A DNA stretch of 45,113 nucleotides from Clostridiales bacterium (GTDB lineage Bacteria > Bacillota > Clostridia > Oscillospirales > Oscillospiraceae), in the NCBI GenBank assembly GCA_021201475.1, contig JAJQEV010000031.1:1-45113 (forward strand). Direction: 5' to 3'. A program made the position numbers and the translations under genes. Within the stretch, counting starts at the first letter, position 1. Every line of letters starts with the position of its first letter. Of the stretch, positions 1 to 45,113 are shown one piece after another. The notes under the pieces were generated by a model. The model saw nothing but the letters and a program-made list of their open reading frames with translations, was not told where the DNA came from and did no database searches.

Positions 1-365
1 CGCCCCTCCCTAAGAACCCTCCCCCTATCCCACTGGCGGCTAGCGCCTTGTCTCTGCCGCTCCGTGGCGGCGCAGGCAACAGACGATGTAACTTGATACC
101 TGCTGAGACTGCCGCCCATGGCGGCTGGCGTGGATTGCCGCCTCGTCCCTTGCCTTACGGCGGGACGGGCAGCAATTCTGTCGCCCTTTGGTCGCTGAAA
201 TCTGGCTGTGCGGCTGCGTTGCGTTCCTCAACTTAGTATGGATTGCATCTTTAAGTTGATGACATTGCCCTGAAAGGGTAGGGAGCGCAGCGGAAATGCC
301 GCTTGACGGCGGAGCAGTCTGGCCGCAAGGCCAGACTGAGGGGTGACTAGCCACTAACAGCTAAT
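1..365. other. Structured non-coding stretch, possible dispersed repeat
   Basis: No convincing gene lies here; the open frames have no recognisable protein character. The stretch holds several inverted repeats. The clearest is a 9-bp stem at 316-324 / 329-337 (AGTCTGGCC) closed by a GCAA loop. Another pairs TCAACTTA near 229 with TTAAGTTGA near 251. Just before the first gene comes a short degenerate tandem (CTAACAGCTAATAGCTAACG, about 354-373). This layout resembles dispersed intergenic repeats of Clostridia, but repetition cannot be shown from one copy. Confidence 0.35.
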
Positions 366-406
366 AGCTAACGGCTCAAGAATCCATCCAAAAAGGAGGA
401 ACCGCT

Positions 407-685
407 ATGTTCTTGACCCTCAACGACCTGCGGGAGAAGGAGGTCATCAGCGTCACCGACGGCAGCCGCTACGGATATGTGGGCGACCTGTCGGTGGATA
501 TGGACACGGGCCAGGTGCGCGCCCTCATCGTGCCGGGGGAGGCCCGGTTCTTCGGCCTGTTCGGGCGGACGGAAGACCGCCTCATCCAGTGGGACAACGT
601 CCGCCGCTTCGGGGAGGACATCATCCTGGTGGAGGGGACGCCTGCGGTGCGGCCCCATATCAAGGGGCGGTTCCCGTGGCTATAG
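407..685 (+). CDS. YlmC/YmxH family PRC-barrel protein
   Basis: This 92-residue protein is a small PRC-barrel domain of the YlmC/YmxH family, which is widespread in endospore-forming Firmicutes. Its molecular role is not settled. The fold is suggested by the N-terminal LNDLREKEVISVTDGSRYGYV, the DLSVDMDTGQVRALIV strand pair and the FFGLF and IQWDNVRRFGEDIILVE segments, typical of this family. The start is fixed by a strong AAAAAGGAGG site about 8 bases upstream of the ATG. The gene stands alone and is followed by a strong bidirectional terminator shared with the leftward rnf operon. Confidence 0.85.
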   Translation: MFLTLNDLREKEVISVTDGSRYGYVGDLSVDMDTGQVRALIVPGEARFFGLFGRTEDRLIQWDNVRRFGEDIILVEGTPAVRPHIKGRFPWL

Positions 686-715
686 GGGGCGCCTGTTGTC
701 AGAGCGCAAAAAATC

Positions 716-749
716 GGGGCGCTGCTGTGGAGAACCACAGCAGCGCCCC
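716..749. terminator. Bidirectional intrinsic terminator
   Basis: A perfect 15-bp stem (716-730 with 735-749) has a four-base AGAA loop. Read on the minus strand it is followed by GATTTTTTG, which makes it the terminator of the rnf operon. On the plus strand it can also end the YlmC-type gene. Confidence 0.85.
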
Positions 750-766
750 TGTCTGTTCAGGCGGGA

Positions 767-1561
767 TTATCTCATGCGGATGATTTTTGCCGGGCACTTG
801 GCGGCGCACTTGCCGCAGCCCACGCACTTCTCGTAGTCGATTTTCGCCACGTTGCCCTGGAGGGAGATGGCCCCCTCCTCGCACTGACGGATGCACAGGC
901 CGCAGCCCAGGCAGCCCACGTCGCACTGAGCCTTGGTCACCTTGGCCTTCTCCTGGTTGCTGCACTGGACGGCGTAGGTGCTCTTGTCGGGTACCAGCTC
1001 GATCAGCTTCTGGGGGCAAGCCTTGACGCAGCTGCCGCAGGCCACGCACTTGGAGCGGTCTACCACGGCCACGCCGTCCACCACATGGATGGCGTCAAAC
1101 TGGCAGGCAGCCACGCAGCTGCCGAAGCCCAGGCAGCCCTGCTGGCAGGCCCGGTCGCCCTTGCCGGGGATGATGGCCGCAGCCTCGCAGGTCTGGATGC
1201 CCACATAGTTGCACTTGCTCTTGGCCTTGCCGCAGACACCGGCGCACTTGACGAAGGCAACCTTCTTGTCCGCGCCGTCACCGGCTTCCACGCCCATGAT
1301 GGCGGAGATTTTATCCGCCACGGCCTGGCCGCCTACGGGGCAGGCCGTCACAGGGGCCTCCCCCTTGACGATGGCCGCCGCCACCGCGTCGCAGCCTGCG
1401 TAGCCGCAGCCACCACAGTTGTTGCCGGGGAGGCAGTCCCGGACGGCGGCTTCCCGCTCGTCCACCTCCACCTTGAACTTGTTGCCCACGAAGACCAGCA
1501 TCAGGCCCACCAGCAGGCCGACAATGGCGAGGACCAGGACGCTGCTGAGAATCATAGTCAT
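767..1561 (-). CDS. rnfB: Rnf complex ferredoxin subunit RnfB
   Basis: RnfB is the ferredoxin-interacting iron-sulfur subunit of the membrane Rnf complex, which couples electron transfer between reduced ferredoxin and NAD+ to Na+ or H+ export. The 264-residue protein has one N-terminal membrane helix (about 5-27). A four-cysteine Fe-S site follows (C49, C52, C57, C74). Further on are a Cys-rich middle and several CxxCxxCxxxC ferredoxin motifs, including CVACGSCVKACP and the C-terminal CVGCGKCAAKCP. The start has an AAAAGGAGGAA site. It is last in the operon, 18 bases after rnfA, and is followed by the terminator at 716-749. Confidence 0.96.
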   Translation of the reverse strand: MTMILSSVLVLAIVGLLVGLMLVFVGNKFKVEVDEREAAVRDCLPGNNCGGCGYAGCDAVAAAIVKGEAPVTACPVGGQAVADKISAIMGVEAGDGADKKVAFVKCAGVCGKAKSKCNYVGIQTCEAAAIIPGKGDRACQQGCLGFGSCVAACQFDAIHVVDGVAVVDRSKCVACGSCVKACPQKLIELVPDKSTYAVQCSNQEKAKVTKAQCDVGCLGCGLCIRQCEEGAISLQGNVAKIDYEKCVGCGKCAAKCPAKIIRMR

Positions 1562-1579
1562 ACTCTGTTCCTCCTTTTC

Positions 1580-2155
1580 TCACGCCAGGCCGCCGAAGCC
1601 GCAGAAGGCGATAGCCATCAGCGCGGCGCTCAGCAGCACCAGGGGTGCGCCCTGGAAGGCCTTCGGGACATTGTCATTGCTCTCCAGCCGCTCACGGATG
1701 CCAGCCAGCAGCACGATGGCCAGGGTGAAGCCCACGGCGGTGCCGAAGCCGCAGATAACGCTCTCGATGAAGCTATAGCCGTCGGTAACGTTGTTCAGGG
1801 CCACGCCCAGCACGGCGCAGTTGGTGGTAATCAGGGGCAGGTAAATGCCCAGGGCGCTGTGCAGGGCGGGCATAGACTTCTTCAGGAACATCTCCACCAC
1901 CTGCACCAGGGCGGCGATGACCAGGATAAAGACGATGGTTTGCAGATAGTCCAGACCCAGCGGGTCCAGCACGAAGGTGTACAGCAGGTTGGCCACGGCG
2001 GAGGCGATGGTCATGACGAAGATGACCGCCCCGCCCAGGCTGGCGGAGGTCTTGATTTGCTTGGACACGCCCAGGAAGGAGCAAAGACCCAGGAACTGGT
2101 TCAGCACCACGTTGTTAATCAGGGCGGAGGTCACGATAATCATAATCAGCGTCAT
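1580..2155 (-). CDS. rnfA: Rnf complex membrane subunit RnfA
   Basis: RnfA is an integral membrane subunit of the Rnf complex, homologous to RnfE and to NqrE/NqrD. The 191 residues form about six membrane helices. It keeps the two conserved cysteines, C25 in GLCSFLG and C113 in TTNCAVLG, which together with those of RnfE are known in this family to hold a [2Fe-2S] cluster inside the membrane. Its start codon overlaps the rnfE stop codon (ATGA), which indicates translational coupling in the C-D/G-E-A-B operon. Confidence 0.96.
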   Translation of the reverse strand: MTLIMIIVTSALINNVVLNQFLGLCSFLGVSKQIKTSASLGGAVIFVMTIASAVANLLYTFVLDPLGLDYLQTIVFILVIAALVQVVEMFLKKSMPALHSALGIYLPLITTNCAVLGVALNNVTDGYSFIESVICGFGTAVGFTLAIVLLAGIRERLESNDNVPKAFQGAPLVLLSAALMAIAFCGFGGLA

Positions 2156-2835
2156 ACGGTCTCACCCTCCTTCTTCTCATCGGCGCACTTCTGCTGGCAG
2201 GTGGCGCAGCAGCCGTCGCAGCCCTCCACCTTGTCATTGGCGGCGGTCTTAATGCTGAAGGCGTTCATCACGGCGATAATCAGGGCCAGCACCAGGAAGG
2301 CGCCGGGGGCCTGGGTCAGCACGGCAATGGGCTGATAGGCGTCGGGCATGATTTGGATGCCGAAGGCGGTACCGGCCCCGAACAGTTCCCGCAGGAGGCC
2401 CAGGATGGTCAGGCCCACGGTGAAGCCCAGGCCCATGCCGATGCCGTCCATGACGGACAGTAGCGGGGGATTCTTGGCGGCGTAAGCCTCAGCCCGGCCC
2501 AGGATGATGCAGTTCACCACGATGAGGGGGATGTAAATGCCTAGGGCGGAGTACAGCACGGGGATGTACGCCTGAATCAGCAGCTGCACCACCGTCACCA
2601 GGGAGGCGACAATGACGATGTAGGCCGGCAGACGCACCTGGTCAGGGATAATCTTCCGCAGCAGGGAGATAATCAGGTTGGACATAATCAGCACCGCCAT
2701 GGTGCTCATGCCCATGCCGAAGCCGTTGGTAGCGGAGGTGGTCACGGCCAGGGCCGGACACATACCCAGCATCATAATGAATACCGGATTTTCCTTCACG
2801 ATACCGTTGTAAATTCGTTCCACATACGGATTCAT
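2152..2835 (-). CDS. rnfE: Rnf complex membrane subunit RnfE with Cys-rich tail
   Basis: RnfE is the membrane partner of RnfA. It has the paired cysteines C26 (LGMCPALAVT) and C109 (VVNCIILG), expected to share the intramembrane [2Fe-2S] cluster. The core of about 200 residues has six predicted helices. The protein then continues with a hydrophilic tail (about 200-227) carrying five cysteines: C206, C209, C210, C213 and C217. The tail could bind a metal or an extra cluster; that is inference. The gene lies 17 bases downstream of rnfD/G and overlaps rnfA by four bases. Confidence 0.95.
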   Translation of the reverse strand: MNPYVERIYNGIVKENPVFIMMLGMCPALAVTTSATNGFGMGMSTMAVLIMSNLIISLLRKIIPDQVRLPAYIVIVASLVTVVQLLIQAYIPVLYSALGIYIPLIVVNCIILGRAEAYAAKNPPLLSVMDGIGMGLGFTVGLTILGLLRELFGAGTAFGIQIMPDAYQPIAVLTQAPGAFLVLALIIAVMNAFSIKTAANDKVEGCDGCCATCQQKCADEKKEGETV

Positions 2836-2852
2836 AAAATTTGTCCCCTCCT

Positions 2853-4418
2853 TTACTGGATGTAGTTGGCGAAGAAGTCGATGGCGGCGTTCACCGCGTT
2901 GACCACTGCGCCGGAGGTGGTGGACGCGCCGGAGATGGAGTCGATTTCATCATCCGCCGTGGAGCCGCCGCTCTTATTCAGGGTGAAGGAGTCCACCTGG
3001 ACGCCGACGAACTGGCTCTTAAAGCTGTCCTCGTCCGCCCGCATACCCAGGCCGGCCGTCTCTTCCAGCTCGGTGAAGGACAGGCCCAGGATGGTGCCTT
3101 CGGTATCGAAGCCCACGCTCAGGGTGATGCTGTCGCCATAGCCGTCGGCGGTGCTGACGCTGATGGCATAGCCCACCACGTTGCCGGAGGCGTCAGTGCC
3201 TACCACGGCCTCGTTCAGCGTGACCTTGCCGAAGGTGCTGTCAGCGTAGTAATCGCTGGCGGCAGCGGCTTCCTCCACCAGGGCGGTCAGGTCGTCGTCA
3301 TAGTTGACCTCATCCGCAGTGGGGATAACTTCCACATAGGAGGCGGCCTTGGCGGCGGCGTTCTGAGCCTCGATGATGTCTGCGGTCATAAAGTTCACCA
3401 GGCCCAGGGCCAGACCGGCAATCAGGGTGATGCAGGCCAGAGTAATGGCGGCCTTGGGGAACTTCTTGGGCTGGTCGGAGACTTCCTTCTTGGTGCCGTC
3501 CCCGATGCCGTAGGGCTTGGGTACCACCCAGCGGTCGATGAGGGGGGTCACCAGGTTGCCCAGGATGATGGCGTAGCTGACGCTCTCAGCGGAGCTGCCG
3601 AACACACGGAACACTGCCGTCAGCACGCCGATGACCGCGCCGTAAATCAGCTGCCCCATACCGGTGACGGGGCTGGTGACGGGGTCGGTAGCCATGAACA
3701 GGGCGCCAAAGACGATGCCGCCGCCGCACAGGTGGGCCACCAGGTACATAACGTCAAAGCCCTGACCGCCGAAGGCGATCATGCAAATCAGGAAGCTGCC
3801 CACATAGGCCACGGGGATGTGCCAGGTGATGCCCTTGGTGATGAGCAGGTAGGCCCCGCCGATGAGCATGGCGGCGATGCTGATGCAGATGGTGCCGTCG
3901 GTGAAGCCCAGGAACATATCCAGCACGTCCACCGTGCCGCCCTCCTCCAGGACAGCCAGCGGGGTGGCGCTGGAGGTGCCGTCCACGCTGTAGCTGGTCA
4001 TGGCGGAGCTGAAGGACAGAAGCAGGAAGCAGCGGCCTGCCAGGGCCGGGTTCATAAAGTTCTGACCCAGGCCGCCGAAGGCGCACTTCACCAGGGCGAT
4101 GGCGAACAGGCTGCCCAGGAAGGGGATGTACAGGGGGACGGTGGGGGAGCAGCACAGGCCCAGCAGCAGGCCGGTGAGCACTGCGGAGCCGTCCTTCACG
4201 GTGTTGGGATGGTGGGTGGCCAGGTCAAAGAGGTACTCCGTCACCACGGCGGTGGCCACGCTGACCAGCAGCACCAGGAAGGCGTGGAGACCAAAGTGAT
4301 AGATACCAAAGATGGTGACCGGCATCAGGGCGATGATCACGTCGTACATGACGTGTCCGGTGGTCAGCTTACTGTCTCTCAGATGGGGAGAGGAGGACAC
4401 GTTCAGCAATTTTTCCAT
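2853..4418 (-). CDS. Fused RnfD-RnfG flavin subunit of the Rnf complex
   Basis: One 521-residue frame encodes two Rnf subunits that are usually separate. Residues 1-310 match RnfD: many membrane helices and the flavinylation motif DGTSSATPL with Thr152 as expected FMN carrier. Residues 320-521 match RnfG: one membrane helix (about 322-345), then an extracytoplasmic FMN_bind domain with DSISGASTTS near the end. There is no stop, start or ribosome site between the parts, so this is a real fusion and not two overlapping genes. In the G part the usual acceptor Thr of SGAT is Ser499. The start has a GAGGAGGG site, and the gene is second in the operon after rnfC. Confidence 0.93.
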   Translation of the reverse strand: MEKLLNVSSSPHLRDSKLTTGHVMYDVIIALMPVTIFGIYHFGLHAFLVLLVSVATAVVTEYLFDLATHHPNTVKDGSAVLTGLLLGLCCSPTVPLYIPFLGSLFAIALVKCAFGGLGQNFMNPALAGRCFLLLSFSSAMTSYSVDGTSSATPLAVLEEGGTVDVLDMFLGFTDGTICISIAAMLIGGAYLLITKGITWHIPVAYVGSFLICMIAFGGQGFDVMYLVAHLCGGGIVFGALFMATDPVTSPVTGMGQLIYGAVIGVLTAVFRVFGSSAESVSYAIILGNLVTPLIDRWVVPKPYGIGDGTKKEVSDQPKKFPKAAITLACITLIAGLALGLVNFMTADIIEAQNAAAKAASYVEVIPTADEVNYDDDLTALVEEAAAASDYYADSTFGKVTLNEAVVGTDASGNVVGYAISVSTADGYGDSITLSVGFDTEGTILGLSFTELEETAGLGMRADEDSFKSQFVGVQVDSFTLNKSGGSTADDEIDSISGASTTSGAVVNAVNAAIDFFANYIQ

Positions 4419-4431
4419 TCTAAATCCCTCC

Positions 4432-5769
4432 TCACAGCTGGCCTGCGCGCTTGAGCCCCAGCACGACAGGCTTGGTTTGTTTGAACAGCTGGGTCAGCGG
4501 ACGCTTGGCCGGGCAGATGTAGGTGCAGCTGCCGCAGGCAATGCAGTCGGTGCCGTGAAGCTGGTCATAGCGGGCGTAGTCCTTATTCTTGGCCGCCACC
4601 GCCATCATCTGGGGGATAAGCCCCATGGGGCAGGCGGTGCCGCACCGTCCGCAGCGGATGCAGGCGGTCATCAGCTTGTCCGCTTCCTCCACCTCGTCGC
4701 GGGTCATGCACAGCAGGGCGTTGTTGGCCTTGACGATGGGCACGTCGTAGCTGCTGATGGCGGTGCCCATCATGGGGCCGCCCAGCAGGGCCTTCCTGGC
4801 CTCGGCCTTCAGGCCGCCAGCTGCGTCCAGCACCTCCTGGAGGGAGGTGCCCAGCTTGATCATAAAGTTGCCGGGATTGGCTACCGCGTCGCCGGAGACG
4901 GTGAAGCCCTTCTCCATCAGCGGCATACCCTCGCACACCGCCTGATAGACGGCGGAAAGGGTGGTCACATTGTCCACAATGCAGCCCAGGGTGGCAGGCA
5001 GCGCGCCGCCGCCCCCCAGCCACTGGCCGGTGACCGCGTGTACCAGGCCGCGCTCACCGCCCTGGGGGTACCGGGTCTCCAGCTCCAGCACGGAGAGGCG
5101 CTCGTCCCTCTGGACGGCCTTCTGCATGGCGGCGATGGCGGCGGGCTTGTTGTCCTCAATGGCGATGACGCCCTTGGCGTTGGGGAACAGCTGGAGGACG
5201 ACTTTCAGGCCCATCACCACCCAGTCGGGATGCTCCTGCATCAGCCGGTCGTCGCAGGTGATGTAAGGTTCGCACTCTGCGCCGTTGGCGATAACGTACT
5301 CGATTTCCTCCGGGTTCTTGGGGGCCAGCTTGGCGTGGGTGGGGAAGCCTGCGCCGCCCAGGCCCACGATACCGGCAGCCTGCACCTTGGCCAGAATCTC
5401 CTGGCTGGAGAGCTTGGTGTAATCGCACTTCTGCCCGACGGAGGGGTCCAGGGTGTACTGACCGTCATTGTCAATGACGATGCACTGGGCCATGACCCCG
5501 GCGGAGGTCAGCCGCGGCTCGATGATCTTCACCTTGCCGGAGCCAGAGGAGATGATGGGGGCGGAGATGAACCCGTCCGCTTTGGCGATGGTCTGCCCTG
5601 CCAGGACGGTATCACCTTTCTTGACGATGGGGACGGCAGGCTTCCCAATGTGCTGGCTCAGCGGGAACACCAGCTCGCCCTTTGCCTGATAAGGGACGGT
5701 GGCGGCGCCGCTGCTGAGTTCCTTGCACCCTTTGGGATGAACCCCACCTCGGATTTTTGATTTTGCCAT
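4432..5769 (-). CDS. rnfC: Rnf complex NADH-binding subunit RnfC
   Basis: RnfC is the peripheral, cytoplasmic NAD(H)-reacting subunit of Rnf, related to NuoF. The 445-residue protein has an N-terminal RnfC barrel-like domain (IRGGVHPKG onward). The nucleotide/FMN-binding glycine motif GLGGAGFPTHAK is at 136-147. Two C-terminal [4Fe-4S] motifs follow (C370, C373, C376, C380 and C409, C412, C415, C419). The ATG follows an AAAGGAG site. It is the first gene of the operon, which matches the C-D-G-E-A-B order of clostridial Rnf clusters. I see no clear promoter in the 83 bases upstream. Confidence 0.96.
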   Translation of the reverse strand: MAKSKIRGGVHPKGCKELSSGAATVPYQAKGELVFPLSQHIGKPAVPIVKKGDTVLAGQTIAKADGFISAPIISSGSGKVKIIEPRLTSAGVMAQCIVIDNDGQYTLDPSVGQKCDYTKLSSQEILAKVQAAGIVGLGGAGFPTHAKLAPKNPEEIEYVIANGAECEPYITCDDRLMQEHPDWVVMGLKVVLQLFPNAKGVIAIEDNKPAAIAAMQKAVQRDERLSVLELETRYPQGGERGLVHAVTGQWLGGGGALPATLGCIVDNVTTLSAVYQAVCEGMPLMEKGFTVSGDAVANPGNFMIKLGTSLQEVLDAAGGLKAEARKALLGGPMMGTAISSYDVPIVKANNALLCMTRDEVEEADKLMTACIRCGRCGTACPMGLIPQMMAVAAKNKDYARYDQLHGTDCIACGSCTYICPAKRPLTQLFKQTKPVVLGLKRAGQL

Positions 5770-5852
5770 ACGCTTCTCCTTTCACGAACATTGGGTCAAC
5801 GTCAGGTTCCTTCCCCTACACCCCCACGGTCAGGGCTGTCTCTTTGAGGACC

Positions 5853-6248
5853 TCAGAGGTTGGCCACGATTTGCGCTGCCCGGCGGCCAAAGGTCATGGT
5901 GCGGCCGCAGGCCAGGCCCGTAAACAGGTTGGGGTAGGTGGTAGCAAAGAAGCCACCGGAGCAGTCGCTTGTGGCGTACAGCCCCTCGATGGCGGTGCCA
6001 TCCTCCCGAATGACCTGCATATCGGTGTTGATGCGGCATCCGTTCAATGTGGTCAGATGCCAGGCCCCCGTGCAGATGCCGTAGTAGGGGGCGGTGTCCA
6101 CCGGCGTCATGCGGTGGGTCTCCTTGCCGTAATCCTCGTCCTTGCCGTTGTAGCACAGCTCATTGTACCGCTCCACGGTGGCGACGAAGGCGTACAGCCC
6201 GTATAACAGCGCAGGAGAGCAGCTCCATTGCACCGGGTTCCACGGCAA
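5853..6248 (-). pseudogene. C-terminal remnant of a flavocytochrome c/fumarate-reductase-type flavoprotein
   Basis: The 131-residue frame matches only the C-terminal end of FAD-dependent reductases of the fumarate/urocanate reductase type. Recognisable parts are FVATVERYNELC, the THRMTPVDTAPYYGI segment and the closing FAD loop GLYATSDCSGGFFAT followed by LACGRTMTFGRRAA. Normal members have 450 or more residues, and the N-terminal FAD GxGxxG region and the active site are missing. Upstream the similarity stops near 6210, next to the merR promoter, so the 5' part was deleted. A functional small protein is unlikely. Confidence 0.8.
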
Positions 6249-6284
6249 CGGCAGTTCTCCTGCGATGTAAACTGCAAAAAATGA

Positions 6285-6313
6285 TTGAAAGTTCGGTCTG
6301 ATTCCTCTATACT
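6285..6313 (+). promoter_or_regulatory. Sigma-A promoter of the MerR-type gene
   Basis: TTGAAA (6285-6290) and TATACT (6308-6313) are separated by 17 bases. The -35 box overlaps a TTG that could be taken as an upstream start codon, so translation must begin further down. The spacer is normal, not the 19-20 bp of classical MerR-activated promoters. Confidence 0.8.
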
Positions 6314-6344
6314 AAGACGTGAAGCAGAAAAAGAGGTGGCACCC

Positions 6345-7175
6345 GTGGCAAAGCAAAAAATCTACCGCATGGGCGAGTTCGCCCAACGGCTGGGCGTCAG
6401 CCGGGATCTCATCAAATACTACGAGAAGCACCACATCCTCACCCCCCAGCGGGAGGCGGGAAATCAGTACCGGTACTACTATCACAACCAATCCTCGGCC
6501 ATCTTCCTGAGCCGACGGCTGCAAAACACCGGCTGCTCCCTCCGGGAAATCGAGGGGCTGCTGAACGAGGCAGACCCCGCCGAGACGGAAGCGGCTACCC
6601 TCCGGCAAATCCAGGGGCTGGAGCGGGAGTTGCGCCTCAAGAGCCTCTACCTGGAAAAGCTGCGGCAAATCCGCCCTCTCCAGCGGCAGGCGGCGGAGGG
6701 CACCTTTGACGGCAGCTGGGCCACAGGCCCACGGCCTGCCCTGACCTTCTTCCCCTTCTCCGCCTATGACCGGTTCCTGGAGCTGGGCGACGCCGACCTG
6801 GCCGCCCTGGCGGACTGGGTGGACGCCACCCCCGCTGCGGATTTCTGCGGCCTGGTGCGGGGTGGAACGCTGACCTACGGCTTTTCCATCCCCCAGGAGC
6901 AGGCCCAGGCCCTGGGGCTGACGGGCAGCGGACTGGTGGCCCTGCCCCCCTGTCAGGCGTTCTGGTACGCCATGCAGACCCCCCGCCGCCCGCTGGACTG
7001 CGAGGTAGGCAGCGAGGCGGAGGAAATCACCCTGCAAACCGCCCCCGCCCTGGCGAAGCTGGCCCGGCTGGGGCTGACGGGGGAGGAGCCGATTTGCGTA
7101 TTCGACCTGTTTGAAAGCCACGCAGAGGGGCAATTCTGCTATTATCAGCAGGTCAGCATTCCCCTGTCAGTGTGA
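6345..7175 (+). CDS. MerR family transcriptional regulator
   Basis: This 276-residue regulator has an N-terminal MerR winged helix-turn-helix (IYRMGEFAQRLGVSRDLIKYYE, then the GNQYRYY wing). A linker helix rich in Leu, Glu and Arg follows (about 80-120). The C-terminal half of about 150 residues resembles an effector-binding domain, with no cysteine pattern of a metal sensor. The GTG start at 6345 is chosen because AAGAGGTGG sits 5 bases upstream and the promoter at 6285-6313 excludes earlier starts. It is divergent from the reductase remnant, so its former target may have been that gene; this is inference. No clear operator beyond the promoter was seen. Confidence 0.88.
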   Translation: MAKQKIYRMGEFAQRLGVSRDLIKYYEKHHILTPQREAGNQYRYYYHNQSSAIFLSRRLQNTGCSLREIEGLLNEADPAETEAATLRQIQGLERELRLKSLYLEKLRQIRPLQRQAAEGTFDGSWATGPRPALTFFPFSAYDRFLELGDADLAALADWVDATPAADFCGLVRGGTLTYGFSIPQEQAQALGLTGSGLVALPPCQAFWYAMQTPRRPLDCEVGSEAEEITLQTAPALAKLARLGLTGEEPICVFDLFESHAEGQFCYYQQVSIPLSV

Positions 7176-7265
7176 GCGAGGGAATTGCACGTTCTATCCA
7201 TTTATTATAAAGTTGAGTGTAACCCTCAGGTCAATACAAAGCAGTACATTTTTTTAACATTTTTA

Positions 7266-7425
7266 GGGAACCCCTGAATAAATGCGCAAGAGCGAATTGC
7301 GAGGAAATATGCGTCAGAAAAAGGCGCAAAGGCGCAGGAATCCTGACGGATTTCAAGGCTTTGCAACGCATTTATGGCGGAAATTTACCGCAAGGCGCCG
7401 AAGCTGCATTGATTCAGGGGTTCCC
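7266..7425. repeat. 160-bp element bounded by 21-bp inverted repeats (MITE-like)
   Basis: The ends are inverted copies matching at 19 of 21 positions (GGGAACCCCTGAATAAATGC at 7266 and its near complement ending at 7425). The interior is rich in further short inverted repeats, for example CGTCAG/CTGACG and GCGGAAATTTACCGC, and has no credible gene. It fits a non-autonomous mobile element or a structured repeat. No clear target duplication is visible. It fills most of the gap between the MerR gene and the NusG_II gene, whose promoter must lie inside or beside it. Confidence 0.6.
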
Positions 7426-7487
7426 CAGTAATGAAATCCATTTCCCGCCGGTTTCGGACGGCGGAAAACCGTTGAAAGGAGGGGCTT

Positions 7488-7889
7488 ATGGGCGAAGGGC
7501 CGGGAACCAAAAGAAGGAAAAACGACCTGATCCTGCTGGCTGCCGTCGTGCTGGCGGGTCTGGCGCTGACGGCGGCCTATGGCCTCTCCCGGAGGGGGGG
7601 CGCGGACGCGGCGGAGCTGACCGTGGTGGTGCGGCAGAACGGGGAAATCACTGCCACCTATCCCCTGGCCCAGGACGGCAGCTACACCATCACCTCTGAG
7701 GACGGAGCGAATTACCTGGTCATCGAGGACGGCGCGGCCTGGATAGCGGACGCGGACTGCCCCGACCAACTCTGCGTGAAGCAGGGGAAGATACGCTACG
7801 CCGGGGACAGCCTGATTTGCCTCCCCCACAGCCTGGTGGTGGAGCTCACCGGCAGCGACGCGCTGAACCTGGACGGGGTGACGAAATGA
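7488..7889 (+). CDS. NusG domain II-containing membrane-anchored protein
   Basis: This 133-residue protein has one N-terminal membrane helix (about 13-33) and an outside NusG_II-type beta domain. The signature is the CPDQLCVKQGKI and DSLICLPHSLVVEL segments with C91, C96 and C111. It is not the transcription factor NusG. Such proteins commonly sit beside Gx transporters, ApbE and Rnf or flavin-reductase genes in Firmicutes, and a role in extracytoplasmic flavoprotein biogenesis is inferred from that. The ATG has a GAAAGGAGGGG site. It overlaps the next gene by four bases. Confidence 0.85.
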   Translation: MGEGPGTKRRKNDLILLAAVVLAGLALTAAYGLSRRGGADAAELTVVVRQNGEITATYPLAQDGSYTITSEDGANYLVIEDGAAWIADADCPDQLCVKQGKIRYAGDSLICLPHSLVVELTGSDALNLDGVTK

Positions 7890-8413
7890 ACCAGAGAAAG
7901 GAAAACAGGGGAACCATGGGGGCCAAACGGGTGGCCCGGTACGGCCTGCTCATTGCCCTGGCTATGGTGCTGAGTTATGCGGAGACGCTGATACCCGCCT
8001 TTTTTGCCGTCCCCGGCATGAAGCTGGGGCTGACCAACCTGGTGGTGATGATTGCCCTGTACCGGATGGGGAGCAGGGACGCCATCCTCCTGAACCTGCT
8101 GCGCATCGTGCTGGTGTCCATGACCTTCGGCAACGCCTTCAGTCTGCTGTACTCCCTGGCAGGCGGGGTGCTGTCCGGGGCGGTGATGATTCTGCTGAAG
8201 CGGACGAGCCGCTTCGGCATGATGGCCGTCAGCGTGGCCGGGGGCATCGCCCACAACGTAGGGCAGATTCTGATGGCCATGGTGCTGCTGGAGACGAAGC
8301 AGGTGGGCTATTACCTGCTGGTGCTGTGGTGGAGCGGGCTGGCCGCCGGGCTGGTCATCGGCCTGGTCAGCTACGAAATCACGAAGCGGCTGCCGGACGC
8401 CTTGTTTCAATAG
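7886..8413 (+). CDS. Gx transporter family membrane protein
   Basis: This 175-residue membrane protein has about five or six hydrophobic helices. It matches the family named Gx transporter, also labelled heptaprenyl diphosphate synthase component I by old similarity. Typical stretches are YGLLIALAMVLSYAE, PGMKLGLTNLVVM and the GGVLSGAVM and GGIAHNVGQI segments. The substrate is unknown. In flavinylation clusters it is proposed to import or export a flavin or cofactor precursor, which is inference. The ATG overlaps the stop of the NusG_II gene (ATGA), so the longer upstream frame is rejected. apbE follows after 8 bases. Confidence 0.85.
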   Translation: MNQRKENRGTMGAKRVARYGLLIALAMVLSYAETLIPAFFAVPGMKLGLTNLVVMIALYRMGSRDAILLNLLRIVLVSMTFGNAFSLLYSLAGGVLSGAVMILLKRTSRFGMMAVSVAGGIAHNVGQILMAMVLLETKQVGYYLLVLWWSGLAAGLVIGLVSYEITKRLPDALFQ

Positions 8414-8421
8414 GGGAGGAT

Positions 8422-9480
8422 ATGCGGATGAAACGACTGTTATGCGCCCTTTTGTCTCTGCTCCTGCTGACGGGCTGCGCCTACTCCACCGGCGGGACAG
8501 ACGCGGCGGAGGCCGACCCGGAGGCGGCGGAGTCCTCCACGGAGTACCTGGAGGCCATGGACACCTATATGACCCTGACCGCCTACGGCAGCAGCCGGGA
8601 GGCAGCGCTGGAGGACGCCTGCGCGGAGATTCAGCGGCTGGAGGCCCTCCTCAGCACCGGCAGCGACAGCAGCGAGGTCTACGCCCTGAACCAGACCGGC
8701 TCCGGCGTCCTCTCGGACGATACGGCGGCGTTGCTGGAGTATGCTCTGAACCTGTACGACAGCACCGGCGGGGCCTTTGACATCACCGTCTACCCCCTGA
8801 TGGAGCTGTGGGGCTTCACCACCCAGGACTACCAGGTGCCCACAGCGGAAACCCTGGCGGAAACCCTGGCCCTGGTGGGCTCCGACCGGCTGACCTATGA
8901 CAGCGAAACCCAGACCCTGACCCTGGGGGAGGGCCAGGCCATTGACTTCGGCGGCATCGCCAAGGGCTACACCTCCCAGCGGATCATGGAGCTGTTCCTG
9001 GAGGCGGGGGTCACCTCCGCCATGGTCTCTCTGGGGGGCAACATCCACTGCCTGGGCACCAAGCCTGACGGCTCCCTGTGGCGCATCGGCATTCAGGACC
9101 CGGCGGGGGACGAGGGGGACATTGCGGCCATCGTCAGCGTGGCCGACCAGGCGGTCATCACCTCCGGCGGCTACCAGCGCTACTTTGAGGACGAGGACAC
9201 CGGCGAGACCTATCACCACATCATCGACCCCGCCACCGGCTGCCCCGCCAAAAGCGGCCTGTCCTCCGTCTCCATCGTCACCGGAGACGGGGCGCTGGGG
9301 GACGGCCTCTCCACTGCCCTGTACATCATGGGGCTGGAGGAGGCCACCGCCTACTGGCAGGCCCACAGCACCCTGTTCCAGGCCGTTTTCATTGACGACG
9401 AGGGGGCCATTTACGTCACCGAGGGCATCGCGGACGTGGTGACGGCGGACGCGGGGTTCACCGTGCTGACGGCGGAGTGA
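8422..9480 (+). CDS. apbE: FAD:protein FMN transferase ApbE (lipoprotein)
   Basis: ApbE moves FMN from FAD onto Thr or Ser of Rnf, Nqr and FMN_bind-type proteins outside the membrane. The 352-residue precursor has a lipoprotein signal with lipobox LLTGC (Cys19). Family motifs follow: YMTLTAYG, DITVYPLMELWGF, DFGGIAKGYTSQ, MVSLGGNIHCLG and the C-terminal HHIIDPATGCPAKSG and GLSTALYIMG. The ATG at 8422 is preceded by GGGGAGGA. It ends the NusG_II-Gx-apbE operon. Its obvious local substrates are the D and G parts of the fused Rnf subunit. Confidence 0.95.
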   Translation: MRMKRLLCALLSLLLLTGCAYSTGGTDAAEADPEAAESSTEYLEAMDTYMTLTAYGSSREAALEDACAEIQRLEALLSTGSDSSEVYALNQTGSGVLSDDTAALLEYALNLYDSTGGAFDITVYPLMELWGFTTQDYQVPTAETLAETLALVGSDRLTYDSETQTLTLGEGQAIDFGGIAKGYTSQRIMELFLEAGVTSAMVSLGGNIHCLGTKPDGSLWRIGIQDPAGDEGDIAAIVSVADQAVITSGGYQRYFEDEDTGETYHHIIDPATGCPAKSGLSSVSIVTGDGALGDGLSTALYIMGLEEATAYWQAHSTLFQAVFIDDEGAIYVTEGIADVVTADAGFTVLTAE

Positions 9481-9494
9481 GGGGGGCATATCAT

Positions 9495-9515
9495 AGCCCC
9501 AATAGGGCTGTTTTT
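9495..9515 (+). terminator. Probable terminator after apbE
   Basis: A short AGCCC/GGGCT stem with a small loop is followed by GTTTTT. The stem is only five base pairs, so the call is moderate. Confidence 0.5.
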
Positions 9516-9665
9516 GATATTTTTACCGAAAAAAAACAGAAGGAGCCGCCTCCAAAGAGACGGCTCGCTCTGCTCCATACAGAAATATGGCTGGCAGCAG
9601 TTTCCATCTAACAAGGTCGGAAATTGTCCTTTTTTTAAAGTTTCAGACTTATAGGCCTGAAATTA

Positions 9666-9693
9666 TTGGCTTTTCCGGATTTTCGAGTACAAT
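9666..9693 (+). promoter_or_regulatory. Promoter of the AAA ATPase gene
   Basis: TTGGCT (9666-9671) and TACAAT (9688-9693) are spaced by 16 bases, 27 bases before the ATG. Confidence 0.6.
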
Positions 9694-9720
9694 AGTACCA
9701 ATAGCCTCAGGAGGTGCGCC

Positions 9721-10951
9721 ATGACTGAACTGATCGATCGCCCTGAGTATTTAGAGCAACTCATTCAAAATAAAGACGCGGATCTGGTGAAAATCGTCAC
9801 GGGCATCCGCCGGTGCGGGAAATCGTCTCTGCTCGACTTGTTTCACCAATATCTCTCTGAGAACGGTGTGGCGGAGGCCAACATCATTCATATAAATCTG
9901 GAGTCGTTGCGGTATCGGGAGCTTTCCAATTATCTTACCTTTTACGATTACGTCAGTAAACGCATCCCGACGGGAGAAAAGACCTACCTGATCTTTGATG
10001 AGCTTCAGGCCGTAGCGCATTGGGAGAAGGCGATCGAGTCCTTCCGCCTCGACTTTGATGTAGACATTTATATCACCGGTTTGAATGCCTATTTGCTTTC
10101 CACAGAGTTTTCCACGCTGCTTTCTGGCAGGTATGTGGAGATTCGTATGTTGCCGTTGTCGTTTAAAGAATTTCTGACCTTTTACGAGTTTGAGCCGTCC
10201 GTTGCCGTGGAAGAAAAATTCCAGCGCTATCTTCAATTCGGCGGTATGCCGATCCTGAGGGAATACAGGTTCAACGAAGTGAGAAGCAACCAGGCCCTGG
10301 AGGGGATATACTCCACTGTTGTTTTGCGCGACATTTTTACAGCGCAACAGACAGGTCGACCAGGCCACGCTTCAGAAAATCATGCTGTTCCTCTGCTCCA
10401 ACATTGGCAGCATTACGTCCCCGAACAGCATCGGCAACGTACTGTCCCAGGAAGGGGATATTCAAACCGGGAAGGCTAAAAATGTCGCCGGTAAAACGGT
10501 AGATAAATATATCACGATGCTGCGCAATGCCTTCATCATCTATTCGGTCAGCCGATATGATGTCAAGGGCGGGCAACTGCTGAAAACGCTGGGCAAAAAC
10601 TACATCATCGATATGGGCTTCCGCAATACGATGCTGGGGTATCGTGATGCAGACCGGGGGCATATTATTGAGAACATCGTGTTCCTGGAACTGATGCGCC
10701 GCAACTACCGCGTCTATATCGGCAAAGTAGGAGAAACAGAGGTCGACTTTGTGGCGGATAAGCCGAACGAGAAGTTGTATATCCAGGTAACAGAAAGTAT
10801 GCAGTCGCCGGAAACCCGGGAACGTGAGTTAAGGCCGCTGCGCATGATACCGGACAACTATGAAAAAATCGTATTGTCGATGGACAGGAGCTATATCAAT
10901 TCCTACGACGGCATCAAGTCCCTGTACCTGATCGATTGGCTGCTGTTCTAA
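9721..10951 (+). pseudogene. AAA ATPase with DUF4143 domain, frameshifted
   Basis: Two overlapping frames together encode one ATPase of about 409 residues of the AAA_14/DUF4143 type, a family common in gut bacteria with no firm function. The first frame (9721-10479) has Walker A (GIRRCGKSS, 28-36) and Walker B (YLIFDELQ). The second (to 10951) carries DUF4143 with the nuclease-like GKVGETEVDFVAD motif. Continuity breaks at a run of five T at 10334-10338; one T fewer restores VLRDI-LQRNRQVDQATL. The break may be a true mutation, slippage or a sequencing error. The start has a CAGGAGGTG site. Base composition looks lower in GC than the neighbours, which suggests transfer. Confidence 0.85.
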
Positions 10952-10955
10952 ACTA

Positions 10956-11033
10956 CAGGGCTTCGTTCTCAGCATCGAGAAAGCTCAGCCGCTCGGTTCC
11001 AGTGAAGATGACAAATCGGAACCAGCGGCCCTG
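10956..11033. other. Strong hairpin between the AAA gene and the ATPase unit
   Basis: CCGCTCGGTTCC (10989-11000) pairs with GGAACCAGCGG (11018-11028), and an outer CAGGGC/GCCCTG pair (956-961 and 1028-1033 of the 10-11 kb stretch) encloses it. No T run follows directly, so it is a weak terminator candidate. Confidence 0.45.
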
Positions 11034-11069
11034 TTCTATCGGTCAGCAACGCAAACTCTTTGTTTACGT

Positions 11070-11168
11070 CGTAAGCGTCAAACCAGATAGCGGGCAGCAC
11101 TATATGAGATAATCATAGTAACGGAACGTGCGGCAACGTTTCGTTACTACTACTTACATAGGGGATGA
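11070..11168 (+). repeat. Left ~100-bp inverted repeat flanking the P-type ATPase
   Basis: This 99-bp arm is about 85% identical to the reverse complement of 14062-14163, with one 3-base indel. The outer end begins CGTAAGCGTCAAACCA and the inner end is GGGGATGA. The core at 11116-11149 is a near-perfect palindrome (TAGTAACGGAACG against CGTTTCGTTACTA). Confidence 0.85.
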
Positions 11169-11308
11169 CTTTCCTTCTAAATCTCAGGCTACTCTTTGGA
11201 AGCTCATATTACAGTCAATATACAAATGCCAGCCTTCTACTGTCCCTCGCGGCAATAGCACGTATATTTCATAAAAACTTTAAATCTTATCCGTTGTTTC
11301 TGTCTGGA

Positions 11309-11317
11309 TGGTATGAT
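11309..11317 (+). promoter_or_regulatory. Extended -10 promoter of the P-type ATPase gene
   Basis: TGG followed by TATGAT (11312-11317) forms an extended -10 element inside the left repeat unit, about 70 bases before the chosen start codon. No good -35 box is seen. Confidence 0.45.
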
Positions 11318-11389
11318 AAAGTAATAACGTATGCAATGTATGCTGTCGCAGTGCAGTGGTGTGGCAACATCGAATCAGAAATCCGGGAG

Positions 11390-13906
11390 ATGGAACTAGT
11401 GCCTGAGGAAAACGAAACCAGAACTCATCCAGTCAAAAGTGCTTCTCATAGAAATGAGCAGCCCGCAGAAGCAGAGCCTGCTCCCGCCCGAAAGATTCCT
11501 GTGGTCTGTGCAGCCCCTGAACAGGGCCTGACCACCGAACAGGCAACGGAGCGGATGGAAGGCGGCTGCCAGAATGTAGAAATCGAGTCCACCTCCAAAT
11601 CATTGGGAGACATCATTCGTTCCAACGTCTGTACCTACTTTAACCTGATCTTTTTTGTTCTGGCTATTGCGGTGTGCGCCGTTGGCGCATGGAACGAACT
11701 GACCTTCCTCGTCGTAGTGATTGCCAACATCTGCATTGGCATTGGTCAGGAGTGGAGGAGCAAAAAGAAACTGGACAGTTTGAGCCTTTTGACCAACCCG
11801 AAGGCCAACGTAGTACGGGATGGTCAGGTGTGCACGATTTCCGCTTATGATACAGTCCGGGATGATATTGCCATTTTCCGCGCAGGAGACCAAATCTATG
11901 CGGATGCCAGGATTGTGGGTGGACAGTGTCTTGTCAACGAGTCCCTGTTGACAGGCGAAGCAGATGAGATAAAGAAAGGGCCAGGGGACGATTTGCTCTC
12001 CGGCTCCTACCTGGTCTCCGGAGAATGCCATGCTCAGCTGACCGCTGTGGGCCGCGATTCCTATATGTCCAAGCTGACCCTTCAGGCAAAGCAGACCCGG
12101 CAGCCGCCCCGGTCGGAGATGATGCGATCCCTGAACCGTCTGGTGCTGTCCATTGGCATTGTCATTATCCCTCTAGGCATTGCAATGGCTTACAAGGAAA
12201 TTGCAGTATTGCACAACACGATTCGGGATGGCGTGGTATCCACTGTAGCCAGCCTTGTTGGTATGATTCCGGAGGGGCTGTATCTGTTAACCTCCCTGGC
12301 ATTGATGACCGGCGTGCTGCGTCTGGCGCAGCGCAAGACGCTGGTTCATGAGATGGGCTGCATTGAGACTTTAGCCCGGGTGGACACGCTCTGCGTAGAC
12401 AAAACGGGAACTATTACCGAACCGAAGATGGTGGTAGAGGATTTGGTAGCGGTAAATGACGCTCCCCTCACCCTGGATAACCTGCGCGGGATTTTGGCAG
12501 ACTATGTTTTCGCTATGCAGAACGATAACGAGACCATGGCGGCGCTTAAGCGTTATTTTGATGGCCAGCACTCCCGTCGTGTTGTCCTTCAGGTGCTGCC
12601 CTTTACCTCCGCCCGGAAGTATGGCGGTGTGTCTTTCGCCGGGGAAGACGCTTTCCTGCTGGGCGCACCGGAGAATCTGTTAGGTAATCAGTACCAGCAG
12701 TATAGTGAGGAGATTGAAAAATACTCCCGTTTAGGCTGCCGGGTACTGTTGATGGCCCACTACGGCGGCAAGCTGGACGATGCTGCCTTGACAGAGAACG
12801 TTGAAGCGCTGGCACTGGTGCTGCTGACCAACAAGATTCGGGATAATGCCCCGGAGACCTTCCGGTACTTCCGGGAACAGGGCGTGGCGGTCAAGGTGAT
12901 TTCCGGCGACAGCCCGGTCACAGTCTCAGAAGTAGCCCTTCGCGCAGAAATCCCCAATGCGGATCAATATGTGGACGCGCGCACGCTGCGCACCGATGAG
13001 GATTTGGCCCAGGCGGCTGAGCGTTACACTGTCTTTGGCCGGGTGACACCGGAACAGAAGCGCGCCCTGGTGCGGGCCATGCATCAGGCGGGCCATACTG
13101 TTGCCATGACGGGCGACGGCGTAAACGATGTGCTGGCATTGAAGGAGGCGGACTGTTCAGTGGCCATGGCTTCCGGCAGTCAGGTTGCCTGCCAGGTCAG
13201 CCATATCGTCCTGTTGGACTCCGATTTTTCCGCCATGCCCTCTGTGGTTGCAGAAGGTCGTCGGGTCATCAACAACATCGAACGCTCCGCCAGCCTGTAC
13301 CTGGTCAAGAATATCTTTTCCCTGTGCCTGGCGGCTATCTCGCTGATTTTTACGTTTACGTATCCCTTCTCCGCCTCCCAGATGAGTCTGGTCAGCGCCA
13401 TCACCATCGGTTTGCCCTCCTTCGTCATGGCACTGGAGCCAAACAAAAACCGCATCCAGGGTCGTTTTATGACCAACGTTATCTATCGAGCGCTGCCATC
13501 TGCCATCAGCGACCTGGTGCTAAGCATCGGCGTTGTGCTGTTTTATATCGTCTTTGACCTGACCACAGACGAGTTGAGTGCCATCTGCACACTGGTGGTA
13601 GCGGTAGTGGGCCTGCTAATGGTACACCGGACGTGCAGACCATACAATGCCCTGCGCAAGCTGTTGATGGCGACCTGTGTGGTGGCTTTTGCTGTCTGCG
13701 TGGTTTTCCTTCAGCCCATTTTCTCTCTGGATTTGGCTGCCATGAGCCACGGCGCCTGGCTGGTGCTGGTGGTGTTTGTGCTGTTGGCCTTCGAGGTGTC
13801 CCTCTCCGCCAATATTATGGTGGACAGCATTCGCAGCATGGTGCTTTGGATTTGCAATAAGCTGAAGAGTCTGGTTCAGGCAATCCTGCACCCGGAAAGC
13901 ACATAG
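11390..13906 (+). CDS. CtpE-like cation-translocating P-type ATPase
   Basis: This ion pump belongs to the HAD-type P-ATPases and most resembles the CtpE/E1-E2 branch linked to Ca2+ handling in other bacteria; the ion here is not proven. From 11390 it has 838 residues. Features are the actuator motif LLTGEADE, the membrane PEGL motif (MIPEGLYLLTS), the phosphorylation site DKTGT with Asp337, the hinge MTGDGVNDVLALKEAD, and about ten helices with the last six C-terminal. Conserved sequence begins near GLTTEQATERM. The upstream ATG at 11165 lies inside the inverted repeat and is rejected; 11336 is an alternative. It is enclosed by the 100-bp inverted repeats. Confidence 0.9.
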   Translation: MELVPEENETRTHPVKSASHRNEQPAEAEPAPARKIPVVCAAPEQGLTTEQATERMEGGCQNVEIESTSKSLGDIIRSNVCTYFNLIFFVLAIAVCAVGAWNELTFLVVVIANICIGIGQEWRSKKKLDSLSLLTNPKANVVRDGQVCTISAYDTVRDDIAIFRAGDQIYADARIVGGQCLVNESLLTGEADEIKKGPGDDLLSGSYLVSGECHAQLTAVGRDSYMSKLTLQAKQTRQPPRSEMMRSLNRLVLSIGIVIIPLGIAMAYKEIAVLHNTIRDGVVSTVASLVGMIPEGLYLLTSLALMTGVLRLAQRKTLVHEMGCIETLARVDTLCVDKTGTITEPKMVVEDLVAVNDAPLTLDNLRGILADYVFAMQNDNETMAALKRYFDGQHSRRVVLQVLPFTSARKYGGVSFAGEDAFLLGAPENLLGNQYQQYSEEIEKYSRLGCRVLLMAHYGGKLDDAALTENVEALALVLLTNKIRDNAPETFRYFREQGVAVKVISGDSPVTVSEVALRAEIPNADQYVDARTLRTDEDLAQAAERYTVFGRVTPEQKRALVRAMHQAGHTVAMTGDGVNDVLALKEADCSVAMASGSQVACQVSHIVLLDSDFSAMPSVVAEGRRVINNIERSASLYLVKNIFSLCLAAISLIFTFTYPFSASQMSLVSAITIGLPSFVMALEPNKNRIQGRFMTNVIYRALPSAISDLVLSIGVVLFYIVFDLTTDELSAICTLVVAVVGLLMVHRTCRPYNALRKLLMATCVVAFAVCVVFLQPIFSLDLAAMSHGAWLVLVVFVLLAFEVSLSANIMVDSIRSMVLWICNKLKSLVQAILHPEST

Positions 13907-14061
13907 CAGGCACAGTGAGCAAAGCGGGAGATGTGAACCGTGCTGTCCGCATGGATATAGTCTCCGCCTTATCACATATAGACAGCGTGACAAATGGCAG
14001 CCGTTCATTCCTGTAGCCTTGCCTGGTGTTTCGATGTGTTTGCATTTGATGTCATTGAGCC

Positions 14062-14163
14062 TCATCCCCAATGTAAGTGGTAGTAACGGAACGCTGCAAC
14101 GCGTTCCGTTACTATTACCATTATCTCATACGAGGCTACCCGCTGTTTGGTTTGACGCTTACG
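14062..14163 (-). repeat. Right ~100-bp inverted repeat flanking the P-type ATPase
   Basis: This is the inverted mate of 11070-11168. Its core at 14081-14114 is a perfect 13-bp palindrome (TAGTAACGGAACG with CGTTCCGTTACTA, 8-base spacer). The similarity ends sharply at both edges. The 155 bases between the ATPase stop and this arm contain no gene. Confidence 0.85.
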
Positions 14164-14269
14164 TTTCTATTGGTATCCGTCCTGCCTTTGCTGCCGTATA
14201 ACATTTGAGCAGCAGGCAAATAACCGCCGCCTTCGCCGGCTGCCCATAAAAGCGGCCTATCTCGTTCCC

Positions 14270-14303
14270 AGGGGAAACAAATCGTTTACGCTTTGTTTCC
14301 CCT
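14270..14303. other. 12-bp perfect inverted repeat before the VanZ gene
   Basis: AGGGGAAACAAA (14270-14281) pairs with TTTGTTTCCCCT (14292-14303) across a 10-base loop. It sits 18 bases upstream of the -35 box of the VanZ-family gene. It could be an operator or a weak terminator. Confidence 0.45.
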
Positions 14304-14320
14304 TTGTTCCCGCATTGTTC

Positions 14321-14350
14321 TTGCTTTTTCCGGCGAGGATGGAGTATAAT
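14321..14350 (+). promoter_or_regulatory. Promoter of the VanZ-family gene
   Basis: TTGCTT (14321-14326) and a perfect TATAAT (14345-14350) are separated by 18 bases, 30 bases before the ATG. Confidence 0.75.
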
Positions 14351-14380
14351 GGCCCAAACACCCCATTCAGGAGAGTTACC

Positions 14381-14875
14381 ATGATGAAACAAACCGTCTT
14401 CCGCGTGATACATATAGTGTTCCGCGTCCTCTTCACCCTCTTTGCCCTGTGGGCCATCCTCTTTATCTTCCAAAACAGCCTGGAATCGGGCGCCCTGTCC
14501 TCCAGCCGCAGCGCCGAGTTCACCGCCATGCTGAACGCCGTACTGGGGAAGCTGGGCGTTTCCGCCCTGTCTGAGGCGGTGGTGCGGAAGCTGGCCCACT
14601 ATGCGGAGTTCGCCCTCCTGGGCTTCCTGCTGACCCTGTGCGTTCGGGTCTACACCCCACGCTATGTGCGTTACTGCTGCTGGCCGCTGCTGATTGGCCT
14701 GTGCGTGGCCAACCTGGATGAGACGATTCAGCTCTATGTGGATGGGCGCAGCAGCAGCGTCATTGACGTGTGGATCGATTTCAGCGGGGTCTGCGGCGGG
14801 CTGTTGGCCGGATTCCTGGTGTGCATCCTGCTGAGCCTGATTCTGTCCAGCCTTGGCCTCAAACACAAACGGTAA
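14381..14875 (+). CDS. VanZ family membrane protein
   Basis: This 164-residue membrane protein matches VanZ-like proteins, named after a teicoplanin-resistance accessory protein; most members have no known function. Signatures are VRKLAHYAEFALLGF, the ANLDETIQLYVDGRSSSVIDVWID stretch (here split as DETIQ, DGR and D-x3-D positions) and a glycine-rich last helix. About four membrane helices are predicted. The ATG at 14381 has AGGAGAG 5 bases upstream and lies 31 bases after a TATAAT box. It is monocistronic, followed by a terminator. Confidence 0.85.
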   Translation: MMKQTVFRVIHIVFRVLFTLFALWAILFIFQNSLESGALSSSRSAEFTAMLNAVLGKLGVSALSEAVVRKLAHYAEFALLGFLLTLCVRVYTPRYVRYCCWPLLIGLCVANLDETIQLYVDGRSSSVIDVWIDFSGVCGGLLAGFLVCILLSLILSSLGLKHKR

Positions 14876-14889
14876 CGGGCAGGAAAACA

Positions 14890-14917
14890 CCGCCCTCTGT
14901 CCACGAACAGAGGGCGG
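14890..14917 (+). terminator. Terminator after the VanZ-family gene
   Basis: A perfect 11-bp stem (CCGCCCTCTGT with ACAGAGGGCGG) with a six-base loop is followed by a moderately T-rich tail. It may also serve the convergent symporter gene. Confidence 0.7.
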
Positions 14918-14953
14918 TTTCGCTTGTCTGTTTGATTTTTGTGCGGGAACGGC

Positions 14954-16459
14954 TTATTCCGCGCCCTGCTTCACCGCCTCGGCGGCCTCCTCCTGGATGT
15001 CCTCCCAGTTGGAGAGCATGGGCTCCACGTCCTCCTTGCCCTTGATTTTCCGGTCCACATAGTTCTTCGTCAGCTTGAACACCAGGGGGGACAGGGCCAG
15101 CACGCCGATCAGGTTGGGAATCATCATCATGCCGTTCAGGGTGTCCGCGATGTCCCAGGCCAGGTTGTCGCTCATGACAGCGCCGCCGAAGATGGCCACC
15201 ACGAAAATCACCCGGTACACGATGGTGTACTTCTCGCCGAACAGGAACTCGCAGGCCTTCGTCCCGTAATGGCTCCAGCCCAGCACGGTGGAAAAGGCGA
15301 ACAGCATGATGGCGATGGCCACGAAGGCCGCGCCGATTTGCCCGAAGTGCATGGAAAAGACGGTACCCACCATATTGGCCTTGGTCAGCTCCACGCCCTC
15401 GTACTCAGTCAGGGCCACGCCGGTGTCCAGATCCACCAGGCCGGAGGACAGGATGGAGAAGGCGGTCAGGGTGCAGACGATGATGGTGTCGGCAAAGACC
15501 TCAAAGATGCCCCACATACCCTGGCGCACAGGCTCCCGCACGTTGGAGTTGGAGTGTACCATGACGGAGGAGCCAAGGCCCGCCTCGTTGGAGAACACGC
15601 CCCGCTTCATGCCCTGCTCGATGGCCAGCCGGATGCCGGAGCCGACGATGCCGCCGCCTACCGCCTTCATGGCGAAGGCACCCTTGAAGATAGCGGTGAA
15701 CACCGCACCGAACTGGCTGATGTTGGTGCAGAAAATCACAATGGAACCCACAATGTACAGCACCACCATGAAGGGGACGATTTTCTCCGTCACAGAGGCG
15801 ATGCGTTTCAGGCCGCCTACGATGACCAGCCCAGCCAGCAGCAGCACCACCACGCCGGTGACGGCGGTGGGGACGCCGAAGGCGGACTGCATATTGCCGG
15901 AGATGGAGTTCACCTGGGTCATGTTGCCGATGCCGAAGGAGGCCAGGAAGCAGAACACGGAGAACAGCACCGCCAGCACGGAGCCCAGGGCCTTGCAGTG
16001 CTTCTTGGCACCCAGGCCGTCCCGGAGGTAGTACATGGCGCCACCGGACCACTCGCCGTTCTGATTCTTCCGGCGGAAGTAGATGCCCAGCACGTTCTCG
16101 GAGTAGTTGGTCATCATGCCGAAGAAGGCGATGATCCACATCCAGAACACAGCGCCGGGGCCGCCCACGATGATGGCCCCCGCCACGCCCACAATGTTGC
16201 CGGTGCCCACGGTGGCGGCCAGGGCGGTGCAAAGGGACTGGAACTGGGAGATGGACTTGTCCTTCGTGTGGCCCACAACCTCCTTATCCTGGAAGATGGC
16301 GCCGATGGTCATCTTCATCCAGTGGCCGATGTGGGTGATTTGGAAGAATTTGGTCAGGCAGGTCATCAGTACGCCCACCACGGCCAACAGGATCAGGGCC
16401 GGCCAGCCCCAGACCACGTTGTTGACAGCGCTGTTGATGTTGGTAATCAGTTCAAGCAT
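14954..16459 (-). CDS. Alanine/glycine:cation symporter (AGCS family)
   Basis: This 501-residue transporter of the alanine or glycine:sodium symporter family takes up a small amino acid with Na+. The family signature is visible as SLCTALAATVGTGNIVGVAGA and GPGAVFWMWI. FSNEAGLGSSVMVHS and about eleven hydrophobic helices also support the call. The minus-strand ATG has an AGAGAGGA site. Upstream lie a sigma-A promoter, a tandem glycine riboswitch and a terminator hairpin. Glycine is therefore the most likely substrate or signal; whether glycine turns the gene on or off is not certain from sequence alone. Confidence 0.93.
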   Translation of the reverse strand: MLELITNINSAVNNVVWGWPALILLAVVGVLMTCLTKFFQITHIGHWMKMTIGAIFQDKEVVGHTKDKSISQFQSLCTALAATVGTGNIVGVAGAIIVGGPGAVFWMWIIAFFGMMTNYSENVLGIYFRRKNQNGEWSGGAMYYLRDGLGAKKHCKALGSVLAVLFSVFCFLASFGIGNMTQVNSISGNMQSAFGVPTAVTGVVVLLLAGLVIVGGLKRIASVTEKIVPFMVVLYIVGSIVIFCTNISQFGAVFTAIFKGAFAMKAVGGGIVGSGIRLAIEQGMKRGVFSNEAGLGSSVMVHSNSNVREPVRQGMWGIFEVFADTIIVCTLTAFSILSSGLVDLDTGVALTEYEGVELTKANMVGTVFSMHFGQIGAAFVAIAIMLFAFSTVLGWSHYGTKACEFLFGEKYTIVYRVIFVVAIFGGAVMSDNLAWDIADTLNGMMMIPNLIGVLALSPLVFKLTKNYVDRKIKGKEDVEPMLSNWEDIQEEAAEAVKQGAE

Positions 16460-16520
16460 TGGGAATCCTCTCTTTCCGTTTCTGCGTTCTCGCCCCCGCC
16501 CACCGGTCTGCGGGCGGAAT

Positions 16521-16550
16521 CAAAAGGGCGAGCCTTCGGAAGGCTCGCCC
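16521..16550 (-). terminator. Riboswitch-linked intrinsic terminator
   Basis: A perfect palindrome (16526-16550) is followed on the minus strand by TTTTG. It lies between the riboswitch and the symporter start, so it is the likely expression platform. Confidence 0.8.
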
Positions 16551-16599
16551 TCAAGCGACAAACTGAACCCGGCCCGGAGGGCTACGCCCTCTCCATCCG

Positions 16600-16822
16600 C
16601 ATTGGATGCTGCCGGTTCCCGCTCTGTCCTTTTGCCTGAGAGATTTGCAGGGGCGTCCGCCCCGCATTGCACCTTCGGCATCCGCGTCTTGCACGGACTT
16701 CTCCAGAGTGCCATCCGCTTACAGTCCCGGCCTCCCCATTGAGGCCCCTGAGAGTGTTACTCCTTCGGCAGGCGGCGGGGCAACGGTATGCCGCCCTGTT
16801 TCCTGCAAGCATCTGCTGGCTA
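16600..16822 (-). promoter_or_regulatory. Tandem glycine riboswitch
   Basis: Read on the minus strand, two aptamers follow each other. The first has TGCCGAAGGAGTAACACTCT followed by an AGGGGCC/GGCC arm and GGGACTGTAAGCGGA. The linker contains CACTCTGGAGAA. The second has TGCCGAAGGTGCAA, then CTCTCAGGCAAAAGGACAGA. These are the hallmark conserved blocks of the glycine riboswitch (gcvT class), a class that often controls AGCS symporters. Exact outer limits are approximate. Confidence 0.93.
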
Positions 16823-16831
16823 TTTGAGACA

Positions 16832-16860
16832 ATTATACGCTGGTCGCCGCTTTTTTTCAA
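16832..16860 (-). promoter_or_regulatory. Promoter of the riboswitch-symporter transcript
   Basis: On the minus strand TTGAAA (16855-16860) and TATAAT (16832-16837) are spaced by exactly 17 bases. Transcription would begin near 16825, just before the first aptamer. Confidence 0.85.
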
Positions 16861-17008
16861 CCGTTTTTTCGGAAGAACAGATTTTTTTCCGTTTTCCACA
16901 AAGGGACGGGGAGAATGGGCGGCCTATTTTGTCCGTCTGTGTCAAAAAATGCAAGAAGGCGGCCATGAAATTGCATACGATTTTTTTCGCGAAAGCGCCA
17001 GTTTGCTC

Positions 17009-17037
17009 TTGTCAACCGCCGTCAAATCCGATACAAT
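17009..17037 (+). promoter_or_regulatory. Promoter of lysA
   Basis: TTGTCA (17009-17014) and TACAAT (17032-17037) are separated by 17 bases, giving a short leader of about 30 bases. Confidence 0.8.
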
Positions 17038-17073
17038 AGAAGGCGATTTGAGATAGATAAGGTGCGTGCCACT

Positions 17074-18342
17074 ATGGAAAAGATTCCCTTTGTCAAGAAA
17101 GAGCAGCTGGAGGCCATCTGCGCCCGGTATCCCACCCCCTTCCACCTGTACGATGAGGCGGGCATCCGGGCCACCGCCCGGGCCGTCCGGGAGGCGTTTG
17201 CCTGGAATCCGGGGTTCCGGGAGCATTTCGCGGTGAAGGCCACCCCCACCCCTCAGATTTTGGACATCCTTCGGGAGGAGGGCTGCGGCGTGGACTGCTC
17301 CTCCCTGACCGAGCTGATGATGAGCGAACGCTGCGGCTTCCAGGGGGAGGAGATCATGTTCTCCTCCAACGATACCCCTGCCGAGGAGTTCGTCAAGGCC
17401 GCCCAGCTGGGGGCCATCATCAACCTGGACGACTATACCCATATCGACTTCCTCCAAAAGACCATCGGCTACATCCCGGAGACCATCTCCTGCCGCTTCA
17501 ACCCCGGCGGCGTGTTCCAGCTGGGGGAGAGCAAGGAGGGCTTTCAGGTGATGGACAGCCCCGGCGACGCCAAGTACGGCTTCACCCGGCTCCAGCTCTT
17601 TGACGGCTTCAAAAAGCTGAAGGCCCTGGGGGCCAGGCACTTCGGCTTACACGCTTTCCTGGCCTCCAACACCATCTCCAATGACTACTACCCCGCCCTG
17701 GCCGGTCAGCTCTTCCGGCTGGCGGTGGAGCTGGAGCGGGAGACCGGCTGCGACATCGACTTCATCAACCTCTCCGGCGGCGTGGGGGTGGACTACCGCC
17801 CGGAGCAGCCCGCCAACGATATTTACGCCATCGGCGAAGGGGTGCGGCAGCAGTATGAGGCCATTCTGGTGCCCGCCGGGATGGGGGATGTCCGCATCCT
17901 CACCGAGATGGGCCGCTATATGCTGGCCTCCCACGGCTGCCTGGTGACCCGCGCCATCCACGCCAAGCACACCTACAAGGAGTATATCGGGGTGGACGCC
18001 TGCGCCGCCAACCTGATGCGCCCCGCCATGTACGGCGCGTACCACCACATCACCGTCATGGGCAAGGAGGACTGGCCCTGTGACCACAAATACGACGTGG
18101 TGGGCAGCCTGTGCGAGAATAACGACAAGTTCGCCATCGACCGGATGCTGCCGAGAATCGACACCGGCGACCTGCTGGTGATGCACGACACCGGCGCCCA
18201 CGGCTTCTCCATGGGCTATAACTACAACGGCCGCCTCCGTTCGGCGGAGCTGCTGCTCCAGGAGGACGGCGACGTGCGAATGATCCGCCGGGCCGAGACC
18301 CCGGAGGACTACTTCGCCACCCTGATTTGGGACAGGGATTGA
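17074..18342 (+). CDS. lysA: Diaminopimelate decarboxylase
   Basis: LysA removes CO2 from meso-diaminopimelate to give lysine. It is a PLP enzyme of the alanine racemase-like (fold III) type. The 422-residue protein has the PLP lysine in HFAVKAT (Lys55), DCSSLTEL, the FGLHAF strand, the glycine loop NLSGGVGVDY, the active-site CENND near GSLCENNDKFA and the C-terminal DTGAHGFSMGYNYNGR. The usual EPGR is EMGR here. This variant matches the clostridial type, whose assignment to lysine synthesis is by similarity only. The ATG at 17074 is chosen; a GTG four codons earlier is possible. It stands alone between a promoter and a terminator. Confidence 0.88.
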   Translation: MEKIPFVKKEQLEAICARYPTPFHLYDEAGIRATARAVREAFAWNPGFREHFAVKATPTPQILDILREEGCGVDCSSLTELMMSERCGFQGEEIMFSSNDTPAEEFVKAAQLGAIINLDDYTHIDFLQKTIGYIPETISCRFNPGGVFQLGESKEGFQVMDSPGDAKYGFTRLQLFDGFKKLKALGARHFGLHAFLASNTISNDYYPALAGQLFRLAVELERETGCDIDFINLSGGVGVDYRPEQPANDIYAIGEGVRQQYEAILVPAGMGDVRILTEMGRYMLASHGCLVTRAIHAKHTYKEYIGVDACAANLMRPAMYGAYHHITVMGKEDWPCDHKYDVVGSLCENNDKFAIDRMLPRIDTGDLLVMHDTGAHGFSMGYNYNGRLRSAELLLQEDGDVRMIRRAETPEDYFATLIWDRD

Positions 18343-18400
18343 TACCTGCAAGGAACCGGGGCGCGGGTCTCCCGTTTGCCAGCTCCTCCCGTGAAACGCA

Positions 18401-18436
18401 AACCACCGCTGCCCGTATGGACAGCGGTGGTTTTTT
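18401..18436 (+). terminator. Terminator after lysA
   Basis: An 11-bp stem (AACCACCGCTG with CAGCGGTGGTT) is followed by a run of T. Confidence 0.85.
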
Positions 18437-18514
18437 CACAGGGGCAAATGTCTCTGTTATTTGTGGCTGCGCTTACTCACCGGCGGGCGGAGAAAGCTCC
18501 GCCCGGCTGGGTCC

Positions 18515-20752
18515 TTAATAGTTCAGACCGAAGTTCAGCTCGTAGTAGTTGCCTGCGGCGTCGCGGTAGGCGTAGGCCTTGCCGTTCTCGTCCTTCAGCT
18601 CGTCAGGCATATACTGATCCTTGTCGTAGCCCGGCACATCGTTGGGGCTGATGCAGACGCCATTCTTGTTGACGGCCAGCACTGCGTCGTTCTTGGGCAG
18701 GGTGATGGGCAGTTTGCCGGTGGGGGTGAAGCGGCCAAACATCACGTCCAGGGTGGCGGAGGGGTAGGTGTCGAACCCGGCGGTCAGGGCATCGGCGTAC
18801 TGCTCCACGTTGCCCACCATCCAGGCCAGGGGGAAGTTGACGTTGGCAATGACCTTGCCGCCGTTTGCGTGTACCGCTGCGGCGATGCCGGGGATGCGGT
18901 TCGCGCCGGAGAGGGTGGTCTCCAGGTGGGTGGTGTCCAGGGGGCAGCCCTTCTCGTCCACGTCGGGGACGGTCTTATCCTCGCAGATGTCGATCTCCAG
19001 ATAGCCAGGGGTGGCGCTGAAGTAGTTGCCGGAGGAGGGGCTGACCATCAGGATGGCGTAGTCCGCCTGGGCGGGGTCGTCGGTCAGGGTGCAGTCTGCT
19101 GCTACCATTTCCTTCAGCGCTGCGGTAGCGGCAGAGGCGTCGCCCTTGGCGAAGGCCTCTACATAGACCCGCTTGCCTGCCAGCTTGTCCGCCGTCAGGG
19201 GCAGCGTGTCCTGGTTCTTCAGCAGGACGACGCTCTTGCGGTGGGTCAGGGCAGCCTCGTCCCAGTCGGCCTGAGTAGCCACCACCTGCACCGCGTTGGC
19301 GGGATCGGCGTAGGGGTTCTCGAACATCCCCTGCTGGAACAGTTCGGTCAGGGTGCGGGCCACGGCCCGGTTCAGGCTCTCGTCGGTCAGCACCAGGTCT
19401 TCCTTTCGGAAGCCCTCGGGCACGGGATGGGTGTCATAATAGCCGTTGGTGGCCCGGTCATAGGCCTCCCGGCCCACCTCGTTGTCAAACAGGCCGCTGA
19501 TGACGTCCACGCCGGACTGGGTGACGGCGTAGCCCACCCGCTCAGGCAGATCCAGGGCCTCTACGCCCCAGCTCATATTGTGGACGATGCCGGTGTCGGA
19601 GTTGATGTAGCCGTCAAAGCCCATCTGGCCCCGGAGCACCTTGTCAATGAACACCTTATTATAGGCGAAGCCGTAGGGGTTCATTTCGATGGGGTCGCCG
19701 TTCATGTCGGCCTGAGGGGCGCTCTTGGCGGCGGCGGGCTTGGAGTAATAGGGCATGATGGAGGCGGCGTGGTACTTTACGGCGGGCTGGAAGGTGGGTA
19801 TGTGGTACTTCTGGAGGGAGCCCTCCGTGGCGTAGACGTTCCACTGGCCGGCGGCATAGTGGGGGTCGAAGCCATTTTCACGGGCGCCGCCGCCGGGGAA
19901 GTGCTTCACCGTCATGGAAACGCCGTCGGGGGTGACGCCGTTCTCGCTACCCTGGATGCCGGGGATGAGCCGCTCAAAGATGGCGGTGATCAGCGCCGGG
20001 TCCTCGCCGAAGGTGCCGAAGGTGCGCTGCCAGCGGGGGTCGGACACCACGTCGGCCATATACATATAGCCCTTTTTCAGGCCGCAGGCGTTCCACTCAC
20101 GGCGGACGCAGTCGGCAAACTTGTCAATGATGTCCAGGCTGTCGCCCTTGACGGCGGCGGCGATGCCCAGGGTGCCGGGCCAGGTGGCAAAGACACCAGA
20201 GGCGTCGTTCATGCCAAAGACCACCTCGCCGTTCTCATTCCGGGAGTTGGAGGCCACGCTGACGGGGACGAAGTGGTCGCACTGCTCCGCCACGGCGTGG
20301 AGCTGGTTCAGCCAGTCCGCCATGTCATCCGGCGTGGCGTTGGCCCGCAGAATCAGGTGGCGGGAGAACCACTCTTTAATCAGGGTGGTGGTGCCGGGCA
20401 GGTGCTGCTCGCCGAAGATGGTCTTGCCGTTCATCTCCGCGTCGTCCAGTACGCCGGATTCGTCGGTGACGAACTGATGGTCAGGCACCGGGCAGGGATA
20501 TTTGGGCCCCATGCGCCAGTCCGAGATGAACAGCTGGGCGATTTTCTCATCCACCGTCAGGGTCTGGACATAGGCCGCGGCCCGCTCCGCCGGGGATAGC
20601 CGCCAGTCGTTCACCGGCGTCACCTGGCCGGAGCCGTCGATGTCCTTGAAGTACAGCCCGTCCTGCTCAATGACGCCCCGGGAGACGGTGCCGATGGTGG
20701 GGCCGTTGGGGTTCTGGTAGCGTTTGACCTGGTCGCTTGCTTTTGGACTCAT
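18515..20752 (-). CDS. Glycoside hydrolase family 3 (soluble)
   Basis: This is a 745-residue family 3 glycosidase, probably a beta-glucosidase or related exo-enzyme. No signal peptide is seen, so it is likely cytoplasmic. The N-terminal barrel has the MTVKHFPGGGA motif and the nucleophile in GFDGYINSDTG (Asp386). The C-terminal sandwich follows (RKSVVLLKNQDTLPL onward, including DYAILMVSPSSG and PTGKLPITLP). The acid/base residue cannot be fixed by eye. The start has a strong AAGGAGGA site. It is divergent from the second GH3 gene, which suggests shared regulation. I could not find a clear promoter on this strand. Confidence 0.9.
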   Translation of the reverse strand: MSPKASDQVKRYQNPNGPTIGTVSRGVIEQDGLYFKDIDGSGQVTPVNDWRLSPAERAAAYVQTLTVDEKIAQLFISDWRMGPKYPCPVPDHQFVTDESGVLDDAEMNGKTIFGEQHLPGTTTLIKEWFSRHLILRANATPDDMADWLNQLHAVAEQCDHFVPVSVASNSRNENGEVVFGMNDASGVFATWPGTLGIAAAVKGDSLDIIDKFADCVRREWNACGLKKGYMYMADVVSDPRWQRTFGTFGEDPALITAIFERLIPGIQGSENGVTPDGVSMTVKHFPGGGARENGFDPHYAAGQWNVYATEGSLQKYHIPTFQPAVKYHAASIMPYYSKPAAAKSAPQADMNGDPIEMNPYGFAYNKVFIDKVLRGQMGFDGYINSDTGIVHNMSWGVEALDLPERVGYAVTQSGVDVISGLFDNEVGREAYDRATNGYYDTHPVPEGFRKEDLVLTDESLNRAVARTLTELFQQGMFENPYADPANAVQVVATQADWDEAALTHRKSVVLLKNQDTLPLTADKLAGKRVYVEAFAKGDASAATAALKEMVAADCTLTDDPAQADYAILMVSPSSGNYFSATPGYLEIDICEDKTVPDVDEKGCPLDTTHLETTLSGANRIPGIAAAVHANGGKVIANVNFPLAWMVGNVEQYADALTAGFDTYPSATLDVMFGRFTPTGKLPITLPKNDAVLAVNKNGVCISPNDVPGYDKDQYMPDELKDENGKAYAYRDAAGNYYELNFGLNY

Positions 20753-21044
20753 AGTACATTCCTCCTTGCTGACCGGCTGCAGCTCCGGCCGCGCTGATTG
20801 GTGTGGTAGGTTTCCTAAAATCGGAAGTTCATATTAAAACCTATTTTATATTCTAGCACAATAAGTATGGATACGCCATGATTTTTTTGCCAGGTTTTAG
20901 CACATTTTACTGATAATTTTCCTGGAACCCAGCGAATTCCGGACGGATTAGCAGCGGCGGGAGCGCGGACGGCGTTCCTGCCGGTTTTTCGTTCCTCGGG
21001 TGCGCCGAACGCGAAAGGAAACCGACCGAATACGCGATGTGTGA

Positions 21045-21073
21045 TTGACTTTGATGTAAGGCCATGCTATATT
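21045..21073 (+). promoter_or_regulatory. Promoter of the membrane GH3 gene
   Basis: TTGACT (21045-21050) and TATATT (21068-21073) are spaced by 17 bases. The rest of the 395-base divergent gap (20753-21147) has an AT-rich part near 20810-20920 and GC-rich short repeats near 20950-21030, but no gene. Confidence 0.8.
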
Positions 21074-21147
21074 GCAGGCAAGCGGGACAGGTGCGCACCG
21101 TCTGCGGAAGAAAAAAGAATCTATGAAGCATTAAGGAGGAAACACGA

Positions 21148-24024
21148 ATGTTAGACATTAATATGGATGACGTTATCAGTGCCATACAATCCTGTTCTAC
21201 CTATCTGATTGCGCTGGGCGTCATTGTGGTGCTGGCGATCATCGCCATGATCGTTTGCTGCAAAATGAGCAAGGACAAGAAGTTTATGGTTCGCGCCCAG
21301 GCGGGGGCCGCCGTGATCGTGGCCCTGGTGGTCGTTGTCAACCTGATTATCTATGGCCCCATGTACACCCTGGTGTCCCTGGCCATGGGAGAGGGTTCCA
21401 TTTCTGATGAAACAACTGCTGAAGCCAACGAGCTGGTGGAGGAGATTACGGACGAGGGCATTGTCCTGTTGGAGAATGACGGCATCCTGCCCCTGACTGC
21501 CACCGCCGTCAACGTCTTTGGCTGGGCCTCCACCAACCCCTGCTACGGCGGCACCGGCTCCGGCGCATTGAACGACGCCTATGAGGCCGTCACGCTGCTG
21601 CAAGGGCTGGAGAATGCGGGCCTTTCCACCAATACCGAGCTGACGGAGTTTTACACGAATTATCATGACACGTCTCTCCCAAGTGTGGGGATGTTCTCGC
21701 AGGACTGGACGCTGCCCCAGCCCAGCGCCTCCGATTACAGCGACGAGCTGATTGCCAACGCCCAGGCGTTCTCTGACACCGCCATCATCGTTATCACCCG
21801 TGTAGGCGGCGAGAACGCAGACCTGCCAACCGACATGACCGCTGTGGTGGACGGCACCTATAGTTCCTCCATGGTTTATGACGATACCCTCAACCAGGGC
21901 AACGACTGGGACGAGGGCGACACCTATCTGAACCTGACCAATCAGGAGGAGGAAATGGTGGAACTGGTCTGTGCCAATTTTGACAACGTTATCGTAGTTT
22001 ACAACGGCGCCAACACCCTGGAGCTTGGCTGGGTGGAGGACTACGAGCAGATTCGGGGCGTTATCTGGTGCCCCGGCGCCGGTCAGACCGGTTTCAACGC
22101 CTTGGGCGAAATCCTCACCGGCGCGGTGAACCCCTCTGGCAAGACCGCCGACACCTTTGTCTATGACCTGACCGCCACCCCCTATTTTAACAACATCGGC
22201 AGCACAGAGTATACCAACCTGGAAGAGTTTTACGCTGATGGAGGGTACCAGCCTTCTTTCGTCAACTATGTGGAAAGCATCTATGTGGGCTACCGATTCT
22301 ATGAGACTGCTGCCGCTGAGGGCCTGATCGACTACGACAGCACGGTGCAGTACCCCTTCGGCTACGGCCTGAGCTACACCGAGTTCACCCAGGAGATTTC
22401 TAACGTCTCCACCGCTGATGGCGTCATCACCTTTGACATCACCGTTACCAACACCGGCTCTGTGGCGGGCAAGAACGTGGTAGAGGTCTACTACAATCCC
22501 CCCTACTACAACGGCGGCATTGAGAAGTCCTCCGCCAACCTGGTGACCTTCGCCAAGACCGGCACACTGGAGCCTGGCGAATCTGAGACGGTCTCCGTCA
22601 GCTTCAACGCGGAGGACATGGCCTCCTATGACACCTACGGCGCAGGCTGCTATGTGCTGGAGGCCGGGGAGTACACCATCTCCATCAACGCCGATTCCCA
22701 CACCGTTCTGGACTCCTTCACCTATGCTGTGGATGAGACCATTACCTATGACGTGGATAACCCCCGCAGCACCGACCAGGTCGCCGCCGTCAACCAGTTC
22801 GACTATGCCGAGGGCGATGTGACCTATCTCTCCCGGGCGGACGGCTTTGCCAACTATGCCGAAGCTACCGCAGCCCCCACCAGCACGGAGATGAGCGAGG
22901 AGGCAAAGGCCGACTTCGTGAACACCTCCAACGCCTATGAATATGTGGCGGCCCAGGCCACCGGCGAGGAGGAGATGCCCACCACCGGCGCGAGCAACGG
23001 CGTGGAGTTGGTTGACCTCCGGGGGCTGGACTATGACGACCCGCTGTGGGACGACCTGCTGGATGAGCTGACCGTCTCCGACATGAATACCCTGATTTCC
23101 CTGGGCGGTTATCAGACGGCTGCCGTTTCGTCCATCGGCAAGGTGCAGACCATCGACTGCGACGGCCCTGCCTCCATCAACAACAACTTCACCGGTGAAG
23201 GCTCTGTGGGCTTCCCCTCTGCGGTGATTATTGCCAACAGCTGGAACGCTGACCTGGCCCTGGCCTTTGGCGAGAGCATCGGCAAGATGGCGGATGAGAT
23301 GGACGTCTCCGGCTGGTATGCCCCCGCCATGAACACCCACCGCTCCGCCTTTGCAGGCCGGAACTTCGAGTACTACTCCGAGGACGGTGTGCTGTCCGGC
23401 ACTATGGCAGCCAATGCCCTCATCGGTGCGGAGGAGTACGGCGTATATGGCTATATCAAGCACTTTGCCCTGAATGATCAGGAAACCGATCGGTACAATA
23501 TGCTCTGCACCTGGAGCAGCGAGCAGGCCATCCGTGAGATTTACCTGAAGGCGTTTGAAATCGCCGTCAAGGACGGCGGAGCGAAGGCGGTCATGTCCTC
23601 CTATAACTACATTGGCACCCGTTGGGCAGGCGGAACCTATGAGCTTTGCACCACTGTGCTGCGGGATGAATGGGGATTTGTAGGCTTCGTTGAGTCTGAC
23701 TATCTGGGAGATACGACCTACATGAACGCCGACCAGGCCATTTACGCCGGTACCAACCTGATGCTGACAACGATGGATATGGGCACGAACAATGTAAATG
23801 ACCAGACATCTGCATTCAGCATTCAGAATATGCGCACCGCCTGCCACAACATTCTGTATGTCACGGTGAACAGCCGGGCCTATGACGAGGAGAACCTGGA
23901 CACGGGTATGGCCGGCTGGCAGATTGCCCTGATTGCCGTTGATGTCATTGTAGCGGTGATTGTGCTGGGCTGCGAGGTGCTCATTTTCAAGGGCTATAAG
24001 AAGCGCAAGGCGAATGTAGGATAA
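21148..24024 (+). CDS. Membrane-anchored, domain-permuted glycoside hydrolase family 3
   Basis: This 958-residue GH3 enzyme has its domains in reversed order. Residues 1-80 hold two membrane helices. The GH3 C-type sandwich follows (about 95-420; VLLENDGILPL, PFGYGLSYTEF). A fibronectin-III-like domain is at about 435-535. The catalytic barrel comes last (about 640-905), with YIKHFALNDQE and nucleophile Asp851 in GFVGFVESDYLG. A third helix (about 925-950) is at the end. Such permuted GH3 enzymes are known in rumen Clostridia. Two membrane anchors imply action at the cell surface; the sugar is unknown. The start has TTAAGGAGGA and a good promoter. Confidence 0.9.
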   Translation: MLDINMDDVISAIQSCSTYLIALGVIVVLAIIAMIVCCKMSKDKKFMVRAQAGAAVIVALVVVVNLIIYGPMYTLVSLAMGEGSISDETTAEANELVEEITDEGIVLLENDGILPLTATAVNVFGWASTNPCYGGTGSGALNDAYEAVTLLQGLENAGLSTNTELTEFYTNYHDTSLPSVGMFSQDWTLPQPSASDYSDELIANAQAFSDTAIIVITRVGGENADLPTDMTAVVDGTYSSSMVYDDTLNQGNDWDEGDTYLNLTNQEEEMVELVCANFDNVIVVYNGANTLELGWVEDYEQIRGVIWCPGAGQTGFNALGEILTGAVNPSGKTADTFVYDLTATPYFNNIGSTEYTNLEEFYADGGYQPSFVNYVESIYVGYRFYETAAAEGLIDYDSTVQYPFGYGLSYTEFTQEISNVSTADGVITFDITVTNTGSVAGKNVVEVYYNPPYYNGGIEKSSANLVTFAKTGTLEPGESETVSVSFNAEDMASYDTYGAGCYVLEAGEYTISINADSHTVLDSFTYAVDETITYDVDNPRSTDQVAAVNQFDYAEGDVTYLSRADGFANYAEATAAPTSTEMSEEAKADFVNTSNAYEYVAAQATGEEEMPTTGASNGVELVDLRGLDYDDPLWDDLLDELTVSDMNTLISLGGYQTAAVSSIGKVQTIDCDGPASINNNFTGEGSVGFPSAVIIANSWNADLALAFGESIGKMADEMDVSGWYAPAMNTHRSAFAGRNFEYYSEDGVLSGTMAANALIGAEEYGVYGYIKHFALNDQETDRYNMLCTWSSEQAIREIYLKAFEIAVKDGGAKAVMSSYNYIGTRWAGGTYELCTTVLRDEWGFVGFVESDYLGDTTYMNADQAIYAGTNLMLTTMDMGTNNVNDQTSAFSIQNMRTACHNILYVTVNSRAYDEENLDTGMAGWQIALIAVDVIVAVIVLGCEVLIFKGYKKRKANVG

Positions 24025-24154
24025 CAGACGGATTTTCCTCCCCGTCGTTCCATAATCGGGCAGGGTACTATGCGACCAACAGCCCTGTCCCAAATGCGCA
24101 CACCAGCCATGAAATGCTTCCCCTACGGCTCCTGGCTGACACGGACATTGCGCG

Positions 24155-24190
24155 GAAAGGCATCCACAATTTGTGGGTGCCTTTCATTTT
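24155..24190 (+). terminator. Terminator after the membrane GH3 gene
   Basis: A stem of about 15 bp (GAAAGGCATCCACAA with TTGTGGGTGCCTTTC, one mismatch) is followed by ATTTT. Confidence 0.75.
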
Positions 24191-24215
24191 CCCCCTTTCA
24201 GAAGCACACTTTTTA

Positions 24216-24224
24216 TGCTATACT
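24216..24224 (+). promoter_or_regulatory. Extended -10 promoter of the two-component system
   Basis: TGC plus TATACT (24219-24224) is an extended -10 element without a good -35, 36 bases before the response-regulator start. Confidence 0.6.
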
Positions 24225-24259
24225 AGGTAGAACAATCGGATTCAGAGGGGTGGTTGGCC

Positions 24260-24973
24260 GTGCGCACAGCGATTGTGGAGGATGAACAACTGGAAGGGGA
24301 CCGCTTGAAGCAGTATTGCGCTAACTATGAGGCAGAAAAGCACAGGCAGATTGTAGCGGATTCCTTTTCCAATCCGGTGGCCTTTCTGGAGCAGTACAAC
24401 CCCAGTTATGACCTGGTGCTGCTGGACATTCAGATGCCTGGCATGAACGGGATGCGCCTGGCGGAGCGCCTCCGGGAGCTGGACAGCGAGGTGCTGATTG
24501 CCTTTGTTACCAACATGGCCCAGTATGCCGTCCAGGGCTACCGGGTGGCGGCGCTGGATTTTATCCTAAAACCCGTCTCCTACTTCCAGTTCTCTCAGAT
24601 GATGGATCGGGTGTTCCGCTGCCTGGAGCAGCGCAGGCCCGCCAGCCTGATCGTGACCTCCAAGCGGGACACCTACCGCATTCCCGTTGCCGACATTTGC
24701 TACATTGAGTCCCAGAACCATAAGCTGCTGATTCACATGGAGGGCGACGTGTTGGAGGCCTGGACGGCCCTCACCGCCGTGGAGGAGAGCCTGCCCCCGC
24801 ACCAGTTCTCCCGGGTCAATGCGGGGATGCTGGTGAACCTGGGAAAGGTGGCGGGCGTGCGGCGGGATAACGTGCAGCTCCTGTCCGGGGAGGAGCTGCC
24901 TATTGCCCGCCGCCGGAAGAAGGAATTCTGCGCAGACCTGGCCTATTACTATGGGGAGAAGTCCTATGTTTGA
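24260..24973 (+). CDS. LytTR family response regulator (AgrA-like)
   Basis: This 237-residue regulator has a receiver domain with acidic pocket IVEDE, phosphorylation site LVLLDIQMPG (Asp56) and switch Lys in FILKPV. A C-terminal LytTR DNA-binding domain follows (SLIVTSKRDTYRIPVADICYIE, then HQFSRVNAGMLVNL). The GTG start at 24260 is preferred over TTG at 24254 because the AGAGGGG site is then 9 bases away. It overlaps the kinase gene by 8 bases, so the pair is co-translated. Targets are unknown; its own region and the GH3 genes next door are candidates. Confidence 0.92.
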   Translation: MRTAIVEDEQLEGDRLKQYCANYEAEKHRQIVADSFSNPVAFLEQYNPSYDLVLLDIQMPGMNGMRLAERLRELDSEVLIAFVTNMAQYAVQGYRVAALDFILKPVSYFQFSQMMDRVFRCLEQRRPASLIVTSKRDTYRIPVADICYIESQNHKLLIHMEGDVLEAWTALTAVEESLPPHQFSRVNAGMLVNLGKVAGVRRDNVQLLSGEELPIARRRKKEFCADLAYYYGEKSYV

Positions 24974-26318
24974 TATTACCGTTTTGTTTTCCTCCTATAA
25001 AATTCAGTTCGCACTGGAGCTGATGGCGGCTCTGGCCATCGTCACCGGCGCCCTGAAACGGCGGAGCCGCTTCGGGTGGCGGGTGCTGCTGGGGGCGTTG
25101 GGGGTGCTGGCGGTGGCCACGCTGCTGCCGGTGCTGTGGAGCGATGCGGCCTATATGTCGCTGCTGTTCCTGGTGATTTTCGCCTCCAGTCTGGTGGCCC
25201 TCCACTTCTGCTTCCAGGAGTCAACGGAAAACATTGTTTTCTGTGGGGTACTTGCCTACACCACCCAGCACCTGGCCTATCAGACCTATAACTTCCTGAT
25301 GACCATCAGCGGCCTGAGCAAGTACGGCGATATGTACCGGGAATCCGCGTTCAATGACGCCACCCCCCTGACCCTGCTGCTCTACGCCGTCAGCTATGTG
25401 CTGATTTACTGGGGCATCTGGGTGCTGGTGTCCTACCTGATTTACAGCGAGGAGAATCTGGACATCGGCGGCTTCTCCGCCCGGCTGGGGCTGTCCTTCG
25501 TCATTGTGCTGGTGGACGTGGTGTTGAACGCGGTGCTGGTCTTTCATGTGGACGCGGATACGACGTTGCCGCTGGTGGTGGAGGTGGTGGTCTATGCGCA
25601 GAGCATGCTGTGCTGCGCCCTGGCTATGGCAATTCAGTTCACCCTGCTGCAAAAGGAGTCCGCTGTCCACGAGGCCGCCGAAATCAGGCGCCTCTGGCAG
25701 CTGGACCGGGCCATGTACGAGAGGTTCCGGGAGAGCACCGAGCTCATCAACATCAAGTGCCATGACCTGAAGCACCAGATTCAGACCCTGCGGCAGACCG
25801 GCGGCTCCCTCAACCATGCGGCGCTGGATGAGCTGGAGCGGGAAATCTCCGTCTACAGCCGGAAAATCGAGACGGGCAACCAGATTCTGGACACCATCCT
25901 GGACGAGCAGAATATGCAGTGCGAGTATGAGCATATCACCTTCATCTGTATCGCCGCAGGCAGTGAGTTGGGCTTCCTGTCCACGGAGAGCCTCTGCTCC
26001 CTCTTCGGCAACGCCATCAGCAACGCCATCGAGGCGGTGAAGAAGGTGGACGACCTGGAGAAGCGGGTCATTTATCTGACCGTCTCCCGTCAGCGGGACA
26101 TGATTTTCATTCATGTGGAAAACTATTGTGTGGATGCGCATCAGCTGGTATTCAAAAACGGCCTGCCCCAGACCACCAAAGAGGACAAGGAGTGCCATGG
26201 CTACGGGATGCGCTCCATGCAACTGATGGCGGAAAAGCTGGGGGGCGGGCTGGACGCCCATATCCAGGAGGATATGTTCCACCTCAATATTTTCCTGCCA
26301 GTGACGGAAATGTTGTGA
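24966..26318 (+). CDS. GHKL-type sensor histidine kinase (AgrC-like)
   Basis: This 450-residue kinase is the partner of the upstream LytTR regulator. The N-terminal 215 residues have about six membrane helices, the usual peptide-sensing layout of AgrC-type kinases. The dimerisation segment CHDLKHQIQTL carries the likely phosphorylated His266. The C-terminal ATP-binding domain shows NAISNAIEAVKK (N box) and HGYGMRSMQLMAEKLGG (G box). No agrB or agrD-like gene lies beside it, so the signal is unknown. The ATG at 24966 lies inside the end of the regulator gene. Confidence 0.9.
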   Translation: MFDITVLFSSYKIQFALELMAALAIVTGALKRRSRFGWRVLLGALGVLAVATLLPVLWSDAAYMSLLFLVIFASSLVALHFCFQESTENIVFCGVLAYTTQHLAYQTYNFLMTISGLSKYGDMYRESAFNDATPLTLLLYAVSYVLIYWGIWVLVSYLIYSEENLDIGGFSARLGLSFVIVLVDVVLNAVLVFHVDADTTLPLVVEVVVYAQSMLCCALAMAIQFTLLQKESAVHEAAEIRRLWQLDRAMYERFRESTELINIKCHDLKHQIQTLRQTGGSLNHAALDELEREISVYSRKIETGNQILDTILDEQNMQCEYEHITFICIAAGSELGFLSTESLCSLFGNAISNAIEAVKKVDDLEKRVIYLTVSRQRDMIFIHVENYCVDAHQLVFKNGLPQTTKEDKECHGYGMRSMQLMAEKLGGGLDAHIQEDMFHLNIFLPVTEML

Positions 26319-26368
26319 AAAGGGCGAGTTTTATTCGTTTGGCTGAGGGAAGTTTGGCTATTTTGCTA

Positions 26369-26398
26369 TTGACGGCGAGCAATCTGATTTGCTATGAT
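26369..26398 (+). promoter_or_regulatory. Promoter of the HPr-like gene
   Basis: TTGACG (26369-26374) and TATGAT (26393-26398) are 18 bases apart. Confidence 0.75.
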
Positions 26399-26488
26399 AA
26401 TCATACTTACAGTACCATGCGCTGATTTTTGTTTCGGCGATGGGAGGAATGTATGGTGACTTAGGGGACCTTGGGGAGGATATTCACA

Positions 26489-26752
26489 ATGACGGTGAAA
26501 GAAGTTACGGTTAAAAACGAAAAAGGCCTCTGTACAGAGTCCGCTTCCTATTTTATTCAGCGGGCAAATGAATATGTCAGCTCCATCTGGGTGGAGCAGG
26601 ACGAGCGCCGGGTGAACGCCAAGAGCCTGCTGGGGGTTCTGTATATGGGTATCCTGTGCGGCGCCACCATTCGCCTGATCGCCCACGGCCCGGATGAGAA
26701 GGAAGCAATCGAGGGCCTGGTTGAGATTTTGGAGGATCAGGCTGACGACTGA
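26489..26752 (+). CDS. HPr/Crh-like protein lacking the catalytic histidine
   Basis: This 87-residue protein has the HPr fold pattern throughout. Position 15, which is the phosphorylated His in HPr (GLHARPA), is Cys15 in GLCTESASYF. Position 46 keeps the regulatory serine (NAKSLLGV, Ser46). It therefore cannot pass phosphate in the sugar PTS by the usual route. It could still be phosphorylated by HPr kinase and act as a catabolite co-regulator, as Crh does; this is inference from residues. The ATG at 26489 has GGGGAGGA 8 bases upstream. A terminator separates it from uvrC. Confidence 0.85.
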   Translation: MTVKEVTVKNEKGLCTESASYFIQRANEYVSSIWVEQDERRVNAKSLLGVLYMGILCGATIRLIAHGPDEKEAIEGLVEILEDQADD

Positions 26753-26785
26753 GCCGCTGGCCTGGCCTTCTGATGCGCAAACTGG

Positions 26786-26813
26786 AAAAGCACCGCGCCG
26801 CGGTGCTTTTTTT
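26786..26813 (+). terminator. Terminator between the HPr-like gene and uvrC
   Basis: The AAAGCACCGC/GCGGTGCTTT stem is followed by seven T. Only 18 bases remain before uvrC and no promoter is seen there, so uvrC may depend on read-through. Confidence 0.8.
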
Positions 26814-26830
26814 CTACCGGTGACAGAGCA

Positions 26831-28687
26831 ATGACAAAGGATGAATTGAAGGAAAAGGCCCATTCGCTGCCCTTACAGCCGGGGGTCTATATTATGATGG
26901 ACCGCTCCGGCGAAGTGATTTATGTGGGCAAGTCCCGGGCACTGAAGAACCGGGTCAGCCAGTATTTCAACAACCTGGCCAGCCACAACAGCAAGACCCG
27001 GGCCATGGTCAGCCAAATCGACCATTTTGACTATATCCTGGCCGACAGCGAGTTCGAGGCCCTGGTGCTGGAAAACTCCCTCATCAAGCGGCACAAGCCT
27101 AAATACAACATCCTGTTGAAGGACGATAAGGGGTACCCCTACATCCGTCTGACGGTGAAGGACGCCTACCCCCGCTTCTCCCTGGCGGGGCGAGTGGCCC
27201 AAGATGGGGCGAGGTACTTCGGTCCCTACGGCAGCCGGGGCAGCAGCTATGAAATCATCAAAACCGTCTCTGCCGCCCTCCGCCTGCCCACCTGCAAGAA
27301 GCAGTTCCCCAGGGACATCGGCAAGGAGCGGCCCTGCCTGAATCACCATATCGGCAGCTGCGACGGCTGGTGCCGGGGGGAGCCGAATCAGGAGGAGTAC
27401 CAGCTTCGCATCCAGCAGGCCATCCGTCTGCTGGAGGGCAAGTTCAGCCAGGTGGAGCAGGAGTTGGAGGCGGAAATGCAGCAGGCCGCCGAGGAGCTGC
27501 GGTTTGAAAACGCGGCGGAGCTGCGGGACAGGCTCCGGGCGATCCAGCTTTTGGGAACGAAGCAAAAGGTGGTGGCCGGGGCCCGTGCGGACACCGATGT
27601 GGTGGGATACTACCGGGGGGACGCCAAGTGCGGCTTCGTGGTGCTCCACTTCCTGGAAGGGGAGCTGGCGGAGCGGGAGACCCAGCTGCTGGCTACCCCC
27701 ATGGAGGAGGACGACGGGGAGATCCTCTCCGCCCTGCTGAACCAGACCTACGGGGAGCGGGGCAACCTGCCCAAGGCGATTTACCTGCCCCTGGAGCCGG
27801 TGGCCAGGGAGAGCATGGAGCAGTGGTTTTCCGAGAACGGCGGCCACAGGGTAGAGCTGCTCCTCCCCAAACGGGGGGAGAAGGTGCGCCTGGTGGAGAT
27901 GGCCTGCAAAAACGCACGGGATGAGGTAGAGCGGGCCACCACGAAGGAGGAGCATCAGAACAAGCTGCTGGAGCTGTTTGGCAATCTGCTGGGGCTGGAG
28001 GACACTCCCCGACGCTTCGAGTCCTACGACATCTCCAATACCGGCAGCGCGGACATCGTGGCCTCCATGGTGGTGTTTCAGGACGGGAAGCCGCTGAAGC
28101 AGGCCTACCGCCGGTTCCGCCTCCGGGATATGGATGGGCCGGACGACTACGCTTCCCTGGACCAGGTGCTGACCCGCCGGTTCCAGCGGTATCTGGACGG
28201 GGACGAGAAGTTCGCCCCCCTTCCCGACGTGATTCTGATGGACGGAGGCCTGGGCCAGGTTCATGTGGCGGTGCAGGTGATGGAGCGGATGAACCTCTCC
28301 GTCCCTGTGTTCGGCATGGTGAAGGATGACCGGCACCGCACCCGGGCGTTGGTGGCTCCGGACGGCCGGGAAATCGGCATCCAGCAGAACCAGAGCATCT
28401 TTGCCCTGGTGGGCCGGGTGCAGGAGGAGGTGCACCGCTTCGCCATCACCTACCATCGGGAGAGCCACGCGAAAAGCACGGTGGCTTCTTCGCTGGAGAC
28501 CATCCCCGGTGTGGGGGAGGCCCGGCGCAAGGCGTTGCTGAAACACTTTAAAACCATGAAGGCCATCCGGGCAGCCGGCTATGAAGAGCTGTGCCAGGTG
28601 GTGCCGAAGCCGACGGCGCTGGCGGTCTGGCAGCGGTTCCATCCGGCGGAGGAAGTGACGGAGGGCGAGACGACAAAGGAGGAATGA
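26831..28687 (+). CDS. uvrC: Excinuclease ABC subunit C
   Basis: UvrC makes the two cuts around DNA lesions in UvrABC nucleotide excision repair. The 618-residue protein has the usual length and order. It starts with a GIY-YIG nuclease (PGVYIMMDRSGEVIYVGKS). A cysteine region follows (CKKQF, CLNHHIGSCDGWC). The UvrB-binding UVR motif is about 210-245. An RNase H-like endonuclease domain comes next (SYDISNTG, ILMDGGLGQV), then a C-terminal helix-hairpin-helix (IPGVGEARRKALLKHF). It is 4 bases from rsmD, forming a transcription unit with it. Confidence 0.97.
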   Translation: MTKDELKEKAHSLPLQPGVYIMMDRSGEVIYVGKSRALKNRVSQYFNNLASHNSKTRAMVSQIDHFDYILADSEFEALVLENSLIKRHKPKYNILLKDDKGYPYIRLTVKDAYPRFSLAGRVAQDGARYFGPYGSRGSSYEIIKTVSAALRLPTCKKQFPRDIGKERPCLNHHIGSCDGWCRGEPNQEEYQLRIQQAIRLLEGKFSQVEQELEAEMQQAAEELRFENAAELRDRLRAIQLLGTKQKVVAGARADTDVVGYYRGDAKCGFVVLHFLEGELAERETQLLATPMEEDDGEILSALLNQTYGERGNLPKAIYLPLEPVARESMEQWFSENGGHRVELLLPKRGEKVRLVEMACKNARDEVERATTKEEHQNKLLELFGNLLGLEDTPRRFESYDISNTGSADIVASMVVFQDGKPLKQAYRRFRLRDMDGPDDYASLDQVLTRRFQRYLDGDEKFAPLPDVILMDGGLGQVHVAVQVMERMNLSVPVFGMVKDDRHRTRALVAPDGREIGIQQNQSIFALVGRVQEEVHRFAITYHRESHAKSTVASSLETIPGVGEARRKALLKHFKTMKAIRAAGYEELCQVVPKPTALAVWQRFHPAEEVTEGETTKEE

Positions 28688-28690
28688 CCC

Positions 28691-29242
28691 ATGCGGGTGA
28701 TTACAGGCACAGCCAAGGGCCGCAAGCTGGGGGAGCTGACGGGGAGCGATACCCGCCCCACCTATGACCGGGTGAAGGAGGGCATCTTCAACACCATTCA
28801 GTTTGACATTGAAGGGCGGAACGTGTTGGACCTGTTCGGCGGCACCGGACAGTTGGGCATCGAGTGCCTGAGCCGGGGGGCGGCCAGGTGCGTCTTTGTG
28901 GACCAGCGGCGGGATGCGGTGAAGCTCATCAAGGAGAATCTTCGGGCCACGGGGCTGGAGAAAAACGCCACCGTGCAGCTGGGGGACGCCATCGCCTACC
29001 TGAACGCCACCGGGGAGCGGTTCCACCTGATTTTCCTGGACCCACCCTATGACTCCGGCCTGCTGGAGGCGGCGCTGAAAAAAATCGCATCAATTGACAT
29101 TCTGGCGGAGAATGGTATAATTGTCTGTGAAAGCAGGTATGAGCAGAGGCTGCCGGAGCTGCCGGAGTCCTATACCAGAAGCCGGGATTATAAGTACGGC
29201 AAAATCAAGGCCACATTTTACCGGAAGGAGCCCCGGGGCTGA
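28691..29242 (+). CDS. rsmD: 16S rRNA (guanine(966)-N2)-methyltransferase RsmD
   Basis: RsmD methylates G966 of 16S rRNA using S-adenosylmethionine. The 183-residue protein shows RVITGTAKGRKL, TRPTYDRVKEGIFN, the SAM-binding VLDLFGGTGQLGIE and the amino-methyltransferase motif FLDPPYDSG. The ATG has AAGGAGGA upstream, overlapping the end of uvrC. Near its 3' end lies a consensus promoter (29094-29121). The coaD gene that often follows rsmD in Firmicutes is not here. Confidence 0.95.
   Translation: MRVITGTAKGRKLGELTGSDTRPTYDRVKEGIFNTIQFDIEGRNVLDLFGGTGQLGIECLSRGAARCVFVDQRRDAVKLIKENLRATGLEKNATVQLGDAIAYLNATGERFHLIFLDPPYDSGLLEAALKKIASIDILAENGIIVCESRYEQRLPELPESYTRSRDYKYGKIKATFYRKEPRG
29094..29121 (+). 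promoter_or_regulatory. Intragenic promoter inside rsmD
   Basis: A perfect TTGACA (29094-29099) and a perfect TATAAT (29116-29121) are spaced by 16 bases, with TGG just before the -10. It would drive the coiled-coil gene at 29284. Confidence 0.75.
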
Positions 29243-29283
29243 CCGCCCCGTTCCAAGAAAAAAGATAAATTGGGGGAATTTGT

Positions 29284-29895
29284 ATGGCAAACAGTGTAAA
29301 AGATTTATTGAACCAGCTTTATCAAATGATCGACGACGCCAAGAGCAGCTTCAACGGTTCCTGCAAAATCGACCGGGATAAGGCGCTGGATATTTTGGAC
29401 GAAGTGCGTAACAAATTCCCTGTTGAGGTGGAGCAGGCCCGGAAGATAGTGGCCACCCGGACGGAGTACCTGAATCAGGCCCAGTCCGAAGCGGAGAAGG
29501 TGCTGCGCCAGGCCCAGGAGGAGTCCGCCCGCATCTTGCGCCAGGCTGAGGAGGAGTCCAACCGCATGGTGGACCAGAGCGAGGTTCAGGTGCGCATCAA
29601 CGCCAAGGTCAATGAGGTACTGCGAGATACCGAGAAGCGCACCAAGGAGATGGTGCGCCAGGCCCAGGAGCGGGGGCAGGAGATTGCCGCCCAGACGGAG
29701 AAGCAGACCGCCGAGGTCAAGACCGCCACCAACACCTATTGCGACGACAGCCTGCGCCACAGCGAGGAGGCCCTGACCCAGGCCCTGGCGGAGATTCGTC
29801 AGGCCCGGGTTCGGTTCAGCCAGATCTCCGGGGCGGGCGCACAGGCCCAGCCCCCGAAGAAGGTGCCCTACGACGCGGAAAAGGACGAGGCGTAA
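29284..29895 (+). CDS. Long coiled-coil protein, SepIVA/DivIVA-like
   Basis: This 203-residue protein is almost wholly helical, with heptad-type Glu/Gln/Arg-rich coiled coil from about 45 to 185 (EAEKVLRQAQEESARILRQA and similar). It has no membrane segment or enzyme motif. The ordered N-terminus (MANSVKDLLNQLYQMIDDAK) and proline-rich tail resemble clostridial proteins sometimes labelled ATPase-like, and loosely DivIVA/SepIVA-type scaffolds. A division or cell-wall role is only a guess. A GGGGGAAT site precedes the ATG, and its own promoter seems to lie in rsmD. Confidence 0.7.
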   Translation: MANSVKDLLNQLYQMIDDAKSSFNGSCKIDRDKALDILDEVRNKFPVEVEQARKIVATRTEYLNQAQSEAEKVLRQAQEESARILRQAEEESNRMVDQSEVQVRINAKVNEVLRDTEKRTKEMVRQAQERGQEIAAQTEKQTAEVKTATNTYCDDSLRHSEEALTQALAEIRQARVRFSQISGAGAQAQPPKKVPYDAEKDEA

Positions 29896-29921
29896 CGCGC
29901 TTCACACAGTTTTGCAGAAGC

Positions 29922-29956
29922 AAGCTGCCGGCCACCTGTGTGGCCGGCAGCTTTTT
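29922..29956. terminator. Bidirectional terminator
   Basis: A 14-bp perfect stem (AAGCTGCCGGCCAC with GTGGCCGGCAGCTT) with a four-base loop is followed by six T. It separates the coiled-coil gene from the convergent pcp. Confidence 0.85.
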
Positions 29957-29963
29957 TGCACCA

Positions 29964-30596
29964 TTATGGGCGGCGTTCCTCGGATGTCAGCCCGCGTGCG
30001 ATGGTAAGGGCCGCTGCCTGAATTCCCTCCGCAATCATGGACAGCGGCAGGGAGGGCACACCAGGGCGGCATAGCACCTGCCCGCAGGCGTAGGGCACAT
30101 GGAGGAACCCGCCTTCCACAGTGGGGTACCGCGCCTCCAGCAGCCGAAGGAGGTGATACAGGGTGCAGTTGCAAACATACGTTCCCGCCGAACAGGACAG
30201 GGCGGCGGGGACCCCGGCGGCCCAAATGGCCGCCACCATCTCTTTTACTGGAACGGTGGCGAAGTAGGCCGCCGGGCCCTCTGGACAGATGGGGACGCCG
30301 CCGTATTGGACGCCGTCGTTATCCGGCAGGGCAGCGTCCTTCCAGTTGAGGGCTGCCAGCTCCGGAGTCAGGCCGGTGCGCCCGCCTGCCTGCCCGACGC
30401 AGAGGACTGCGTCCGGCCTTACCTCCTCCACCGCCTGGGCCAGCAGCCCGGCCACCCGGTCATAGGCCACCGGCAGCCGTCGCCTGACCAGGCGCACCCC
30501 CTCCGCCTGGTCGGGGAGGAGGGTCAGCGCCTCCCAGGAGGGGTTGGCAGTGTCCGCCCCGAAGGGGGCGAAGCCGGTCAGCAAAATGGTTTTCAT
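29964..30596 (-). CDS. pcp: Pyroglutamyl-peptidase I
   Basis: Pcp removes N-terminal pyroglutamate from peptides in the cytoplasm. It is a C15 cysteine peptidase. The 210-residue protein has the catalytic residues where the family has E81/C144/H168: Glu79 (LTPELAALN), Cys142 (GTYVCN) and His166 (FLHVPY). The oxyanion region reads SCSAGTYVCN instead of the usual SNTAGTYVCN. The start at 30596 follows AAGGAG 9 bases upstream; the GTG six codons earlier is part of that site. Confidence 0.93.
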   Translation of the reverse strand: MKTILLTGFAPFGADTANPSWEALTLLPDQAEGVRLVRRRLPVAYDRVAGLLAQAVEEVRPDAVLCVGQAGGRTGLTPELAALNWKDAALPDNDGVQYGGVPICPEGPAAYFATVPVKEMVAAIWAAGVPAALSCSAGTYVCNCTLYHLLRLLEARYPTVEGGFLHVPYACGQVLCRPGVPSLPLSMIAEGIQAAALTIARGLTSEERRP

Positions 30597-30622
30597 AGGG
30601 TGTACTCCTTCCACTTATGAGA

Positions 30623-30665
30623 AAAAGACCCTCCGGCAGAGCGGTTCCGCCGAAGGGCCTTTTTG
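30623..30665. terminator. Terminator, probably bidirectional
   Basis: An imperfect 9-bp stem (629-637 with 649-657 of the 30 kb stretch) is flanked by T runs on both strands. It ends the membrane-protein gene on the minus strand. Confidence 0.7.
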
Positions 30666-30675
30666 GGGGGTGACG

Positions 30676-31245
30676 TTACTGAGCTGCCTCCTGCTCCTGG
30701 GCGGGGGCGCGGCTTTCCCGAACCTTGTCAAAAATCCAGGTGACCAGCAGCACCACCAGCACGGCGAACAGGGTGGACACCAGACGGAACACACCGTACC
30801 AGATGCGGGCGGTGGAACTCAGGGTGCAGGCCACCAGAATCAGCGTCACGCAGCCGATGCGGGCATTGATGTACGGCACTCCGGCCAGCTTGCACAGGAA
30901 CAGGGTCAGTAGCACGCCGACGACGATCATTAGCATCTCCACCCAGTCGTTGCCGATAACGCAGTCCAGGGCGATGATGACGATGGCGACGATGCCGCCG
31001 ATGGCGGTGATGATGAGACGGTTGATGCCCGCTCTCAGGCTGACCTTGGTGTTATCCTGGCAGCACAGGAAGCAGGAGATGCAGCAGGTCATCTTCTGGA
31101 TGATCTCCAGGGAATAGTTCCCCCAGGTGAATTTGATGCCCGCCACGTCGGCCAGCAGCATGGCGACGGTGTAGCAAATCAGGACGCTGACAGCCATACG
31201 CACGTCCAGCAGGGTGATAGTAGCTTTCTCTTTTTCGGGTTTCAT
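30676..31245 (-). CDS. Aromatic acid exporter/FUSC-like membrane protein
   Basis: This 189-residue membrane protein has about five hydrophobic helices and short charged ends. It resembles the membrane half of the ArAE_1/FUSC exporter-like family (VRMAVSVLICYTVAML, INRLIITAIGGIVAI). The large soluble domain of full FUSC proteins is absent, and substrate or function is unknown. The start at 31245 has GAGGAGAAAC just upstream, so an ATG 26 codons earlier is rejected. It follows ackA on the same strand after a 219-base gap with two nested GC-rich hairpins (31347-31380). Confidence 0.7.
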   Translation of the reverse strand: MKPEKEKATITLLDVRMAVSVLICYTVAMLLADVAGIKFTWGNYSLEIIQKMTCCISCFLCCQDNTKVSLRAGINRLIITAIGGIVAIVIIALDCVIGNDWVEMLMIVVGVLLTLFLCKLAGVPYINARIGCVTLILVACTLSSTARIWYGVFRLVSTLFAVLVVLLVTWIFDKVRESRAPAQEQEAAQ

Positions 31246-31464
31246 GGTATGTTTCTCCTCCGTTTTTTCGTTGCCCAACCGGCAGGAACCTGTTGGCGGC
31301 GATAAACGGGAAGCATCGCACAAACAGAAACCCTTTCAAGCACGGCGGGCAGTATTCTGCCCCCGGCCCTCAGGCCGGGGTAAGCAGCGTTCTGATAGTG
31401 GGGATTTGAGGGCGCTGATGCCCTTCGCACTCCCTTACAGTGCTTGATGATGAAGCTGATTTGC

Positions 31465-32676
31465 TTACAGGGCCTTGACGATTTCAGCAGTGTCCATGGC
31501 GATCATCAGCTCCTCATTGGTGGGGATGACCAGCACCCGCACCTGGGAACCCTCGCCGGAGATGTCCACCTCGGAGCCCCGGAGCTGGTTCTTCTCCTGG
31601 TCGATGGGGGCGACGCCCATGAATTCCAGGCCGGAGGTCATCTCGGTGCGGAGGGCGGGGCTGTTCTCGCCCACACCGGCGGTAAAGACGATGGCGTCCA
31701 CCCCGCCCATGGCGGCGGCATAGGAGCCGATGTACTTCTTCACGTCATAGCAGAACATCTGCTTGGCCAGGGCGGCGCGGTGGTTGCCCGCGGCGTCGGC
31801 GGCGTCCAGGTCCCGGAAGTCAGAGGAGACGCCGGAGACGCCTGCCACGCCGGACTTCTTGTTCAGGATGTTCATCATGCCCTTCATGTCCACGTCGTAC
31901 TTGTTCATGATGTACTCCATGACGCCGGCGTCCATATCGCCGGAGCGGGTGCCCATGGGCAGGCCGGCCAGGGGGGTCAGGCCCATGGAGGTGTCCACGC
32001 TCTTGCCGTTTTGCACGGCGCAGATGGAGGAGCCGTTGCCCAGGTGGCAGGTGATGATTTTCAGCTCCTCAATGGGCTTACCCAGCATGGCGGCGGCCCG
32101 GGCGGAGACGAAGCGGTGGCTGGTGCCGTGGAAGCCGTAGCGGCGCAGCTTGTCGTTCTCATAATACTCGTAGGGGATGGCGTACATATAGGCCACTTCG
32201 GGCATGGTCTGGTGGAAGGCGGTGTCAAACACGGCCACCTGGGGCACGTCCTCCCCCAGCACGGCGGTGCAGGCGTTGATGCCGATGATGTTGGCGGGGT
32301 TGTGCAGCGGGGCCAGGGGGTTGCAGGCTTCCACAGCCTTCATCATGTCCGGGGTGATGAGGGCGGAGGCGGCGAAGGACTCGCCGCCGTGGACGACGCG
32401 GTGGCCCACAGCGTCGATCTCGCTCATGGAGGAGAGGACGCCGTTCTCCGGGTCTACCAGGGCGTTCAGCACGGCCTGGATGGCTTCGGAATGGGTAGGC
32501 ATGGGGATGTCCACAGCGTTCTGGGGGGCCTTGCCCTCCACAGCGGGCTTATAGGTAAATTTGCCGTCAATGCCGATGCGCTCACACAGGCCCTTGGCCT
32601 TCAGCACGCCGGTCTCAGGGTCCAGCAGCTGATATTTTAAGGAAGAGCTGCCAGCGTTGATCACCAGAATATTCAT
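31465..32676 (-). CDS. ackA: Acetate kinase
   Basis: AckA converts acetyl phosphate and ADP to acetate and ATP, the energy-yielding end of acetate fermentation. The 403-residue protein begins [17 protein letters not shown] and has the family blocks [53 protein letters not shown] and [10 protein letters not shown]. The start has AAAGGAG upstream. No pta gene is next to it. It has its own promoter facing that of tmcAL. Confidence 0.97.
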
Positions 32677-32708
32677 GTTTGAATCGACTCCTTTACATCT
32701 TTTGCAGC

Positions 32709-32738
32709 TTGCATGGGCCATACGGCTTGTGTTATACT
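32709..32738 (+). promoter_or_regulatory. Promoter of tmcAL
   Basis: TTGCAT (32709-32714) and TATACT (32733-32738) are spaced by 18 bases and give a leader of about 100 bases. Confidence 0.65.
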
Positions 32739-32761
32739 CATACAAGGTTATATGCAAGACT

Positions 32762-32790
32762 ATTATACAACGTTTCTAAAAAAGGAACAA
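32762..32790 (-). promoter_or_regulatory. Promoter of ackA
   Basis: On the minus strand TTGTTC (32785-32790) and TATAAT (32762-32767) are exactly 17 bases apart. The leader is about 80 bases. Confidence 0.75.
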
Positions 32791-32848
32791 GCAATTTTTG
32801 CTAAAAAGTCAGGACAGAAGGCAAACTTTTTTGCGGCGGTGATGGGAT

Positions 32849-34036
32849 ATGGAAATTGTTGGCATTGTGGCGGAGTTCGACCCCTTCCACCGGGGCCACG
32901 CCTGGCTGCTCCGGCAGGTGCGGGAGGCCTTTCCGGGGTGCGCCATCGCGGTGGCCATGAGCGGCAGCTTCACCCAGCGGGGGAGCGCGGCGGCGCTGGC
33001 CAAGCAGGACAGGGCGGAGCTGGCGCTGACCGGCGGGGCAAACCTGGTGCTGCTCCTCCCCGTCACCTTCGCCTGCGCTTCCGCCGAGCGGTTCGCCCGG
33101 GGCGGGGTGACGCTGCTGCAACAGGTGGGGGCCACTGTGCTGGCCTTCGGCAGCGAGTGCGGCGACCTGGCCCGCCTCCAGCAGGCGGCGGACGCCCTGG
33201 AGACGGAGGAGTACCGCCAGCGGCTGAAAGCGGAGTTGGCCGGGGGCTGCTCCTTTGCCGCTGCCCGGGAGCGGGCGGTGGCCCAGCTCATCGGGGCGGT
33301 GGCCGGGGTGCTCCGCCAGCCCAACGACCTGCTGGCGGTGGAGTACCTGCGCGCCCTCCGGGGCAGCGGCATCCGCCCCTTCCCCGTCCGGCGGCAGGGG
33401 GCGGCCCACGGCAGCGAGGCGCTGGAGGGGGAGATGCCCTCCGCCTCCGCACTGCGGGGGCTGCTGTATCAGGGGCAGTTCCAGGCGGCGGCGGAGAAGA
33501 TGCCGCCGGAGGCGGGGGCGCTGCTGCTCCGGTTTGCTGAGGCGGGCAGGCTCCCCGCAGACCAGCGCCGGTGCGACCGGGCCATTCTCGCCGCCCTCCG
33601 GCAGGCTGCGCCGGAGGACTTTGCCTGCCTGCCCGACGTGTCGGAGGGGCTGGAGCATCGGCTGTACCGGGCGGCCCAGGAGGCCGCCTCCCCGGAGGAC
33701 TTCTGCGCCCGGGCGAAAACGAAGCGTTACGCCTACGCCCGCCTCCGGCGCATCCTGCTCTATTGCTGGCTGGGTATCACCAGGGAGGACTGCCCGGAAG
33801 CACCCCCCTTCCTCCAGGCGCTGGCCATGGACGAACGGGGGCAGGCCCTGCTCCGGCCCCTCCGGGGCCGGGACGGCCCGCCCCTGATTGTCCGCCCGGC
33901 GGCGGGGAAACACCTGACCGGCCCGGCAGGGGAGCAGTTCCGGCTGGAGCGCCGGGCGGACGACCTGTGGGGCCTCTGCCTGCCGGAGCCGCTGCGGGGC
34001 GGCTGGAGCTACCTGGAGGGGATGCGCAGACGCTGA
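32849..34036 (+). CDS. tmcAL: tRNA(Met) cytidine acetate ligase TmcAL
   Basis: TmcAL (formerly YlbM) uses ATP and free acetate to acetylate the wobble cytidine of elongator tRNA-Met. The 395-residue protein has the nucleotidyltransferase motif FDPFHRGHAWLL (His14, His17), then MSGSFTQRGSAAALAKQDRA, FGSECGDL, QPNDLLAVEYLRAL, and in the C-terminal half TKRYAYARLRRILLYCWLGI. This matches the family in order and length. The ATG is preceded by GGCGGTGATGGG. It is divergent from ackA, whose product releases its substrate. Confidence 0.92.
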   Translation: MEIVGIVAEFDPFHRGHAWLLRQVREAFPGCAIAVAMSGSFTQRGSAAALAKQDRAELALTGGANLVLLLPVTFACASAERFARGGVTLLQQVGATVLAFGSECGDLARLQQAADALETEEYRQRLKAELAGGCSFAAARERAVAQLIGAVAGVLRQPNDLLAVEYLRALRGSGIRPFPVRRQGAAHGSEALEGEMPSASALRGLLYQGQFQAAAEKMPPEAGALLLRFAEAGRLPADQRRCDRAILAALRQAAPEDFACLPDVSEGLEHRLYRAAQEAASPEDFCARAKTKRYAYARLRRILLYCWLGITREDCPEAPPFLQALAMDERGQALLRPLRGRDGPPLIVRPAAGKHLTGPAGEQFRLERRADDLWGLCLPEPLRGGWSYLEGMRRR

Positions 34037-34074
34037 CCGGTGAGAGAAATCCTGCATTTTCAGTAAAAAATCGG

Positions 34075-34103
34075 TTCCCATTTTCCACCAGATGTGGTAT
34101 ACT
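34075..34103 (+). promoter_or_regulatory. Promoter of zapA
   Basis: TGG-TATACT forms an extended -10 (34095-34103), with a weak TTCCCA -35 box 17 bases upstream. It probably serves zapA and the genes behind it. Confidence 0.6.
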
Positions 34104-34155
34104 ATTTAATAATCTGTCTGTCTGACTTCTAAAAAAAGATACGGGAGGGAGCAGT

Positions 34156-34473
34156 ATGAAAAATAAAGTCACTGTCACCGTTGCGGGGCGGAACTACATT
34201 CTGTCCAGCGCAGACAATACCGCCTATGTGGAGAAGGTGGCCGCCTATGTGGACGCGCAGATGGCGGAGCTAAAGGGAGAGTCCCGGGCCTCCGCCCTGG
34301 ATGTGGCGGTGATGACCGCCCTGAACGTGGCGGATAACTATTACCATGCCGTTGCCTCCAACGAGGACCTGCGCCGCCAGCTGAAGGAGGCCCTGGACGA
34401 GAAGGGCAAGCTGGACAGCCAGCTCAGCGAGGCCAAGCGGGAAATCGTCCGCCTCCAGCTGGGCAAGAAGTGA
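34156..34473 (+). CDS. zapA: Cell division protein ZapA
   Basis: ZapA bundles FtsZ filaments at the division site. The 105-residue protein has the N-terminal beta part (KVTVTVAGRNYILSSADNTAYVEKVAAYVD) followed by the DVAVMTALNVADNYY helix and a C-terminal coiled coil (about 68-105). A GGGAGGGAG site precedes the ATG. The U32 peptidase follows 13 bases later. Confidence 0.92.
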   Translation: MKNKVTVTVAGRNYILSSADNTAYVEKVAAYVDAQMAELKGESRASALDVAVMTALNVADNYYHAVASNEDLRRQLKEALDEKGKLDSQLSEAKREIVRLQLGKK

Positions 34474-34486
34474 GCGCATCCCGCCG

Positions 34487-36577
34487 ATGATGGAGCTGCT
34501 GTCCCCTGCCGGTGGGCAGGAATCGGTCATTGCCGCCGTGCACAGCGGGGCGGACGCCGTCTACCTGGGCTCCGGCAACTTCAACGCCCGCCGGGGAGCC
34601 GCCAACTTTGACGACGCCGCCCTCCGAGAGGCGGTGGACTTCTGCCACCTCCGGGGGGTACGGGTCTACCTGACCCTGAACACCCTGCTGGGGGATGGGG
34701 AGCTGGAGGAGGCGGCCCGGCTGGCCGCCTATGCCAGCGGCCTGGGGGTGGACGCGGTGCTGGTGCAGGATTTGGGCGTTGCCGCCGTGGTGCGGCGGGT
34801 GGCCCCGGATTTGCCCCTTCACGCCTCCACCCAGATGACGATTCATTCCCTGGACGGGGTACGCGCCGCCGCAGACCTGGGGATGACCCGGGTGGTGTTG
34901 AGCCGGGAGCTGTCCAGAAACGCCATCGCCCACATCTGCGCCCACAGCCCGGTGGAGATAGAGGTATTCGTCCACGGGGCGCTGTGTATGTGCTATTCCG
35001 GCCAGTGCTTCCTCTCCTCCGTCATCGGCGGACGCAGCGGCAACCGGGGGATGTGCGCCCAGCCCTGCCGCCTCCAGTACGGCTGGGGCAAGCGGGCGGA
35101 GGGCTATCCTCTGTCCTTGAAGGACATGAGCCTGGCGGAGCATTTGCGGGAGCTGGAGGATATGGGGGTAGCCTGCGCCAAAATCGAGGGCAGGATGAAG
35201 CGGCCGGAGTATGTGGCCGTCGTCACCCGCATCTACGCTGCCGCTCTGAAAGAAAAACGCAGCCCCACCCGGGAGGAGCTGGAGCAGCTTCGGCTGGCCT
35301 TCTCCCGTCAGGGCTTTACGGACGGGTACTACCAGGGCCGCACCGGCCCGGAGATGTTCGGCATCCATGAGAAGGAGCCACTGCCGGAGCCGCTGTTCGC
35401 TGAGGCCCGGAAGGGCTATCAGCGGGAGGTACCGCTGGTGCCGGTGCGCCTGTCCGCCTGTGTGCGGGCGGGGGACTCTGTCGCCGTTACGGCGGAGGAT
35501 GAGGACGGCCATCGGGCCGCCGTCATCGCCCCGCCGCCGGAGGCCGCCCTTCGCCGCTCCGTTACGGCGGAGCAGTTGGAGGGGCAGTTTGCCAAGACCG
35601 GCGGCACCCCCTATTTCTGTGCATCTGTCCATGCGGAGGTGGAGGAGGGGCTTTCCCTCCCCGTCTCCCAGATGAACGCCCTGCGCCGGGAGGCGCTGGA
35701 CGCCCTCTCCAGGCAGCGCATCGCCCCGCTGAACCGGCGGACGGGCGCTTATACCCCCTGCCCGAAGGTGGAGAACCGGGCGGAGGAGTGCCGGTTCACC
35801 CTGTCCTGCGCCAAAGCGGAGCAGGTGACGGATGAGCTGCTGGCGCTGCGCCCCGCGCTGATTGCCCTGGATTTGGAGGCCATGCTCCAGGCGAAGGACG
35901 CGGTGGGCCGGATGCAGGCCCTGGGCATTACCCCGGCGGTGACGCTGCCCCGCATCCTGTGGGACAGGGAGCGGGCGGGCTGCCTCAGGCAGCTTGCCAC
36001 CCTCCGCCGCTGGGGGGTGGATACCGCCTATGCCTCCACCCTGGCGGGGCTGGCGCTGGCAAAGGAGGCCGGCTTCCCGGTGGTGCGGGGGGATTTTGGC
36101 CTGGGGGCCTACAATTCGGAGACCCTTGTCGAGCTGAAACGGCTGGGCTTTGCCTCTGCGGTGCTGTCCTTTGAGCAGCGGCGGGAGCGGGTGCGGGATT
36201 TGTCCAAATGTCTGGACACGGAGTTGCTGGTCTATGGCCGCCTGCCCCTGATGATTACGGAAAACTGCATCGTGAAAAACCGCACCGGAAGCTGCACGGA
36301 GGGCTGCCGACAGACACCGGCGCTGATTGACCGGAAGCGGATGCGCTTCCCGGTGGTGCGGGCCTACGGCTGCCGGAACGAGATTTTGAACGCCGTCCCC
36401 CTGTTCCTGGCGGACAAGCCGGAGGTCTACACCCATGTGGGGCTGTGGGCAGCCCGGCTGCGCTTCACCACGGAGACGGGAGCGGAGTGCGCCCGCATTT
36501 TGGGCCGCTATCTGGGCCGGAACAACGATGTGCCCGCCGCCTACACCCGGGGGCTGTACTTCCGGGAGGTGGAGTGA
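34487..36577 (+). CDS. U32 family peptidase (DUF3656 type)
   Basis: This 696-residue protein belongs to the U32 family, named as collagenase-like peptidases. Many members instead act in rRNA or quinone hydroxylation, E. coli RlhA being a relative. Family marks are ELLSPAGGQESVIAAVHSGA, DAVYLGSGNFNARRGA and HASTQMTIHS. The Cys-rich core includes FVHGALCMCYSGQCFLS and MCAQPCR, with later cysteines in the NCIVKNRTGSC part; these may bind an Fe-S cluster. The C-terminal half contains the DUF3656-like insert. The exact substrate is unclear. It lies in the zapA transcription unit. Confidence 0.88.
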   Translation: MMELLSPAGGQESVIAAVHSGADAVYLGSGNFNARRGAANFDDAALREAVDFCHLRGVRVYLTLNTLLGDGELEEAARLAAYASGLGVDAVLVQDLGVAAVVRRVAPDLPLHASTQMTIHSLDGVRAAADLGMTRVVLSRELSRNAIAHICAHSPVEIEVFVHGALCMCYSGQCFLSSVIGGRSGNRGMCAQPCRLQYGWGKRAEGYPLSLKDMSLAEHLRELEDMGVACAKIEGRMKRPEYVAVVTRIYAAALKEKRSPTREELEQLRLAFSRQGFTDGYYQGRTGPEMFGIHEKEPLPEPLFAEARKGYQREVPLVPVRLSACVRAGDSVAVTAEDEDGHRAAVIAPPPEAALRRSVTAEQLEGQFAKTGGTPYFCASVHAEVEEGLSLPVSQMNALRREALDALSRQRIAPLNRRTGAYTPCPKVENRAEECRFTLSCAKAEQVTDELLALRPALIALDLEAMLQAKDAVGRMQALGITPAVTLPRILWDRERAGCLRQLATLRRWGVDTAYASTLAGLALAKEAGFPVVRGDFGLGAYNSETLVELKRLGFASAVLSFEQRRERVRDLSKCLDTELLVYGRLPLMITENCIVKNRTGSCTEGCRQTPALIDRKRMRFPVVRAYGCRNEILNAVPLFLADKPEVYTHVGLWAARLRFTTETGAECARILGRYLGRNNDVPAAYTRGLYFREVE

Positions 36578-36610
36578 CCGACCCGTAACGTAAAAATGAG
36601 GTTAATTGCT

Positions 36611-37060
36611 ATGGAACTGAAAATCAAAGCCCTTTCCGATAAGATCGGCCGGGACATCCCCGTACCCTACTACGCCAGCGCCGGGGCCGCCGCCATGGAC
36701 CTTCACGCCTGCATGGACGAGGCGGTGACCATCGCCCCCGGCCAGCGGGCTACCATCCACACCGGCTTTGCCATCGCCCTGCCGGACGCGGGGTATGTGG
36801 CACTGATTTTCGCCCGCAGCGGGCTGGGGACGAAGTACGGCATCGCCCCCGCCAACTGCGTGGGGGTCATTGACAGCGACTATCGGGGGGAAATCATGGT
36901 CTGCCTGGCCAACGCTGGCGACGCCCCCTATACCGTCCGGCCGGGGGACCGCATCGCCCAGATGGCGATCCTCCCCGTGGCCCAGGCAACTGTCCGGCTG
37001 GTGGACGATTTGGATGAGACGGCGCGGGGTGCGGGGGGCTTCGGCTCCACCGGGAAATGA
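36611..37060 (+). CDS. dut: Deoxyuridine triphosphatase
   Basis: dUTPase cleaves dUTP to dUMP and pyrophosphate, which keeps uracil out of DNA. All five motifs are present in the 149-residue protein: SAGAAAMDL, ARSGLGTKYGI, GVIDSDYRGEI, GDRIAQM and the C-terminal RGAGGFGSTG. The ATG at 36611 has GAGGT 7 bases upstream. An ATG five codons earlier lies within that site and is less likely. It lies in the zapA-U32-dut-maf run. Confidence 0.95.
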   Translation: MELKIKALSDKIGRDIPVPYYASAGAAAMDLHACMDEAVTIAPGQRATIHTGFAIALPDAGYVALIFARSGLGTKYGIAPANCVGVIDSDYRGEIMVCLANAGDAPYTVRPGDRIAQMAILPVAQATVRLVDDLDETARGAGGFGSTGK

Positions 37061-37096
37061 GCCGTGTTAAGGTTGAATTAAGAAGGTACGAGTATC

Positions 37097-37669
37097 ATGA
37101 AGTTGATTTTAGCATCCCAGTCTCCCCGCAGGAAGGCCCTGCTGGAGCAGATGGGATTTCAGGACTTTGAGACCATTCCCGCCCAGGGGAAGGAGGAGGC
37201 AGACCTTACCCTCCCGCCGGAGGAGTATGTGGAGCGGCTGGCCCTCCACAAGGCCAGAGAGGTGGCGGCGAACCAGGGGGAGGATGCGGTGGTCATCGGC
37301 GCGGACACCATCGTGGTGCTGGACGGCCACATCCTGGGCAAGCCCAAAAACGCGGCGGAAGCGCTGCAAATGCTGACCGCCCTGTCCGGACGCAAGCATC
37401 TGGTGCATACCGGCGTGGCCGTGGTCTGCGGCGACGAGGTGGAGCTGCGCCACGAGACCACCAAAGTCACCTTCTGCACCCTGACCCAGCGGGAGATGCT
37501 GGCCTACATCGCCACCGGCGAGCCCATGGACAAGGCGGGAGCCTACGGCATCCAGGGCCGGGGCGCCCTCTTTATTGACAAGATAGAGGGAGATTATTAT
37601 AATGTAGTGGGGCTGCCTATCAGCTGCCTGAACCGTATGCTGGGCCGCTTTGGGGTGCAGTCCATCTGA
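37097..37669 (+). CDS. maf: Maf family nucleotide pyrophosphatase
   Basis: Maf proteins hydrolyse nucleoside triphosphates, often dTTP, UTP or modified bases, and are tied to septum control in Bacillus. The 190-residue protein has ILASQSPRRKALLEQMGF, the catalytic GADTIVVLDG and the end block KAGAYGIQGRGALFIDKIEGDYYNVVGLP. The start has AGAAGGT. It directly precedes the mreC-mreD genes, the usual context. Confidence 0.94.
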   Translation: MKLILASQSPRRKALLEQMGFQDFETIPAQGKEEADLTLPPEEYVERLALHKAREVAANQGEDAVVIGADTIVVLDGHILGKPKNAAEALQMLTALSGRKHLVHTGVAVVCGDEVELRHETTKVTFCTLTQREMLAYIATGEPMDKAGAYGIQGRGALFIDKIEGDYYNVVGLPISCLNRMLGRFGVQSI

Positions 37670-37728
37670 TGAGCGCAGCCATCGTCTGATGCAAACGCCC
37701 GGGCGTCTTGCAGGAAAGGACGTTTCAC

Positions 37729-38568
37729 TTGAAGAATTTTTTCCAAAAACACGGCTTTTGGGTGATTATCGCGGCGCTGTTCCTCACCGCCGGGCTGACC
37801 CTGGGCAGCGCTGTGGTGCCCAACTTCACCGCGCCGCTGACCAATCTGGTGGGGGTGATCGCCACCCCCTTCCGCAACGGGGCCAACAGCTTCTTCTCCT
37901 GGGTGGAGGGCGTGTATGACTACGCCTTCCGCTATGAGGAATTGCAGCAGAAGGTGGCCGACCTGGAGCAGGAGGTGGCCGAGATGCGGGAGGAGAACCG
38001 GGAGGCCCAGGACGCCCTGGACGAAAACGAGCGCCTTCGGGAACTGCTGAATCTGGCGGAGAAGCGGAGCGATATGGTATTTGAGGATGCCACCGTTACA
38101 GGCCGCTCCACCACCAGCTGGGAATCCACCTTGACGCTGAACAAGGGCTCCTCCTCCGGGGTGGCGGTCAATCAGTGCGTCATTACGGAGACCGGCAATC
38201 TGGTGGGCGTCGTGGCGGAGGTGGGCACCAACTGGTGTACCGTCGTCACCATCATCGACCCGGACATCAGCGTGGGCGCGGTGGTCTACCGCACCAATGA
38301 CTCCGCCATGCTGGAAAGCGACCTCTCCACCATGAGCGCTGGCAAGTGTATGCTGACCTACCTCTCCTCCGAGGCCCAACTCATCGCCGGAGACGAGGTT
38401 TTGACCTCCGGCGAAACGGGTATCTACCCATCCGGGCTGGTGATTGGAACGGTGGACGAGGTGCGCACCGACGCCGCCGGCATTGAGAACTATGCCATCA
38501 TCACGCCCGCTGTGACCTTCAGTGAGCTGAGCGAGGTCTTTATTGTAAAGGAATTTTCCGCCAGCTGA
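37729..38568 (+). CDS. mreC: Rod shape-determining protein MreC
   Basis: MreC is the bitopic scaffold of the elongasome and contacts PBP2 in the periplasm-side space. The 279-residue protein has one N-terminal membrane helix (about 9-30), a coiled coil (about 70-110) and a beta-rich domain with the typical GSSSGVAVNQ, GLVGVV-like (GNLVGVVAEVG) and GDEVLTSGETGIYPSGLVIG blocks. The start codon is TTG at 37729, chosen because GGAAAGGA lies 8 bases before it. It is 14 bases upstream of mreD. mreB is not present in this cluster. Confidence 0.93.
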   Translation: MKNFFQKHGFWVIIAALFLTAGLTLGSAVVPNFTAPLTNLVGVIATPFRNGANSFFSWVEGVYDYAFRYEELQQKVADLEQEVAEMREENREAQDALDENERLRELLNLAEKRSDMVFEDATVTGRSTTSWESTLTLNKGSSSGVAVNQCVITETGNLVGVVAEVGTNWCTVVTIIDPDISVGAVVYRTNDSAMLESDLSTMSAGKCMLTYLSSEAQLIAGDEVLTSGETGIYPSGLVIGTVDEVRTDAAGIENYAIITPAVTFSELSEVFIVKEFSAS

Positions 38569-38582
38569 AAGGGGGCCCTGCT

Positions 38583-39092
38583 ATGCTGCGCAGTCGCGGC
38601 AGCCTGATGAAGTGGACGCTGTACATTCTGGCGTTTTTTCTGCTGTTTTTCCTGGAGTGCTGTGTGTTCAACCGGTACCCCATTTCCGGCGGAGTGCCCC
38701 TGCTGGCCCCGCTGGCGGTGATTACGGTGGCCTGTCTGGAGGGCAGCTTCTCCGGCAGCCTGTTTGGGCTGGCGGTGGGCATCCTCTGCGCCCTGGTCTA
38801 TTACCGCATCGGCGCGGTTATGATTCTGGCCTGCACCCTGTTGGGGGTGCTGGCAGGCGTCTTTGCCGATAAAATCGGGCGCACCATCGTAGGCGTCCTG
38901 GTCAGCGATGTGGCAGGCGTCGCATTGTTAGAGGTGTTCCTGGTCTGGCTGCGCCACACCTTTTATCTCATTGAGCTGGACACCCTGTTGGCTATCGCCG
39001 TGCCGGAGGGGCTGTATACCCTGGTCTTTGCCCTGCCCAGCTACCTGCTCTTCTGGTGGGTACACCAAAGGTGCCAGCCGAAGGCGGACTGA
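38583..39092 (+). CDS. mreD: Rod shape-determining protein MreD
   Basis: MreD is a small integral membrane partner of MreC. The 169-residue protein has about five helices, with FLECCVFNRYPISGGVPLL at the start, a conserved GLAVGILCALVYY loop and ADKIGRTIVGVLVSDVAGV. Sequence conservation is low in this family, so position between mreC and the PBP gene supports the call. Confidence 0.87.
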   Translation: MLRSRGSLMKWTLYILAFFLLFFLECCVFNRYPISGGVPLLAPLAVITVACLEGSFSGSLFGLAVGILCALVYYRIGAVMILACTLLGVLAGVFADKIGRTIVGVLVSDVAGVALLEVFLVWLRHTFYLIELDTLLAIAVPEGLYTLVFALPSYLLFWWVHQRCQPKAD

Positions 39093-39154
39093 CCCGTATC
39101 CCCTGAGGAGAGCGACAACTCCGAGCCGCATTTTCTGATTTTTGAGGTATCCCA

Positions 39155-41230
39155 GTGGAAGGTAAAAAATTTGTAACCCGAACCGTATGCATTATTGTGG
39201 CCCTGGCGGTGGTATTTGTCTACTTCTTCTATCTGCTGTACGACGCCCAGGTGGTCAACGCCATCACCGATTCCTCCTCCACCGACCTGAGCCTGACCTC
39301 CTCCACCGAGACGGTGGAGGCCGCCAGAGGGAACATCTACGACCGGTATGGTCGGGAGCTGGTGACCAACACCACCATCTACAACGTGGAGCTGGACATC
39401 GACAGCATGGGCACCGAGGCCGAGCAGGCTGCCACCGTGGTCAAGCTCATCGAGCTTTGTGAAGCGCAGGGGCTGGAGTGGAACAACAGCGAGTTCCCGG
39501 TGGAGTACGATGAGGACAGCGGCAGCTTTGCCTTTACCACAGACACGCCCTATGTGGTGGTTTCCAACGGTACCTACACCGCGACCAGGCTGAACACCCT
39601 GTGCCAGAACATGGGCTGGGGCACCACCGGCACCAGCGCCAACACGCTGATTCGCCAGATGTGCAACACCTTCAGCATTGACGGCAGCCTGGACCCGGAG
39701 CGGAAGCTGGAAATTTTGGGGGTGCTGTACTCTGCCCTGCTGCGCTCCGGTGTGGATCAGATCGTCTGGACGGACTACTACTTCCTGGAGGACGTGGACT
39801 TCAGTTTCATCAGCGTGGTGAAGGAGGAGGGCCTGGACGGGGTCAACATCGTGGCCACCACGGAGCGCTCCTATAACACCGACTATGCCGGCGTCCTGCT
39901 GGGTCAGGTGGGTGCCATCTCCGCCGAGAGCTGGAGCGAGAATAAGGAGACCTATCTGGCGGAGGGCTACAGCATGGACTCCATCATCGGCCTGTCCGGT
40001 GTGGAATCCGCCTTTGAGGAGTACCTCCGGGGGACAGACGGCACAAAGACGGTGACGAAGGACGCCGACGGCAACATCATCTCCGAGGAGTACACGGAGG
40101 AGCCCCAGGCGGGGAACAGCGTCACCCTGACCATTGACATCAAGCTCCAGGAGGCCGCAGAGGACGCCCTGGAGAAGTACACCGAGAGTATCAACGACGG
40201 CGCCGGCGGCAGCGCCGCCGTGGTGGTGGACATCGACACCGGCGAAATCCTGGCCAGCGCCTCCTGGCCCACGTACTCTGCTGCAAGCTATACGGAGGAC
40301 TATGAGGAGCTTGCGGCAAATGAACTGCAACCCCTGTACAATCGGGCGTTGCAGGGTACCTATGCGCCGGGCTCCACCTATAAGATCTGTTCGGCCACGG
40401 CGGCGCTCAGCTCCGGAGCTATCACCACCACCACCACCTTTGAATGCAACTACACCTTCCAGTACTACGACTGGGTGTATCGCTGCTGGTACAGCAAGGG
40501 CCACGGCACGGAGAATGTGGCAGACGCCATCCGGGATTCCTGCAACGTGTTCTTCTATAATGTGGCTGACCTGATCGGTATTGACACGCTGACGGATTAT
40601 GCCCAGCAGTACGGGCTGGGGGTCTCTACGGGGGTGGAGCTGTCTGAGAGCCTTGGCGTCAACGCCGGTCCGGAGTATTCCGAATCCGTAGGCGCCACCT
40701 GGACCGCAGGTGTGACCATGTCCGCCGTCATCGGCCAGAGCGACAACCAGTTCACTCCCCTCCAGCTGGCCAACTATATCGCCACCTTCATCAACGGGGG
40801 AGACCGGTACTCCGCCCACTTCCTGAAAAGTGTGAAGTCCTATGACAACAGCGAGCTCATCACCGTGGTGGAGCCCACCATTTTGAACCATGTGGAGCTC
40901 AGCGATGAGGGCTATGAAGCAATCAAAACCGGCATGGGCGAGGTTATCGACGCGGATAACATCACGGATTTCGACACCCTGCGTTCCTGGGGCGTTGATG
41001 TGGGTCTGAAAACCGGTACCGCCCAGCTGGGCAGTACGGGGCTGTACAACGCCGTCATCGTAGCCTTTGCCCCCTATGACGACCCGGAAATCGCCATCTG
41101 CACCGTGGTGGAGAAATCCCCTACCCAGGGCGCGGATACGGCCATGATCGCGGCGGCGATTCTGGAGTACTATTTCTCCGACGATGCCACGCTGGAACGG
41201 GTCAACGCGGAAAACGCGCTGATCAACTGA
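39155..41230 (+). CDS. mrdA: Penicillin-binding protein 2 (class B transpeptidase)
   Basis: This 691-residue class B PBP forms peptide cross-links of the side wall. It has one N-terminal membrane helix (about 8-30), a dimerisation domain starting with ARGNIYDRYGRELV, and a transpeptidase domain. The latter has the active SxxK in PGSTYK (Ser407, Lys410), the SCN motif (RDSCNVFFY) and KTG in LKTGTAQ. Many family members begin like this after mreCD. The start is GTG at 39155 with TGAGGT 6 bases upstream. No rodA is seen in the window. Confidence 0.93.
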   Translation: MEGKKFVTRTVCIIVALAVVFVYFFYLLYDAQVVNAITDSSSTDLSLTSSTETVEAARGNIYDRYGRELVTNTTIYNVELDIDSMGTEAEQAATVVKLIELCEAQGLEWNNSEFPVEYDEDSGSFAFTTDTPYVVVSNGTYTATRLNTLCQNMGWGTTGTSANTLIRQMCNTFSIDGSLDPERKLEILGVLYSALLRSGVDQIVWTDYYFLEDVDFSFISVVKEEGLDGVNIVATTERSYNTDYAGVLLGQVGAISAESWSENKETYLAEGYSMDSIIGLSGVESAFEEYLRGTDGTKTVTKDADGNIISEEYTEEPQAGNSVTLTIDIKLQEAAEDALEKYTESINDGAGGSAAVVVDIDTGEILASASWPTYSAASYTEDYEELAANELQPLYNRALQGTYAPGSTYKICSATAALSSGAITTTTTFECNYTFQYYDWVYRCWYSKGHGTENVADAIRDSCNVFFYNVADLIGIDTLTDYAQQYGLGVSTGVELSESLGVNAGPEYSESVGATWTAGVTMSAVIGQSDNQFTPLQLANYIATFINGGDRYSAHFLKSVKSYDNSELITVVEPTILNHVELSDEGYEAIKTGMGEVIDADNITDFDTLRSWGVDVGLKTGTAQLGSTGLYNAVIVAFAPYDDPEIAICTVVEKSPTQGADTAMIAAAILEYYFSDDATLERVNAENALIN

Positions 41231-41286
41231 CGGATGTACAAGAGCAACTCAAGCTTTGAAAAAAATTGAGCGAAGGATTGATTCCA

Positions 41287-43158
41287 GTGTCTGACACCCC
41301 CATCTACAACTCTCGCGACCGGAGCTATAAGACCCCCTATGGGGCGGTGCCTTCTGGGACCACGGTGAAGTTCACCCTCCGTCCGCCTCGGACAGAGGGT
41401 TTTTCCCGGGCGACCCTGTTGGCATGGTTTGAGTTCCAGGCCAATCGGCTGGTCACCGTTCCCATGCCCTGGGCGGCCGCCGAGGGAGGGCGCGACCTCT
41501 TTACCGGCAGCCTGGACACCACCGGTTATGTGGGCCTGGTCTGGTACAAGTTCCGCCTGGAGGGGCTGAACGGCAGGTTCGTGGAACTGGAGACCCATCA
41601 GCTCACCGTCTATGACGGCAGCGAGCAGGTGCCCGACTGGTTTGGCCAGGGGATGTGCTATCAAATCTTCCCCGACCGGTTCTGCCGGACGGAGGTGCCA
41701 GACCCCACCGGCATGGTGGGGGGCCGCACCGTCCATCAACGCTGGGACGATGCCCCGGAGTACGCTAGCGGCCTCCACCCCACCGGGGAGCCGGTGGTGA
41801 CGAACCGGGACTTCTTCGGCGGCAGCCTGAAGGGGGTGGCGGAGAAGCTGGACTATATCGCCTCCCTGGGGGTGGAGACCATCTACTTCTGCCCCATCTT
41901 TGAAGCGCCGGAGAACCACCGCTACGGCACGGCGGACTATACGAACATCGACCCCATGCTGGGCACCAATGAGGACTTTGCCGCCCTGTGCCAGGCGGCC
42001 CACCAGCGGGGGATACGGGTGATTCTGGACGGCGTGTTCAACCACACCGGCTATACCTCCCGCTACTTCAACGGCGACGGTTACTACCCGGAGCCGGGGG
42101 CGGCCCAGAGCCAGGACTCCCCCTATTATGACTGGTTCGACTGGAAGCACTGGCCGGACGACTATGACTGCTGGTGGGGCATCCGCACCCTCCCCGCCGC
42201 CAACGAAAACAGCCAGGGCTACCGGAACTTCATCTTCGCGGGGGAGGATTCCATCGTCCGCCGCTGGCTGCGGGCCGGGGCGGACGGCTGGCGGCTGGAC
42301 GTAGCCGACGAGCTGCCGGACGACTTTGTGGAGGGCATCCACGCCGCAGCCCGGGCGGAGAAGCCGGACGCCGCCGTCATTGGCGAGGTCTGGGAGGACG
42401 GCACCACCAAGGTGGCCTACGGCGTCCGCCGCTGCCACCTGCTGGGGAAGCACCTGGACGGATTGATGAACTACCCTTTCCGCACGGCGCTGATTTCCTT
42501 CCTGCTGGGGGGTCAGGGCGCGGCCTTTCGGGACGAGATGGAGACGCTGCGGGAGAACTACCCGCCCTTCGCTTTCTACTCCGCCATGAATGCCCTGGGC
42601 ACCCATGACACCCTGCGCATCCTGACCTACCTGGGGGTGGGCAGCGACATGGGCCAGCAGACCAAGGATTGGCGGGCAACTTATGTGATGACCGACCAGC
42701 AGCGGGAGCGGGGCGTTGCCCTCCTGAAGCTGGGGACGATGGTGCTGTTCACTTTCCCCGGAGCCCCCACGGTGTACTATGGGGACGAGGCGGGCATGAC
42801 TGGCTTTGAGGACCCATTCAACCGCGGCCCCTACCCCTGGGGGAAGGAGGACAAGACCCTGCTGCAATGGTACCGGACGCTGGGGAACCTGCGGAAGACC
42901 GCCCCCGCCCTGCGGCAGGGGGAGCTGTCCTGGGGCAGCTGTACGGGCCACAGCCTGAGCTTCCTGCGCACCCAGGGCCGGGAGGTATACGCCACGGCGG
43001 TCAACGCGGGCAACGCGGTGGAGGAGGTCACTATCCCCTGGCCCCGTTCCTTCGCGGTGGATGTGATGCGGGGAACCGTGGTGCAGGCCCAGCAGGGGGC
43101 GCTGCATCTGCTGCTGCCCCCCATGAGCGGCGTGATTTTGAAATCTGTTTCCATGTGA
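41287..43158 (+). CDS. Glycoside hydrolase family 13 (neopullulanase/maltogenic type)
   Basis: This 623-residue alpha-glycosidase acts on starch- or maltodextrin-like chains and seems cytoplasmic, with no signal peptide. An N-terminal beta domain (about 1-120) precedes the barrel. Catalytic blocks are DGVFNHTG, GWRLDVADEL (nucleophile Asp338), VIGEVWED (acid/base Glu367) and LGTHDT (Asp441). The extended insert with WPDDYDCWWGI fits the cyclomaltodextrinase/neopullulanase group. The GTG start at 41287 has GAAGGA 9 bases upstream; TTG codons at 41266 and 41278 are less likely. Confidence 0.9.
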   Translation: MSDTPIYNSRDRSYKTPYGAVPSGTTVKFTLRPPRTEGFSRATLLAWFEFQANRLVTVPMPWAAAEGGRDLFTGSLDTTGYVGLVWYKFRLEGLNGRFVELETHQLTVYDGSEQVPDWFGQGMCYQIFPDRFCRTEVPDPTGMVGGRTVHQRWDDAPEYASGLHPTGEPVVTNRDFFGGSLKGVAEKLDYIASLGVETIYFCPIFEAPENHRYGTADYTNIDPMLGTNEDFAALCQAAHQRGIRVILDGVFNHTGYTSRYFNGDGYYPEPGAAQSQDSPYYDWFDWKHWPDDYDCWWGIRTLPAANENSQGYRNFIFAGEDSIVRRWLRAGADGWRLDVADELPDDFVEGIHAAARAEKPDAAVIGEVWEDGTTKVAYGVRRCHLLGKHLDGLMNYPFRTALISFLLGGQGAAFRDEMETLRENYPPFAFYSAMNALGTHDTLRILTYLGVGSDMGQQTKDWRATYVMTDQQRERGVALLKLGTMVLFTFPGAPTVYYGDEAGMTGFEDPFNRGPYPWGKEDKTLLQWYRTLGNLRKTAPALRQGELSWGSCTGHSLSFLRTQGREVYATAVNAGNAVEEVTIPWPRSFAVDVMRGTVVQAQQGALHLLLPPMSGVILKSVSM

Positions 43159-43171
43159 TAAAACGAACCAA

Positions 43172-43204
43172 CGCCGTCCAGCCTGTAAAACGCTGGACGG
43201 CGCT
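43172..43204. terminator. Bidirectional terminator
   Basis: A perfect 11-bp stem (CGCCGTCCAGC with GCTGGACGGCG) lies between the convergent GH13 and CBS genes, with GGTTTTG after it on the plus strand. Confidence 0.75.
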
Positions 43205-43216
43205 GGTTTTGCCTTG

Positions 43217-43648
43217 TTACCGCGTTCTGCGGATGTTTTCGGAGATTTCGGTGAGGGCGCTGGCCGCCTCCGTGTCGCAGCGGCGGTTGGTGGCCAGATC
43301 CCCCAGGGAGACCATGCCCACCACCTTTCCGTCCTGTACCACCGGCAGCCGCCGCACCTGGGCAGCGGCCATCTGCCGGGCGGCGGCCTTCGGGTCATCC
43401 TCCGGGCCGACGGTCTCCAGCTCACGGCTCATAATGTCCTGGACGGGGACCCGGTGTGGGTCCTGGTCGGCGGCCACACAGCGGGTGACGATGTCCCGGT
43501 CGGTAACGATGCCCAGGAGCCGCCCGTCGTAGGAGCACACCGGCAGCGCCCCCAGGTTGTGCCGGGTCAGCAGCCGGGCAGCCAGGGAGGCGCTCTCCTC
43601 CGGCGTGATGGTGACTACGTTCTTCGTCATAATGTCCTGCAATTTCAT
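43217..43648 (-). CDS. Two-CBS-domain protein
   Basis: This 143-residue protein is made of a pair of CBS domains (about 7-62 and 72-130), which bind adenosyl nucleotides and act as energy sensors. Marks are MTKNVVTITPEESASLAARLL, GIVTDRDIV, VQDIMSRELETVG and RRLPVVQDGKVVGMVSLGDLA. It has no fused effector domain, and its target is unknown. The ATG has AAAGGAAG upstream. It is monocistronic. Confidence 0.9.
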   Translation of the reverse strand: MKLQDIMTKNVVTITPEESASLAARLLTRHNLGALPVCSYDGRLLGIVTDRDIVTRCVAADQDPHRVPVQDIMSRELETVGPEDDPKAAARQMAAAQVRRLPVVQDGKVVGMVSLGDLATNRRCDTEAASALTEISENIRRTR

Positions 43649-43691
43649 AGCTCTGCTTCCTTTGCTGTTTCTTGGGGATTCTGCATGGAAA

Positions 43692-43739
43692 AACGCCTGC
43701 TTCCGGATAGGGCTATTCTATCCAAAAGCAGGCGCTTTT
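43692..43739 (-). terminator. Terminator after the HtrA-like gene
   Basis: The AAGCGCCTGCTT arm on the minus strand pairs with AAGCAGGCGTTTTT; the loop contains a second small GGATAG/CTATCC stem. The run of T follows the leftward protease gene. Confidence 0.75.
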
Positions 43740-43754
43740 ATGCGTGAGGTGTCC

Positions 43755-45113
43755 TTACTCCATCAGCAGGGAGTCAATGAGGGTGACGGTGATCTCCCCA
43801 TAATATTGGTAGTCGTATTCGTACGCCTCGTCCTCCTCCGATTCGTCGAAGAGGGAGGAATCCGCCTCGCCGTATTCATCATCCTCCAGGGCGTCCTCCG
43901 GCAGGTTCACGTCCCGGTAGATGGTCAGGGTGACGGTGTCGCCGATGTCCAGGTCGGCGATGACTTCCTTGAACTCCTGCACCGTGGTGACGCTTACACC
44001 GTTGGCGGCGGTGATCAGGTCGTAGAGCTGAATCCCCTGGGCGGCGCAGTCGGAGGCGTCATAGATGCTCTGCACCATCAGCCCCTCCGGAATGCCGGTG
44101 ATGGCAGAGGTGGCCTCGCTGATGCTGGAGCAGGTGATGCCCAGGGCGGGGCGATGTACCACGCCTTCGGCGGCCAGCTGGGCGACGATGCTCTCCACCG
44201 TGGTGGAGGGGACGGCCATGCCCATGCCCTCCACGGTGGCCTCACTGCTGCTGGAGGTGACCATTTTCAGGTTCACCACCCCCACCACCTGGCCGTAGAT
44301 GTTGAACAGCGCGCCGCCAGAGTTGCCGCTGTTGACGGCGGCGGTGGTCTGAATCAGGGTCATGGCGTAGCCGTTGCTGGAGACGCTGCGGTTGATGCCG
44401 GAGATGATGCCATTGGTCAGGGTGCCCCGGAAGCTGCTGCCCAGGGGGTCGCCAATGACCAGGGCCTCGTCCCCCACCTGCAATTCATCCGAATTGCCGA
44501 ACTCCGCCGGGGTCAGGCCGGTGGCCTCGATTTTCAGGATGGCCAGGTCGGTTTGGGCGTCGGAGCCCACCAGGGTGGCGGTGTAGGAGGTATCATCATA
44601 GGTCAGCACGGTGCAGGTCTCAGAGTCCTCCACTACATGGTTGCAGGTCAGGATGTAGCCGTCCTCCGTCAGGATGATGCCGGAGCCGGTGCCGCCGGAG
44701 GAACCGGCCGTCACCGTGATGCTGACCATGGAGGGGAGGCACTTGGCGTACAACTCCTGATAGGTCAGCGCCGTCTTTCCCGCGCTGGACACTAGCGTCA
44801 CCGCCAGGCCGGAGCTGTCCCCAGTGTAGGCGGGCAACTCGTACGCCTCTTCCGCTGCATCACTGTAGAGGCCATCCTCCTCGCCGTCGTCATAGTAGTA
44901 GAAGAAGCCGTCGTCGCCGTCCTCATAGTAGACATCACCGGAGACAGAAAATCCGGTGAAGGTCCGCACCACGTTGACCACCGTCTCCGCGCCGACGCAA
45001 ATCAGCAGCACCAGCAGCACCCAGAACAGGGCGCTGTGCTTCTTTTTGGCGGGCTTTGCCTGGGGTGCCTCGTCCTCCAGGGGCGGCACAGCGGGGGGAG
45101 CGGGGGGCGCAGG
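43755..45113 (-). CDS. HtrA-like serine protease with PDZ domain (5' end cut by window)
   Basis: This membrane-anchored protease of the HtrA/DegP S1C family acts in extracytoplasmic protein quality control. The visible frame starts off the window: the eight codons before a possible GTG at 45089 stay open and continue a Pro/Ala-rich segment, so the gene is partial. In order: proline-rich cytoplasmic tail, one membrane helix (about 20-40 from the GTG), a Tyr/Asp-rich linker, and the protease domain with His in ILTCNHVV, Asp in AQTDLAIL and Ser in NSGNSGGALF. A PDZ domain with an acidic insert ends the protein (…EDALEDDEYGEADSS…). Confidence 0.93.
   Translation of the reverse strand, partial: PAPPAPPAVPPLEDEAPQAKPAKKKHSALFWVLLVLLICVGAETVVNVVRTFTGFSVSGDVYYEDGDDGFFYYYDDGEEDGLYSDAAEEAYELPAYTGDSSGLAVTLVSSAGKTALTYQELYAKCLPSMVSITVTAGSSGGTGSGIILTEDGYILTCNHVVEDSETCTVLTYDDTSYTATLVGSDAQTDLAILKIEATGLTPAEFGNSDELQVGDEALVIGDPLGSSFRGTLTNGIISGINRSVSSNGYAMTLIQTTAAVNSGNSGGALFNIYGQVVGVVNLKMVTSSSSEATVEGMGMAVPSTTVESIVAQLAAEGVVHRPALGITCSSISEATSAITGIPEGLMVQSIYDASDCAAQGIQLYDLITAANGVSVTTVQEFKEVIADLDIGDTVTLTIYRDVNLPEDALEDDEYGEADSSLFDESEEDEAYEYDYQYYGEITVTLIDSLLME

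Follow-up and report, generated by a model that had tools for sequence, protein, structure and literature searches.

The locus considered here raises the question of why a gene for a P-type ATPase should lie between two inverted copies of a sequence of about 100 bp. The window, that is, the whole stretch of 45,113 nucleotides that was analyzed (a contig of a Clostridiales bacterium), contains at positions 11070-14163 a block in which two such arms enclose one gene. The original prediction saw in this block a cargo unit moved by a transposase encoded elsewhere, or a gene-sized element not yet described. Our analysis suggests that what appeared to be a new gene-sized element is more probably debris of known mobile elements. 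Genomes are denoted below by numbers, G000 being the one that holds the window, and the features of the locus are as follows.

9721..10951, plus strand: left neighbour, an AAA_14/DUF4143 gene, broken here
10951..11069, no strand: stretch left of arm 1, missing in G006, unmatched beyond its first 12-21 bp
11070..11168, plus strand: arm 1, a fragment of an IS66-family left end, 84% identical to the G020 left end preceding tnpA/tnpB
11071: terminus GTAAGCG of arm 1, reading toward the ATPase gene
11116..11153, plus strand: hairpin within arm 1, conserved among IS66 left ends
11210..14001, plus strand: stretch shared with the ATPase locus of G020 (elsewhere in G020, armless in the fetched DNA), 92.8% over 2792 bp
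11399..13906, plus strand: CtpE-like P-type (E1-E2) ATPase, predicted start GTG at 11399, frame open from 11165
13994..14061, minus strand: remnant of the start of an IS66 tnpA, continuous with arm 2, matching the G020 copy
14062..14163, minus strand: arm 2, a fragment of the left end of another IS66-family copy, in inverted orientation and with its terminus at 14162
14081..14114, minus strand: hairpin within arm 2
14164..14233, no strand: stretch right of arm 2, missing in G006, unmatched
14315..14875, plus strand: right neighbour, a VanZ-like gene

The inverted pair is real. Positions 11070-11168 align with the reverse complement of positions 14062-14163 at 82% over 102 columns with one 3-nt gap (E 5e-23), slightly below the originally claimed 85% over 98 bases, and the two ungapped segments comprise 54 nt at 87% and 51 nt at 80%. 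As predicted, one long frame (11165-13906) fills the interior, and no transposase was recognized inside.

Judged by their sequence, the arms are left ends of an insertion sequence of the IS66 family. In G020 (contig C148) the same 99 bp precede a tnpA-like frame (HTH_Tnp_1, E 1.5e-4, just below the cut-off), followed by TnpB_IS66 (PF05717, E 2e-41). Arm 2 had been thought to stop sharply at 14062, but the IS66 homology extends to 13994, and the segment 13994-14163 matches positions 1-167 of the G020 copy at 86%, reaching the start of tnpA. The same kind of left end is found in G184 (another genus of the family), on an IS66 copy with tnpA, tnpB and a PF03050 tnpC (E 7e-95), and in G237 (likewise from another genus), on a copy with both termini. 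The suspicion that the arms are transposon ends is thus borne out by their position before tnpA/tnpB and by the continuation of arm 2 into tnpA; a new type of element is ruled out, the arms being left ends of a known family.

The window holds about 99 bp and about 170 bp of IS66 left end, and neither a transposase (DDE_Tnp_IS66) nor a right end was found in it; a search of the whole genome G000 likewise yielded no complete IS66 element. Within the block, the search for an IS66 right end returned only the shared 14-bp terminus at the arms and 9-11-mers at chance level. No match to PF03050 was found in G000; none was found either in G020 and G021, which do hold recent IS66 copies, so that the absence of a transposase from the genome of the window is weak evidence, and the assembly may hide the bodies of the elements.

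Left ends resembling arm 1 occur at 12 places in 6 of the 32 genomes of the genus, G000 included: four at contig ends (two in G020, one each in G019 and G021), one before tnpA/tnpB, and seven fragments, among them both arms. The genome of the window accounts for four left-end places and three solo right-end places. A search of the genome_contigs collection with the arm pattern returned seven stretches with one hit each, all from Clostridiales bacterium MAGs and all within the 12 places, and a search of viral_contigs returned none. Since a multi-copy element is expected to break an assembly, the four left ends at contig ends look like recent insertions. A pattern search yielded eight places with right ends, four of them near contig starts in the same genomes. 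These four could be paired, the 8 bp after each right end being identical to the 8 bp before one contig-end left end, so that all four pairable recent insertions show a perfect 8-bp duplication (CGGATACG, GCATCTGG, GGGAGTTG, ATCTGGAG); for the remaining four right ends no left partner was found. The pairing fixes the termini as GTAAGCG...CGCTTAC and the target duplication as 8 bp. A perfect 8-bp pair also surrounds the G237 copy, and none was seen at the G184 copy. In the accessible part of PMC3281130, two IS66 members are listed with "8" in what appears to be the direct-repeat column.

The two arms are no nearer to each other than to the copy of another species. They share 81 of 104 columns, while arm 1 and the tnpA/tnpB copy of G020 share 84 of 105, and arm 2 agrees with the latter in 87 of 104 columns and with the contig-end copies in 48-50 of 52-54. 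These counts come from an alignment of arm 1 with 14 other left ends, arm 2 included. In a tree of left ends none of the 11 branches was starred as strong, so that the kinship of the arms is read from the identity counts; the grouping of the arms as sisters is not rejected (AU p = 0.092, likelihood test over 102 columns), and the counts therefore do not prove separate origins.

The flanks of the five fragments other than the arms (G000:C78, G000:C75, G020:C86 and those in G011 and G014) and of the tnpA/tnpB copy were compared, in lengths of at most 1.5 kb, among themselves and with the flanks in the window. The only match concerns the G014 fragment, which lies behind a homologous DUF4143 gene (84% over 1392 bp) in the orientation of arm 1. 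This fragment and arm 1 may represent a shared old insertion, in which case arm 1 would belong with DUF4143 and not with the ATPase gene. Still, arm 1 is not the arm closest to the G014 copy (77/102 columns, vs 84/104 for arm 2, which has a 3-nt insertion in common with it), and this weakens such a reading. The original prediction itself had set repeats dispersed beside unrelated genes against its own interpretation, and dispersal among mostly unrelated flanks is what was observed. Moreover, no second arm-flanked cargo was found at the 12 left-end places in the 32 genomes or in the DNA around the ATPase genes of the relatives.

As to the site itself, the AAA ATPase gene beside the block is indeed broken: the window shows it as two overlapping frames, and its frame is uninterrupted in G006, G010 and G014. 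The VanZ/symporter side is kept at 86-94% in six relatives (G006, G010, G011, G014, G016, G020), and the ATPase gene is absent from this side in all stretches fetched from them. Contig C42 of G006 carries the end of the DUF4143 gene at 2889 and picks up the VanZ side at 2891, corresponding to window positions 10950 and 14234; the ATPase gene of G006 sits on a different contig. Hence the sought empty site exists in the sense that the two neighbours are joined without the block, but its boundaries are not exactly at the arms: G006 lacks 10951-14233 rather than 11070-14163, that is, about 119 bp (left) and about 70 bp (right) beyond the arms. These outer stretches, 10951-11069 past its first 12-21 bp and 14164-14233, are unmatched among the other 31 genomes of the genus at a threshold of E <= 1e-5. 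Most likely, the ATPase gene is newly arrived at this site in the lineage of the window; with one genome per species, it may instead be G006 that lost DNA here.

Comparison with rpoB also indicates that the gene is probably foreign to its site, as the original prediction had it. The window's ATPase gene resembles that of G020 more than rpoB predicts (94.4% identity, 88.4% predicted, z -4.3) and is more distant than predicted from its counterparts in G006 (83.2%, 89.4% predicted, z 4.3), G014 (z 3.1) and G016 (z 3.3), and the G020 gene departs from rpoB in the same pattern. The baseline consisted of 78 pairs, with G000 and G020 excluded; 15 of the 18 genomes with the ATPase gene entered the pair table, G009 (no rpoB match), G019 (rpoB fragments only) and G011 (fragment of the ATPase gene) being left out. 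This disagreement with rpoB speaks for the allele having been shared horizontally or replaced, and the excess similarity between G000 and G020 makes a faster-evolving allele alone an insufficient explanation. In G020 the allele adjoins a LytTR regulator gene, and no arms were found in the 9 kb fetched around it, although the contig stops only 862 bp downstream of the ATPase gene. The far end of this contig, about 22 kb off, is one of the recent IS66 insertions.

The ATPase itself is common. It is present in 18 of the 32 genus genomes, including that of the window (E <= 1e-100; the G011 copy is a fragment), and across the family 105 of 400 genomes have it (E <= 1e-250); the plasmid and phage collections each gave only three weak records, covering at most 10% of the query. 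The protein contains PF00122 (E 4.5e-39) and PF00702 (HAD, E 2.7e-17). The ATG at 11165, inside arm 1, is probably not its start, the GTG at 11399 behind GGGAG suiting the relatives better. A consensus scan of 10940-14400 revealed no promoter in arm 1 on the ATPase strand, and no gathering-level match to a known RNA was found in the block or in the window as a whole (one sub-threshold match, E 0.14). Neighbours of the gene vary among the relatives: UvrC (G007), FtsH (G021), leucyl-tRNA synthetase (G017), histidine phosphatase (G013), radical SAM (G018) and others, and a gene for a solute-binding protein in G006 and G014, within a stretch shared also by G016 and reversed in G006. In the DNA fetched around the ATPase gene of 16 relatives (some flanks being short, with less than 200 bp on one side in G015 and G019), no IS66 right ends were found, and no arms except for a 14-nt match at chance level in G014.

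Given these data, we favour, with a probability of about 0.62, the reading that the arms are two separate IS66 remnants beside an ordinary CtpE-like pump gene that was acquired or relocated, over that of an IS66 composite transposon or mobile insertion cassette that has since decayed. In the favoured reading, two IS66 copies would have inserted separately in opposite orientation and then lost their bodies by deletion, the decayed insertions leaving their left ends as the arms. The pump gene would not have been carried by these copies as one unit; it would have arrived by recombination in the AT-rich, often rearranged gap between DUF4143 and VanZ, and no role of the arms would be needed for the pump. 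The 8 bp outside the two termini, TTTACGTC and GTTTCTAT, agree in 3 of 8 positions, a level attained by 35% of random pairs; hence the target duplication is absent around the unit, vs perfect in all four pairable recent insertions. An exact recurrence of TTTACGTC at 9410 was considered as a possible partner and is taken as chance, since it lies outside the block with nothing nearby beyond a 9-mer of the right end. Speaking against two remnants, both copies keep their outer ends while the inner ones are gone, as in a composite transposon, outward left ends so close together are improbable by chance, the ATPase gene looks new at the site, and a sister grouping of the arms is not rejected.

The strongest competitor is a composite transposon or mobile insertion cassette, now decayed, in which two IS66 copies with left ends outward would have captured and moved the ATPase gene, with the transposase acting in cis or in trans and the inner parts and the target duplication lost later. 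This is possible, but we consider it doubtful. It accounts for the outward left ends on both sides of the gene, for the absence of the block from the site in G006 and for the ATPase allele being closer to G020 and farther from G006 than rpoB predicts, and recent IS66 insertions in G019, G020 and G021 are consistent with it. The clustering of ends likewise favours it: outward left ends would fall within 3.1 kb with a chance of 0.0036 for four random copies (0.014 in any orientation), and any two of the seven left or right ends of the window's genome with a chance of 0.047. On the other hand, the 8-bp duplication is missing, the gap in G006 is wider than the arms on both sides, each arm resembles a copy from another species at least as much as it does the other arm, the same allele is armless in the DNA fetched from G020, no other arm pair occurs among the 12 left-end places in the 32 genomes, and no transposase was found in the window's genome. 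A true cassette and two remnants are told apart by the 8-bp duplication, an exact empty site and the kinship of the arms. A more specific proposal, a putative non-autonomous IS66 cassette with two left ends that would move the CtpE-like pump among sites and species of the genus, using transposase from the active copies of relatives, appears improbable.

It is still less probable that the block was brought by homologous recombination within a longer AT-rich island that reached from DUF4143 to arm 2 and carried the arms along as passengers. The block does have a GC content of 0.533, below that of the 3.1-kb windows (mean 0.607, sd 0.036), as had been noticed, but the gene on its left has an even lower value (0.488), and low GC thus does not single out the block; among the 3.1-kb windows of the 45 kb, the one poorest in GC starts at 9501, left of the block. 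Such an island would agree with the patchy occurrence of DUF4143 (found over most of its length in three relatives, and in G020 over 132 bp only), with the location of DUF4143 and VanZ on different contigs in G014 and G010, and with the G014 left end placed after DUF4143 in arm 1 orientation. In G006, however, DUF4143 already adjoins VanZ without the block. Finally, it is highly improbable that the arms have nothing to do with IS66 and belong to a dispersed hairpin repeat, either REP-like or an independent miniature element: each arm contains a strong hairpin and short solo copies are present, but the continuity with tnpA/tnpB and the termini shared by full-length IS66 elements argue against it.

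Among known systems, CtpE is a family 23 P-type ATPase for Ca2+ uptake in Mycobacterium smegmatis, with VPEGL in TM4, where family 2 Ca2+ ATPases have IPEG(A)L (according to the accessible part of PMC5615198). The motif of the window's pump is MIPEGL, so the predicted CtpE-like label agrees with this comparison, which is drawn from the TM4 motif only; among solved structures, Listeria lmo0841 and type 2C Ca2+ ATPases match it best. With the IS66 family (tnpA, tnpB, tnpC; 8-bp duplication) the elements from which the arms derive share the termini GTAAGCG...CGCTTAC, the order of a left end followed by tnpA/tnpB, and 8-bp duplications in recent copies; the window has left ends only, in a genome with no detected transposase. 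From mobile insertion cassettes or composites of the MIC231 type, as described in the accessible parts of PMC1196294 and PMC3281130, the window differs in that its arms are unequal and that neither a duplication nor an exactly bounded empty site nor another copy was found, and it resembles them in that a passenger gene lies between outward IS ends with no transposase. Should the cassette reading be true, the locus would illustrate the transfer of an ion-pump gene across species by IS66 left ends.

The allele of the CtpE-like P-type ATPase gene (window 11210-14001; L043, a stretch fetched from another genome) is common to the window and the congeneric genome G020 beyond what rpoB predicts, and it occupies different sites in the window's genome and in G020. 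In G006 the ATPase gene is inverted, compared with G014 and G016, relative to a neighbouring stretch that all three share (L044, L045, L046) and that includes a solute-binding-protein gene. In G007 another transport gene stands beside it:

L056:5543-6262, GDT1-type divalent cation/proton antiporter gene, immediately 5' of the ATPase gene

The DNA upstream of the G007 ATPase gene is common to G009, G012, G021 and G022, and this context suggests a role in divalent-cation handling.

To the right of the ATPase gene, the sequence common to five relatives starts at 14269-14279, adjoining a palindrome whose first 20 bases are identical between the window and the G006 and G010 loci. The features of this side are:

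14270-14303, palindrome upstream of the VanZ-like gene
16614-16716, minus strand, glycine riboswitch preceding the sodium:alanine symporter gene, 62.7 bits

On the left, the AAA_14/DUF4143 gene (9721-10951) is split into two frames in the window and is open in G006, G010 and G014. In G014 (L018:2224-3830) the homologous DUF4143 gene is followed by an IS66 left end, oriented like the left arm in the window.

More IS66-type ends are dispersed in the genus, having the same GTAAGCGTCAAACC start and differing inner sequence:

L106, IS66-type end
L017 (G020), near 1900, IS66-type end

A hairpin of about 14 bp is located between the terminus and tnpA in IS66 left ends, and both window arms contain it:

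11116-11153, hairpin in the left arm
14081-14114, hairpin in the right arm

These two were compared with L017, L018, L015, L016, L137, L138 and L139. The hairpin is retained in most of the 9 aligned left ends, which come from several genera; 4 of the 17 predicted pairs are altered on both sides, and some pairs are broken. Its role may be to regulate the expression of tnpA, or readthrough.
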